64,000 bases of DNA, taken from positions 126,028-190,027 of the forward strand of contig NW_001799013.1 in the NCBI RefSeq assembly GCF_000165425.1, in the 5' to 3' direction. Made by a program: the position numbers and the translations under genes. The notes beneath the pieces were generated by a model. The model was not told the DNA's origin and did no database searches. It saw only the letters and a list, made by a program, of their open reading frames with translations. The stretch is from Paramecium tetraurelia. Its lineage: Eukaryota > Ciliophora > Oligohymenophorea > Peniculida > Parameciidae. The first letter of the stretch is position 1. Each line of letters opens with the position of its first letter. Below, piece by piece: positions 1 to 64,000 of this stretch.

Positions 1-1
1 G

Positions 2-707
2 ATAGAAAATATAGCAGTTGATCTAGGAAAGAAACAAGATGCAACTACATTTGTAGAATACAAAGATGCCAATAATTTGTAAATTGCAGAAATGTAAAAG
101 GATCTCCAAAAAAAATTATCTAAAAGAGACTTCAAAGATGTCCTTGACAAAAAAGCAAATCATGAGGATGTGTCTAAAGCCTTCAACGAAATTCAATAAA
201 TTTTATCATCTAAATTTAGTTATGAAGAGTTTAATAGATTCTAATTAAATCAAAACACTCTTAATGAATAATTATGTAGCCAAAATATAATAGGAAGATG
301 GCTATTTAAAGGGAACTTTCTAAGTCCAGGAAGTCTAATCCCTTGGAATATATAGGCAATTAACACCCTGACTGAAAATTTCTTATGGGATAAAGATAAA
401 CCGAATATAATTGTGGTGGCTCCTGGTATCTATGAAATAACACTCGGATTCTTTGCTAAAAAAAAACCTAAAATTGATATTATGGTTAATGGAGAAACTA
501 TAATAAATGCTGTAAACAATAGTAGGTACCAATCATTTTTAATTTAGTTATGTAGTTCATCATTCATCTGGGAAATTAAAAGATACTAAGACTTCAGTTA
601 CCGGCCTAACAATGATTGATTTTATCTCTTTACCTTCTCGAGCAAGAATCAATATTGCTTACCAAGGAGATTTAGGAGAAGGCTTTTTAAGTTTACGCAA
701 AGTATGA
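2..707 (+). CDS. Coiled-coil protein with C-terminal C1q/TNF-like domain (5' partial)
   Basis: Open from the window edge to TGA at 705-707 in the ciliate code, 227 residues visible. The first ~75 residues are charged and helical (coiled-coil-like, LQKKLSKRDF). The remainder matches the C1q jelly-roll pattern: a central APGIYEITLGFF strand, N-S-S-Y-V-V strands, and a C-terminal EGFLSLRKV ending. One 22-nt intron (526-547, GTACC...TTTAG) restores the frame exactly. Proteins with a coiled coil plus a C1q-like head are a common ciliate family of unknown partner; the head usually trimerises. The start and any signal peptide lie outside the window. The fold assignment rests on strand pattern only. 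Confidence 0.75.
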
Positions 708-993
708 ATAAGAAATAGAATGATGCTAATCGACTTTTATAATAATTTAATCCATAGTAAGTTTAAATTCTCTCTCTTATTAATCCATATTTTTAATTTA
801 ATACAGTATTTAGATAATAATTGTATGTATTTGTATTTTATGTTGAATAATTTATAACAACAGAATCTTTATAATCAAAGTTGAAATCAATGAGAAATTA
901 ATATATCTAATAAGATCAACTTAATAGTTAACTGTTGATGGATTTAGAATTATAGATAGTTTCAATGAAATTAAGTATTTAATCTTTATAATA

Positions 994-1912
994 TCAATTA
1001 ATTGATGATTTTGTAACAGCTTCGCTTGCTTTTTTCCCTGTAATCGTTCCAAGAGCAAAACCAAAGGCTGCTCCAATTTTACCTCCCAAACATCCTACAG
1101 CTGTAAATAAACCTTAAAAGAATAATTTAACCTTAGTTCTTCTTCTCATTTAAACATAATTAAAAGCTTAGTTATATTATTAAGCATTGTGCTATTGATT
1201 ATTTTGCAGAGTTCCTTATTATTTATCTATTTCACTTATATTTTCATTATCTTTCTATAGTTGTTAATCTAATTCTCTTTATAGATTTTTAAGTTGTTCC
1301 ATTTCTTCTGCTATTTTGAGCAATTCCTCCTCTTCTTCATCCTTTATTCTTTTTTGTACATATATTGTCTTTAATACCTAATTCATTTATTCTCTTTAAT
1401 CAGTAAATTGAGCATTATCCTTAGAATTTAAAACATTTTAAATCAATCCCATAATCCCAGATATTTGACTATTCATTTCAATCCATTTTTTATCATTTTT
1501 ATTTTTATTCTTCTCATAAATTCTCTAGAGTTCATTCCTAAGGATAATTAATTTTTCTTCAATCTCTTTTCTCTTATCTATAATCAATTAAGTTTTATAG
1601 TTATTTAACAATTCATTTACCTTCTAAACATCCTCTAAAGCCTCATACATAAATTTTAATTAATACTAATTTCAATTCCACTTCTGAAATATAATTATCC
1701 TCATATGTAAGCAAACGATTTTCCAACTCCACTAGTTTTTTCTTATATTGTCTTCTATCCAAAAAACTCAATTTGGTGATTGCCTCTTTAATAACGGTGA
1801 GCTATTTCCAGCCATGTCCTATTTAAATGCCTTTTAATCTCAAGTCCTACTCTATAAGAATATGAGCTAAAATCTTGTCCAAATTATCAATTGCCTCATC
1901 TAAGGAATTCAT
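994..1912 (-). CDS. Coiled-coil protein with SNARE-like helix and Gly-rich C-terminal hairpin
   Basis: 297 residues from ATG at 1912 to TGA at 994-996, with one 25-nt intron (1642-1666, ending GAG) needed to avoid an in-frame TGA. Almost the whole protein is alpha-helical and rich in Glu, Lys and Gln. The last ~35 residues form a Gly-rich hydrophobic stretch (LFTAVGCLGGKIGAAFGFAL) preceded by RRRTK, which looks like a membrane hairpin. The helix just before it has the heptad spacing of a SNARE motif, and the Gly-rich tail resembles syntaxin-17. Aligned by eye, the central ionic-layer position would be Asp rather than Gln, so SNARE membership is a suggestion. It could equally be an unrelated tail-anchored coiled coil. 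Confidence 0.7.
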
Positions 1913-2836
1913 GAAAATTAATTCGGAATGAATGAATAAAAATTATAAAATAATATCGAAAATTAAATGAAGATTGTTGACTTATAATTACTTTTATAGA
2001 ACTACTATAAATTATTCCATTTAAAACCAAATAATCATAAATATGGAACAATTCATAACTTTACAATTATATTAAATTTTCAATAATAAACTTAGAAGTT
2101 TAGGAGGAAATTATTGTAATATTCAAGGGAGATGTTAAAATATTGAAAAATTTAAAGATTTCTTCTTTTAAAATAAAAATATTTATGTCAAAAATATTGT
2201 GCTCAGAATTTTATTAATTAATGAAACCAAAAATATATAAAATTATCTCCTAATTGTTAACAAACTATGAAAATGAAATTCACATGCTTCAAAATGATTC
2301 AAAAAACGATAAATTTTTGAAAGCTATATTAATATAAATAAACTTTTGAAAACAATTATTAAACAAATTAATAAAACTATATAAACCAAATCATTGCAAT
2401 CTAAGTAAAAGATATTTACAGTGCTTTTTCATTTATATAAGGAAATAGTAGTAATGAGGATAAAAATTAAATAAGATTATACTTATTATAAAAGTTTTTA
2501 ATCGAAATATATTAACCAAAAATCTCAATACAAATCTGATGAATAGTAAGATTAGATCAATGAATGAATATTATCGGAAGAGCATAAAAGGTCGTTAGCT
2601 TATATCTTATTGAGAGATATTTTTAAATTGCAAATAATAGAAGAAGGAGGTTATTCTCGATTTAATCTTATGAATAAAAGCCCAAAATAAATGTTGACGA
2701 TTTAGAAAATTGAAGGATGTAGAGTTTTCAATTAAAGTTAATGATAATAATATAGAAATTACAATTATTAATTTTGAATTTATTATAATTTTAATTTTTT
2801 ATTATTTCTAATAGAATTAATAACACTAATTCGTAA
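1913..2836. other. Non-coding/intergenic stretch with one short ORF
   Basis: AT-rich DNA without a convincing gene. The only candidate is a 49-codon ORF at 2564-2713 (+) starting MNIIGRAQKV, with an Arg run, no introns and no recognisable domain. Nothing else seen. Confidence 0.4.
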
Positions 2837-3301
2837 TCAATAACCTCCTCTCAATCTCAATACTAAGTGAATTGTGGATTCCTTTTGGATGTTATAATCT
2901 CCAAGTGTTCTTCCATCTTCTAATTATTTTCCTGCAAAAATTAGTCTTTATTAATCAGGTGGGATTCCTTCCTTGTCCTGGATTTTTGATTTAATCATAT
3001 CAATTGTTTAGTCTGGCTCAACATCAAGAGTAATTGTCTTTCCACTAAGATTCTTTACAAAAATTTACATTCCACCTCTCAATCTCAAGACTAAGTGAAG
3101 AGTTGATTCCTTTTAGATGTTATAATCTTAAAGTGTTCTTCCATCCTCTAATTGCTTTCCTGCGAAAATGAGTCTTTATTAATCAGGTGGGATTCCTTCC
3201 TTGTCTTAAATTTTAGCTTTGACAGCATCAATAGTATCTTCTGACTTTACATCGAGAGTAATAGTTTTTCCGGTTAGGGTTTTTACAAAAATTTGAATCA
3301 T
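2837..3301 (-). CDS. Two-unit (di-)ubiquitin precursor, divergent
   Basis: 154 residues, no intron. Two head-to-tail ubiquitin units followed by one extra residue (Tyr) after the final RLRGG, as expected for a precursor cleaved by deubiquitinases into free ubiquitin. The C-terminal halves are canonical: [22 protein letters not shown], with Lys48, Ile44 and RLRGG present. The N-terminal thirds vary between the units. Unit 1 begins M-I-Q-I-F-V, with an extra Ile after Met. Unit 2 has KNLSGKT and [14 protein letters not shown] in place of the near-universal sequence. Typical polyubiquitin repeats are identical, so this is an unusual, less constrained copy. Whether both units still conjugate is not visible here. 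Confidence 0.93.
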
Positions 3302-3953
3302 TTCTAATTATTATTATATTTATCAGATCCTCAAACAGGTCTTATAAGAAATACAAAATTCTATTATCTAACTTCTAATATTCAAAAAATTATTTCTATT
3401 AGAACATAATAGAAAAACCAAGCTTTTATTTCGGATATGAACTATTAAAATTTAGAAAATATCATAAACTTCTTAATTTTTACTTTTTTAATTTATATTT
3501 TGGATCTAATAGACACCCTTTATTTTTTCACTGAGAAATTCTCTAATTTGTCTTTACAATATAACTAAATTATTAATTCCACTAATTTCTTTAAGGATTA
3601 TCAAGTTAGACACTATTGAAGAGTCTAATTTTGAAAAACAAGAATAAAATATAGAAGTTTAGAAATTCTCCTTAAATTTTATTTTAAATCATTAAATCTA
3701 CATTTATATTTCCAATCTTTAATTTCTTTTTTATTTTAAGTTATTATTCTTTACTTGATATTAAATTATTTATATTTTTTTCTTTTAATAATATTTATTA
3801 TTATTATGAAAACTTGAAATACATAACTAATTTATGTAATTAAAATCAAATAGAGAGATTGATATTTCTATCTGAGAATAAGTAGAATTAATGATTAAAA
3901 ATAACTTGTCATTTTTGATCGCACTTTAAACTTTGAAATAAGATTAATTAGAC

Positions 3954-4103
3954 ATGAATCGAGAGAATGAATTCAAAATATTATTTATCTAAACATAAAA
4001 TGCAAGTGATGAAATATAAAAAATTAAGGAATTTTAAAATGAATTTTTCACAACTCATGGAGTTAAACTATTGAAAGTAGGAGGAGATAAATGCTAAAAG
4101 TGA
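3954..4103 (+). CDS. Short ORF (49 codons) directly upstream of the GTPase gene
   Basis: ATG at 3954 to TGA at 4101-4103, starting MNRENEFKIL and ending VGGDKCQK. The composition is protein-like (FTTHGVKLLKVGG) and it stops 39 nt before the GTPase start. No 18-35-nt intron can join the two in frame. It could be an upstream ORF, a tiny gene, or an old first exon of the GTPase that has become disconnected. No domain recognised. Confidence 0.35.
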
Positions 4104-4142
4104 TTAATTATATAATTTAAATATACTTTTTGGTTAATTCTG

Positions 4143-4706
4143 ATGTCGCAAGTAATGCTAGTTTTGGGTCCGAATAGAGTCGGAAAAAGCAGTTTAATCG
4201 ATGCACTCACTTATGGGCAATTCCATAGGGAATTTTATCCATAAGATATACATTTCTAAGTGAAATTAGCAAAAGTAGCATAACACAGAGTTTATGAAGT
4301 ATAATCAATAGAATGGGATGGAAAACCTTTGGGATTGGTTTAATACTATTCGAATGTTGCTGATTTAATATTGATAGTTGTTAATATTTGCGGCTGTTAC
4401 GATTAAATGGACTAGGTTCATGATATATACTAGGCTTTACCAATTACAAATAATAAATAATAAATAGTATTAATCGGTAATTTAAATGGATAAAATAAAA
4501 GAAATGAAAAACTGTGTTAGAGTCTGAGTTTGTTTGCGAAATTAAATGATCTTAAACTTTATGAGTTAGATAGCACAAATATCATGAGTGTTTAAATGGA
4601 ATTTCATTTTATTACTCAACCCTATTCATTGTTTGATGACATTTGGAATAGAAATTAAAATTATGTTACATAGTTTGTGTCCTAAGCTGTATCTTTATTC
4701 AATTGA
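4143..4706 (+). CDS. Degenerate Ras/Rab-like small GTPase
   Basis: 187 residues, intronless. A clear P-loop (LGPNRVGKSS) lies near residue 12, followed by a beta-strand pattern typical of small GTPases, with a strand at LILIVVNICG. The switch II DxxG motif is not seen. The NKxD guanine-specificity motif is replaced by NLNGQN, and there is no C-terminal Cys for prenylation. The start is the first ATG after an in-frame TGA; a second Met lies four codons later. Function as a nucleotide switch is doubtful. It may be a pseudo-GTPase acting as a scaffold, or a gene in early decay, although the frame is still intact. The region 4707-5278 downstream contains no gene. Confidence 0.6.
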
Positions 4707-5278
4707 TATCTTATAATTTATACCAATATAATCATCATAAGATAAATCCTAAATTGAATAATATCGAATTCCCAACTCTTAATTTTGTGAATTATTAATA
4801 AATAACAATCCTTAAAATGTAATCATCCATAAGAATGGTTCCTATTTTTATACTATTTATTAGATATATAATTATTTTGATTTATATTTGGTACTCTTCT
4901 CAATAACTAAAATAATGTCAGAAATAAATAAATTAGTTCTGAGAATACTTTTGTTTATGATAATTATTTATTATTCTGAATTGAAGGATTTTATGGATAA
5001 GAAAGTAATCATTGCAAGATTTTAATTTAAAAATAATTAATAATTATATTAGATTAGGATTTATTAATAAATATCCTAATTAGTCCATAAATTCTGGTAT
5101 TCAACAGATGCTTGTTTGTTTAAGAGTACTTATTTCTAACTTGAAGTAACATTATATAATAATTAAATTTTTAATTACTCTTACTAGTCAAGTATGAAAT
5201 AGGGATTTAGTGTTGGTCAAAATGTACAATTTGAAATATTTTATATAGAAAGATAGGTTTGAATTAGTTAAAGAAAGA
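4707..5278. other. Intergenic, no gene seen
   Basis: 572 bp of AT-rich sequence between convergent genes, with stops in all protein-like frames. Nothing recognised. Confidence 0.5.
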
Positions 5279-5767
5279 TCAACTAAAAACTGTCAAATGT
5301 TCGAGCTTAGTCCTTTGTCTCCTCTTATTTCTTGAAAATAATTTTATTTCTTTTTACGAAACTTGACCATCAATGTCCTTAACTGTAACTACACTGTTGA
5401 AATGAACAGACTTTTTAAGACTGAAATCGTTTTTTAAATCATGATTCTTCTGACATTTTGGTCTTTAAGTATTAAGATTATATAAAAGATCATCAAATTT
5501 ATCTTTATATTTTTTTTCTGATTTTGTATGTTCTGTATGCATTTCTTTTTTTGTTGTAAGACTAGATTCAGGGTAAAATCCCCATTGCTTGAGAATTTAC
5601 TCTCCCATTTTACTCAATTGGGGCGATTTCTCTTTCACCGGACTAAGTTGCTAAGGAAGTAATAACGGTAAACTTGGAATGTGTGAGTGATGAACATTCA
5701 GTTTTAAATCTGGATGTTTGTTATGGGACTTAGGTTAATGAGTTTCTAAATGATATCTCATATACAT
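5279..5767 (-). CDS. Small basic protein with a PP1-docking-like motif
   Basis: 162 residues, intronless, from ATG at 5767 to TGA at 5279-5281. Low-complexity N terminus rich in His, Pro and Leu (HHSHIPSLPLLLPQQ), a Lys/Glu/His middle, and a basic C terminus (RNKRRQRTK). The segment KKSVHFNSVVTV near residue 125 fits the K-x-V-x-F type of RVxF motif that docks protein phosphatase 1, so this may be a PP1 regulatory subunit or substrate. That is inferred from a short motif only. No enzymatic domain is visible. Confidence 0.6.
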
Positions 5768-6060
5768 CGTGAATTATAATAATAATAAATGATTCGTAAA
5801 TTAAATTATCCTTTGTGTGTTAAATATTGAGACATGGATAAAACTATTTCATAATTTCAGCATCACAATATATCTGCAGTAATTGAGGAAAGCATGTAAA
5901 AAATATTGTGGTTTTTAATTAACAAAAAGAATTTATAATCACAGAATGATTGCTTAGGACTTAGAAATTCATAAGTTGAAGTGACTATATAATAAGTATT
6001 TGTGAATTATTTGTTGCCTTTTTTGAATTATTTATTTTATAATTTATTTGCTCAAAAGGG

Positions 6061-6551
6061 ATGAGTGAAAAAAAGTTTTAAGAGTTAAGTGATAAAAGGC
6101 AAAGTCTTGAGAATGAACTAAAAGTCTTGGAGAAACAAATTTTTGATTTGGAGACAAAATATTTAGAAGAAACAGCTGCCACAGGAAATGTTATAAAAGG
6201 ATGGGAAGGATATACGACAATAAAAAGTGGAAAACTAAATGGGAATGTTTCAAGGAAGACTAAAGCAAATGCTAATGATCGTATTTTTTCATAAAGCAGC
6301 AAAACATCTCCATTTGTAAGATTTATATTAATCCGAGTATTAAATTATAGAGACTGCAGTTGAAGAGCCCAAAAGTCCTAAGAGTCCATAATTTAGGCCT
6401 AGAAGAATAAAGAAAAAGAAGCACTATGGATACAAAAAAGAGTATATATGGGAGTTATGATAGTGATGTTGCAGAAAATTCATAGGGTAGTTCTTCAGAA
6501 GACTTTTAATAGGATTAGGTCAAAAAAGTTAAAGGGTCCAAGAAAATATGA
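6061..6551 (+). CDS. EAF6: Eaf6-like histone acetyltransferase complex subunit
   Basis: 148 residues with two 22-nt introns (6316-6337, ending GAG; 6442-6463, ending TAG); the exon sum is in frame. Residues ~10-65 match the Eaf6 signature: a coiled coil (LENELKVLEKQIFDLETKYLEE) followed by TAATGNVIKGWEGY, as in human and yeast Eaf6. In other eukaryotes Eaf6 is a small non-catalytic subunit of the NuA4/TIP60, NuA3 and MOZ/HBO1 acetyltransferases and acts in the nucleus. The C-terminal part is basic, then acidic (RPRRIKKKKH, then a Ser/Asp/Gln tail), and looks ciliate-specific. The acceptor of intron 1 is the least certain point; ending it at 6350 (TAG) would put exon 2 in a less natural frame. 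Confidence 0.85.
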
Positions 6552-6855
6552 AATAATATCTATTATTTATGTTATTTTTACATTATAGATTGCCAACATA
6601 TTTTGGTATTCAAATTAATAATAGAATTCTGTATGAGAGACTATTGAATATATAAATTTGATTTGTTGATTCTATGTACATAAATTGAAAGTCAAGATGT
6701 TATGGTTAATTAAATAAAAATAATTATAAATATTCTTTGGAATACTACATGAATAATAATATAAAATCAAGTAGTATCAATATGGAATTTTAGAATCAAT
6801 AATGATTCATTTAGAGAATAAATTCAAGTTCTGGATTACTTTTTAAGAAATTATT
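6552..6855. other. Intergenic
   Basis: 304 bp between tandem genes, AT-rich. No ORF or motif recognised. Confidence 0.5.
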
Positions 6856-7779
6856 ATGAATTAGATTATTTTGATATCAATAATAATTTCAATTACTTTA
6901 GCTTGCTCATCGAAATAATTAAGATGTGAAGACCTACTTGATTAGATTTCATGCGTGTCTGTTTCATCTCTAATGGCAACATGCTATTGGAACACAGAAA
7001 CAAGTTAATGTGCAGTATTGAAAGCCAAATGCAATTATTATGATAATTAAGAAGAATGTAGGGGATAAGATGGGTGCGGTTGGAATGAAACTCATTGTGA
7101 TAAATTGATGATGTAAAAGATAATCATATTATTTTAAAGAAAAAGGAAAGGAATTACATGTGATGAATTTAATTCATATGAATCATGTGTTAAAGTATAC
7201 TCAACTACCTTATCATGTACTTGGGAACACAATAAATGTATACCAATATCTGAATGTAGTGAAATCAATGATTATATGTAATGCAGAAATGCAAAACTAA
7301 AAGACAGGTAATTATTTAATATATGCCTAGATGCCAATTGGTTATTAACGGTAAGGCATCCTCCATGCAAAAGCAATATTTTTATTTTGGAGATCTATTT
7401 GATGAATATGAATGTAGAGCATTGGATTGCAAATATAACTTAAATTCTTTATATTGTCCAAGCTTTGTGAACGGAAGAAGATGTTTCCATTATTTTGGTG
7501 AATGTACACAATGCTCTTATTTAACAAATAAAAACACTTGTTTAGAACCAAATCAATGCACTTGGGAAAATGGTGTTTGTAGAAATATATTGTATTTTAT
7601 AATCAATACATTTTAGATGTTCAGATCTCAAAGGAAAAGATTAGTGTTTATCTAAACCATATTGTTAATTTAATGATGCCAATTTAAAATGTGACACAAG
7701 AACAGACAACAATTTATATTGCTATGCTAACAACATTACATCTGATCCAGTTAAATCAAAAAAAAAACAAGAGATATGA
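6856..7779 (+). CDS. Cysteine-rich secreted protein
   Basis: 291 residues with introns at 7308-7330 (23 nt) and 7592-7616 (25 nt). It begins with a hydrophobic signal peptide (MNQIILISIIISITLACSS). The rest has about 30 Cys in repeated blocks of the type C-x(4-8)-C-x-W-x(4-6)-C, for example CTWEHNKC, CTWENGVC and CGWNETHC, resembling PSI/mini-antigen-like modules of ciliate surface proteins. No transmembrane segment or hydrophobic GPI tail follows; the C terminus is basic (KSKKKQEI), so it is probably secreted or luminal. Disulfide-bonded modules are inferred from Cys spacing. No specific ligand or function can be named. Confidence 0.8.
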
Positions 7780-7950
7780 AAACTTATTGATTATTTTTTA
7801 GTTTTGTTAATCTATATATATTATATTCCAACCAATATTAAAGATAACAAAAAGTTTTATAAAAGAATTCTAATCCCTTTAACACATTAGAATTTAATAT
7901 TATAAAGCAATAAATATGGTTATAGTTATGTAGTTGACATTGATTTTATA

Positions 7951-9179
7951 TCATAATGCTTTTAGATATTTTGCAATCTATTTATTTAATATTCGCACCA
8001 TTTTGCATAACTTTACATTTAGTAATAATCTTTTATAGGTTAACTTGTACCATTTGAACAAAATGCTTTTCTTTTTTCTTTTCTATATCTAAAATATTTT
8101 ATTTATTGTAAATATGAGTCTTTTGTTATTCCATTGAATTTTCATTAAAGCATTACAAAGTTTTTTAGTTCTCAGAGTTGATTGTTTTTTGGTTTTTGGA
8201 ATGGCTTTAAATTCATTAACACTGTTATTTTTTGGTGATTTAAACCCACTGCTAAAAGTAGGAGAGGAAATTAACGACTAACTCATTTTCTGATATTTGT
8301 ATAATCTTATCCATTTAGATAAAGTCTTTATTAAAATTTTCTGATTGTGTTGAGTCTAAATTAGCCTCATTTTCTTTATTTCAATTTCAAGTTTTCGATG
8401 AATTTATGTAAATGCAAATTGGTGTAATTGCTTTCGTATTTTGTTAAAAGTGGCTTCTAATTAAACGAAAAATTCTTTTTTGTAAAGGGATTGTCTTTAT
8501 TCTTTAACTTTGAAATAGGATATATGTGATGTTCTTGGAATTTAGCGAACAGGTGATTTTGATCTTGAACGTATAATTTGATTAAAATTCATATAAACAC
8601 ATAAATTTTGATTACTCAACAAAATGCCATCTATATCTTCTAAAATTTCAAGAATCCTAAATCATTGAATTCTAAGAGAAGCACTAAAATGGCTTAAATT
8701 CGTATTTACACTTTATCTTATTTTTCTAATAGTTATGACTAGAATAAAAATACTGATTTATATATAATGATCCTAAGGTTGCAATTAAGATGATACTTTG
8801 TAAAAATTATACTTGTAATCTGAGGGTACCATATGAATTTACAAAACTCTTAAATATATATCAACATTAATTTTTTTGAAGGATAGTTGAATTTCGATAG
8901 TTTTTTATGAATAACAGTATTGTTATTGGATTTTATAATAAATAAACATAGTAGTTTAGATAAATAAGTTTCTTTTTTCCAAAATTAATTGTGTTTTGCG
9001 TAACCAATTATCTTTTAATTTATGTAAGTAGTCTCTTTATTTACTTTTCTAAATAAAATATATTTAACCATTGATTTATTAGAGTATTCAATTTTATTCA
9101 TTCTATTAGTTACAAGTATATTGATAATCATTTCAAGGTCTTCAGTAGATTATATGATTATATTTTTTTCTTGGACCAT
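7951..9179 (-). CDS. Basic helical protein with Trp repeats (Sfi1/centrin-binding-like?)
   Basis: Two long open segments in different frames: 9179-8616 and 8592-7951. They are only 23 nt apart if treated as two genes. Removing a 53-nt GTAAAT...TTTAG stretch (8657-8709) joins them into 391 codons, so I read one gene; the intron would be unusually long here. The C-terminal half is very basic and has spaced motifs LSKWIRLYKYQK, IQWNNKRL and LFKWYKLTYKRLL, reminiscent of Sfi1 repeats that wrap centrin in basal bodies or contractile lattices. This is pattern-level evidence only. The N-terminal half has no recognised domain. The alternative is two genes, or a frameshifted one. Confidence 0.55.
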
Positions 9180-9317
9180 TTTTAATAAAATATAGTAAGA
9201 ATTAAAATCTAACACCATTTATCAACTTATTATTCGTAAAATTAAATAGAAATAGACTTCGGAAACTCATAAGACATAAATAATATTTTTAGTTTATTAC
9301 AATAATTACGAAAATAC

Positions 9318-10088
9318 TCACTTATTTATTAATTATTATTCTTTTTATTAAGTCCAACTTAATGCAAATCTAATATTATTTCCTTAATGTAATTCTACTT
9401 TTTCATTGATATCTTAAAATGAATTTAGACTAGATTTTCTGCCAAGCATTGTTGTGTACATGCAATTTTTGGTTGAATTTTCAAGCATTCTTTTTACAAA
9501 GGAGACTTCCCCTCCTTCTACAAATGTTTCCTAAGTTTAAATAACTCTATTGTATTCTCTTTCTTCTTGATCATCATAAAATGGAGGATTACAAACTGTT
9601 ACCATACCATCTTCTAAGAATTGAAATAGATCTCCAACTTTAAATTCACATTCTATGTGATTTGATTAGGCTATAGATCGAGCATGATTAATGGCTTATT
9701 CTGATGTATCGACTCCAATTCCTTTCCAACCGTATAATCTATATGCTAAGAAAATCAACACTCCTGAAAAGCCTGTTCCAACATCATATATTTTTGTGAT
9801 GGGAAATTTGGATATATCAACTTATAGTTTGACCCATTCAATGTAATTTAGTCGGCATCCTAAAGCAGGAACCATCGAAGTTAAGGGGACTGTGAATTCT
9901 CTGATTCCAAAATAATAATCCATAATGGATTTGTTCAATTCATTTAGTGCATTTTGATTTTTGTAATCAATGATGGTCTCACCTTTGTTGCTGATTTGAA
10001 TGTATTTTCTAAATTGAGGGTAGTGTTGAGCGAGAGTACGATTGTTAAATTTGTGTTTGAGTTTTTTAATTTACTTTTTTTAGATCAT
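9318..10088 (-). CDS. METTL16: METTL16/RlmF-family N6-adenosine RNA methyltransferase
   Basis: 256 residues, intronless. The SAM-binding motif I is DVGTGFSGVLIFL, followed by the acidic loop GVDTSEQAI. The catalytic motif is NPPF (CNPPFY), which in METTL16 and bacterial RlmF positions the target adenine N6. The family-specific N terminus is also present (LNKSIMDYYFGI, then VPALGCRLNYIEWV). Animal METTL16 methylates U6 snRNA and SAM-synthetase mRNA; RlmF methylates 23S rRNA. A U6-type target is likely here but inferred. The protein stops after the catalytic domain, lacking the C-terminal RNA-binding regions of vertebrate METTL16. Its start is 50 bp from the divergent LRR gene. Confidence 0.9.
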
Positions 10089-10138
10089 AGCGCACAAATG
10101 AAGTAGTATTTGTATTTAAATATTAAATTAAGCAAAGA
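10089..10138. promoter_or_regulatory. 50-bp bidirectional promoter region
   Basis: The whole space between the start codons of the METTL16-like gene (-) and the LRR gene (+). It is about 80% A/T with no motif I can name. Both 5' UTRs and any promoter elements must fit here or overlap the coding sequences. Confidence 0.5.
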
Positions 10139-11719
10139 ATGTAGGTTGTAAATGTGTCTAATAAACAAATCAAGAACTTTAACTTGGACACCATTGTAAG
10201 AAATGTATGTTTATGTATTAGAATGCTGTCTATGACACACACATAAATTATGCAAAAACTAGATCAATCAACTGCAGTGACAATTTATTGGGATCAACAG
10301 ATGGGTTCTCCTAATTCTAATGTCTTTACAACTTGGATCTGAGTCATAACCGTATAAATTAGTTCTTCCAATTGACTTCATCTTTGGTCGAAATCAATTT
10401 GGCTCACAATCTATTGGGAAGTGTGTTTGATGATTTTCAGAAATCTCTAAAATCATAAGGTACTCGTTTATATGTAGGTTCATTCTTATCGAATTTGAAG
10501 AACCTGAAAATAATCGATCTTAGTTATAATAACATATCATCAATCAGTTCCAACATATTTGATGGCAACACTCAACTTCGTAAAATCAACTTGAGCAACA
10601 ACCAATTATCAGGTCCATTGTGGTGTTTTACCAAACTAGAAAATCTGGAGATGTAATACACTGTATATTATAATAGAATTGATGTTGGACATAATTAATT
10701 AAATATTAACGATTTAAAGCCTTTAGAGAAGTTAAAATTGGAGAGTTTAAATCTCAGATTTAACCCATTAGAAAACATGGATAAATGTGAAGAGAAACTG
10801 ATCAAACTTCTACTCTACACTCGTAAGATAGAATTATCATACAATCAATTGGAACAATAAATAATAAATAATAATAATTCTAAACACAGTTCTAAATTAG
10901 ATCACAGCGTAAACAGCAATGATTCTTTGCAATTGCAACCCACTGAGAGATCAACTGCAAGTCGCTTAAGCAAAGTGAGTAACAGACTTTCAAGACCTAA
11001 GACACCACAAAATACTAAAAATGAACCTTAATAAATTAATAGAACCCCTGTGAAGCATTAGAATCAATAGGAAGTTAAGAAATCAAAATGTGACTTGAAA
11101 AAGAATATCAGCATTACTCCAAAGAAAAACAATGGCAATAAGACACCCAAGTAGTAACAATAGGTTTGTCTGAAAACAGTTGATCAACATGAAGAACAGA
11201 TTAAGCAGAGAGACTCCTATTAGTAATAGAAATCAACAACTAAAATACCATCTTTGAATTTACAAATGGTTAAAGTGACTCCATTTTAATTAAGTGAAGT
11301 TGGTTCTGAAAGGGAAGATTTTCCTATGTTATTTGAAGAGGATGATGAAAAGTAGTTGCTTGAAGAATTGAAGTTATTGGGGGAAGCTATAAAATAGAAG
11401 AAATAACATGAAATTAGCATTGAAAGACAAATTACAACTAATAAAAATATGATCTCATTAATGAAGATCATGATTAAAGGAAGTACTTTATTTTAATTAT
11501 CCATAAGTTTACCTATACAATGTCAATGAGTATAATTAGGGTTTCGATGATGTTATGACTGAATTGCATAGAGAAATGGAATCAAAGAATCCAGAATTCA
11601 AAGATATCAAACTTAAACTGATGAGGTTCAACAAAGAACATTACGAATTAAATAAAATGTATTAAAGTTTAGAGTAATCTGAAAGAGTTGTTGATAATAT
11701 TAAATAATAATTAATTTGA
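10139..11719 (+). CDS. Leucine-rich repeat protein with charged coiled-coil tail
   Basis: 495 residues with introns at 10196-10221, 10460-10477 (18 nt), 10653-10676 and 11483-11507 (ending AAG). Residues ~15-210 contain LRRs of the L-x-x-L-x-L-x-x-N type (LYNLDLSHNRI, LVEINLAHNLL, LKIIDLSYNNI, LRKINLSNNQL). They are followed by a Ser/Thr/Lys/Gln-rich linker and an acidic coiled-coil end (MTELHREMESKNPEF). LRR plus coiled coil is typical of cytoskeletal or ciliary adaptors; no catalytic domain is present. The last intron is forced by frame: only removal of exactly these 25 nt yields a continuous natural reading. Confidence 0.85.
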
Positions 11720-12119
11720 ATTACTAAAATTATGGTTATAACAATCATCTCATCAATTTTATCTTAATTGACTCTAGAATTACTTAAGATTAAGTAGGTA
11801 GCATATTTTATTATTTGAATCCTGTTCAATAATAAGATTGCTGTGAACTTACAAACATTTTTTAGTCTAAATTAATATCATCTATAAATGATATTGAGTG
11901 TGAACTCCCTAAATAATATGTTTAAATAGAAATATATATAATAAATTTAGAGGCCAATTTTAGAATTATGATTAGTACATTTTATCTTTTAATTTCTTAA
12001 AATAATTTCTATAAATGAAATTATCAAGCATCTTCACCTTCATTAATTCATATATAATTCTGTATATACATAATTAGTCTATTCTATTTTAATCAATTAT
12101 TTATATTATTATTTTATTA
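11720..12119. other. Intergenic
   Basis: 400 bp AT-rich, no coding frame or motif recognised. Confidence 0.5.
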
Positions 12120-12536
12120 ATGCAATAACATTAATCACAACCAGCATTCAATCCTAAACATTTATTTACAATGAAAAAGTATTTCAATGGATATGTACAA
12201 TAAAACAGATTTTTCCACAAAAAAACTGAAAACAAATCAGAAAATGGAAATGATGTTTTTAAAGAAATATAGTAACTCCCTCAAATTGTATAAAGAATTG
12301 ATAGAAGAATCGAGAATGTGAATTATAAATATAAAAGTGCTCCCATGATAGAAAAGAAGAAACAGAACTCACGTAAATTCTCTTTTCCAGTACTCAAGTA
12401 TTCTCCAAGTGAGAATAAAATGTAATTGCAGAAGATAAAAGATTTGATAGAATAACACACCTCAAGAGTAATTGTTAAAGATGACATGCTTAAACATATG
12501 GTTGGTTATAGCAAGATTTCACAGATGATTATTTGA
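12120..12536 (+). CDS. Small basic protein, unknown function
   Basis: 138 residues, intronless. Basic and Gln-rich (KKKQNSRKFSFPVLKYS in the middle), with a short C-terminal hydrophobic end (HMVGYSKISQMII). No signal peptide or domain recognised. Gln codons are mostly TAA/TAG, which supports a real ciliate gene. Confidence 0.6.
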
Positions 12537-13088
12537 TTATGAATCATAGATACTCTTATCTACTGTTTTCTATTTCTTTTTTCTTCCTCTTTCCTAAGAT
12601 TCCTCCATACAAATATGATTGATGAGGATATTTCTGATTGGTACTCATAATTAGAAAAATTATAAAATTGTTGAAAAATAACCTACCTAATATGTGACTA
12701 TGTATCTCTTAAATAGAAAGTCAATATATATGGACATTTATTATTCTAAAGTAATAATACCAAAAGGTTTAGGTTCTCTTATATATATATTAAATTAATA
12801 AAAATCATAATGTCTATATCAGAAAATAGAATTGATTAAAAATAATTAATAAAATGCAATAATATTATTATTAATATTTCTATTTATAATTAATTCACAA
12901 ATTTAGAGAGATCTGTAATTCCTTTATTAATATTGATAATAATTTAAAATATGATCAATCAATTCTTGATCAGATCTATATTTACTTTAAAGTAATCTAA
13001 GCTATTAATTTCTAATATTTAATTAGACACAAGTAGATTTTGGAATCTGTTAAATATATTTTCTTTTATTAAAATTATTACATATATA
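12537..13088. other. Intergenic
   Basis: 552 bp AT-rich, nothing recognised. Confidence 0.5.
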
Positions 13089-14682
13089 ATGTTTTCAGAA
13101 ATAATACCTTCATTAATGGAATATTCTCAACATCTGGATCGTACGATTAAGGAATTGCAACAATAGATCTTGTAAATGGAAACAATTACTAATAAAACCA
13201 ATTCACATAAAAGACCTCTTGAAATGAAATATATGTAACACAAATCCTCACTTCCATCTACTCTCCCTGAAATTAATAATGATATTGACAAAATTCTTTA
13301 GACAGCTGAATAATTTTTATCCGATCCCAACAAGACATAAATCGAACCTAAAAAATAAGAAAAGCAAGATTTTGAATAACCAAAAAGAAAATTAGAATCC
13401 TTCAAATAGACAAGCAACAAAAAGTAAATTCTCTCTCGGAAAGTGAGTCAAAAAAAGTTATCGCCTTCCAAAGTTTCGATGCATAAAAGATCTGGATCGT
13501 TGTACAAATAGGAAGTGACCCCAAAAGTTACTTAAGTTTAACCCAAGTTTCCTGTGTAATAGAGAGATTCAACAAAATCATTCAAGGATCAAAGCAGATT
13601 AATCAAGCAATCACCCACTAAATCAATTCATGAGAAAAATTCAATTCTTATTGAAGATCAGAGCAAAGCCAAACCACCTATTCCTACAGTCCAGCCAGTT
13701 CGTAAATAGCCATCATAGCCTTATTTATAATTGCAACCCATTTCATAATAATAGCAATAACAATAAAATTTGAATTCTTCATACTAATAATAATAAAATA
13801 CTAGCAAGATGGAGAATAACTAACAATAGCAATAAAATGCATTAAAGAAATTCGATTTCAATGGGTACAAGGAATTGAGCAGATTGAAACGAATGAAAGA
13901 TGCCATTTTTGTTGAATATCAATAAAGTTACACATATTTCAGAGATAAGGAATAAAAGTCAAGAGCTCGATTCCTCACTAAATTCCATCAACATATGAAT
14001 GAGAGAAAGAAATTGTTATAATAATCTGCTTATGGAGATAGACAAACCTTTTTCTTCCTTAGCGATCAAATCCACCCATAATTCTTTTCATTCATAGAAG
14101 AACAATTAACCATTGGACAGCCAAAGACACTCCTAATCCTCAAATATTGCGAGTAAATCTAAAAAACTATTGATTCAATTGAAGTAAGTCTCTATTCACT
14201 ATTTTCAGTTTGATGACGAATTACTAAAGAATCTTAAACGAGCCAATAAATAAAATATTTCTAAGATATCCTTAACAGAATTAATTGAAGTCTTTAAATT
14301 ATGGAGTCAAGTCTAAATCATTCGACAAAATTATCAATAACTCACATAATTTATATAGCCAATTCCAGAATTAACATACGATTTGATTTAATGGATTTGT
14401 TTACGTCCTAAGAGTACCAAGAAAGACACAGTCTAAATGCAATTGAATCAAAAGATTATTCGTCATAATCAATATGCCTCAACTTAGGAGGAGGCTCTTG
14501 AAATTAACAAACTCATTATAAAAGAAGAGATCTTTCGATTTCTGTGGGATATCATCCAAAAATTAGTATTCTCATAATAACAACTTGACACTTCAATGGG
14601 TCTATTCAAATCCATTCTCAAATTCCTTACTAAAAACAACTGTAGTATCTATGTGTATAAGAAATCAGATTTATTTATTTGA
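13089..14682 (+). CDS. Gln-rich protein with helical C-terminal domain, unknown function
   Basis: 522 residues with one intron (14183-14207, ending TTTCAG). Residues 1-230 are disordered: Ser/Lys/Pro-rich, then poly-Gln encoded largely by TAA/TAG. Residues ~250-520 look folded and mostly helical (KKFDFNGYKELSRLKRMKDA, FFFLSDQIHPQFFSFIEEQ, LRPKSTKKDTVQ). No known domain recognised. The stop TGA (14680-14682) is only 12 nt before the next ATG, and the next ORF lies in the same frame, so the two could be one interrupted gene. Confidence 0.75.
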
Positions 14683-14694
14683 CATTAATATAAA

Positions 14695-15697
14695 ATGCAT
14701 AATTAATTACTAACTAATAGATCGAATATCAAATCTGATCGCATTTCCAAGATCTTATCAGCCTACACTGTTGAGAATGACAAGAATAACTAGTAGAGTT
14801 TTAGAATGCTAAGTTAGAAAATCAAGAAGAAAGTACAAATTTGAGATATAAAAAGATAGGAAATCAAATTAGCGATCATCAAACTCTCTATCCCAAACCA
14901 GAAATCAAAGACACTAAAATCGAAATCTCTAAATATTTTAGCGATCACAAAACTACCCAAATCTAAATCAGTGTTAAAGACTTACTCATGCATAAAAGTT
15001 AGATGAAAAAGTCTTAATCCAAAAAATCCAGAGATTCTAATCAGCGCTAAAATGAAATCATAGACAAATTGAATAAGACATAAAATGAAATCTATAAGAA
15101 TTACATAGCCAAAAGAGATACTAATGGATCAAAAACCTATAGAGACTCAAGTAATTTCAGTCTCTCTACTTAGGGGATTTGGATATCCGTATCAAGTTGA
15201 ATGACAAAAGTACTTAATCTCAACAAGCCTTACTCCAAACATTAATCAATAAGAGCAACGAAAAAAAATCAGTTGAACCAAGAGATTCCCCAGATTAATG
15301 TCGTACCCCACAACATAATATGCTTCAATCTACAATCCAAAATAGCCTACTCATACGCTCAGGAAGCCAAGGAAACGTTGCTTGTACCTCGAAAATAACC
15401 TCTAAAATGCAAGACCCAAAACTAAATAAAATAAGGAACTATCTTGAATAAGCTAAAACTCATCGACCTATAACTGATTCCTATAAATTGAGTTAAGAAA
15501 TTGATAAGGTCAAAAAAAATAAGTTGGTCTCAGTTGAAAGAGAAAAGCTATTATAAATCTTGAAAATAGCACATCGAGCTAAATCTAAAATAGATCAATT
15601 TAATGCTTATCTAAAATAATAAGAAAAAATTTCATCTGGAATTTAGAGCTTTATATTGAATGAATGTATCTATTCTATTTATTTTAGTATCATCTGA
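14695..15697 (+). CDS. Charged coiled-coil protein, possibly continuation of the upstream ORF
   Basis: 318 residues with introns at 14833-14855 (ending AAG) and 15151-15173. Rich in Lys, Gln, Ser and Asp, with helical charged segments (EIIDKLNKTQNEIYKNY; VERE-KLLQILKIAHRA). No domain recognised. The gap to the upstream stop is 12 nt and the frame is shared, which is too short for a normal 3' UTR plus promoter. Read-through, an unrecognised intron, or a point mutation creating TGA are alternatives to two genes. Confidence 0.6.
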
Positions 15698-16047
15698 AAA
15701 TAGTATTGAATCAATCTTATCTTTAGAATGAATATTTTATATTTATTAAAAATCATAGATATAAATACTAAATTTCTTCAAAATCTGCGAATCAAGAAAA
15801 TCAAACTTAGCATTAAAATTAAACTATGATTCTGAAATTATTGGCAGCAAATCTTAAGAATATTTAATTTTAGTCTAATTTGGTAGTTAAAATTATATTT
15901 CATTTTCTACTTGCAAATCTCAATATTATAAATTTCTTTGTTATTCTTTATAGAAATTAATATATTTAGAATATATAATGTCAATATGATCTGAGAATCT
16001 ATATCATTAAGTCTTAATTTCAAAAATAAATATTAAAGAATTATTTA
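15698..16047. other. Intergenic
   Basis: 350 bp AT-rich, nothing recognised. Confidence 0.5.
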
Positions 16048-17022
16048 ATGTTATAATAAGATGATAAACCTAAATTTACTTATCAAGTTCTATCTTCTCA
16101 AAAAACAAATATCTATGGTTTTTAATTAGCATTTATATGTGAAGAATCCAACTTATTTGGTTTTACTGAATAAGAAACCATTAGGATATAGGAATTTGAT
16201 CTAAACTTCATGGATTAAAAATATAAGCAATACACTTACCTCTCCTATAAATTGGAGGGTCATACCAATCAAATCTATATCTTAGAATATAATGCAAGAC
16301 TTAAGCTAATAGTCTCTGCAAATCTAGATGAAATGATTTTGTGGCAAAAAGACATTGATAAACAATGGAAAATTAAATAAAGAGTTATGATCTCAATTAT
16401 TAATCGATTATTAGTTATAAGCGATAAATTAAACTAAATTATTTTTTGCCAGAGTAGAATTATCGAAGTCTTCTAAAACTAAGAAAAATAAAATATTTGT
16501 TTTTCTTAAACTTAACTAATATCCAATTAGGGAAATTAAATGAAATCTCTCAAACTAAATGAATAATAGGATTTATTGATTGTCTATAATTACAATTTTG
16601 AAATTGTTATTTTTAAAGTCCATCAATAGAAATGGTAAAAAGTACAGCGCCTAAGAAATATAAGAGATAGTATTTTTGTTGGATTTAAATATCTATTTTA
16701 TATTGAGAATTTACCAAAAAATCTAAATAATATATATTAAATATTTGGACTCAATACGGACAACTAATTATTCGAAAGAATTAATTAGGTTAAAATTTAG
16801 GAATAAGAATTGAATTAGGATGAGTCATCATTTTTTATACCTTATTAAACAACTGAATGTTGTAGAGTATATCATTCATCTTCAAGGGGTGCTATCTCCT
16901 ATAGAAGTAAAATATCGGGTTTTGAAAGAGTAATGGCAATATCATAAAATGGATTGTTTATTGTAAGACTTGATTTTTAAACAAAAACAATAAAAATATT
17001 TATGAATAATTAAAATGAATGA
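16048..17022 (+). CDS. Divergent WD40/beta-propeller-like protein
   Basis: 324 residues, intronless. One good WD40 blade near residues 75-105 (LEGHTNQIYILEYNARLKLI then ANLDEMILWQKD), with weaker beta-rich repeats after it. Gln is encoded almost entirely by TAA/TAG. No other domain. Probably a protein-interaction scaffold; too divergent to place in a subfamily. It resembles in style the WD40 proteins at 44063 and 50768 but lacks their N-terminal modules. Confidence 0.7.
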
Positions 17023-17689
17023 ATTTATTTATTTTTATCTATGTTCACATTATTAATTATTTATTTTTACCAAGTTGAATAATTATAATAATAAATATTT
17101 TATTAATGATTATATTACCAAATTTTGGTAAATTCCTCAAATATGTCTTCTAAACTACTATGCAAAACAAAAAAATTCATTAAAAGATATATTGGATTAA
17201 GATCCATATTCCTCAGACTATTAGCTATTAATCTATATAAAATTATTCTTCCCACGATTGTGAGTGGTTCTGCAATCAATTATGATATTATTTTATTCCC
17301 TAAAAATATTGGAGCAACTACATGTAATTCTAATTGAATTTTAATCTTAAAATAAAATAAACATACTTCCTTAATGAAAAATAAATAGGGTAAAATTTTG
17401 GGTCATCATTAACATGATAATAAGAAATTGGCTAATCTATATTTTGCTTCAATATCTTATAAGCAATTCTCAATATTAAAATGATCAGAGGGTTCAAAAA
17501 ATGAACACATAAATGAAAGTTATATTAATATTTAAAAACTAGCATTAAAAAAATACTAAGGTCAATTATAAACTGAATTATGATAGTATCTCTAAAATCC
17601 TATTACTAAGCGATAATAGAATATTGAAATGTTTTAATGTATTTACTAAAATAAAATTGAATTTTACTTTTAATTTTCTTTGTACACAT

Positions 17690-18346
17690 TCAAATTACCT
17701 TTAAGCAGAAGATTTTTTTTATTTATACTTCTGGTTGGCTTAGGTTACTTAGTGTAGTTACCAACCTCTCTTCTTATTTGCTTTAAGCTTCTTTAGTTAA
17801 AAAATGTAAGTGGCTATATAGAGTAATAACAAAGAACTTGTACCAAATATTAAATCCAAACAAGATTTAAATTTATTAATTAGTATTGTTTACATTCACT
17901 ATGAAAATATGGCCAAAACTTATCAATTTCACAAGTTATATCAATAAAATTGTTATTTTGAATGTTACTTTAATTATAAGAATAAGATATGTTAGAGTTA
18001 GTCTACAGTACACATAGAATTTGGTATTCTGATAAGATTTATGTAGGATTCTTACAAACTTGAAAGGTACCAAAGCTTGTGCTATAATAAGATGAAAAAT
18101 TTTCACATGAGGAAAATCTATTAAGTAAGTTTTCATTTAGATATGGTAGTAATTTTCTGAGAATATTTGTAGGGTTTGGACATTAAATTCACTTTAGAGT
18201 TTATATTACAAATTTTAAAGGATTTGTTTGAAATTAAATAGATTGATATTAGATAAAATCTATCGAGTAATCTTCTTTAGTTGGTTCTGTATTAAACTAT
18301 TGGTTGAATAATGATTTTATTCTTTTTTGTTCCAGCATAATCTCAT
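17690..18346 (-). pseudogene. Relic of a CNBD-type K+ channel gene
   Basis: A 218-codon open frame whose middle part (YLIDFP, VPFKFVRILHKSYQ, LISFGHIFIV, then a NIWYKFF segment) has the order S4/S5-linker, S5, pore-region seen in ciliate cyclic-nucleotide-binding K+ channels. The pore signature (GYG) and the nucleotide-binding domain are absent. A hydrophobic minus-strand frame at 17100-17345 may be a further fragment but cannot be joined cleanly. I read this as a decayed copy; the assignment is by hydrophobic pattern only. Confidence 0.35.
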
Positions 18347-18490
18347 TTCCTCTAAGAACTAAAGTTTTTCGTTTACTTTAACAATATTTTAAAAAGGTAA
18401 GAAAGTGTTTTAATTGTTGGCTAATTTGAGAGTTCAGATAGTTGAAAGCAAAGGAAATGATGAATCCATTGAGAAATAACAAGTAAACAA

Positions 18491-18742
18491 ATGTTAGGAA
18501 ATACAAAGAAGAGTTTTAAATCCAACAGCGATGACATGCAAGCTCATCTAACATACCAAGATGGCCGTATAGAAAATCTAGTAAGAAGCGACCTATCATT
18601 ACAAAGTAAGTGCTTAAAACTATTAGAAGATGCACTAAGTAGATATAACCATGATCCAAAAAGATATTCTAACATTTTTTTAAGATGTATAAAGTTTTAC
18701 CAGCAAATTAAAAAAATAAATATAAAACATTGTTTTTAATGA
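18491..18742 (+). CDS. Small hypothetical protein (83 aa)
   Basis: 83 residues, intronless, starting MLGNTKKSFK. Mixed charged sequence ending in a helical segment (NIFLRCIKFYQQIKKINIK). The start is the first ATG after an in-frame TGA. Gln is mostly CAA rather than TAA/TAG, like the next gene. It lies 73 bp upstream of that gene on the same strand; they may be functionally linked or parts of one damaged gene. No domain recognised. Confidence 0.5.
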
Positions 18743-18815
18743 AAAATAAGATTAATTTATTCATTATGTTAATAAATTATTATAAATACTAAATTTTTCT
18801 TTTAAGTGTTTAGCG

Positions 18816-19539
18816 ATGGATCAAGAGTCTCTTAACGCATCTTTTACAACGCAGGCAGAATAGATGGAAGACAATAACCTTCTATATGAAAATTTCACTC
18901 GAATCTCTCCTTCGTTAAATGCTGCTTTTGCCTATTGTTTATCATATTATAGAATGTTTTCAAACAATCGCCAAATTGTTTTAGAAAAATGGATAGAAAC
19001 AAAAGAAATAATGGATTTTGCAAATGTTTTTAGAAAATTAACTTTTATATATTTAGAATGCGTACATTTACTCTTTGACGCCCATAAATTTGTTAATACG
19101 GCAGCTTATGCTTGGTATGTTCATAATTTTTAGCACTCCCCTAATTATGTTAATTATGCTATTGAGCTGCCTAAAATTTAAGCATCAGATTCTAGAAGAG
19201 GAGGTTGATTGGTATATCGAAAATATCACAAAAGAAATAGAAAGGACTGCAAAAGAACACTGCCCTTCTTTTTTTCAACCTGTTGCAGAGCAAGCTCCAC
19301 TTGAAGTCCGCCATACTCATGCTGTCATTAACCATTCATTAGAACAGTTAGAATCTATTGCAGCAAAAATTACCCCTGCCAACGCCAAAGACTACACAAA
19401 AGAGACTGAACGCTATACATGGTGTTTAACAGGGATGGTCCCTTTACTCCCAGACCAAGAGCAAGACCCTTTTAAACAAAATGGCATTCATCAACGCTGG
19501 TAGAAAGCACGCAAAAAGATTCAACAGATCGTCCTTTGA
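18816..19539 (+). CDS. Unknown protein with atypical codon use and base composition
   Basis: 234 residues with one 19-nt intron (19115-19133). Exon 1 is helical (SPSLNAAFAYCLSYYRMF, EKWIETKEIMDFANV). After a short hydrophobic stretch, exon 2 is helical and charged (EEEVDWYIENITKEIERT; NHSLEQLESIAAKI). It stands out from its neighbours: 19200-19530 is clearly GC-richer, uses GCC/GTC/CGC codons, and encodes Gln by CAA/CAG nine or more times against two TAG. That suggests recent acquisition or a different expression class. No family recognised. Without the intron the frame breaks within 30 codons. Confidence 0.6.
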
Positions 19540-19689
19540 TATTTTTTAGCACCCTATACTACCTATTTGTATTGTCAACAATTATGAAGAAGTAGTATTT
19601 TTTTTAAGTATTACATATATATTTTTATCGCTTTTCACATATTTTGCAAGAATAATCCCTTTTTGTTGATAAAATTAGGATCAAAATAT

Positions 19690-20600
19690 ATCTCTTTAAG
19701 AGACAGGTCAATACCAATAAAAGAATTCCGAAGAAGAAAACAGTTGGAAAGATTTATCTGAAAGTCTTTCAAAATTAGCACATAGTATGAAATTAAATTG
19801 TTTTTTCGACGAATCGATTATCAATAATTGTAAAAACCTGTTAACATTTCTAAAAACAGATCTTTTAGAAATTATTAGATATTCTACAATAGAACAGAAG
19901 GGAACTTTAGCACCAATATATGGACAAGTAATATCTATTTTTTCATATTTTTTGTAAATTTGATAATTAAATCTCTGATAACTAAATAGGATTGTTTTTA
20001 CTAAAAAAAACAAAAGCATTTTCATTATATTAATTATTTCTTTGAAACGATTCATCTATATCTGATGTATTTCTGACCTACACTCCAAGCTTATTGTACT
20101 CATTCATTTTAATTATTCAAAGAATTATAGATCTTTATAAACAGCAATCAAACTTTAAGTTCAATTCACTCATAAGAACCTCAATTTATTAAAGGAGTAT
20201 TTGACAAATCCGAAGAAATTCGAATAATCATTTGACTTCAACACCACAAATGTATGATATTCAAAATCATTTATTGGAGTTTATGAAAATTAAAACAACT
20301 ATAATTATAGATTATCAACTTTTATGTATGTATAGAATTCTTGTATTGCATCATAGAAAAATCATAGAAGATGGTTCTCATTCAACAGTTTATCTCTTGG
20401 TTGGATGTATAAAGCATTATGGGAAGAGCAAATAAATGGTCTTTAATTAAAATAAGAAAGGATTGCGTAATGCAAAAATTAGACTCTTGTTTTCGTGTGG
20501 CTATGATTATGAATAGAAATGGTAGATAGACAATAAAAAGAAAATAGATGCGTATTGAAGGGCATAGAAGAGGATCTAGTCTTACATTTAAAATTACATT
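19690..20600 (+). pseudogene. Degenerate coding region, several frames
   Basis: Protein-like plus-strand segments occur in different frames without start codons or usable introns: ~19715-19960 (SEEENSWKDLSESLSKLAHS...EQKGTLAPIYGQ), ~20075-20205, and ~20240-20560 (MYDIQNHLLEFMKI...). They could be exons of one gene broken by frameshifts. No family recognised. Confidence 0.35.
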
Positions 20601-20689
20601 GTTAACATTAAAGCTATGTATCTTAATCAAAATAGCCATCCTTTCAGTTGCATTACTCAGATAGAGATTGAGATATGAATTTACCTAAA

Positions 20690-23420
20690 ATATACAACTT
20701 AAACATTATTCACTTAGGTTATAGAAGTATAAAATTTGATATGACATTCTATTACAATAAATCTTAAAATTTTACTTTAACAAATCCTACCTTGATCTTA
20801 ATAGAAACCAGTAATACAAGGACATTAAGAATTACTGATTAATCAATTCGTTTTGTATTTGTATCACAAGAAACAAGTCCAACAGGATCTTTCAAAGTTA
20901 TCGCAATTTTAATTCATTAGATTTTCATAATATCTAGCTATACAATCACAAGTATTCCCAGAATTGAATTATCTAAAATTATCAGTTGAATATCTTGAAC
21001 GGTAATTGGAATTAGCACAAGTCGAAAAAGATGTATTACATAATTTACTCTGTTTATCAACACTTGATTCATACATTCCATCAATACAAATACAGTCATT
21101 ATTCTTCACAATTCGAAATTAACCACAAGATGGACATTTGTCAATAGACTAATTACAAGTTTATAACTTGAAGAACATTACTCACAGACTCTATTAATTT
21201 TAAGATAACTCAATGATTATTCACATGTTTTAGTTTTGAGTTGAGCTCCCTAAGTTCATTAGCATTACATTAAGTACGATTATTTTATTAGATTTGCATG
21301 TAAGACAATTTGAATTGCATTTAGAACAAATTTTTAAACCAATTTCATTATAGCCCTATTAACATTTACAATTGGTTTCTATTTTTTGTTTATGGATATG
21401 ATAAGTATTAATACAATAATCCAACAAAACTTAGACACTACACATCACATTTTTAGCAAGATATTGAATGACCATCATCGTAATAACCAAATAAACATTT
21501 ACAAGTATTACTATAAAAGACTCTATTTTAATTACTCATAGCAACACATGAAATGCAGGAATTAGAAGCTCCCTAGTTACAACTTAAACATGAATAGTGG
21601 TATTTTGACAATTTTCAATCCCATTATCATAATATCCAATATCACAATCACAAGATAAGTTTTGATCATTATAAATTATATTTGACTCACATAAACGTAG
21701 TTCACATTTGGTATTAAATTTGCTACATCTAAGACATGAGTAATGGCATTCTAAAATTATAGAAATTACTAATACCTTAACAAACTTCATTTTATCCATC
21801 ATCATAATATCTTCAAATGCATTAGCATCTATTAAAACTTGATATAAATGATCTAAAACTATTACAACTAATGAAGAAAACCTTTATTTGTAATATGTTT
21901 TAATTGTTTGATTTATTAATAACAAAACATCTGTATCCAAACAAGAAATACAGCTTTCAGGTAGCCTATTGCGTTCATTAAAATTTGTAACTGCATTCTA
22001 TTGATTAAAGTCTAATAATACTCTAACAAAAAGGTAATTTTGCATCAAAATTTACTATTTTACAAATAAAAGCATTTCCTACTTAGTATCTAATATCAGA
22101 ATCTATAAATGTAGGCAATTTCCTTCATCAATTCCTCCGTATGTTCGACAAGAAAGATGACATTCTAATGATGATTTTTATTATATACTTTCACATTTAA
22201 CCAACCATTATAATGAAATTTACTTATTGCAGCTCCATCAAATTTAGCAATACATCTACAATATCTACATGTTTTATCATAAATTAATAATAATCTATAT
22301 TTCCAACTAATTATATGTCACTGTTGCATGAAGTACAATTATCAAAACTATTAATAAATTCATAACAGAATATGCACTATAAACTAGATTTTGCATCTAA
22401 AATTACTTGTGCATTCCTAAACTTCCATTTCAAAATAATGTGGTTTACATATGCATTCATTTTCTTTAGTTCTCTATTTGCAATAAAATCACATGAGACA
22501 CAATTATTATCATCCTAACCATAACAATTTTGCATTTGAAATGACATTCTATTATTAAAATATAGATTACTTAAAGAAGTTTTTCATTTACTTTGTCAAA
22601 GTATTCACCTGGACAATAACAACCCATGATTGGACCAAGAATGCGAAAGGAATTTAATAGACAACTTAAAAAATTTTCTGCATAAGTTCGAAAAGTTTAA
22701 TATTTATATGAACATTCTAATAGATCATGAATAATAAATAGTTACTTTTACACTAATCAACTCCTAGTTCGTCCTAATATCCATCCATGCATTTACATGT
22801 ATTGCCTTTTTACCGCCTAAAATGAAGATCTAAAGAACAAACTACACAATATTAACAAGAATAGTGGAATTCGACGGATATTGATAATAATTACTTGCAC
22901 ATTCTAATTATCCAATATCATAATACCCAATTGTACAAACATAATAAGATAATAACTATTGTCTATAGGTTGAATCAAATGTTAGGCAATTAGATGAATA
23001 AGGACCATAGTAAGTTTAAAAAGTGCAATCGCATTATTGAGAATTCAATGCCCATCATCAAATAGTTTAAGGATGAACATACGCATTCAAATTAAGTAGC
23101 TAATCGATCAATTGGTTACCTACTTTCAGTGAATTGTAAGCATGTATCTTTTCAATGCTGTTTGAATAATGGTATCCTATTAATTAGATTTTATTTATTA
23201 TTACTTAATTACTATATCATCTGTTTAATCATCAAATATGAGGTTTTACATAAGCATTCTCCTTAAGATGTCAAGTATCTATGAGACCTTTCCAAACAAA
23301 ATGTACAATGATGGGGTCCAAAATCATTCCAGACCCAACATGTATATTCAAACACTCTATATTTAATTTATAGTAAGATACATATGCATATTTTTGAAGT
23401 GATAAATTAAATATATCCTA
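20690..23420 (-). pseudogene. Decayed cysteine-rich furin-like repeat protein gene
   Basis: On the minus strand, fragments in all three frames carry the furin-like pattern C-x2-C...C-x-C-x2-GYYD-x-G...C-x2-C (for example CDCDIGYYDNG, CKCLFGYYDDG, CLSCN). They are broken repeatedly by frameshifts and TGA codons and no long frame survives. A 25-nt intron with perfect GTA...TAG ends persists at 21751-21775. The intact, related gene lies just downstream at 24591-30342. This is most simply a dead tandem paralogue of a large cysteine-rich surface protein. Confidence 0.6.
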
Positions 23421-24055
23421 TTTTAAATTGGAGTAAAAACAATTCGCCAAAAAATAGAATAAATTCGTTATTCATAAATTATTGTTTATTTTATTAGCAT
23501 CAAATGATGAACACTTATTATAAATGATTCTACTTTCTAAATGAATAAATGACAAAGCTATGCTACCTGTCTTAAAATAGTTTGAAGTATTATTTATCTA
23601 TAAATATATCAAATAACTCTATATGTATAATATATTAATTAAATATTAAATTTATATATGGAAAAACTAAATTGTCACTTATCCTAATTATTTAACTTTT
23701 GATTTAATTTGAAAGCTTTAATAAACCTTATTGAATTTTACTTTAAATACCAATGAAGCTCTAGGGTATTATTACTTGAATCCCGATATTAGAATATAGA
23801 AAACCTAAATATTAAAATTATTTCTTTGAATAAATATAATAATAAATTTTATTATTTTTTTTTTATTATATTTTTTAATTCTAAACTAATAAGCACAATG
23901 AAAAATGCCTGAAATGATATGCTGGGGTCATCCATAACAAGAACAAAAATGGCCTAATATGCAACAATTTTTTTAATATATATCTTTTAAAGAATTTGTA
24001 AAAAATTCTCACTGTAAAATGATTAATAAATTCGGAATTACAAAAACAAAAATTA
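23421..24055. other. Intergenic/relic region
   Basis: AT-rich. Contains a 58-codon plus-strand ORF at about 23906 starting MPEMICWGHPQQEQKW, protein-like but without homology I can name. It may belong with the relic that follows. Confidence 0.35.
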
Positions 24056-24430
24056 ATGAATAGAATTAAATTACTTGAAAATTTAATTCAAGAATCATTA
24101 AGTAAATTAGAACCTTTTAAATTGTACCCACCATGAGCTGACCATTCATCTCTTTAAGGAATTCCTGCTCCCTATTGTCATCTAGAAGGGCATAAATATT
24201 GAGTAATTATTGCTGCAATTTGTAACTCTCTAGTAAATTATTATTATTTTATCAATAACTCTAGTTCTTAGAAACACATTAATGTTGATGCATCTCAGGA
24301 ATTGATAGATATATAATTCTGGATATAAATTTCAATAGACTGTAAATTTAGAACAGTTATTGTAATTTATTATAAAAATTATATATTATTAATTTATGCT
24401 GATATAAAAATTTAATTGACGCTATTATGA
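24056..24430 (+). pseudogene. ORF interrupted by two in-frame TGA codons
   Basis: From ATG at 24056 the frame is protein-like (LLENLIQESLSKLEPF, then YPP-TGA-ADHSSLQGIPAPYCHLEGHKY-TGA-VIIAAICNS) to a third TGA at 24428. TGA codons at 24134 and 24200 both fall where Trp would be plausible. Either a pseudogene with two point mutations, or read-through. No family recognised. Confidence 0.35.
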
Positions 24431-24590
24431 CAAAATTAAATCAAGTTTTATTCTTAATCTCTGTCAATTTCTATCAAAATTTCTATATTCAAGAATAAAT
24501 TGAATTTAAAGAGACAACAGCCGAAACAATTTATAAAAATTAAAACTAAATAGTAAATAAATAGATATAAAGTAATAATTATAATATTAT

Positions 24591-27500
24591 TCATTTTTTT
24601 TTAAAGTGGTCTATTAGATTTTTGCATTTATGAATTAATTTGATTAAAAGTTCTTTTATTAAAAAGAGTAGTTACAATCCAATAGATAGATAGATACATG
24701 CAGTAATGACCCATCCTAAATTATATATGAATTAATCATTAAACATAACAAAACTATCTTAAAATGCTAAAACAATAGTAATTCCAACAATAATTAGAAC
24801 ACCAAGATCAGGTATTAAATTTAAAAAGTATTATTATTTAGTTTCAAATGGATTATCTTATAGTAATAGGAATATATTCAATACACAAGATAAGAAACAA
24901 ATTGTTGTTTGATAAATTGGAGTTGAATATAATAATACTGTTGAAATAATAAAGATTGTTTTTCTGATTAAATTAACAAATGAATAGCTCATAGCCATTC
25001 TTTGATCAGTTTTCAATTCTTCATAAAAACAACTATATCTATCATTAAAATGTTTATAATTCAATTGATTTTTATGAGTTATTGAAATCCTATATGTAAA
25101 ATATAATAGATATCCTAATATCATTATACTTACATAAGCAAAAATTATATTTACTTTTACTACTATATATTCTGATGTTTATTAATTTGTTATCTATAAT
25201 GTTATTGCTAAACATAAATCAAGAAAACTTAATTATACTGTCTTTAATAAATTTGCTATAAAACATTCATCACATTAAACACTATTTTTATATATTTATT
25301 ACAAATATTAAGGAATATTTTAAAATTATTATTAATTAACCATCTAATCCTATTATTATTATTATTATTATTATTATTCTTATTATTCTTATTATTCTTA
25401 TTATTCTTATTATTCTTATTATTATTCATATTATTCTTATTATTCTTATTATTCTTATTATTATTCATATTATTCTTATTATTCTTATTATTCTTATTAT
25501 TATTCATATTATTCTTATTATTATTGTTATACCTTAATATTAACCTCAATTTGAAAAGCTTATTATTCTTAATCAAGTTGCTAATTTTATTAATATATAT
25601 CCTATTATTTTAATACTTAGAATGATGGTTTATTAAGTTAAAAAAATGACTGTTATGATTTTATTATTTTGAATGTTTTATTTGATGTTTTATAATAATA
25701 CTCAAGAAATCTCCTAATATATTTACAAAGTATTTTAGTACAAATTACTTATATTAAAAATATAAGAATAGTTTGAATGTTATTAAAGAATAAAGGATCT
25801 ATTCCCTTATCATTAAACTTTGTAGGGGATTAGAAATAATAAGGATCGTTTTGATTATTAAATGTGTTGACTGAGGGAAATTGTACAATATTGTCCCATT
25901 AAGCCTATAAGAATATTTGTCTGACATTTTCAGGATATGTGACATTTAAGAAGTAAAAATTGTTCAACCAACTCAAAATATCTAAAATTGACCATATAAA
26001 TTTAAATCCTCCCGCCAACATAGCAAGTGGTCCTAAAATAAGTAAGGATTACGAGACTGTTTTTGATGTTTAAGCCATTTTTTGTCCTTGTTCCTTTTAT
26101 TCCTAACTTACATAAACCTATCTTTAAGGAACGATTAAAACTTCCTTAATTGATTCTTCATCTAATGCTCTCTTTTTATATTATCCTTTATACTTAATAA
26201 TGACATGAATAACATTAACTGGTTCAACATTTTTAAAATATTCAATATCTAGATCACATTTAAGATCTGATTCTAGAATAGTATAATTATAATCAGTCTT
26301 ATTAAATTTTTCAATATGAAGTGTTGTTCCTGTACAATTGATTGCTTTTTATGAGGTATCAGCAATGATTGAATACTAATTATTATTAGAGGATTCAAAT
26401 TCCACTTCTACGTTAGGTTCAATAATCAATTCATTACCATCTTTATCAAATAAGTACCCAGGTTCGATTTAGCATTTACTACTGCATCCATCGAAATCAT
26501 TAAGATTGCGATCATCGCAGTTCTCTGATCCAGAAATTATTCCATCTCCACATTTGGAGACACAATCTCTTAATTAATAATCATAATAGTATCCTAATTT
26601 TAAATTACATTCTTTAACTTAATAATAATTATAATTGTAATTAATACAATTCTTTTAGGTAGTAACACAATCTATACAGATTTTATCGCAAACAGAACAA
26701 GAATAGTATTTATCAACAAAGTATCCTATTTTACATTGTTTACATGATTAGATACCATCAATGACTACACAATTTTAACAATTAACATCTTTACATTATT
26801 CACAATGATTGAAGATAAGATTATCATGAAAACATAAATATCCTGGTTCCAATTAACAATTAGTACATCCATCTCTAGAAATTAGATTTTAATCATCACA
26901 TTATTCTTTCAAAATATCCAGAATTCCATCTCCACAAGTGTTGACACAATTGTTGTTGATTAAATTATAACCATAATTGCAAGATTTACACACACCTTAT
27001 TAGCATTCTGCACATTAACCATTACAATCAAATTTGCATAAATAACATCCATCAAATTGAATGTTATTGCCATCATCACACTATTCTCCCTTCACAAGAA
27101 TACCATCCCCACAAATAGATTTGCATAAATTACCTGAATTAGTAGTCCAGCCTAGTTCACATTGACATTAATAGCAACCATCTAACTCATTAAGATTGCC
27201 ATCATCGCATTATTCTTAGCCAATTTTGATATTGTCTCCACATTAAGAGTCTAAACAAATTTGATCATTATTTTTGTAATAACCAGCTTTGCATTATTAA
27301 CATTGTCCTTTTATGCAAGTATTGCAATTCAAACATTCTAAAATACAAAGATGACATCCATCATTTTAAATTGAGTTTGCATCATCACATTCTTCATCCA
27401 TTGTTGTGTATCCATCTCCACAAATAGTTTAACATTACTTATCCATCATCAGATACCCTTTAACACACTCGCAATTATAGCATCCATTCAATTAGACATC

Positions 27501-30342
27501 TAGTTATCCATTATCACATATTTCATTTCCCTACACATATCCATTTCCACAAACAGCAACACATTCTTTATTAACTAAACCCCAATATTGATTACATTCT
27601 AAACATACTCCTACTGCACAAGTTGAACACTCATCAGGACAAGAATACTAGCAATTATAGCAACCATCAAATGGTAGTATGTTTCCATCTTCACATTGTT
27701 CTAAGAATGGGTCAATTAATGAATCTCCACAAATTGGTTTTGAAATAGGCAAAGGTGCTTGATATGATTTTTATATTTTATTTTCTTCAATATCAAAACA
27801 TGGATATATCTATGCTTCATTGAATGAGCATTCAGGATAACATTACATCTAAATGTTCATATATCCATCTTAACATAATTAACATTCTCCATTTACACAT
27901 AAAGAACACTCTAATTGGCATTCATATTTGCACTGATTGCATCCATCAAAAGGAACTAAATTACCATCATCGCAAACTTCCATTTCCACAACAAGAGCAT
28001 CTCCGCATATTGGTTAACATGTTTTAGTAAATTAATCCTCATAATAACCTGTTTTACAAACACAATTGGCTGATACTATTGTTCTATATTAAGTTTCATC
28101 GCAAATACAAGTTCCATGTTTTAGTGAAAATTTATCTGAACAAACTTTACATTGAGATCCTGTGACACATTATTTACAATAATTCAAAGTGCAATCTTAA
28201 CATATATAATCTGATGTAGCGGCATCATAGTTCCAAAATTAGGGTGCAGGACAACTTTGTAAATCAGTTCCTAAAGTACACACATCAAGACTAGTGCAAG
28301 AAGAGCACCCTGTTACACATTAATGAATTACAATGAAATATTCTGATATTGCACAAAATCCATCTCTTAGATCTTGTTCTGCACTGCATTCGAATTCTAT
28401 TTTGAATTGATTCGATGTGTGTTAGTAGTATTAATATATAAATGTCACACTTTCCTTACTTTCTTTACCTATTATGTTTATATCATCATTTGATTGTTAT
28501 CTAATAATAGTCTTTTACCTATAAGAATCTAAATAATAATTAAAGACCCCATTAAAATCATCTCCAAATGTGATGTTAAATCTTATAGATATGGCGTAAT
28601 GAGGATTAGTAAATGTATATGTTTTAGTGTATTTCGCATTGTTCCATGCTAAAAGACCGCCCATCACAAATTTATCATTCATAGTAGAGAAATATTATCC
28701 AGTTAAGAAATTACCTCCACTCTAGGCAACCGAATCAAAATGAGATGATATTTCATCAAATGTCATATTGGTGTCATAAAATGCTTTCACTAGATATTAT
28801 GAAACTATTATATTAATTATTTGAATTACATGGTATTTCGTCTACGTAATCTAAACAATCATTTGAGTATATGGGACATTTATTGATGCATTCAGTTCCC
28901 AAAAGGAAATATCCTTAATCACAAACTTAACACGTGGTTTCATCCAAGCATATTTAGCAATGTAATTAGCAAACTCCATAATCAATTGTTATGTTGCTAA
29001 ATCCCCATTAACTAGGAGATATCATTGTACCCTTAATTTGTAAGACTGGATTATTTGTTTTTGGATACATTACTAATTCAAATCTATATTATTAATCAAT
29101 AATAGGTGAGGAACACCTGTCTAAATTTTCAAAGGTAATACGTGTTGATNNNNNNNNNNNNNNNNNNNNNNNNNNNNNNNNNNNNNNNNNNNNNNNNNNN
29201 NNNNNNNNNNNNNNNNNNNNNNNNNNNNNNNNNNNNNNNNNNNNNNNNNNNNNNNNNNNNNNNNNNNNNNNNNNNNNNNNNNNNNNNNNNNNNNNNNNNT
29301 AGATTATCGACAATTAAATAGTGCTATCTAGACTAATATTATTTGTTGAGCCACTTTCAAAATTAAGCATATATAAATCTTTTCTTAGTCGAATTGATGA
29401 TAATTATTTTAAATTACCTAAAGGCAATGAAACAGTTTAAGACCCAAATGGTCCGGCAATATTTCTTTTAATCCAAGAGTTAAAACAATATTAAGAAAAA
29501 CTTTAAACACTTAAATATGATAAAGGTATTTCTGGAATATTGGATAAGCTTTATGAAGGATTCATAAAATTAAATTTAGATGAAATTCTAAGATCCTTTT
29601 AACAGATAAGGTTCGTATCAAATAAGTAATGATCCCTCTAACATTCTGAAATCCAGCCATATCCTTCCTAATAGAATTTAGTAAAAACATCTGAATCTAC
29701 TCGAATTATAGGTGTAACACATTTATAAGTAATAGTATCTTAGGCAAAACAAGTTAAGCAAGCGTTTGGATCAGATTCATGACATGACTCACATAAAGGA
29801 TTACAAAAAAATCCATATACTTAAAAGTTTCTTATTCTTATTTTATTTCCACTTGTAAAAGGTGTAAATTCAACAGATATTGAAAAATTCTTTTGTGGAA
29901 CTTATAATTTTGTGGTAACTATTTTTGAAAATTCAAATGAATATTCTTCAACATCATTCCTACAATTTCTACTCTGTTGTAATAATTAATTCCCTTATTT
30001 TTAGACTTACTTTAATAGAGTTGGTATTTTGGATGATCCATAATTCTAAATAAAATTAACAGAAACAGTTGATGATGAAGAATCTGAGATAGGAAAATCA
30101 TAATATATATCGAAAATGACTTAGACTTACTAGACAGAAATAGGAATGGATTTCAAAATTAAATCATTCGAGTTGTCAAGTACTATTTGTTATTCTCCGT
30201 TAGTATTACAAGTTGCTGTTTCAACACCGCTCATTATCCACCCATCTTAATTTAGCGTTAGAGTTTGATCTGTTAAGCTTTAATCTATTAGTTTCCACTG
30301 AGCTAGTGCACATGACATCATCAACAAAAACACTATAAACAT
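24591..30342 (-). CDS. Giant cysteine-rich receptor-like membrane protein
   Basis: About 1908 codons, including 50 unknown in a 150-N gap (29150-29299); one 25-nt intron (28805-28829). Order: signal peptide (MFIVFLLMMSCALA); beta-rich ectodomain of two similar halves with Cys clusters; furin-like Cys-rich segments; eight repeats of the type CGDG-x(4-10)-C-D-D-G-N-x(5)-DGC (DUF4215/Myxococcus-type Cys-rich); a short beta region; then a C terminus with about seven hydrophobic helices. A Gln/Glu-rich minisatellite (25351-25529) sits between the first and later helices and should be cytoplasmic. The frame is preserved across the gap. Such proteins are abundant in ciliates and presumed to be surface receptors or adhesins; no ligand is known. 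Confidence 0.85.
25351..25529. repeat. TTATTATTC-type minisatellite inside the giant gene
   Basis: Tandem TTA/TTC/TAT triplets on the plus strand. Read on the minus strand in gene frame with the ciliate code they give runs of Q-Q-E, Q-Q-Q-E and Q-Y-E, a Gln/Glu tract of about 60 residues between membrane helices. Longer units ending in CAT are interspersed regularly, indicating block duplication and likely length polymorphism. Confidence 0.85.
29150..29299. other. Assembly gap (150 N)
   Basis: Exactly 150 N within the ectodomain of the giant cysteine-rich gene. The minus-strand frame is open on both sides and in the same phase, so the true gap is probably a multiple of three, or the match is chance. 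Confidence 0.95.
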
Positions 30343-30696
30343 AGAATTATAAATATTGAAATATCTGTCTATAAATATCTTATTATTAATTAAGGATTAT
30401 TTATATGATGTCATTGTCTCTAAATCATCGTCTTATAAGAAATTTTATTTAGATATTTATTAATATATTCTTATATGAATAATTAGCAATATTTCTTTTT
30501 TCAACTAAATTAAAAAGGAATTTCTACATATAACATTAGAAATTAAGCGATGGAACTTTTCTTGTCGTTCTTAAGGCTTTGAATAAGCCAAATCTTAGAA
30601 TATGTCTAACAATTTTAGTTTATTTAGTGGAAAAAAAAAAATTCTCATAAATAACTAAAACGTGCTTATATTTTTTAACTAATATAATACTAAAAA
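30343..30696. other. Divergent intergenic region
   Basis: 354 bp upstream of the giant cysteine-rich gene. AT-rich; no motif recognised. Confidence 0.5.
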
Positions 30697-31210
30697 TGCC
30701 TGAAAGCAATAAATAGAAATTATATGGATTAAAAATGAAGCAATCAATAGTCTTTGATTAGTAAAAAAGGTACTAAATCATTTTTGGATTCAGGTAATCC
30801 ATAATTATTCAGGGCTTTTCCTTTCAAAAGTAAGGATAGAAGAATTCCTTATTCTCCTATTAATTTCTCAAGAACTAATTACAAAAATTATTTATCTCTA
30901 ATGAGAACTCCATCCATCAATTTCTTTTAAGGTTAAAAAATCTCATATTTCGTTGTTATTTAAGAGTTTCAGTAATTTAGTTATGTATAATGGGTTTGAA
31001 GAATTAAGAGATCTCCTTACTCAACTATCATCTAAAAGACTCTTCAGATATGACTTACTTCTATTTTTAGGATAATCTTCGTCATTTCTTGAGACTTTTT
31101 ATCCCTTTGATGATTAACCTCTAAGTAGTTTTTTATTATTATCTTTTTTCATTTATTTTATTAATTTTCAGTTCAACGAAAAAAAACTCTTCTTGCTTCA
31201 ATATCATCAA
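30697..31210 (+). pseudogene. Frameshifted gene remnant
   Basis: Protein-like frames switch twice: MPESNKQKLYGLKM at the start, then SGNPQLFRAFPFKSKDRR...LMRTPS in a second frame, then ISFKVKKSHISLLFKSF...EELRDLLTQLSS in a third. The second switch lies in a CCATCCATCAA direct repeat with no possible intron, typical of a slippage indel. No family recognised. Confidence 0.4.
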
Positions 31211-32534
31211 CCCTGAATAATGTTAAAGTACAAAAATAATAGAAGAAGTAGGTGGAATGCAAAATATAATAATAATAGGATTATATGGTTAATTAATAAC
31301 ATTTTTAATGATCCTTAATATTTATATAAAGTGCTTAATTTGATGAATGTTTTACTTCAGAATATTTAGTTGTAAAAATAAATATTTTTTTGCTTATGTA
31401 AATATACTGATTTATAATCAATTTATATTTATTTATAATTATTATTTGTTAATAAACTTAATATTTAACTTTCAATTTTATATCTACTCTTTTATTCAAT
31501 ATATAAAGAACTTTTAATCAAACCAAATCATTTTAACAAAAATGCGTTAATTAGCTATTTAGTTTTCTATCAATATATATAGATTCAATTAATAATTTTT
31601 TTAGGCCTTATCTGCTCTCTTCTGAATTAAATTTATTAATAATAATTATTATAAAACAGATCAGTTCCCAAACGAAAATTGAATATTTCACTGAAATTGA
31701 TGCAAAAATATCTAGTTACTTTATAATCCAATCTAAAAATTATAATTAGCAATTTTTTTTGGAAAATAAACATCTTATTAGAAATATTTTTAATCAACTA
31801 AAAGTAATTTAATATTTTGTCTAAATGTTTGAGCATTCAAAATGATAACACTCCATAAAATTTTCAAAAAAATATTATATCAATAATTTTTTTCAAAATT
31901 ATCTACTCAGAAGTGAAAAAAAAATCAATTTATAAAAAGATTTAATTATTACTAATTCATAATTATATGATTGAATATATAAATAAATGGACACTCTACT
32001 TGAAAATTTCACAATCATAATAAAGTACACGTTTTTGGTTCCAATATAATCGAATGAGTTTATAAATGAAAAATGTTAGTTGGATAAATATAGTTTATTT
32101 TACTTAACTATAGAGTTCTATTTTGCTTTTATTGGAAATGATGAATAAATTAATCAATTAATTATCTGTTTGATTCTATAAAGTGTGACTACCAATTTTT
32201 TAAATATGCTTTATAGTTTCTCCATTTCTAATCTCAAAATATCTATTGTATCAAGGTTGATTAGCCATCATTTTTGAAAAAATAGGGTTATTTTTGTGTT
32301 ATACTGCTTATCATTATTTAATCTTAGAAATTGCTCTATGATAAATAGTTTATTCATTAATTCTGAAATTTATTATCTTTTGGTTGATTAACTTTGATAC
32401 TTCAGAACTCAGATTAGACTTACATTAGAAATGCCATTTAAACACTTTTCAAGTTAATTCCTAGGTTTTATGAATTGAGAAATAAAAGGATTCTATAAAA
32501 TGTTAATTTATATAATTATTTAATTGTGAAATAG
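31211..32534. other. Long AT-rich intergenic region
   Basis: About 1.3 kb with no convincing coding frame, RNA gene or repeat on either strand. Confidence 0.5.
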
Positions 32535-33528
32535 ATGGAATTGGTAAAGAAAGGATTTTCAGTTTTAGTATCGATTCACAGCAAATTAATCCACAAATAT
32601 TATCAGCACTTGTACAGAAAGAGAAAATTAAGAATATTCTTTATGGGAATAGGTATTTATGAAAGTTGATAATTTACAAGGGTCATTGTATTTATTGAGA
32701 AGATTGTCATAACTGGCAATGGCATTAGCCCCTTCAATTAGAAGAAATATGACTGCCAGATATGGAGAAGAATCTTGGGCTGTAGTAACAGGAGGATCAG
32801 ATGGGATTGGTAAAGAATTTTGCATTTAATTGGCGAAATAGAAATTCAATATTGCCATAATAGGTAGGAATGCCAAGAAAATGGATTAGGTTTGTTTAGA
32901 ATTATAGGGTTTTGGAGTTCAGACTAAATTTGTTGTAGCTGATTTTAATGAGGGACATACAGTCGAATTTTATAATAAGATCTATGAATAGCTTGAGTAT
33001 TTGGATATTTCAATTTTGGTAAATAATGTGGGGGCAGCAGAAGCAGGGTAATTCGAACAAACAAAGATGGAAGATTCATTGATGATGTTGAGAGTGAATG
33101 CATTATCCACTCTAATGATGACCAGAATTCTCATTAGCAAATTGTAAAATAGAGAGAAGAAATCAGCAGTGATTACAGTCTCCTCTGGATTAGCATATCT
33201 GCCTTGTCCATTTGTTAGCGTTTATAGTGGAACAAAGGCATTCACCAATTATTTCACTTAATCTTTAGCCTTAACATCAAAGAAAATAGACTTTTTGAGC
33301 GCAACTTCTTTGGGAGTGAGTACCAAAATGTTAGGAAATAGAAAAGGTCCTAATATTCTTGAGACTAATGAATTTGTGAAAAATGTGATAAATGACTTGA
33401 GACAAGGAAAGACACACAGTTTTGGATGTTAACGACACAAAAGGTTTATCAATCACCTATTGTGGAGAAACTAAAACTTTAGAAATTAAGCAAAAATTTA
33501 AATAGGGCATAATTTGATGAATTGTTGA
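32535..33528 (+). CDS. Short-chain dehydrogenase, 3-ketoacyl-CoA reductase/17-beta-HSD type
   Basis: 321 residues with one 28-nt intron (32653-32680, ending AAG). A hydrophobic N-terminal region (residues ~1-60) suggests membrane anchoring, then a Rossmann domain: TGGSDGIGK (NADPH loop), GRN for cofactor specificity, NNVG, catalytic Ser (VSSGLAY) and Y-x3-K (YSGTK). This combination and the length match very-long-chain 3-oxoacyl-CoA reductase/HSD17B12 of the ER, which performs the second step of fatty-acid elongation. A steroid or retinoid dehydrogenase role cannot be excluded. The C terminus is basic (RHKRFINHLLWRN) but lacks a clear KKxx ER-retrieval signal. Confidence 0.85.
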
Positions 33529-33793
33529 ATGAATGAGACGATATATTAAATAATAAATAACAAAATATAGTAGATAATTTAGTTTAATTTTATGATAAAA
33601 TCATCTGGTAATAATCATAAATGGTATTAAGGACATATTTGAATATTGATAACTGAAATATAAAAATAGTTCTACCATTTATGTCCAATTGTATTAAATT
33701 TGACTTCAAATATGAAGTAAGCCCTCAAAAATTAAGAATGAATGAATTAAAAAAAGGAATTCTCTCCTTTCTCTCCTCTCAAATTAAAAAGTA

Positions 33794-34162
33794 ATGCAAT
33801 AAATGATAGAATTAAATGACTTAATTTTTGATAATCTTCAGATTAAAAGAGAAAAGAATAATGTCTCAAAAAAGAACTAGTAAATTAATAAATAAGGTCG
33901 TAATTTAACTATGAAAATGTTGATTTCTAATTTAATAATCAATTCTAGCTTATTATAAAATTATATCTATAGTATTATTTTTGTTATAGTTGGGGGAATG
34001 GAATAATTTTAGTAATAGTTTTTAAAGAGAAAAAGACTTTTTGATTCATCAGTGAGATTAAAAAGTATTTATCCAGATTAAGCGATTGAAAAGGATTAGC
34101 AATATAAACAAGGAGTGAGAAATAAGGCATGTGGTAGTTGGATAGTAATGAATAGAAAATGA
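33794..34162 (+). CDS. Small hypothetical protein (about 116-122 aa)
   Basis: One frame from ATG at 33794 to TGA at 34160-34162. An 18-nt GTATTA...TATAG segment (33972-33989) looks like an intron but is a multiple of three, so the frame is unchanged either way. The C-terminal half is basic (QQFLKRKRLFDSSVRLKSIY). No domain recognised. It ends 83 bp before the next gene. Confidence 0.45.
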
Positions 34163-34245
34163 AAGAGAATAAGAAATACGATATTCAAGATAGTTTAATA
34201 AATGTGAATTATTTATTAATTTAAAATAGTTATTACAGTATTAAA

Positions 34246-36891
34246 ATGAAACAGACAAGAGTTCAATCTGCTGCAACAAATTCTCGTCTTCGAGATAATC
34301 ATTATGATCCTAAAGTACACGCAAAGGCTTGGATTGCTCCAGGTAGATGTTCAAATTAAATTAGGAATCTTCAATCAATTACCTAAATATGAACATCTAG
34401 ATTCTGGTCTAGTTGTTATCCATTAGAAGAATAACAAAATGAAATAGTTTAAGGAATTGTCGGAATTAAACGAGGAGATTCAGGAAATGCAAAAGAAAGA
34501 TGAATTCAGAAAATTTAAAGAGTTTGAGAATCTTTATAATGGAGATTTAGTAGTGACAATTGAATATTGGTATAATTTGAATTAAAGTATATAGTACAAA
34601 TTGTTCTCAGCATGCAGGATCAACTAGACATGACGAGGAGAAATATTATACATTCGCCACCAATTTAAAATAGGAGCTTATTTAGTAATATCCAACAGCA
34701 AAGGTTTACTTGAAGCCATTGATCTATGATCCCCATGATTACTCTATAGACACTCTCTACATTCAAAGGAGAATTGGCGCATTTGAAGTACAGGTCTGTT
34801 CAAAGAATAGAGATCAAGTCAAAAAAGGCTTAGTATTTTCAAAGTTGAATACTAAGATTTGGCCTAATTATACAGAAGTCATTGAAAGAGTTAGTGATTA
34901 TTTAAATACTGCTCCATTAGAAATTTACGTCAATTTTGGTGAGAATATTAAAGGCAATCTTAACAACATTGAAGTTACTCTGACTCCATATAGATAAGAC
35001 AGACCATAATCAAGTGTCTCTAGGATATCTTCACAAACTAAAAAAACAAATAGAACTGCCACAAAAGAAAGAAAAATAATTGCTAAAACTAATAATCAAG
35101 GATATATTAAACTAGAAGATGTTCCTGTGGATGTCTATGTTGTAGAAGTGCATGAATCTAATGATTATCTTAATGAACAATTATTATTGAATATGGTAGA
35201 AATGGCTGAATAAAGTAATGATACTATGCAAGTCGTTATTAAACTAAGGAAATAAACTCACTCTTATTTGGATATTAAGATATTTAGTTAGTAGGGTGCA
35301 ACCTTAACTGAAGCTAAAATAACTATAACAAATCTTTAAACTCAAGAAAGTATGTTATCAAGAGAAATTGAACCTGGTAGATATGAAGCAATTTTAGAGC
35401 CTAATTAATATACCTTTACTATCTAAAAGAGAGGATACAAAGAGCTGAGTTAGACTATTGATGCAGTTTAAGGAGTCAACGAATTCAAGTTGATTATGGA
35501 AGTAGACCCAAATGATCAATAACCAATTAAACCACCTTAATCAGCAAAATAACTATAACCAATATAAAAACCTAGTAGTGCTCGACCAACTAGTGCTTCT
35601 AGATCATAGTAAGGTAACAATACAGCTTAATCTCAATAATAAATGAGTAAATAATAATAATCGTAGTAGTAATAATAGCAATAACAATAATAGTTACCAC
35701 CAAAACCAAAATCTTAATAATAATCAATACAGTCCTATGAATAACCTGAATATATGGAACCAACTAAATAGGAAGCAATCTCAAATCCTAATAGACCTAT
35801 TTCAGGTTATAAATCTACACAAGTATTTATTTACGATCCTTACACTAATTTACCGATCGAAGGAGTTTAAGTAATTTTGAATGAAGAATCTACAAAACAA
35901 TCATAGACATATGTAACTGATCAGGAAGGAACTTGTAGGATTATTTTACAAGGAGTTTTGGAAGGGAAAATGGTGATTTAAACGTATTCTATTATTTTTA
36001 ATTGTTTATTAGGGAAGGGTATTTCCCAATAGTTGAAGAATATGGAACTACTTAATCAAAAATGAATTTATATCAATTGAGAGAATTGTCATTTCCTTTG
36101 ATTTAACATCTAGAGGACAAGAATTCAGTTATGATTTTAGTTCAAACCAATGTTGAAGTGATGCCAATTGACATCAAGATGATTCTACCTGATAATGTGT
36201 AGATTGATTAGAGTCATCAGAATGTACTCTACGATATGAATGATGAATCTGGATGTTAAAGGATTATTGTACATGATCTTAATACTAGAAGAGGAGTGTA
36301 TAGAATCATTGCAGACATAATTGAACCTGATTATGTACATCCTCAGCATTTAAAAGTTTATATTATAACCAATAAAGACTTAAAATTAGTAGATGTCCCA
36401 AAAACAATTAATTAAGAACAAATCTATTGGGACTTAGGTGTAATTTGTGGTAATTTATTCAATTCATTTAATTAATAGCACCCAATTCTGGATTTCTAGA
36501 GATCAATACTCCCACTGATGAAATTTTGAAGAGAGATAAATATCTTAAAGACTATCAGAGTTTGTTGCAGTTCTTAAAGAATTCTAAGAACATGGATTTG
36601 AAAACTATCTTGGGATTTAATGATAAGGAGAGACTAGAATTATAAGGTGATGTCTTTGTTTAGAAGGAGAAAATTAAAAACACTTTAGATAAGTATGGTT
36701 TTGAAGCAATCACTAATCTTGATTATTTAATCTATTCCGCCATGATGTCGAATGGATTGTACAGTTTTAAAAGACTGGAATAGAAATTTGGAAATCTGGA
36801 TTTTGAATTCATATTTGATGATGAGAATTCAACTAGTAAGTAAAAGGAAATGAGTGAAGATGAACCTTATGATGATGATTATGATATATGA
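34246..36891 (+). CDS. Large protein with carboxypeptidase-regulatory-like beta domains
   Basis: 846 residues; introns at 34343-34364, 34570-34594, 35984-36012 and 36450-36478, exon sum exactly in frame. An N-terminal helical segment is followed by beta-sandwich-like regions, two of which resemble carboxypeptidase-regulatory/Cna-B-type domains: ATLTEAKITITNLQTQESM...GRYEAILEPNQYTFTIQKRG (residues ~310-380) and NLPIEGVQVILNEEST...TYVTDQEG (~505-545). Between them is a Pro/Ser/Gln-rich linker with poly-Gln (TAA/TAG codons). The C-terminal ~130 residues are helical, then acidic (EDEPYDDDYDI). No signal peptide, so intracellular; an axonemal or cytoskeletal role is possible but unproven. Confidence 0.8.
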
Positions 36892-37013
36892 AATTATTAT
36901 TAAATTAAAATGACTCACATATCAATTTATATACTATATAGTATTACTGATAAAATACCAAAAATCCTATTACACATAATCATATACACCTAAGATGTAG
37001 TATAGTAAATTTA

Positions 37014-37265
37014 AATGAATCTGTAGATGAGGAATTAGCATTATTAACTAGAATTATTAAACACTGGTATATAGCAAGAGATGGTCCATTTTAATATAAT
37101 GCTACATAGATTAAGTTAGAAATTAGCCAGCAAAAATTTGAAAGGCGTTAAAGAAGAAGTAGTGATAGATCAATTTATCATTAGGGTATTCCAAGAATTA
37201 CGATTTATTATCTAATGTAGATGAAATTAAAATAACCGATAACTGAAGAAAATATTACTTATTGA
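37014..37265 (+). other. Protein-like frame without a start codon
   Basis: Eighty-three codons (NESVDEELALLTRIIKHWY, ERRQRRSSDRSIYHQ) ending in TGA at 37263-37265. No ATG in frame and no usable intron to an upstream ATG, so either a gene with a missed exon or a remnant. Confidence 0.3.
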
Positions 37266-37305
37266 TTGATATTATATTATTTAGTATTGCATTGAATAAA
37301 TCAGT

Positions 37306-38409
37306 TCAAATTCTTGATTATTACCTAATGATGACATTGAGTCGAGCATTTTCATCTATATAGTAATTTAATTAGTTCTTCAAATTCTCAATCAAATACA
37401 TGTTCTTTTATTCATAGATTAAACCCTACTAGACATGAGAAAACTCATCAGAAATCTATTTCAATTCATTCTTTAATTAAGCTATTTCTTATTCCTAACT
37501 GATTTATTATTATTCCATCTATTTCTTTTATTCATACTCCTTTTGTATTATACTATGTAATCGATCATTTTCCATACAAAGCATTAAAAATTTCTACTAT
37601 AATTATTGCAGAGGCATCAATTATTATTAAGATTGTAATTTAACTTTCAATGATTCGACCTCAAACTTCAATTAAGTCACTTATTATTATTATTAACTCA
37701 AACTCTGGCTAGTTGCGTGTATTTATTAAGTCTTATGTGTTACTTCATCCTATAATTCCTTATTAAACTTATCTATGATCTAATATTATTGATCTTTTTG
37801 CTATGTCATGAATTACACTTTTTAATTGATAGTATTCAAAGTATTTCTTATTTCTTGATTTTCCAAAGTCTTTTCCTCCAATATTGCCTTGAATTTAAAG
37901 ATTTCTTAGTCTTTTATTTATAACTACTATCTGAGCAATTAAGTTTCATCCTAATTTTTATTCTAAGAGTGACATTATGTTTCCAATTAATGCTACAAAT
38001 CTTTAATCACTTCTTGCTTTATTTTAATTTCTTTTAATTGTTATTCCGATAATTTTGATATCTATTCCAGCTCATTTATCAATCGTAATTGATCTTAATA
38101 CATCTTATCATAGCTGTGCTTGAGATTCTCATAATCGATTGATTATTAATTAATCTGATCCTTCATTTTTTAATTGTGCTAAATCAAAACTTTTATTTCT
38201 TTCTCCTTCTCTGGATCATTTGTATTCTATCTAATCTGCTAGTACTCATTTCCTTTTGAAAATTAATGTTATGCGGGACTAAAATGCTATTAAGTAGAAG
38301 GGCTTATCCTTAAAGGAGAAAATATGTTTTCTTTTCTATGCATTAATGGCATCATCTATTGAGATGACTAAAAGACTAGTCTTTTCTCAATTGGCGCTGT
38401 GTATTGCAT
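37306..38409 (-). CDS. Long coiled-coil protein
   Basis: 367 residues, intronless. Residues 1-75 are disordered and basic with possible phosphosites (ENIFSPLRISPSTQQ). Residues ~80-360 are a nearly continuous coiled coil rich in Gln, Glu, Lys and Leu (LINELEQISKLSEQQLKEIK; LKNELKQISDEFSHVQQGL). This fits a structural or cytoskeletal rod such as basal-body or ciliary components, but coiled coils are not diagnostic. Gln is overwhelmingly TAA/TAG. Confidence 0.8.
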
Positions 38410-39390
38410 TTTCAGTTAAATTTTTAATGTTAAAATATAAATATGTTAAATTACTTAATACATAGATAATAGCCATTTTGAAGGAAAAAAATGAAATGTA
38501 TAACCTCTTTTAGATTAATTAATAAAGATGGACTGTGAATCCATCATACATATCCAATGATAAAATGAAAAGAAATTAAAAGATAAGAATCTTGAAAAGA
38601 AAACTTCTTGATATCATAAGACATCTCACTAATATCAGATAAGTTCTATAGTCATATTTTGAATCAACCAAGTATTTTCAAATATATTATAATTAAACAC
38701 TTTTGATAATTATAATGAGAAAACAAAATTAGTAAAAATTAACTAACATTATATATTTTCTAACGCTAAGTTAGATGATTTAAATTTTTTATTATTTGCT
38801 TTATGTAATAAAAGAATTGTTAGCCTTTTTTAAGTATTTATTATAAATATGTTTATACCTAAATTCTTCAACTTTTCAACCTTCACAATACTATTTAGCT
38901 TTATAGATGCAAATAGTTTATAACCCCAAATATCCATTTCTCTGTTAAAATGAATTTACATAAACATTATTTATAATGAATTTTCTCTGAAAAATTACAA
39001 AAAATATGATAATTCAACATCCAATATATTAATAATTTATTTAATATTTGAATTCTATAAATATAGAGAATATATTTCCTTTTTGTCTATCAACCCTAAT
39101 TTCAATTTGTTTATCATATTTTTCTATTTTAGGAAAATAAAGAAATAATTCTCGTCGATATAATTATATTTCTTGATCTCCTTTTAGAATGAATAAATTC
39201 TTAAAATTATAAAATCACAACATTGAATGATTTAATTAACAACCAATAAAATAAATGAAACATTAATTAAGAAATATTTCATAATGTCCAAATAATTGAT
39301 ATCAGTCATACCCCCATTATAAAATATAAATAATTTAAGGAGGTTCAGTAATTAATTTCTTATAATTAATATCTTTAGAGACAATAAATA
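38410..39390. other. Intergenic
   Basis: 981 bp AT-rich with no gene or repeat recognised. Confidence 0.5.
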
Positions 39391-39828
39391 ATGGAATAAC
39401 TCTTAAATTCTTTGTTAACTCAATCATCTAAGAAGCAGAAGAAAGTTGTTTTTATCAATAAAAATCGCATGAATAGAGAGTATTCACTTTTCTAAATACA
39501 TTTAAATTAGTTACAAAAATGTCAAGTATTCAATATATAATATTGTAATTAGTAACCTGTAGAAAGGTTAGGAGAATAGTCGGCACTCAAATAATCTTGT
39601 ATTAAAAGATAAAATAAAAGTCCATTAATTAGAAAATAATATACTAATAAAGATCTTTAGAATAAGTAGATGCTTTCCATGCCTTAATAACTACATTAAA
39701 GATTTATCCAACAAAAAGAAAAAGAATTAGTCTAATTTCTTACGATATGTTTAACAATTCTGTCACTTATTGTGATGTTTGTTGAGTACCATTAACAAGA
39801 AAATTATAGAAGATTTTATGATAATTGA
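39391..39828 (+). CDS. Small C-terminally anchored membrane protein, unknown
   Basis: 145 residues, intronless. Basic, Gln-rich cytosolic part (SSKKQKKVVFINKNRMN) and one hydrophobic helix at residues ~110-130 (FLTICLTILSLIVMFVEYH), followed by a short polar tail. This is the arrangement of a tail-anchored protein. No domain recognised. Flanked by about 1 kb and 1.5 kb of apparently empty DNA. Confidence 0.6.
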
Positions 39829-41332
39829 ATTTTTATAATATCAATAACTCTATTAATATACTTTTTTTACGCTTTTTCATATTGTAAGACCTGACATGTT
39901 CTTTTTTCATTCTAAATTTGTTTTACCCCTTCTATATGAATAACACGATTATTATTTATGTTTAAATATTAATGGTTTTTGTAGAAACATAGGTATTTTC
40001 AATTTAAATTGAATTGTTAAGAGATTTTATGGAACAGCATTCCAATTAGTAAGACAACATCAACAATCAAAAGAGTCAAAATTTTTGAAAAATTCTTAAA
40101 ACATGAAATATTTTATATAAATTTAAGCACTCGTACTTTAAATAACTATTATTTTTTTTTTATATATATATATACTTATCATTATTTCAATATATTGTTA
40201 AGAAATATAACATTTTATAAATATTTATGAATATTCCATAATAATCAGAATGATAAATAATGAAACCATTAAAGATTTAGTGACTCGTATTTTGCTTCTC
40301 AATTTCTTAATAACTAAAATAACTGAAAAGTAGTCCAATTTTTTGAAAATTTAGACGCTTTTTCAAATTAAAATTAATGATATACTCTTAAACAAATCTA
40401 TCAAATATTTGTTCAAAAGATATCTTCAAAATGCCTCCACACCAATATATCAAATAAACAAATTTTAAATCTAGTACTATTTAAACTTTTCTCAAAATAT
40501 TGGATAACTAAAATTCTCTTTATAAAAATCAGTGATTTCGAATTTAATAAATTTAAGAATATTTAAATAATTGATATTTCAAATATTCTTTTTAAAAAAA
40601 GAAAAAAAATGTTTTCTAATTAATATTTACCTTCCTCCAGTTATAATTATTATAATTTTTTGTTAAAATTTCCTCTGTCATTTACATATATTAATCACCA
40701 TTTTGATGCATCATATCACTCTATTTTTATAGATGAGTCTAAAAAATTCCTTTTAAATAAGCATTATCTAAAATATTTATTTATATTATTGTTCTAACAT
40801 AATCTAAGATATTTTTAATGAATTTTATTATGAAAGAGTAACTTTTGGATTAATTTACAATTAAGCAATCTCTGTTAACAATCTTCTACTAATATTATTA
40901 GAACTTGAGTTTAGAGAGATTACTGAAGTAATGATTTTAAGAAAAAATTACTTTTGATTTTTATCAACTTCATAAATTAGAAACTCGAATAAAATTTTGT
41001 TATATAATTTCTGAATCCCATATTTGAAAACCTGGTCAAAAGAGTAAGAATTTTGAGATAAAATCATTTTTAATTTTTTATCTAATACTCGTCATTCAGC
41101 GAAAGATAAAAAAACATTAAATCTTAAACCTTAACCAATTAATATACACAAGTTAGATTTAATATTTTTATTGTTGTTATTGAAGATATCTTATTCTCTT
41201 ATTAACCAAAATCAATTATAAAAATTTAATTATATGAATTTTATTAATTTAATAAAATATTTTAATTCCTTGTAGGAAACAGCAGGATTTATTATATATA
41301 AAATTAAGTGTTACATAATTTTAATTAATTTA
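39829..41332. other. Long AT-rich intergenic region
   Basis: 1.5 kb; no coding frame, RNA or repeat structure that I can support. Confidence 0.5.
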
Positions 41333-41851
41333 ATGGGAAACCCTTTTTCAAAATTTTTCAGTCGACAAAAATCATAAATATTAATTAATGGATTGGATGC
41401 TGCAGGGAAGTCTACAATTTTAAACTAATTGAAATTAGGGACTGTAGAAACCTTATAAATAGGCATAGGATATCAGTAAAAAAAGCTAGAGACAAAATTC
41501 TTTAATATTTTCTCTTGGACTATTTAAGGACCCAATGGAATAAGATTGATTTGGAAACATCTTTATGAGACTAGCTAAGCTTTAATTTTAGTTGTAGATT
41601 TGACTGACAAAGAAAGAATGGAGGAAATTCAAAAATGGTTGGAATATTGCTTGATTGATAATAAAAGAAATAATTTGCCACTCTTAATATATGCAAATAA
41701 GATTGATCTTGCTTAATTTAACTATGATGATTTAGTCTCTGAACTTAAGTTTGAAAAATTTTCTAATAATTGGCATATATAACCATGTTGTGCAATTACA
41801 AGAGAAGGACTTGAGGACGGAATCACGTGGATTTTATAATAGATTAAATGA
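41333..41851 (+). CDS. Arf-family GTPase with altered switch regions
   Basis: 172 residues, intronless, with Arf architecture: Met-Gly N-myristoylation start (MGNPFSKFFS), P-loop GLDAAGKST, strand ALILVVDLTDKERM, ANKIDL (NKxD) and CCAITREGL in place of the SAT/CAT motif. But the WDVGGQ motif is replaced by WTIQGPNGI (Asp, one Gly and the catalytic Gln lost), and the switch I Thr that binds magnesium appears to be Gln (TLQIGIG). Nucleotide binding is plausible; GTP hydrolysis and normal switching are not. It may be a constitutively bound Arf-like protein or a pseudo-GTPase. Confidence 0.85.
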
Positions 41852-41972
41852 AATATTAATATTTATCTAATGAATAAATACTTAAATAAAATGTCTGAAA
41901 TTATTTTTAATACTTGGTATATTTAAAAATTTATTTTGCCATTTCCTTGTAAATGAGATTGTTTACAGAGCA

Positions 41973-42416
41973 ATGATGATAGTTAATATGTTCTAATTAT
42001 ATCCTATTTTTATCAAGAAAATATTTAATTTAATCTATCCTACTCCGGACAGATTAAGAAAGAAAATTAACAATAATAAAATTACTTTAGCTTTAATTGG
42101 TTTTTCTCTATTTCATCTTTTGTGTCATATTCAATTTAATAACTTATTTAGGATTAGATCTCACAGTTTATTGAGAAGTTTCTAAATAAATGAGTCTTTG
42201 TAATGTTTTATATAGAAGGAATAATCTATTGTTAGAAAATTTAATTAAGCAAATGTGGATGCTATTTATTTAGATTGTTCTATCCTTTGTTAAATTCATA
42301 TTTTAAAAAATCAATTTTAAATGGATCCTAAATTTCATTAATAACAGACTGTTTATGAGAGTTTACAATAATGCAAACTTGAATTATTTTAATTTAGATA
42401 CCTAATTTAAATCTGA
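41973..42416 (+). CDS. Hypothetical protein (147 aa)
   Basis: ATG at 41973 to TGA at 42414-42416. Begins MMIVNMFQLYPIFIKK, hydrophobic segment TLALIGFSLFHLLCHI near residue 45, then a Gln/Cys-containing helical region. No domain recognised. The same frame stays open for another 50 codons after the TGA, so the stop may be a mutation or read-through site. Confidence 0.45.
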
Positions 42417-42664
42417 AATCTTTTAGAAAATCATAAAATGGTTAAGTTTTATTTTTCTCCTGCAATCTTAAAAATCCCAAATGGGTAGAATATATTAGTT
42501 CCTATAAATGATAAATAACTTGTAATTTAAATAAGTTTGTTGATAATATTGGATAAGTTCCGTTAATGAATCACAAAGTAATCGATATTGATGAATTATT
42601 TCTTACGATACTTTTTGAGCTGATTCCTTATATGAATTTAGTTGAATTTGTTTTGAGATATCTT
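42417..42664 (+). pseudogene. Possible continuation past the TGA, truncated by the gap
   Basis: The frame continues protein-like (YFSPAILKIPNGQNILVPIND) to TGA at 42567. A second frame from about 42507 (NKFVDNIGQVPLMNHKVIDI) then runs into the gap. A frameshift or an unrecognised intron is needed to link them. Confidence 0.35.
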
Positions 42665-42814
42665 NNNNNNNNNNNNNNNNNNNNNNNNNNNNNNNNNNNN
42701 NNNNNNNNNNNNNNNNNNNNNNNNNNNNNNNNNNNNNNNNNNNNNNNNNNNNNNNNNNNNNNNNNNNNNNNNNNNNNNNNNNNNNNNNNNNNNNNNNNNN
42801 NNNNNNNNNNNNNN
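42665..42814. other. Assembly gap (150 N)
   Basis: Exactly 150 N, the same size as the other gap, so a placeholder of unknown true length. It removes the start of the J-protein gene. Confidence 0.95.
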
Positions 42815-43855
42815 TTAGATTGCAATTTTAATTTAGGACACTCTATTAAATACTTGTATGTACATGAAAATGCAAGTTAAGCACAAATAAAGTCAAACTA
42901 TCTCAAGATTGTGAAAATCTATCACCCTGATACAAATTCCTAATAGTCCAAAGATTAAGTTATTTTCACTACTAAATTAGGAATATTTCAAAGAAGTCAC
43001 AGCAGCATACACTATATTATCTAATGAATCTGATAGACGCATGTATGATTAAAAGTTAAAAAATTCAAATTAGAGAGAATAAAATAATTATCAAAAGGAT
43101 TAGGATAATAATAATTAGAAAGAACATCATCATTAGAATTAAGAGCATAATTACTCTCAATAAAATTATTAGAAAAATAATTCTTAAGAGTAAAATGAAT
43201 AAACACAGGCATACATTTCCCTTGTTGTTTTCTTTTTCTTTGCTTGGCTAAGTTAGTAAAATAAATAAAAATAAGAACAAAATTAAGCAATAAATTTAAT
43301 TCCCAATAAATACACCCCTGCTTAAACTATTAGTAATGAGAAAAAAGAATTATCTGAATAGGATTGCAAGTACTATCTAAATTTATTGTTAGGGATTTGC
43401 CTTTAGATATAATTAAATATAGGTCAAAAAAAGGTGACTATATCATGGGATAATTATGTTATGATAGATTAATATTTGATGAGCAGAAAGGATTAAAAAA
43501 GAAAAAGGAATTAGATTATCAATTCTAGTAAATTGGAGCAAGTGATATCAATTCATAAATATCATAATAGTCTGAAACAATAATAGTGGATTAAGTATAA
43601 CAACAATAATTATAGAGTAAGACAGAAAAGAAGGAAATATTTTAATAAAATTTAGAAAGTAAAGAATAGTTGGAAGAAATAGGAGAAATTGAAGAGAATA
43701 AATAAAATGAATAACAAAAAAATAAATAAATTTCTGATGATTAAACTGGTAACGTTGTAAATATAGATTAATTTTAAAATAATATTGAATAACCTGTTTT
43801 TGAACGAAGTCATTAAGAAGTATAATTTCAACAATAACCATAATAGGAGGGTTGA
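42815..43855 (+). CDS. Membrane-anchored DnaJ (Hsp40) protein, 5' partial
   Basis: 331 residues visible after the gap, with introns at 42959-42980 (22 nt, GTT donor) and 43370-43392. The J domain covers the first ~60 residues: YLYVHENASQAQIKSNYLKI, the HPD catalytic triad (IYHPDTNS), then EYFKEVTAAYTILSNESDRR. A Gln/Asn/His-rich linker leads to one membrane helix (AYISLVVFFFFAWLSQ), then an acidic Gln-rich tail. J domains stimulate Hsp70 ATPase; with this layout it probably recruits Hsp70 to a membrane such as the ER. The topology is not determined. Both introns are confirmed by natural frame switching. Confidence 0.85.
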
Positions 43856-44062
43856 TAAGAAAATTGACGTACTTATAGATTATATATTAAATTAAAGATT
43901 TATTCTTAGTGATATTTTTATTTAAGAATGTTATTATAAACTAAAAATAAGATAAATAATTTTCAAATAGAATGATGGTTGTTTTTTAAATTATTCTGTA
44001 TAAACTCGGAAGTTTAATATGATCAAATTATTATTGATATATTAATTGTAATAGAAAAATAA

Positions 44063-45538
44063 ATGAATATTAGATGTACTTAAGCTAATCATCAAAATTA
44101 ACAAATAATGGGATTTTGTATCAATAGAATATGTCCAGATTTAAGGCCTTATTGTAATTTTTGCTTACCTTGTCATAGTAAACATCTTAACATGTTAACA
44201 TCTTTGGAACTTTTATATGGATGGATATAACAGAGGATACTTATTATTCAAGATGTTGAAAAGAGCGTTTAAGAGTGTAAATTTAGCCTTGACAACCTTT
44301 TAAATTAGTTTCTTCCCTATTTACACTTAAATATTTAATAATTATAGGAATTAGGACTATCTGAACTTGATATATTAATAAAAAGTTTATGTTAAATGGA
44401 AGATTGCGAGGAATCATTATTTATTTAGCTTCAATAATAAATCGAATAAATTTAATCTATTATAAAAGAAACACTATAAATTATAAAATCTTTCTCTTAT
44501 TTGAAGTAAAATGAAATTTTATTAAGTCCTCTAGATATAACTATTTAGGAATAGCCAAAGCATGAATGCGTATTAAATCCTAATCAAAATCAATTCACAT
44601 TTGAACTCATGTAATAAAATTCAATTAAGTAGAAAGAATGGTGTCGTGTAATTGCTTTTAATAAAGATAATTTAATAGTGGCAGTTGGATGTCATAAGAA
44701 TATTAAAATTTTCTCTCATATTTAGGGGTAGCTGAAACCTATATAATCGTTAAGTGAGCATGCAAATTCTGTTTTGACATTAAGTTTTATGAAAAATTCA
44801 AATAATTTAGTTTCCGGAAGTCTGGATAATTTAATAATAATATGGTAGATTAATGAATATAATTAATGGGATTGTAAATAAAAATTGAATGGACAATCAG
44901 GTAGTGTTTTTTGTTTATTGTTGAGTAATGATGATGATCTAATTATATCAAGTGGTGATAATTCAATCAAATTTTGGACGAAATAGAAATAATGGTCTTG
45001 CTCATAAACAATAACTTAGCATACTAAAAGCGTTTATTCATTAAATTTAAATCAAACATAAAATAAATTGATTTCTTGTTCAGCTGATTCATTAATTTTG
45101 GTAATTGTATAGAGAACGTTGGATAAAAAATGGGATGTTTTATAAAAGATAAAGGCAGATTAATACGGATATAGATTATGTTTTATCAATGATAACATTT
45201 TTACATTCTAACCTTATTGTAAAGAGTTTATGCATGTGTATGAAATGGATTGTAATTCCCAATAGTATAGGAAGACAAAGGAAATTATTGTAAATTGTGG
45301 TTCAAAAGATGATTGTTAATTCCAATAATAATACATTGATTCAAAAGGTATATTGGTAAATAAGAATGGGAATAATATTATTTTATTGAGAAAGTTGGAA
45401 AATGATGGCTTTATTGTTGAGTAATCTATCGAATTTCAAAAATATAATATTTTTGGATAAGTAAGTAATGATGGAGAGTATTTGATTACTTGGGATGAGA
45501 TATCAAAGGAGATTCAGATAAGATAGTATAAGGAATGA
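44063..45538 (+). CDS. WD40 protein with N-terminal Cys/His module
   Basis: 491 residues, intronless. The N terminus (residues ~4-50) has C/H pairs (RCTQANH, CINRICPDLRPYCNFCLPCHSKH), like a degenerate B-box or zinc-binding module common in ciliate WD40 proteins. A helical segment follows, then WD40 blades from residue ~190 (VAVGCHKNIKIFSH, LVSGSLDNLIIIWQI, IISSGDNSIKFWTK, LISCSADSLIL). Similar in design to the protein at 50768. Probably a scaffold, function unknown. Confidence 0.8.
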
Positions 45539-45959
45539 ATAGTGAGATAAATAATTAATTTGAAAGATTTAAGAATTAATTCTTAATATTATTATTTTAA
45601 TATATTGATGTATCATACTATTTATCAATTGAACAGAATTATGGAATTATAAGATTTTGTTTGGTTTCTAGTGGATAACAAATTTCTTTAAAATGTTTGA
45701 TTTTGATATTAGCAGGATTACTATTTACTGAGATATATATTTGCAAAAATTATAATTTTAAACTATATTTGAAGATTTATTAGTGTAATCATATTATTAA
45801 TTGTGTACTCTGTTGTTTAATTTTTCCTAATAAATTACTAGAAGATTTGAAAATATCTTTAAAATACTCATCGCACTGCGATTATGCTAATTGATAACTC
45901 ATAAACTATTAGAATGACACAATAATCAATTCTACGTTAAAACATGTGTTATTCAAAGG

Positions 45960-47345
45960 ATTCAAACTAAAAATTAAAATTTTTAAGCCAATTATCAATC
46001 AGAAACGTTTGAGAACTTCATTCACAATATTTGGTGAATTAAAGCAAATTGATGAAATATATCTAACTTTTATATTCACAAAATGATGATACTATAAGGT
46101 TTAATGATATTGGTCTACTTAATTTAATTTTTATCAACAATATTGAATTTTCTAAAATGAAGCATGAAAGTTAAACCTACAATTAAATTATTTAATATAA
46201 CAAGAGTGAATTTTTGCTGATCAATAATCAAACTATCTTAAAATATGATTGTATTTTTGATGCATAATATAACTTTGGGCCATATAATTCATGTGTTGCC
46301 TCGACATCATAAGATGAAATGATTTATGCTTTATGTCAAGTTAATTCGAACTATTAAATAATCAGTATCAATTTCTCAAATCCCACATATAACAATAATT
46401 TATATCCAAATCTAATTGTGAGTTTACCAAATTAAAGTTTTAGAGAAAATGCTTGGTTAAGAATATAAAATAATCAGCTTTATATTTGGAACGATGAGAA
46501 CCATAATAATGGAGTTCATATGTATTTTATTAACTAAAGACAAGAATAGCAGGGTTAATTTATATGCATAAGTGCTTCATTTGGATTCTAGACACACCAA
46601 ATTTAGATGGGTAATAGCTTCATAATAAATTATATGTATTTTAAACCAATTCATAAAGATTAACTATATTACAAATTTGCTAAGATAGATAATCAGTCAA
46701 TATTTACACATAGGGATGAAAACTCTATCCTTTTAGAAAGCATTACCCATCAATATTTTTCATTTGACACAATACCTATGATTTTTAGAAAAAATAAAGA
46801 AATTATTTTAATGATTTCAAATTCTAACTTTAATTTAATCGTACATTCCTTTGGTAATTAACTGAAAAATCCAATTAAACACATATGATTACTCTATATA
46901 ATATCTCTTATTATGAAGATTTTAATGTTGAGAATATTAGTTTTTAAACTCCACTCCTTTTTATAGGTGGATATCTTTTTACACTTAATTAGACTTTGGT
47001 TAATGCGTTCTCATTCGTAGCATAAAATAATTCATTTGGAAACATATTAATTCTGTTGAATAATGGCAGCACTTTAGAATTCTCACTTAATATATTCTCT
47101 CTAAAAATAGATTTAACCAAAGTTACAAAAGAGATATACCAATAAATTTATAAGCTTATAATTACTACAACTCAAATTCAGCTTATATTATATTGAAATT
47201 TCAAAAAATGCATTTATTTGAAAGTACATCATTTTACATTTTGCTTGGAATTACTATAATTGTATTAGTAACTTCATATTTAGTATGCTCTGCTTATTAA
47301 AGTAGTAACATATATGGAGAAGAAGATTCAGATGATGAATTATGA
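45960..47345 (+). pseudogene. Decayed single-pass membrane protein with beta-rich ectodomain
   Basis: A beta-rich reading (TILKYDCIF, LIVSLPNQSFRENAWLRIQ, LYIWNDENHNNG) from about 46010, with ATG available at 46157, continues to TGA near 46888. It then resumes in a second frame (MITLYNISYYEDFNVENI) and a third (SNSAYIILKFQKMHLF). The end carries a membrane helix (FYILLGITIIVLVTSYLV) and an acidic tail to TGA at 47345. No introns explain the shifts, and TGA interrupts the upstream part. Either a young pseudogene or consensus errors. Confidence 0.5.
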
Positions 47346-48253
47346 ATATCATATAAAATTTTTAATATAAAATTATAAATTGTTAAAAGATATTTTTGAT
47401 ATTAAATAAAATAAAATTTCTTGAAAATATAGGATTTAATAAGAAATATTCTAAAGATTATATTTAATTAACTCACGGACATTTTGAAACAATAAAATAA
47501 TAGGAAAATAATCATCCAATTTGCTTTTAACTTTATTACATTAATGATAATAAAGGAATTTTATTGTGCAAATTTAGTATCATTAAATATTTTAGACTTT
47601 TTGGAACCAATGGTAATTAAAATGAAATAAAACTTTGATTCGCAAATGAAGTAGTTTTTCAACAATAGAATTTTCTGAATCAATAAAGATTTAATTGTAA
47701 TTGACTGATGAGCCATTTGAACACTTCACTTCAATTTATTTATCATTTAAATATATTTTATAATACAGAATTCCAATTGTAATTTAAGTTCTACTAAATA
47801 CAATCCTTGAAATTTAATTAAACCACCTAAAATGTGTATTTAGTTACAATAGGATCACAATTAGATTTTACATCAAAATTTATTAATTAATCCAAACTTG
47901 ATTTTTTCAAATATAGTATTACATTATAAATTATCATTCTTAGTATTATAATATCATTGTAGTTATTTGGTTTTGACATATTAATTAAAATTAAAAAAAA
48001 ATAAATTAATTATAATGTAAAGTAGTCTTGTTCTACTGTTCTCTAATAATCTAAATATTATTATCAATTTTAGTTTTGAAATTAACATATTCAGATCAAA
48101 TTAGGATTATAATTTTTGATTAACAAGTAGAATTTAATGAGTATTTAAAACAAATGTTTGTAAATGTGTACGTGTGTTATACTAAATTATGTATTCATAT
48201 TCATTAATATTAAGAGGGCAATTATAATAAATATTAATAAATAAAAAGATACA
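47346..48253. other. Intergenic
   Basis: 908 bp, AT-rich, no gene recognised. Confidence 0.5.
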
Positions 48254-49485
48254 ATGGATAAAGAGAGAAAGGAAGAAGGCTAAGTATTAAAAGAAAAGTC
48301 CAATGCATATTATTGGAAAGGTGGATTATCGATATACGTTAGGGAATTCTTTACAAAAATTTGAAAGATTTGAAGAAGCTTTAGAGGCCTATGAAGAAGC
48401 AATTTGCGCACTACCAACAAATGTTGACGCAATTAATGGCAAAGGTGGAGATCTATATCTATCAATAGGATTTGTTTTAGATATTTTGGGTTAACATGAG
48501 AAAGCTATTGTAGAATACACAAAAGCAATTGAAATTGATCCAAAATTTATTCTTGCTTATAACAATAGAGGTACTTATTTATGAATATTATATAGGATTG
48601 GCTTATGATAAGATGTCTAATTATCATAAGGCCATTGAGGAGTACACAAAAGTATTTACAATTGATAAATAATACTATACATCATATTTCAATCGAGGTG
48701 CATATTCATAATTATGAAATAGCTATTGCCTATTATAAATTAAAAAATTATGATAGAGCTGTTGAAGATTTCTCAACTGTGATTGAGATTAATCCAGAAT
48801 ATTATATGGCATATTATCACAGAGGTAATTCTAAGAATATTATAATAAGGTGAGATTTATGAGTTGTAGAATAAAATGGATTAAGCTTCGAAGGATTACG
48901 TAAGAGCTTCTTAGCTTGAACCATGTTTAACCATTCCATATCCACAATTCAGTTCTAAATATTAATCTTATTCATTAGAAAAAATTCCCGAAAAGAGTTC
49001 ATATGAGACATCATATCAACACTTATCATTAGCCATATAGGACTAACCAGACAATATTTTGGCTTATAACAATAGGGGTTAAATTGTTATATTATCAATA
49101 GGATTTGTGTTATTTGAAATGAATTAACCACTTGAAGCTTTAGAAAACTATAACAAGGCAATAGAGATAAAGCCAACAATAGCGACATTATACTACAATA
49201 GAGGTGAGAATACAGACTTCATAATTAGGAAATATTGCTTATTTTTTAAATCAATTTGAAAAGGCTATTGAGGATTACTCATAGACAATTTTAATTGACC
49301 CAAACTATGCCAAAGCATACTGCAATCGAGGTTTTATTCGAAATTAATAACAAGGAACTATTTATAAATAGTTAGAAAAATTTGATGAGGCTAAAAAGGA
49401 TATAGAAATTGCCGTTAAAATTGACCCATAAATAACAACAAAAAGTGAATATAAAGAATTAATAAATAGGGAATTTTTCATTTGA
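48254..49485 (+). CDS. TPR-repeat protein built from one-repeat exons
   Basis: 345 residues, eight introns: 48321-48342, 48445-48468, 48571-48595, 48698-48722, 48825-48849, 49078-49101, 49204-49228, 49331-49354. Exon sum is in frame. Each repeat is a canonical 34-residue TPR (KAIVEYTKAIEIDPKFILAY, then NNRG). Six of the internal exons are exactly 102 nt, and one is 228 nt. Every internal intron falls at the same place, phase 1 after (N/Y/F)-(N/H)-R-G, so one exon equals one TPR. Several donors are GTG or GTT and two acceptors are AAG. TPR arrays bind peptides or chaperones; no catalytic domain is present. A further 102-nt TPR exon persists downstream. Confidence 0.88.
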
Positions 49486-49544
49486 CTTGAGCCTTTTTGC
49501 TCTGCCAAAAAATCCCATTAGTTATTATTAAATTAATATTACTA

Positions 49545-49825
49545 GTACAAAATATTGAAAAAGCTGTTGAGGCTTTCACTGGTGCAATTGAATTATCCCC
49601 ATAAATGACATAAGCATATTAATAAAGAGGTGAACATTATTAACCTATCAATAGGAATAGCATATTTCATTTTGAAATAATATGAGGAATCCCTTAAAGA
49701 CTTTTCTCAAGTGCTCTTACTCGAACCAAACAATAAAGAAGTACATTTTTAAATAGGTGATGATTTGCATCTTATAGTTAGGATGTGTTATTGTTTATTA
49801 ATTAGTGCATAGTGCTGCCTCCTGA
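49545..49825 (+). pseudogene. Relic TPR exons downstream of the TPR gene
   Basis: Two more TPR pieces with the same architecture: IEKAVEAFTGAIELSPQM, intron 49630-49654, a full 102-nt exon (49655-49756: IAYFILKQYEESLKDFSQ), intron 49757-49781, then CVIVYQL and TGA. No start and no intron linking it to the TPR gene, which ends at 49485. It is probably the remnant of a longer or duplicated array. Confidence 0.55.
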
Positions 49826-49992
49826 TTTATTATGATTATCATTATAAATTTCATATTGATTGTTATATTTTATTCTCGCTCCCTGTTTCATTATTGTCCT
49901 TATCCCATTTCTTGTTCTTTGCTCTTTATTATCTAATGACCTTATTTCTTATCAAAATTTATAAGGAGGAACTTATGACAGTAAACTCACTA

Positions 49993-50377
49993 TTTATTAT
50001 AAATTATTGATATTTTAAAAATTGATAGAATTTTTGATCAGCATAAAATAGTTAAATATCAATAAATAAGAAACAAATTTGAGTAAAGCCTAGTTTAAAC
50101 CAATTAAATTTAGAATTAATGCACAAAAATCATTAAAATCTATGAAATTGAAAACTCAATTTTATCAGAAGCAACTTCGATGACAAGTAAATATTTGTAT
50201 TCAAAATAGGATTTATAACTTTATTTAGAGGTTTTATAAATTATTGTGTAAATCTCAATTTTTTACAAATAGGTTGTCTCAGGAGCGCTTGATAAATCGA
50301 ACTTTGAGTCAGCATCATTAATGGCAAACTCATCTCCCTATTTAATTATTAGGGATGAGTAATACAGATCCATTTGA
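49993..50377 (+). other. Protein-like frame without start, unknown
   Basis: Continuous frame (LLQIIDILKIDRIFDQHKIV...ALDKSNFESASLMANSS) ending in TGA at 50375-50377. No ATG near its beginning. May be the C-terminal part of the ancestral TPR gene, or a remnant. Confidence 0.3.
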
Positions 50378-50767
50378 ATCAGATATATTTACAATTAAAT
50401 GAAATTAATTTAATAATTTTAGGATTGTAAGCTAAATTGGTTTAATGATACTTTTTTACTTTTTATTATTATATTAATGATAGTATCAATATTGTTGAAA
50501 TTATATATTTATAAATAATGATACATATATATAACATAATAATTCTTAATTATAACTATGAACTTTACAAAGATGATAAATAATAATAATACATTATAGT
50601 AATATACAACAAAAGACAATCCTTTTTGTACAACCCTTCTTCAATTATTATTGAAAAATGATTAGACTTTAAATTTCAATATTTTTAAGATTTAATTACA
50701 TTAAAATGCCTATTTAATGGTTTTGCTGATTATAAATATTAATAATTTAAAAATCAATAAAAAAAAA
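50378..50767. other. Intergenic
   Basis: 390 bp AT-rich, nothing recognised. Confidence 0.5.
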
Positions 50768-52252
50768 ATGAAGAATAATTTCAATTAAAATTTAGACAAA
50801 AAATATGACTCTCGGTTATTGCGAGTGAGGGAGAAAGGTCAGAAAGCTGCAATAAAAATTGAACTTTTATCGGATGACATTAACATTAATCAATAGGTAA
50901 GTGTGCATTAAGAAATATATGATGTTATTGCATAGACTACGAAATGGACTGAACAATTAAACATACAATTTCTACTACTAAAAACGGCATTACTGCGAAA
51001 ATTGGATGAAGCCTTATAATATGGTAAATAATGGTAAGCAAGTATTATAGAAATGTAGATATAAATCGAAAAGGACAAGATTGAAATTCAGAGACAACAG
51101 CAGATTGCAAAACAAGATTATAAGGAGAAAATTCTACACATTAATACATCTTTCTTACAAAAAATAATAAAAGCCTTCGAAAATTTGTGGAAAGAAATAG
51201 AAGAAAATAAAATTGATGTGGTTTTTAAAGATTTTAATATTTACTTATAACAGATATAGAAAAACGACACTAGTAAAGAAGAATACAAATTAATTAATTA
51301 ATTTGATTAAAAGGAAATCTGTTATAGCATAGCATTTGATCGGTAAAGGAATATCATGGTTAGCGGTGCACAGGATGGGATCAAGATATGGAGATTCCAG
51401 GATGGAAAGAAAATAGAGTGTATATAATAGATTAAAGGAGATAGTGAAATAGATTATGCAACTTGTTTAGTTTTCAGCCAAAAAGCTGATTTTTTTATAT
51501 CAGGTAGCTTTGATTCATCTATTAAACTATACTACAATTAGAATGATAAATGGCTAAAGTAGACTTGTAAAACATCCCACAGCGGTCTCGTAACTTGTGT
51601 AATTTTAACTAATTAAGAGGATTAATTAATATCTTGCAGTTAGGATTTATCTATTTTTATTTGGAAAGTAAACCTTACTTATAAATCTATCTAATTTGAT
51701 TAGTAATTGAAAAGACACGAAAAAGTTGTCCTTAGTCTCTGTATCAATCAATCGGATACTGAGTTCGTGTCGACAGGCTAAGATTAAAAGATTATTATCT
51801 GGAAAAAAGATGCTAATAAGAAATGGATTTTTGATTAATTGATATATCATTCACACTCTGATTTTGGATGTAGAGTTTCTTATATTACAGATGACGTTAT
51901 TGTTTGGCAATAAAGCAATCAGCGATATATTCATTTCTATTAATTAAAAAATGGCATGTATGTTAAAAAGTAGTCAATCCAATTTCCATAGTCAGAAAGT
52001 TAAACTGAAAACTTTTAGTTCTTATTCCCAACTATATATCATAGAAAAAAATAAGTCTTAATTCAAAAGGTCAACAAAAAAATCTATTTTATTCGTTTTG
52101 ATGACGGAACTTAATAATATAAAGTTGACTCTAGTACTATCTCATGCTCCAGTAGTGCTGTTTTTGGTAATTTGACCTAAGATGGCAAATATTTAGTCAT
52201 TTGGGATTCTTTTTTGAAATAATTTTCAGTTTATGAATTATTTTATGAATGA
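50768..52252 (+). CDS. WD40 protein with coiled-coil N terminus
   Basis: 494 residues, intronless. Residues ~1-180 are helical and charged (KIEKDKIEIQRQQQIAKQDY). WD40 blades follow: VSGAQDGIKIWRF, FISGSFDSSIKLYYN, LISCSQDLSIFIWKV, FVSTGQDQKIIIWKK and a final LVIWDSF. Blades end in the usual W/Y-K patterns but lack many GH dipeptides. It shares layout with the protein at 44063, minus the Cys/His module. Likely a scaffold. Confidence 0.8.
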
Positions 52253-53469
52253 AACAACATAATATTCCTAATATATGTTATTTAGTTATGAATTAGTAAA
52301 CAAATTTATAGTCACTACTTAAATTTGATAGCCTTCTGCATTAATATAATATTTCATCTTACAATGCAATTTTAATATTATTTATTGACTGTAATAGAAT
52401 TACAAATTTTAATTTCTAATTCTAATGAAAATATCCTTAAAAACATCTGCATAAGTTAGAATCGAGATCCAAATTAAAAAAGTCAAAGAATTCTATAAAA
52501 TCATCAAGATCGATAAAACATATAGTTTTTAGAATTATAACTTTTAATGTAATAGAATTGTCTAATATTATTTGTAGAATATATGAATTATGTAATTTTT
52601 TGCTAAGAGTAGGCTGAATGATTCTGATTGATTTGAACATATTTGAAGCTAATAATTTAATTCTAGGGTAACTGTTAAATTTGAAAATATAAATAACAAC
52701 TCACTATACTTATTTTGAGGGCTGTTCCATAAATATTTGTAAATCAAATGCTATTTAAAGAAAAAGGTGGTTATAATGATAGAATACTAAGAAATTTAAA
52801 TTGAATTAAAAGATACTAGATCAACCAGGGTTGGCATATTTTTAGTAATAAAGATTATTAATTTAAAGTAATCAAGAATAAATAATTAATTCCAGACTCA
52901 AAACTTAGGAACTAGGCGCTACATTCCTTTATGAAATAAGGAAAGCAAACCAATTAGTTATTGATCTTTATAATTTATGAATATAAGTTTATTAAATCTG
53001 AAATATAATATCATTCATTAAATATCACTTTAATAACTGAATTCCAAAAATCATTACTCAATTGTATTTGATAATTGAAGCTGATCATAAAAATAAATAC
53101 ATTTCTATGAAAATTTATATCTCCAAACATAATTTAACGTGTACATTGCTATTTAATAATTACATTATGAAATTGGAAGGTGCCTTGGATTTAGATTAAT
53201 AGTGAAAACATTAAAGTTAAATAAGTATAATAAAACCATTTCAAAAAAATATTGAAATCAAAATATATATGCAATATTTGTCTTCGTCAATGTGAGGAAT
53301 TTGTAAAATTGAATAATGATTATTATTTTATAAATATGCGAAAGATATGATATGATTACATGAGCAGATTACTTTATTTCTAACACTTATATTTACACGT
53401 ATCAATTAAAAAATTAAATACAGGATATGACTATGAAATAGAGGGTTTAAATAAAGAAGAATTTATTAA
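52253..53469. other. Intergenic
   Basis: 1.2 kb AT-rich between convergent genes; short frames on both strands but none convincing. Confidence 0.5.
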
Positions 53470-54786
53470 TCAAACTATTGTTTTCTTTATTTCAAATAAT
53501 TTTACTATTTGTACTTCTTAGTTGGAGAGTACTTAAGAAATCTCGCATTTATCCTCTGCTATGTTGACTAATATTTTTTGATAGGCAACCAATGTTTATA
53601 CAAGTTCTACAGTATAAATAATCTCTTTGAATATCCCATTGCACTTGTGTTGAAAATGCTTCGAATTAATATTTAGGCCTGAACCATGATAGAATTCTAA
53701 TGAGAGAACTTCATTTAGATTGCATAACACATAAATAGTTAGAAAGGAAGATTTTTTGTCTTTGTGAATATTGTAATATGATTCTCCTAAATCAGTAATT
53801 ACATTATCATTCCCTTGCAATTAAGCTTTAAAAGAATTTATATAATTAGTTTTGCTATCTACTAATGATTTAATTTTAACCTGCCCAAATTTTGATTGTG
53901 TAAATAGGAAAGTAGTTTGATAATCTATAATAATAGGTTAATGGTCCTATTCTATATTGCAACAACATCCGACTATTTTTATAATAAAATCTACTTGCTG
54001 TCATTTCATACCATTAGGAAATCTAATCTTTATGAAAGATTGTTCTATATCTCAGAAGATTCACTTGATCATACGAGATTCTTAAATATGGTACGAGGAA
54101 CCAAGATTGTGATCTCAAAGGTAATTTTGAGCCAATAAATGCACCATTTATATTTGATTATTGTATATTGTATTATTACAGCATACCCTCTATTCCAAGA
54201 ACAACCTGATATCCTATACTAGTAAGTGTTCCCGCTATATCAGTGATTTTAACTGTAAACTTATTTTCTGTAATTTCAGAAACCTTATTATCCTATAAAT
54301 ATTACTTTGATTTCAACATTCGCTGCTCCTGTAGATGATACAGAAATCAGAGAGACAAAATAATTTTGAGTATTAGGATTCACAAGATCAAAGCTTTTAT
54401 CCTGAAAGTCTTTTATATTAAACTAGCTAAAAACTGATATTCTTGTATCGTCCATTGCAAGCCACCGATAATGAATCCCATTCACTTATCCTTCAGTACA
54501 TTTAATTCTGAGTGTAAAGTCTAATAAAATTATTCAATTTACTTTATTCTGTAATAGTTACAATTTCTAAGGAGTAATCAATTGTTGATGTTGGGATATC
54601 AAATAATTCAGGTATGAGTATTACTTTTGGAATTCTTTTAAATGAATCCTAAAATCTTACATCTTAGGTCCTTTCATAACCTCTAAAGCAAGTAAATCCT
54701 TTGTTTATAACATTAAAAGATCTAAATGTACCCTCTTTATATGTAACATATCCCAAAGACATATTAAGAAATAAAAGAAAAATCAT
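53470..54786 (-). CDS. Secreted protein with H-type lectin domain
   Basis: 416 residues, three introns all 22 nt (53973-53994; 54284-54305, ending AAG; 54521-54542); exon sum is in frame. It starts with a short signal peptide (MIFLLFLNMSLGYV). Residues ~35-120 match the H-type lectin fold: FKRIPKVILIPELFDI, then FTLRIKCTEG and HYRWLAMDD. The long C-terminal part (~290 residues) is beta-rich and Cys-containing (CCCNIEQ) with no domain I can name. H-type lectins bind GalNAc-like sugars; secretion or surface location is inferred from the signal. Start 54786 was chosen over the Met at 54762 because it adds the hydrophobic signal. Confidence 0.8.
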
Positions 54787-55579
54787 TTAGTCGAAAAATT
54801 TATAATTTATTTATTGTAACTAATAATTGATTTTAGTATTATAAATTGCACTACTTCAAACATAATAGGTTTAAGATTTTTCTATTTGTGTTATTTCTTG
54901 ATCAATATTCATTTTAATCTAGAATATGTTTAGTAAAACATTTTTTCTAAAGCTTATAAAATAGATGATATTTTAATAAATATTATAAATATATTTAACA
55001 GAAAGATTAAAATTAGTAATGTAGATATCATAATTTTAGATTAAAATAGGATTAACCATAGAATGCTATTTTGCTTAATATTTGTAGCATTGTATAGAAC
55101 ATTAAACATTTTAATATTTAGAAAATTATTTTACTAATTACCAACATTTAATATGTATTTAAATGATTACTGCAATAAAAAAGGCAAATCAATATTATTT
55201 TAAATTAAAAATCTTAAATTATATATTATTTATCTTAGGTTAGTGACATTGTGTATAATTATTGCCTTTGTTATCATTTTAAATTATACAAATTGTTCTA
55301 ATCAATAAAGCCTTTGAACGAATTTAAAATTCCCATACTCCTATATAGATAAATAGTAATTTGAGTGAGTATAATCTTAATAATATCTCGAATTTATTGC
55401 CTCTTAAAAAGATCAGAAAATTTTAGAATGAGTTTCTGAAATCTTTCATTAAGAACTAAAAATGGAGGAATTGCGAATAATTTAAAGAGAAGAGATAACT
55501 GTAAAAATACAGGATTATCTTTAATTAGCTTGTTGTAAATTAGATCTAAATTTTATTTGTCTGTCATTTAAATAGGACA
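54787..55579. other. Intergenic region with a long ATG-less frame
   Basis: The P450 reading frame is open upstream to about 55243 but has no ATG before 55580. Its sequence is Lys/Asn/Gln-rich, as expected by chance in AT-rich DNA with a single stop codon. Otherwise nothing recognised. Confidence 0.4.
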
Positions 55580-57268
55580 ATGGTATTGTTTGTTGAAATG
55601 GAAACAAATTTCCTAATATCATTTAAGATCAAATTTAATTCTGACGAGGAAAATGGTGGACTGATTCTTGAGAAATTCTAACCTGGAAAATTGTATTATT
55701 ATTATATTAATTAAAAAAATTTAAATGTTATTCTAAATATTACTAATACTGTTGGGATTGCTAATCAGTTGGTTTGTTATTAAGCCTTTGGTCATAATGA
55801 TGAAGTTGAAATTATAATTTGGGTCAACTTGTAAAATATAGTTTGGAATTTTTGGAATTTTGGGATTGAGTAGCTAATCTATTATTGAGAAGATGAAGAG
55901 AAAATCGATACCTAAAACTGTAAAGTTTATTGTGCATAATTATGCTTCAGCCGTTTACATCTTAATAATTGATCCTGACTATTATTAATTCATGTTAAAC
56001 AATCACGAAAACTATTCTTAAATTAATGATTTAAATACAAGGTAAATTTAATTTATTATTTAGTCAATTATTGGATGAAGGTATTATGTTTTAATAAGGA
56101 GAGAGGTGGAAGCAATAACGTGAATTGCTTATTTAATATTTTGACATTGATAAACTTAAAAGGAATTTACCCAAATTAAATGAGATTATTAAACAAAATT
56201 TTAAGCAATATGATTATTAGAATGATTAAATTCAAACAACTTTATTGATAATAATAAGTGATATTCTTATTTAAAGCTTTTTTGGATAAGATGCAAATAA
56301 ATTATTGATTAATAACAAATGTATCGGGTTAGAAACCACTGATTTGTTTGAAGCATTATCAAAATTGAGTAGAAAACCATATTCAATATGCAAAAATATT
56401 CTTTTTGGAGTCTAAGCATTAAAAATGTTTCCTAGCTCAGAGGAATAAATCATTCAAACAAAAATAAATAATATTAAATTTACAATAGAAAAAATTATTC
56501 AAAAGAGAATAGTTTAGCACGAACTTAAGTTGGATGAAGATGAAAATGAGATATCATAAATGTCAGAGGATATCCTTAATATATATATTTAAGCCTATCT
56601 TTAAACTAAAAAAGGGAACAATAGAATGTCATTTGAAGAAATAAAATAATAATATTTTACAATATTTAAAATAGGCAGTCAGACAACTAATTAAATAATA
56701 TAGGCAAGTCTGCACTATTTGGCAGAATAACCTTAGATTTAAAATGAATTAAGATAGGAAATATTGAGCATTTGCAAAACAGATATTATTTCATATCAGG
56801 AATTGAAGAGCTTAGTTAAATTGAGTGCTTTCTTAAATGAAGTATTGAGATTCGTTAATCCAATTCCTATTGTTAGAAAGGTTTAGACCACTCACTTTAT
56901 TAAAGATTTAAAACTAAAAAGAAGTATATATATTATCAATCATATATATAGATTGGGTTGTCATGGTAGATAACTCAGTTACGAATTCGAGTGAAAAATA
57001 CTACGATAATCCTAAAGAATTCAATTACTAGAGATGGCTATAATCAGAATCGATTAAAGAGAACAATAATTATGTTTTTATTCCATTCTCAAATGGACCA
57101 AGAAATTGTGTTGGGTAAAGCTTAGCCACAATGATTTATCAGATAATCCTTATTAATATATTGAGGAATTTTGAAGTAAATGTAAATGAGAAATCAAAAA
57201 ATAATAAGTCGATCACTTTTGTACTATAGAATAGCTCCTTTAAATTAAGTCCAATTTCACAAAAATGA
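55580..57268 (+). CDS. Cytochrome P450 monooxygenase
   Basis: 539 residues with introns at 55823-55841 (19 nt, GTC donor), 56042-56063 and 56924-56951. Hallmarks in order: DEGIMFQQGERWKQQRELL (helix C W-R heme contact), IGSQTTNQ (I-helix A/G-x-x-T), FLNEVLR (K-helix ExxR) and FIPFSNGPRNCVGQSLA (heme loop F-x2-G-x-R-x-C-x-G; Cys is the iron ligand). Length is normal for a P450, but the first ~90 residues are polar and no N-terminal membrane anchor is visible, so a first exon may be missing or the first intron misplaced. Closest in style to ciliate CYP5000-series enzymes; substrate unknown. Confidence 0.88.
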
Positions 57269-57457
57269 TCATATTTAATAAAAATCCATTATTATTTTTT
57301 AAGATTATTTATAATTTTTGTTATTATAATTTTCGTTAATTCTGCAGCTGTAATATAATTTTTTATTTATTAATGCAATTATTATTACCCATCAAATTTA
57401 TGAGTTATTTGACTCATTCTCAATAAATTACCAATAAGAAAGCCTGCTGCTTATCTA

Positions 57458-58066
57458 ATGAAATCTTCAATACCAGAATTTATAGTATTAAAAAGAAACT
57501 CAATTAAAAAGGGGTATAATTAAAGTAAAATAAGTCTTGGGAAATAATGTGCAAACGATAAAAAAAGAAATTAGTAAAGGTGATATCAAACTTTCTGATT
57601 CTGATTCTGCTCATTAAACTAATATCACAGAATTTGATAGTCAGATTGTGAGCAAAGCAATTTAAATTATTGTAAATAATTTAAAAACCATCTAGCGAAT
57701 AAAGGAAAGAGAAATGAGTGTGAAATGTTAGAAGATGACTATTTCCATGAGGTCCCTTAATTTGAAAACAAACTCTCAAAAATATATTATGTTTATTCTA
57801 CTATAAAATGTTGACAAGAAGCTCATAATGTCAGGCCATTAAGAACTTCAAAAAAATGTTTATCTACTAAAAATAATATAATAGACCTCAAAACTAAGTA
57901 GTTATTGGTAATTTGTAGTATTTAATTAAATATAATAATTTTTTAATTCTCTATCAGCTTGGATCATATTTATCAAACACTTGACATGTAATTTTAAAGA
58001 TATGTTTCTAGATATTATTAATATAATATTCATATAATAACAATATTATGAAAAACGAGATAATCA
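57458..58066 (+). other. Unresolved coding-like region
   Basis: Begins MKSSIPEFIVLKRNSIKKG at 57458, then natural sequence in other frames (KKEISKGDIKLSDSDSAHQ; ECEMLEDDYFHEVPQFEN; MLTRSSQCQAIKNFKKMFI...). A likely intron is at 57674-57697. I could not join all parts with introns of normal size. Probably a gene with introns I misplaced or one with frameshifts. No family named. Confidence 0.35.
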
Positions 58067-58687
58067 TCAAGTTAGAACAACTTCTCTTAGTGGCTATAAA
58101 GATAAAAGAAATTCGCGGATCCTTTCTTCCTATAATCTGACCAAAAATTCATCTAGATGTTATTCGTCCTCACAAAGCTATTAGGGCTATTATGATTCAT
58201 TTTTATTGAATACATTGGTTTGAGTCATCTCCTGTAAAGAAGAAAAAATTACTTCCTCTTCTAGGGCTAAAGTATCACCAAATATTTGTATTTTGATCAC
58301 CTTTCTCTCTATTTAAAAACTAAGTATTTTGATAAATAAATACCATACGCAAATATTCTTAGCAACAATATCATATTAGCTTTCAAATTGTAAATCTTTT
58401 CCGTCTTTCATTAATCTATAAATTAAATTAAAAAAATTGAAAATATCTTCCTTTTAATCTCTTGTAAAAAAGAGAATATGAGTATCTATTATCATGTATG
58501 TCTGTAAAGAAACATCTGATCCTTGGTTTTTCTGCAATACTTTTAGTTATAAATCAAATTTCTCAGTAGACACATAGGAACAAGTATTAAGGAATTTCTG
58601 ATTCTTCCTAACAATTAATAATTGCAAATATGAGAGACTAATAGCCTAAGCACAGTGTTCTATAAGTCCCAAATGATACTTTAGAGA
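58067..58687 (-). CDS. Unknown soluble protein (about 206 aa, 5' end uncertain)
   Basis: Open from just after TGA at 58688-58690 to TGA at 58067-58069. Protein-like throughout: HCAQAISLSYLQLLIVRKN, MKDGKDLQFESQYDIVAKN, KIQIFGDTLALEEEVIF, and an acidic Gln-rich C terminus (EDEQHLDEFLVRLQEE). No early ATG (first internal Met is about 70 codons in), so a short first exon is probably missing. No domain recognised. It converges tightly with the unresolved plus-strand region. Confidence 0.55.
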
Positions 58688-58807
58688 TCATAGCTTAGAC
58701 ATTGCACGATCGAATGATAATTTTCAATTTCTATTAAAAACAATTATTAAGAATAATTAAGAATTAAATTGAATAATTATATATATATGATTTAATATAG
58801 AGGAAGC

Positions 58808-59065
58808 ATGAATTTTTTGAGTTTATTCCATGTGGTTTCCAAATTAAAAATTGTAAAGCGGAACTTTAAGATTAGTTATAAATTCTAAGATTAAGAGAAA
58901 TAATTTAATGAAATCTGTTTAGGCTTACTTAATTATTTCATTAAGCAATTTACAACCATTTTGAAAAATATATTTAAATATTTGATTTTACAAATTGTGC
59001 TTTTTAAATTGTTTTATTTATCTTCATTAAGGAATGACAGGATTATTAATTATAAAAAATTATGA
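58808..59065 (+). CDS. Small hydrophobic hypothetical protein (85 aa)
   Basis: ATG at 58808 to TGA at 59063-59065, intronless. Starts MNFLSLFHVVSKLKIVKR; the second half is hydrophobic and aromatic (IFKYLILQIVLFKLFYLSS). Could be chance in AT-rich DNA. No family recognised. Confidence 0.3.
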
Positions 59066-59152
59066 ATGCTAACTTATCGGAATTAGTAATGATAAATTAT
59101 TATAGAAAGAGTTCAATTATGTGAATTTGGGCGATCATTCTGTGTATTGTTT

Positions 59153-60028
59153 ATGATAAAATTAAAAAATTCTGAAGCTCAAAAGACTAAGTCTATTTTT
59201 AAATTTACTCAAGCTGTTTCTGATCCAAATATACCATTAGAAGAGGTTTCAAATTCAGGACCATAGACTCATTCTAACAAAGAAATAGAGATTGACATAG
59301 ATTAATTGAGTTATTAGAAGTTGTTTTCTTCTAATGAAATAGATTAAGAAATTGATTTCTTTGATTCTAGATAATCTAACTCTTAAATGGGAGTGAGTCC
59401 TGGTTTGTCGATTACGTCATATGATTTAGAATAAACAGACAAAGCTCTAGAAATTTAACCATATGGAAGTGTTTCATACAACTAAAGGGAGGTGCCACAA
59501 ATAGTTTTGGCTCTAAGAAAGCGTAGACCTGCTCAAATTTAAATTGTTTAGACAATATAGTAGAATTAAGAATCTTGCAAAACTTTATCTAATTTTTCGT
59601 TACCTGATTTATCGCCTATGCAAACCAAAAAGTTGCAAGTAAAATCAGTTATGGAGTTCTCATTATTTGATAATGATGAGGAAGAAATCTATAGTGTATT
59701 TGAAGACGAATTCAACTATTATGGGACATTACCATAATCAAAAATAGATTTTTTGGATAATTTGCATAAATTTTTAGTTTTATATAAGATGAGATCAGGA
59801 ACATTCCCAAAACAACGTGAAAACTTAGAAAATGAAATGATAATATCTATTGCAATGAATTTATCTAAGGTTGACAAATAGCTTTTTAAACAATATTTTC
59901 CGTCTAAAAAAGTCTTTTTCGATGATGAAAATGACTATACAAGAATTAAGAAAGTTAAACGACAACAAAAGAGACAACTTACTTTACTTGGGACTCCTGA
60001 TTTTCAATACATAAAGGACGATAGATGA
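59153..60028 (+). CDS. Acidic protein, unknown function
   Basis: 291 residues, intronless. N-terminal ~170 residues are disordered and acidic with Ser/Gln clusters (EIEIDIDQLSYQKLFSSNE). An acidic patch FDNDEEEIYSVFEDEFN (~180-200) precedes a more folded helical part (FLDNLHKFLVLYKMRSGTFP). The C terminus is basic (RIKKVKRQQKRQL). No domain recognised. A nuclear or regulatory role is possible from composition, but this is speculation. Convergent with the BAH-PHD gene, only 78 bp between stops. Confidence 0.7.
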
Positions 60029-60106
60029 CATAGACAATTTATATCGTTAATTAAATATAGATCAAAGTTTAAAAAATGAATATATGACTTGAATATGAAA
60101 TTAATG

Positions 60107-60923
60107 TCATTTCTTCTTTTTTCCATGTGTAGTATTAAAAGATCTAATTTTAGTGGAATCACCATCTTGAGTTGAATATTCTTAAACATTGGATAACTTT
60201 TTCTTCTTGTTTTAGTTTTAATCAACACATGCAAGACAAATGAACTTGATCTTAGAAATATTTTTAAGTTCTTTGTCACTTTTTCCACTGCAAGTATAAT
60301 GAATCCAATTATTACAGAATTCACATAGAATATAGTCTTCTTTAGGATCGTATAATCTTTTGCAATTGCAATATATTAACCATTCATTTATAGGAGGGTT
60401 AAACTCTTATAATTTTGTGTTGTATTCTGCACGTGTATAGAAATGGTCATCGTCTAGTACGATTGTCCCTTCGACAAACATATCAATTGGATCGACTTTT
60501 ATTTTTTAAACAAATGTAGTAGATAGAAACCATTAAGTAATGTCAGTGAGAAATAGGTCTTTAGATGTGCATTCTTGTAGCTTTTAGAATTCATCATCAC
60601 GATTATCAATGTCTTCAGGTTTGAAATATATTCGACCTTTTATGAATCCCGCCCATTCATTTTGAATCTTTATTTTTATCATTTCAGTGATTTGAACGTA
60701 GTAGGACACTCTGCCAATTGTAAATTAAGCATTTTCAGTCGGCGCCAATTTTTATTTTTAACGTGTTAGCATGTACTCACATTCAACTATGAGATCAGTA
60801 TTTCTGAAGTAGGAGATGAAGGTTTCAAACTATTTGATTTAATCTCTAATTGATTACATCTTGCTCATCAAGGCTTTTCATGATCGCTGCTTGATCTTCT
60901 TTTGAAAATTTAACAGATTTCAT
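60107..60923 (-). CDS. BAH-PHD chromatin reader
   Basis: 262 residues with one 28-nt intron (60830-60857). Residues ~40-155 fit a BAH domain: FTIGRVSYYVQITEMIKIKI, GRIYFKPEDI, then FVEGTIVLDDDHFYTRAEY. A compact PHD finger follows: Y-C-N-C at ~185, LCEFCNNWIHYTC and FICLACV, giving the C4-H-C3 zinc pattern. The C terminus is basic (NQNKKKKLS and HGKKKK). In other eukaryotes BAH-PHD proteins bind methylated or unmodified histone H3 tails. Acts in the nucleus (inferred). It starts 59 bp downstream of the kinase stop on the same strand. Confidence 0.88.
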
Positions 60924-60982
60924 TTCTGTTTTCTCTTATAATATACAAATATAATTATGATTACAAAAATATAGGATTATGA

Positions 60983-62457
60983 TCATTTCCTGCTATTCTA
61001 ATTGCTTGAGGGAACATAAGCAGATGATCTTCTAGCTGCAGCCACTCTTTAAGCTGGAGTTCTCTCCTCCTCAAAATGAGAATTCCTTGATTTAGCCACA
61101 ATTGTCGTTTTCTCCTTTCCGGAATTTCGTACATCCTGTTTCTCTTCAAGAATTGGCATCAATTTGATCATCTTTGGATTTAACACACTCTATCTCTTAC
61201 TAAAATTATTGTTATATCATATTACGATCTATCGATTTCTGGATGTAAAGGCTACATTCTTTTAGGTGGACTACTCTTAGGTCTCTGAAAATCTCTGAAC
61301 ACAGGTATGCCATCCTCTCCATATTCCACTTCCATTATTTTTGATTCAAGAATTTCTCTGCAAGATGGTCGATCTTATGGATTGTGAGATAGCATCTTTT
61401 GTAAGAGAACAGTTAATGAATGACTTGAATTGAGGTCTTTTTCTAATTGAGCAAAGTCAATCTTCATTTCCATATTGGTCTGCTTCACTGGCTATGCGAA
61501 GAGAGGATGACCAATTAAAAGATAATAGAGGATGCAACCTAATGAAAAGACATCGCATTTCTCATCATATGTAGCATTGTTATCGTTTTCTGCCAAAAAC
61601 ACTTCCGGTGCCATGTACCCTGGAGTGCCACAATATTGATACACAGCCATTCTTTATTGTTTTGGAGTAGCAATCCCAAAATCGCTGATCATAACATTAT
61701 TACCAACATTGATGAGTCCATACCTTTTAAGGGGGATGAAATCTCTAAAAAGAATATTATCTGGTTTTAAATCTCTGTGTATTACACCCTAATCATGAAT
61801 ATATTGTACACCTTCAAGGATTTATCTAAATATCACTTTTGCACTCAGGAATGGAACTGGGGCATTGAAGACTTTCAAAGCATATTCAAGTGTGCCTCCC
61901 CTTGCCAAATCCAATATTAAATAGATTTATGCTTTATTTTCAAATACTTCGTGTAAATTAATCAGATTTGGATGATTGAGTTTACGCATCACAACAATTT
62001 CATTTTCCACCTAATCCCTTCCTTTAGGATCCTGGAACACTTGCTTCTTATAGAATGCTTTGGCAGCATAAGATTATTGATCATTTTTTCCCTTGGCTTC
62101 ATAGACCGATGCAAATGATCCTTTACCAATTAATTTGCTTATTTCATAATGTGCTTGATAATCTAACATATGCAACTTGTTTCTGAGGTGATCAAACCAA
62201 TACATAGTTTAGAAATTGAAGTTATAAAATTCAACAGAATCACAATCATCTCTTTCGAGAGTAAATTTGTAAATTTGTGTATGGAATTCATCGCCTTTCA
62301 TTTGTTTGTGTATTTATTTCGAAGTTTATTCGGCTTTAACTGAGAATCTCACTTCACAATTGAGTTTAAGTATATACATTTTAGTGTTCTTATTACTTAT
62401 TTTGTATATGAAATCATCACTGCATAACAGTAAAGTCACTTCTTTGTGATTACTCAT
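60983..62457 (-). CDS. Serine/threonine protein kinase with N-terminal PH-like region
   Basis: 482 residues with one 26-nt intron (61200-61225). Residues 1-95 form a beta-rich segment ending in a Trp helix ([12 protein letters not shown]), as in ciliate kinases with an N-terminal PH-like domain. Kinase domain ~104-370: [12 protein letters not shown] (P-loop), YAAKAF (ATP Lys133), HRDLKPDNI (catalytic loop), [14 protein letters not shown] and [11 protein letters not shown]. All catalytic residues are present, so active. CAMK/AGC-like group. The C-terminal ~110 residues are disordered, Ser/Arg/Pro-rich. Head-to-tail with the BAH-PHD gene. Confidence 0.92.
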
Positions 62458-62572
62458 CTTGAAAAATTGGGTTTTGAATAGGATTTTATCCTATGGAATG
62501 GGTGCATCATATTTTAAAAAAAGCTTAGTTAATTGTTGTTATAACATATTAATATAAATTATTCAAGTCGAG

Positions 62573-64000
62573 TCAAAGTGATTCTTTAGCCTACAATTAG
62601 ACCTTTTGTAATTTGTAAACTTGTCTATTCAAAGCTGATTTTTAAATCAAGAAACCTAATTTTGCATAAAATCTTAATAAATGAGAACATTATTCACCAC
62701 ATTACCTTTAATGATTTTATCTCAACTTCGATAAATATTCATTGAATTCTTCTTACTTTAATTCTTCTCCATCACCTTTATTGAAGAACTTTTTAATTTA
62801 ATTGACTGCCTCTTAAAATTATGGGTCATTCTTGGCTTTTCCTTATTAGAGTTTCTTAAATGCTTCTTTGTCTAATTCATTGAAATCAGGTTTATCAATA
62901 ATAATCTGAGAGTTCTACTTCTTCTATTAAAATTACTCTTAAGTTTGTGTGAATAATGGTATTTAACCTTCAGTCTGAATTCCAATATCTATTACAACAA
63001 CAGATTACAACTCTGCTCGTGGTAATCTTTTCTATGATTGTCTAATTTATCGTAATTCCGGATTAAGTCCATCATTCTCAACCACTTCAAATTCTTGAAT
63101 AATCTCTTCACCTAGAGCATTGATTCTCTTTTTAATTAGAATCCTTTGACCAAATTCATCAACTCTATCTTCTTCGACTATCTTCTCATTATTCTCATCA
63201 AAATACGACCTCTAATGAATATGTCTTTTAGCACCATTAGACAGATTAATAGTTTACTATTGATATTCAACAGAATTCTTAGTAAAATTGGTTGTCTGAA
63301 TTTTCATGTTATTTTCATGATCAACCATATGGATAGACTCTTAGCCATGTTCATCAACTAACACCTTTTACTCAATAGTCTTTCCATTCTTGGTAATTCT
63401 TTCAATTCTTTCATTAGGTCCAACTTAAATGATGACTTGCTTGCCTATTTCCAAACCATCCAAAGTGATAACAGTTTCAATAGTTTATTTACCATCTTCA
63501 TTTTTAAAAGTCTTTTACATTTACACTTCCTTAGTTCTCATATTCATTTTTCTTTGACATTCAACTTATTATCCCTTTTCATTAATATATGTGTATTTGG
63601 TCACTTGAATTTCATCTCCATATTCATCATTAAACACAGCTTCAGTTTTGTCCTTGTATTGCTTCAATACAATACTAGATCTTCGTCCATTTGGATGAAT
63701 AGTGATTTCATCTATTTTCTTACTCTAATCATCACTATTCACATATATCTTTCTCATAATTTTGAGTCCTCCTTCTTTCACTTCTTCCTCATGTTAATAC
63801 ATTTCCCCATTGTCATCTTTCAAAACCTACTTAGTAATAGATTCCACAACTTCATGCTGACTATTTCTTTTGATAATCTTTAATGTATCCTAACCATATT
63901 TTTATTTCTCCAATATTCTCATTACACTACCATTCTCCGTTGTCCTCTCCTCTATAATTGATTCCTTATGATCTAATCTCTTTGCTGACAATCTAATCCC
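62573..64000 (-). CDS. Repeat-rich charged protein (5' partial)
   Basis: 475 residues visible, open to the window edge, no intron. Residues 1-330 are built from degenerate ~35-45-residue units with a D/N-E-x-G turn followed by a beta strand (FNDEYGDEIQVTKYTY, VDEHGQESIHMVDHE, VDEFGQRILIKKR). They resemble extended beta-repeat scaffolds. Then a charged Gln-rich linker and a helical end with a possible membrane-proximal Cys segment (QCGEQCSHLLRFYAKLGFLIQ). No catalytic domain. The stop lies 115 bp upstream of the kinase start. Function unknown; a structural role is likely from composition. Confidence 0.75.

Follow-up and report, generated by a model that had tools for sequence, protein, structure and literature searches.

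On the forward strand of a 64-kb stretch of the Paramecium tetraurelia genome (69 Mb in 231 contigs, 25.5% G+C), the whole of which is referred to here as the window, lies a TPR gene that occupies positions 48254-49485. Its 9 exons and 8 predicted introns, which encode 345 amino acids, were spliced by hand and with a splice-aware TPR model written for this analysis; the model forbids TGA, permits a shift of frame only via GT-AG introns, and places the stop at TGA 49483-49485. The gene is of Paramecium type: TAA and TAG encode glutamine, TGA alone serves as the stop, and the GT-AG introns lie in the 20-36 nt range. Its product is a TPR repeat protein (Pfam TPR_1, E 1.9e-69, 8 stretches) whose best solved relatives include engineered TPR proteins and O-GlcNAc transferase. 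Judged from this fold, the protein is most likely a TPR solenoid that serves as a protein-binding scaffold. The features of the locus, together with three WD40 arrays discussed below, are collected in Table 1.

Table 1. Exons, introns and relic units of the window TPR gene (window positions), and intronless WD40 arrays elsewhere in the genome (contig:positions)
Feature	Position	Strand	Description
Exon 1	48254-48320	+	67 nt; same terminal repeat residue as other exons; hand splicing
Intron 1	48321-48342	+	22 nt, phase 1; placed by hand, not called by model
Exon 2	48343-48444	+	102 nt; hand splicing
Intron 2	48445-48468	+	24 nt, phase 1, terminal TATCAATAG; hand and model
Exon 3	48469-48570	+	102 nt; hand splicing
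Intron 3	48571-48595	+	25 nt, phase 1; hand and model
Exon 4	48596-48697	+	102 nt; hand splicing
Intron 4	48698-48722	+	25 nt, phase 1; hand and model
Exon 5	48723-48824	+	102 nt; hand splicing
Intron 5	48825-48849	+	25 nt, phase 1; hand and model
Exon 6	48850-49077	+	228 nt; sole long internal exon; hand splicing
Candidate ninth intron, inside exon 6	48952-48978	+	27 nt, GT-AG, phase 1, expected site; by eye, not called by model
Intron 6	49078-49101	+	24 nt, phase 1, terminal TATCAATAG; hand and model
Exon 7	49102-49203	+	102 nt; hand splicing
Intron 7	49204-49228	+	25 nt, phase 1; hand and model
Exon 8	49229-49330	+	102 nt; hand splicing
Intron 8	49331-49354	+	24 nt, phase 1; model
Exon 9	49355-49485	+	131 nt including TGA; 49355-49482 open; model
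Relic 5'-truncated TPR unit	49546-49629	+	similarity from 49546, model frame from 49557
Relic intron	49630-49654	+	25 nt, terminal TATCAATAG; hand and model
Relic TPR exon	49655-49756	+	exactly 102 nt, open frame; hand and model
Intron-like stretch 3' of relic exon	49757-49781	+	25 nt; model read through, no intron called
WD40 array L070	C219:146000-148600		unit of 126 bp (42 codons), 13.8 copies; intronless, in a single open frame
WD40 array L071	C213:3500-6000		unit of 126 bp (42 codons), 14.3 copies; intronless, in a single open frame
WD40 array L072	C227:328300-330500		strongest period 126, one open frame, no introns

The initial annotation of this DNA, made from the sequence alone, held that six internal exons each measure exactly 102 nt and that the internal introns all lie in phase 1 at one residue of the repeat. 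Hand splicing and the model together bear out both statements: eight of eight introns (22, 24, 25, 25, 25, 24, 25 and 24 nt in order, all GT-AG) are in phase 1 and fall within the codon of TPR residue 8, and the exon is a circularly permuted repeat, beginning at residue 8 of a TPR and ending at residue 7 of its successor. The single exception in length among internal exons, exon 6, possibly comprises 102 nt, a ninth intron of 27 nt and a further 99 nt, as read from its sequence. At the DNA level this anatomy is firm. Five of the eight predicted introns are not multiples of three, and the TPR frame requires their removal; the frame makes no such demand of the other three. These, introns 2, 6 and 8 of 24 nt, are multiples of three whose retention meets no TGA, and a retained intron of this kind would insert eight residues within helix A. 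Such stop-free introns of 3n length amount to 3/8 in this gene and to 65/356 array-site introns genome-wide; a deficit of 3n introns without an in-frame TGA has been reported for Paramecium (PMC3464196, citing Jaillon 2008).

Beyond the stop codon, a relic holds another exon of exactly 102 nt, as had been noticed at the outset, with intron-like sequence on each side. Past the 3' intron-like stretch, the frame terminates at TGA 49823-49825. The relic units (49546-49781) are taken as decayed units of the window-gene array. Just 5' of them, at the place where an intron and the start of an exon are expected, an imperfect inverted repeat (GGGAATTTTT ... AAAAAATCCC) can be seen by eye at 49469-49517, spanning the stop of the gene.

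The introns of the window carry marks of their own locus. Among ten of them (the eight of the gene and the two that flank the relic exon), three end in TATCAATAG, two in the gene and one in the relic, compared with 0/397 same-site introns at other loci. The shared ending recorded in the initial annotation is confirmed, though for three of ten introns. GTG donors occur in 6/10 (4/8 within the gene) and in 10/397 at other loci, a count that may be lowered by a slight preference of the model for GTA donors; donors other than GTA make up 6/8 in the gene and 110/397 elsewhere. The inner parts of the window introns are 0.44 identical; sets of introns taken from different loci average 0.34 and attain the window value in 1 of 1000 draws. 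Whole introns give 0.53 in the window and 0.48 between loci, the former attained in 15 of 1000. Over the five 102-nt units compared, exon identity is 0.56 and intron identity 0.58 (between loci, 0.50 and 0.46), and likeness is lower at third than at second codon positions (0.50 vs 0.64). A point against joint copying in this gene is that, over six exons, exon similarity tracks that of the upstream intron (0.57) but barely that of the downstream intron (0.16). The gene represents an older array, the introns of which still bear locus-specific marks. A search of the genome at the DNA level matched only the gene itself, and a protein search, in which 117 of 189 candidates were scored, gave no close paralogue, identity reaching 35% in the best match apart from the gene.

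The same layout recurs throughout the genome. The TPR model was run over both strands of 60 stretches (L010-L069) and of window positions 47001-51000; the loci were chosen from listed TPR matches (148 and 101), with two added from a short pattern search. The latter, tried as a means of counting the class, was useless for counts (42 matches, vs 50 with the pattern reversed), and led to one array (L050) and one locus without an array (L051). Of all introns called, a set containing a few false ones, uncertain in number, with which the model may have bridged disruptions, 405/453 lie at residue 8 in phase 1, and 299/343 successive intron-to-intron distances are 102 nt. In the 33 locus-strands with at least three introns at the site, the proportion is 391/395, though introns that share a young array are not independent of each other. 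The 23 ordinary TPR loci, each with 136 TPR residues or more, have 9/53 introns at the site and the others scattered. The ratio of 33 to 23 is a biased frequency, as the first batch of loci was partly chosen for array-like spacing. Array-site introns measure 20-36 nt across the genome. These loci are exon arrays in the wide sense, with uniform exon length and intron phase along a tandem array.

The pattern was compared with that obtained under a blind control, in which the profile was neutral at residues 7-9 and GT-AG pairs of like length received equal scores, and under decoy splice signals. The control and the decoys were applied to the window and 28 loci, which make up 29 of the 33 array locus-strands. 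Under the blind control, 364/376 introns stay at residue 8 in phase 1 and 288/322 exon lengths are 102. With CT-AG as decoy, 1/35 introns lie at the site and 0/12 exon lengths are 102; the corresponding counts are 1/29 and 5/10 with GT-TC, and 28/109 and 9/63 with GA-AG. Two of the three decoys abolish the site pattern and the third weakens it, and exon length is not wholly clean. A genome-wide class of one-exon-per-repeat TPR genes is firm at the DNA level. The opinion first offered, that such growth is unusual in a genome with 25-nt introns, was partly right: the layout is frequent here (33 locus-strands), and a parallel in Tetrahymena LRR genes, considered below, has been published.

How the units multiplied is seen best in the youngest arrays, which consist of one tandem unit of 127-130 bp, exon plus intron. 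Exons and introns were compared for 102-nt units at loci with at least four of them (21 rows). At L010 a 129-bp unit is repeated in tandem to 34.3 copies with 87% matches; the exons of this array are 0.82 and its introns 0.80 identical, with 0.83, 0.85 and 0.80 at the three codon positions, and no clear higher-order period was found in it by unit lag. Exon and intron identity are likewise nearly equal in L011 (0.71/0.71), L040 (0.81/0.80) and L041 (0.70/0.69). Introns have drifted further than exons in L012 (0.82/0.71), L025 (0.77/0.68), L039 (0.71/0.63) and L013 (0.73/0.56), and also in L044 (0.67/0.51), L021 (0.63/0.46) and L020 (0.71/0.43). Among arrays whose exons are alike, about half have introns that clearly fall behind the exons in likeness. 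Pairs of units identical throughout, exon and intron, were found in three of 11 arrays examined (three pairs in L010, one each in L039 and L040). The about equal likeness of exon and intron in the youngest arrays means that both were copied together as DNA, and it is only there that joint copying is plain. The early suggestion that exon and intron were duplicated together holds directly for these arrays, and for the window gene indirectly, through the shared features of its introns. Most other old arrays have no intron memory: intron identity within a locus is 0.45-0.55 (mostly 0.45-0.50; 0.55 in L018), vs 0.46 between loci.

Old arrays seem to have changed little. Four paralogous pairs (L017/L024, L015/L016, L022/L046 and L027/L047) have the look of whole-genome duplicates; between their members 46 units can be aligned in order, and the intron state is concordant in 44 of them, both exceptions being first units of model segments. 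The model left five units unpaired. L024 has three of these, two of them at its start; another is the last unit of L022, and the fifth, an internal unit of L027, could be a true gain or loss. The third unit of L024 gave the appearance of a one-unit loss from L017, which was rejected on inspection by eye, the unit persisting in L017 (3927-4025) with an in-frame TGA where its partner is open. This TGA marks either a broken unit or an assembly error.

The young arrays also differ in position, 8/15 of them lying within 5 kb of a contig end (L013, L026, L039, L040, L044 and L065 are examples), vs 1/16 old arrays and 1/23 ordinary TPR loci; young and old are divided here at a within-locus identity of 0.53, a cut set after the data were seen, and several of the coordinates are rounded and typed by hand. 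The count omits the window locus, the minus strand of L017, L036-L038, L051, L060, L067 and other small pieces. Some contigs begin inside an array, and the excess may reflect assembly breaks. It also recalls the subtelomeric position described for young LRR genes of Tetrahymena (PMC6564038).

The likely history of the window gene can be assembled from these observations. It is considered, with a probability of about 0.83, to belong, as one of the older members, to a class of spliced tandem-repeat genes found across the genome, which grew by the copying, as DNA, of units made of an exon and its intron. The founder would have been a TPR unit whose residue-8 codon was interrupted in phase 1 by a single tiny intron, and the whole unit (the 102-nt exon with its intron, about 125-131 bp) would then have been copied head to tail, most likely in the germline nucleus by unequal crossing-over, slippage or gene conversion. 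Copies would stay in frame because the exon has 34 codons and is bounded in phase 1 on both sides; an intron that is spliced out would be free to drift in length. Once growth ended, units would diverge, some introns would be lost or become hard to see, and units at the edge would decay into relics such as that at 49546-49781. Growth of the window gene itself by this route is suggested by the locus-specific marks of its introns.

A different account has introns inserted independently, again and again, at one preferred proto-splice site (AAAG/G or AGAG/G) in the residue-8 codon, with selection or a bias of insertion filling the site in repeat after repeat. The proto-splice consensus is indeed visible by eye at the junction in many window units, and in old arrays introns that share a locus resemble one another hardly more than introns from separate loci do. 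Insertion into a preferred site sits poorly, however, with the rarity of introns there in ordinary TPR loci (9/53), with the joint copying of exon and intron in the youngest arrays, and with the common, locus-specific ends and donors of the window introns, and this account is judged improbable. Somewhat less improbable, yet still unlikely, is that the window array is a decaying locus, a pseudogene rather than a working gene. Its unusual donors (GTG, GTT), its three stop-free 3n introns, the relic units 3' of its stop and the lack of a close paralogue in the DNA and protein searches of the genome would all suit such a locus. Against decay stand 345 codons open across nine exons, eight Pfam TPR_1 stretches, and the lower likeness of third than of second codon positions, as under protein constraint.

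It has also to be asked whether the layout exists for alternative splicing, each skipped exon leaving one TPR fewer and so tuning the scaffold. The arithmetic stated in the initial annotation is right, in that the six 102-nt exons are all symmetric (1-1), and exon skipping is one of five event types analysed in P. bursaria, where intron retention and alternative 3' sites are the most frequently regulated (PMC12862383); skipping may occur within the genus. The splicing machinery of P. tetraurelia is described as recognising only very short introns, which precludes exon skipping, and this transcriptome study saw no case of it in that species (PMC5663052). The WD40 arrays of the same genome, moreover, expanded without introns. 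Alternative splicing as the reason for the layout is thus very improbable, and the growth by skipping that had been envisaged is unlikely.

What the intron contributes to such copying is best considered beside the other repeat families. Since the WD40 arrays are large and have no introns, an intron is not needed for array growth, and it is probably a passenger. L070 and L071 share a stretch 5' of the array that has, by eye, the appearance of a pentapeptide-type repeat. For Ank_2, many of the matches listed span about 90 residues (several repeats) in one frame. The one LRR model searched, LRR_6, has 5 matches in the genome, a scarcity that, for this model, contrasts with the LRR-rich Tetrahymena genomes of PMC6564038. 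TPR units are often 127, 128, 130 or 131 bp long while the exon remains constant at 102, and the intron may free the length of the unit from the rule of multiples of three. The intronless WD40 arrays resemble the TPR arrays in growing by tandem units within genes, and differ in the 126-bp unit and the lack of introns.

The closest published parallel lies in another ciliate. The LRR genes of Tetrahymena with 90-bp exons (Xiong et al. 2019, PMC6564038), as described there, share with the present genes exon arrays of exact length, a single intron phase, duplicated intron/exon units, nucleotide similarity in the young arrays and the presence of many such genes in one genome. The Paramecium genes fall outside that class as defined (LRR, 90 bp, phase 2), being TPR genes with 102-nt exons and phase-1 introns, and their introns of 20-36 nt are shorter than those of the Tetrahymena genes, which peak at about 257 bp. 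The Tetrahymena arrays are reported to be associated with a LINE-like element, and a single origin of uniform exon-array repeat genes was suggested by those authors (PMC6564038). In P. tetraurelia, TPR and WD40 tandem repeats have been reported in the somatic-destined genome, as has expansion or recombination of these repeats (Arnaiz 2012, PMC3464196; Guerin 2017, PMC5405496); the passages of the two papers on this subject concern repeat expansion, and exon-intron layout is absent from them.

Tandem exon duplication in animals is a less apt comparison than the Tetrahymena parallel. The introns between animal tandem exon duplicates are long. The animal cases (PMC9013439 and others) resemble the present one in having copies of an exon within a gene, and differ in their reported link to mutually exclusive splicing (PMC9013439). 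No report of one-exon-per-TPR arrays in Paramecium was recognised in the open-access literature searched. The arrays are a second ciliate case of exon-array genes, with another repeat, another exon length and another intron phase, and a second case, in a lineage of very short introns, lets one ask what favours this form of gene. Within one genome, most repeats of the TPR arrays contain an intron and those of the WD40 arrays contain none, an internal contrast that makes the role of the intron in repeat growth directly testable. A broader proposal is offered tentatively, as a possibility rather than a probable account: ciliates may at least twice, from unrelated repeats (LRR in Tetrahymena, TPR here), have built genes as spliced minisatellites. 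In these, units of exon and intron would multiply, chromosome ends being perhaps the main setting, and the arrays would with age turn into ordinary multi-exon genes, the intron permitting unit lengths (e.g., 127 or 130 bp) that would break an intronless gene. If this is true, much of the intron gain in the repeat genes of the lineage would be a by-product of repeat amplification.
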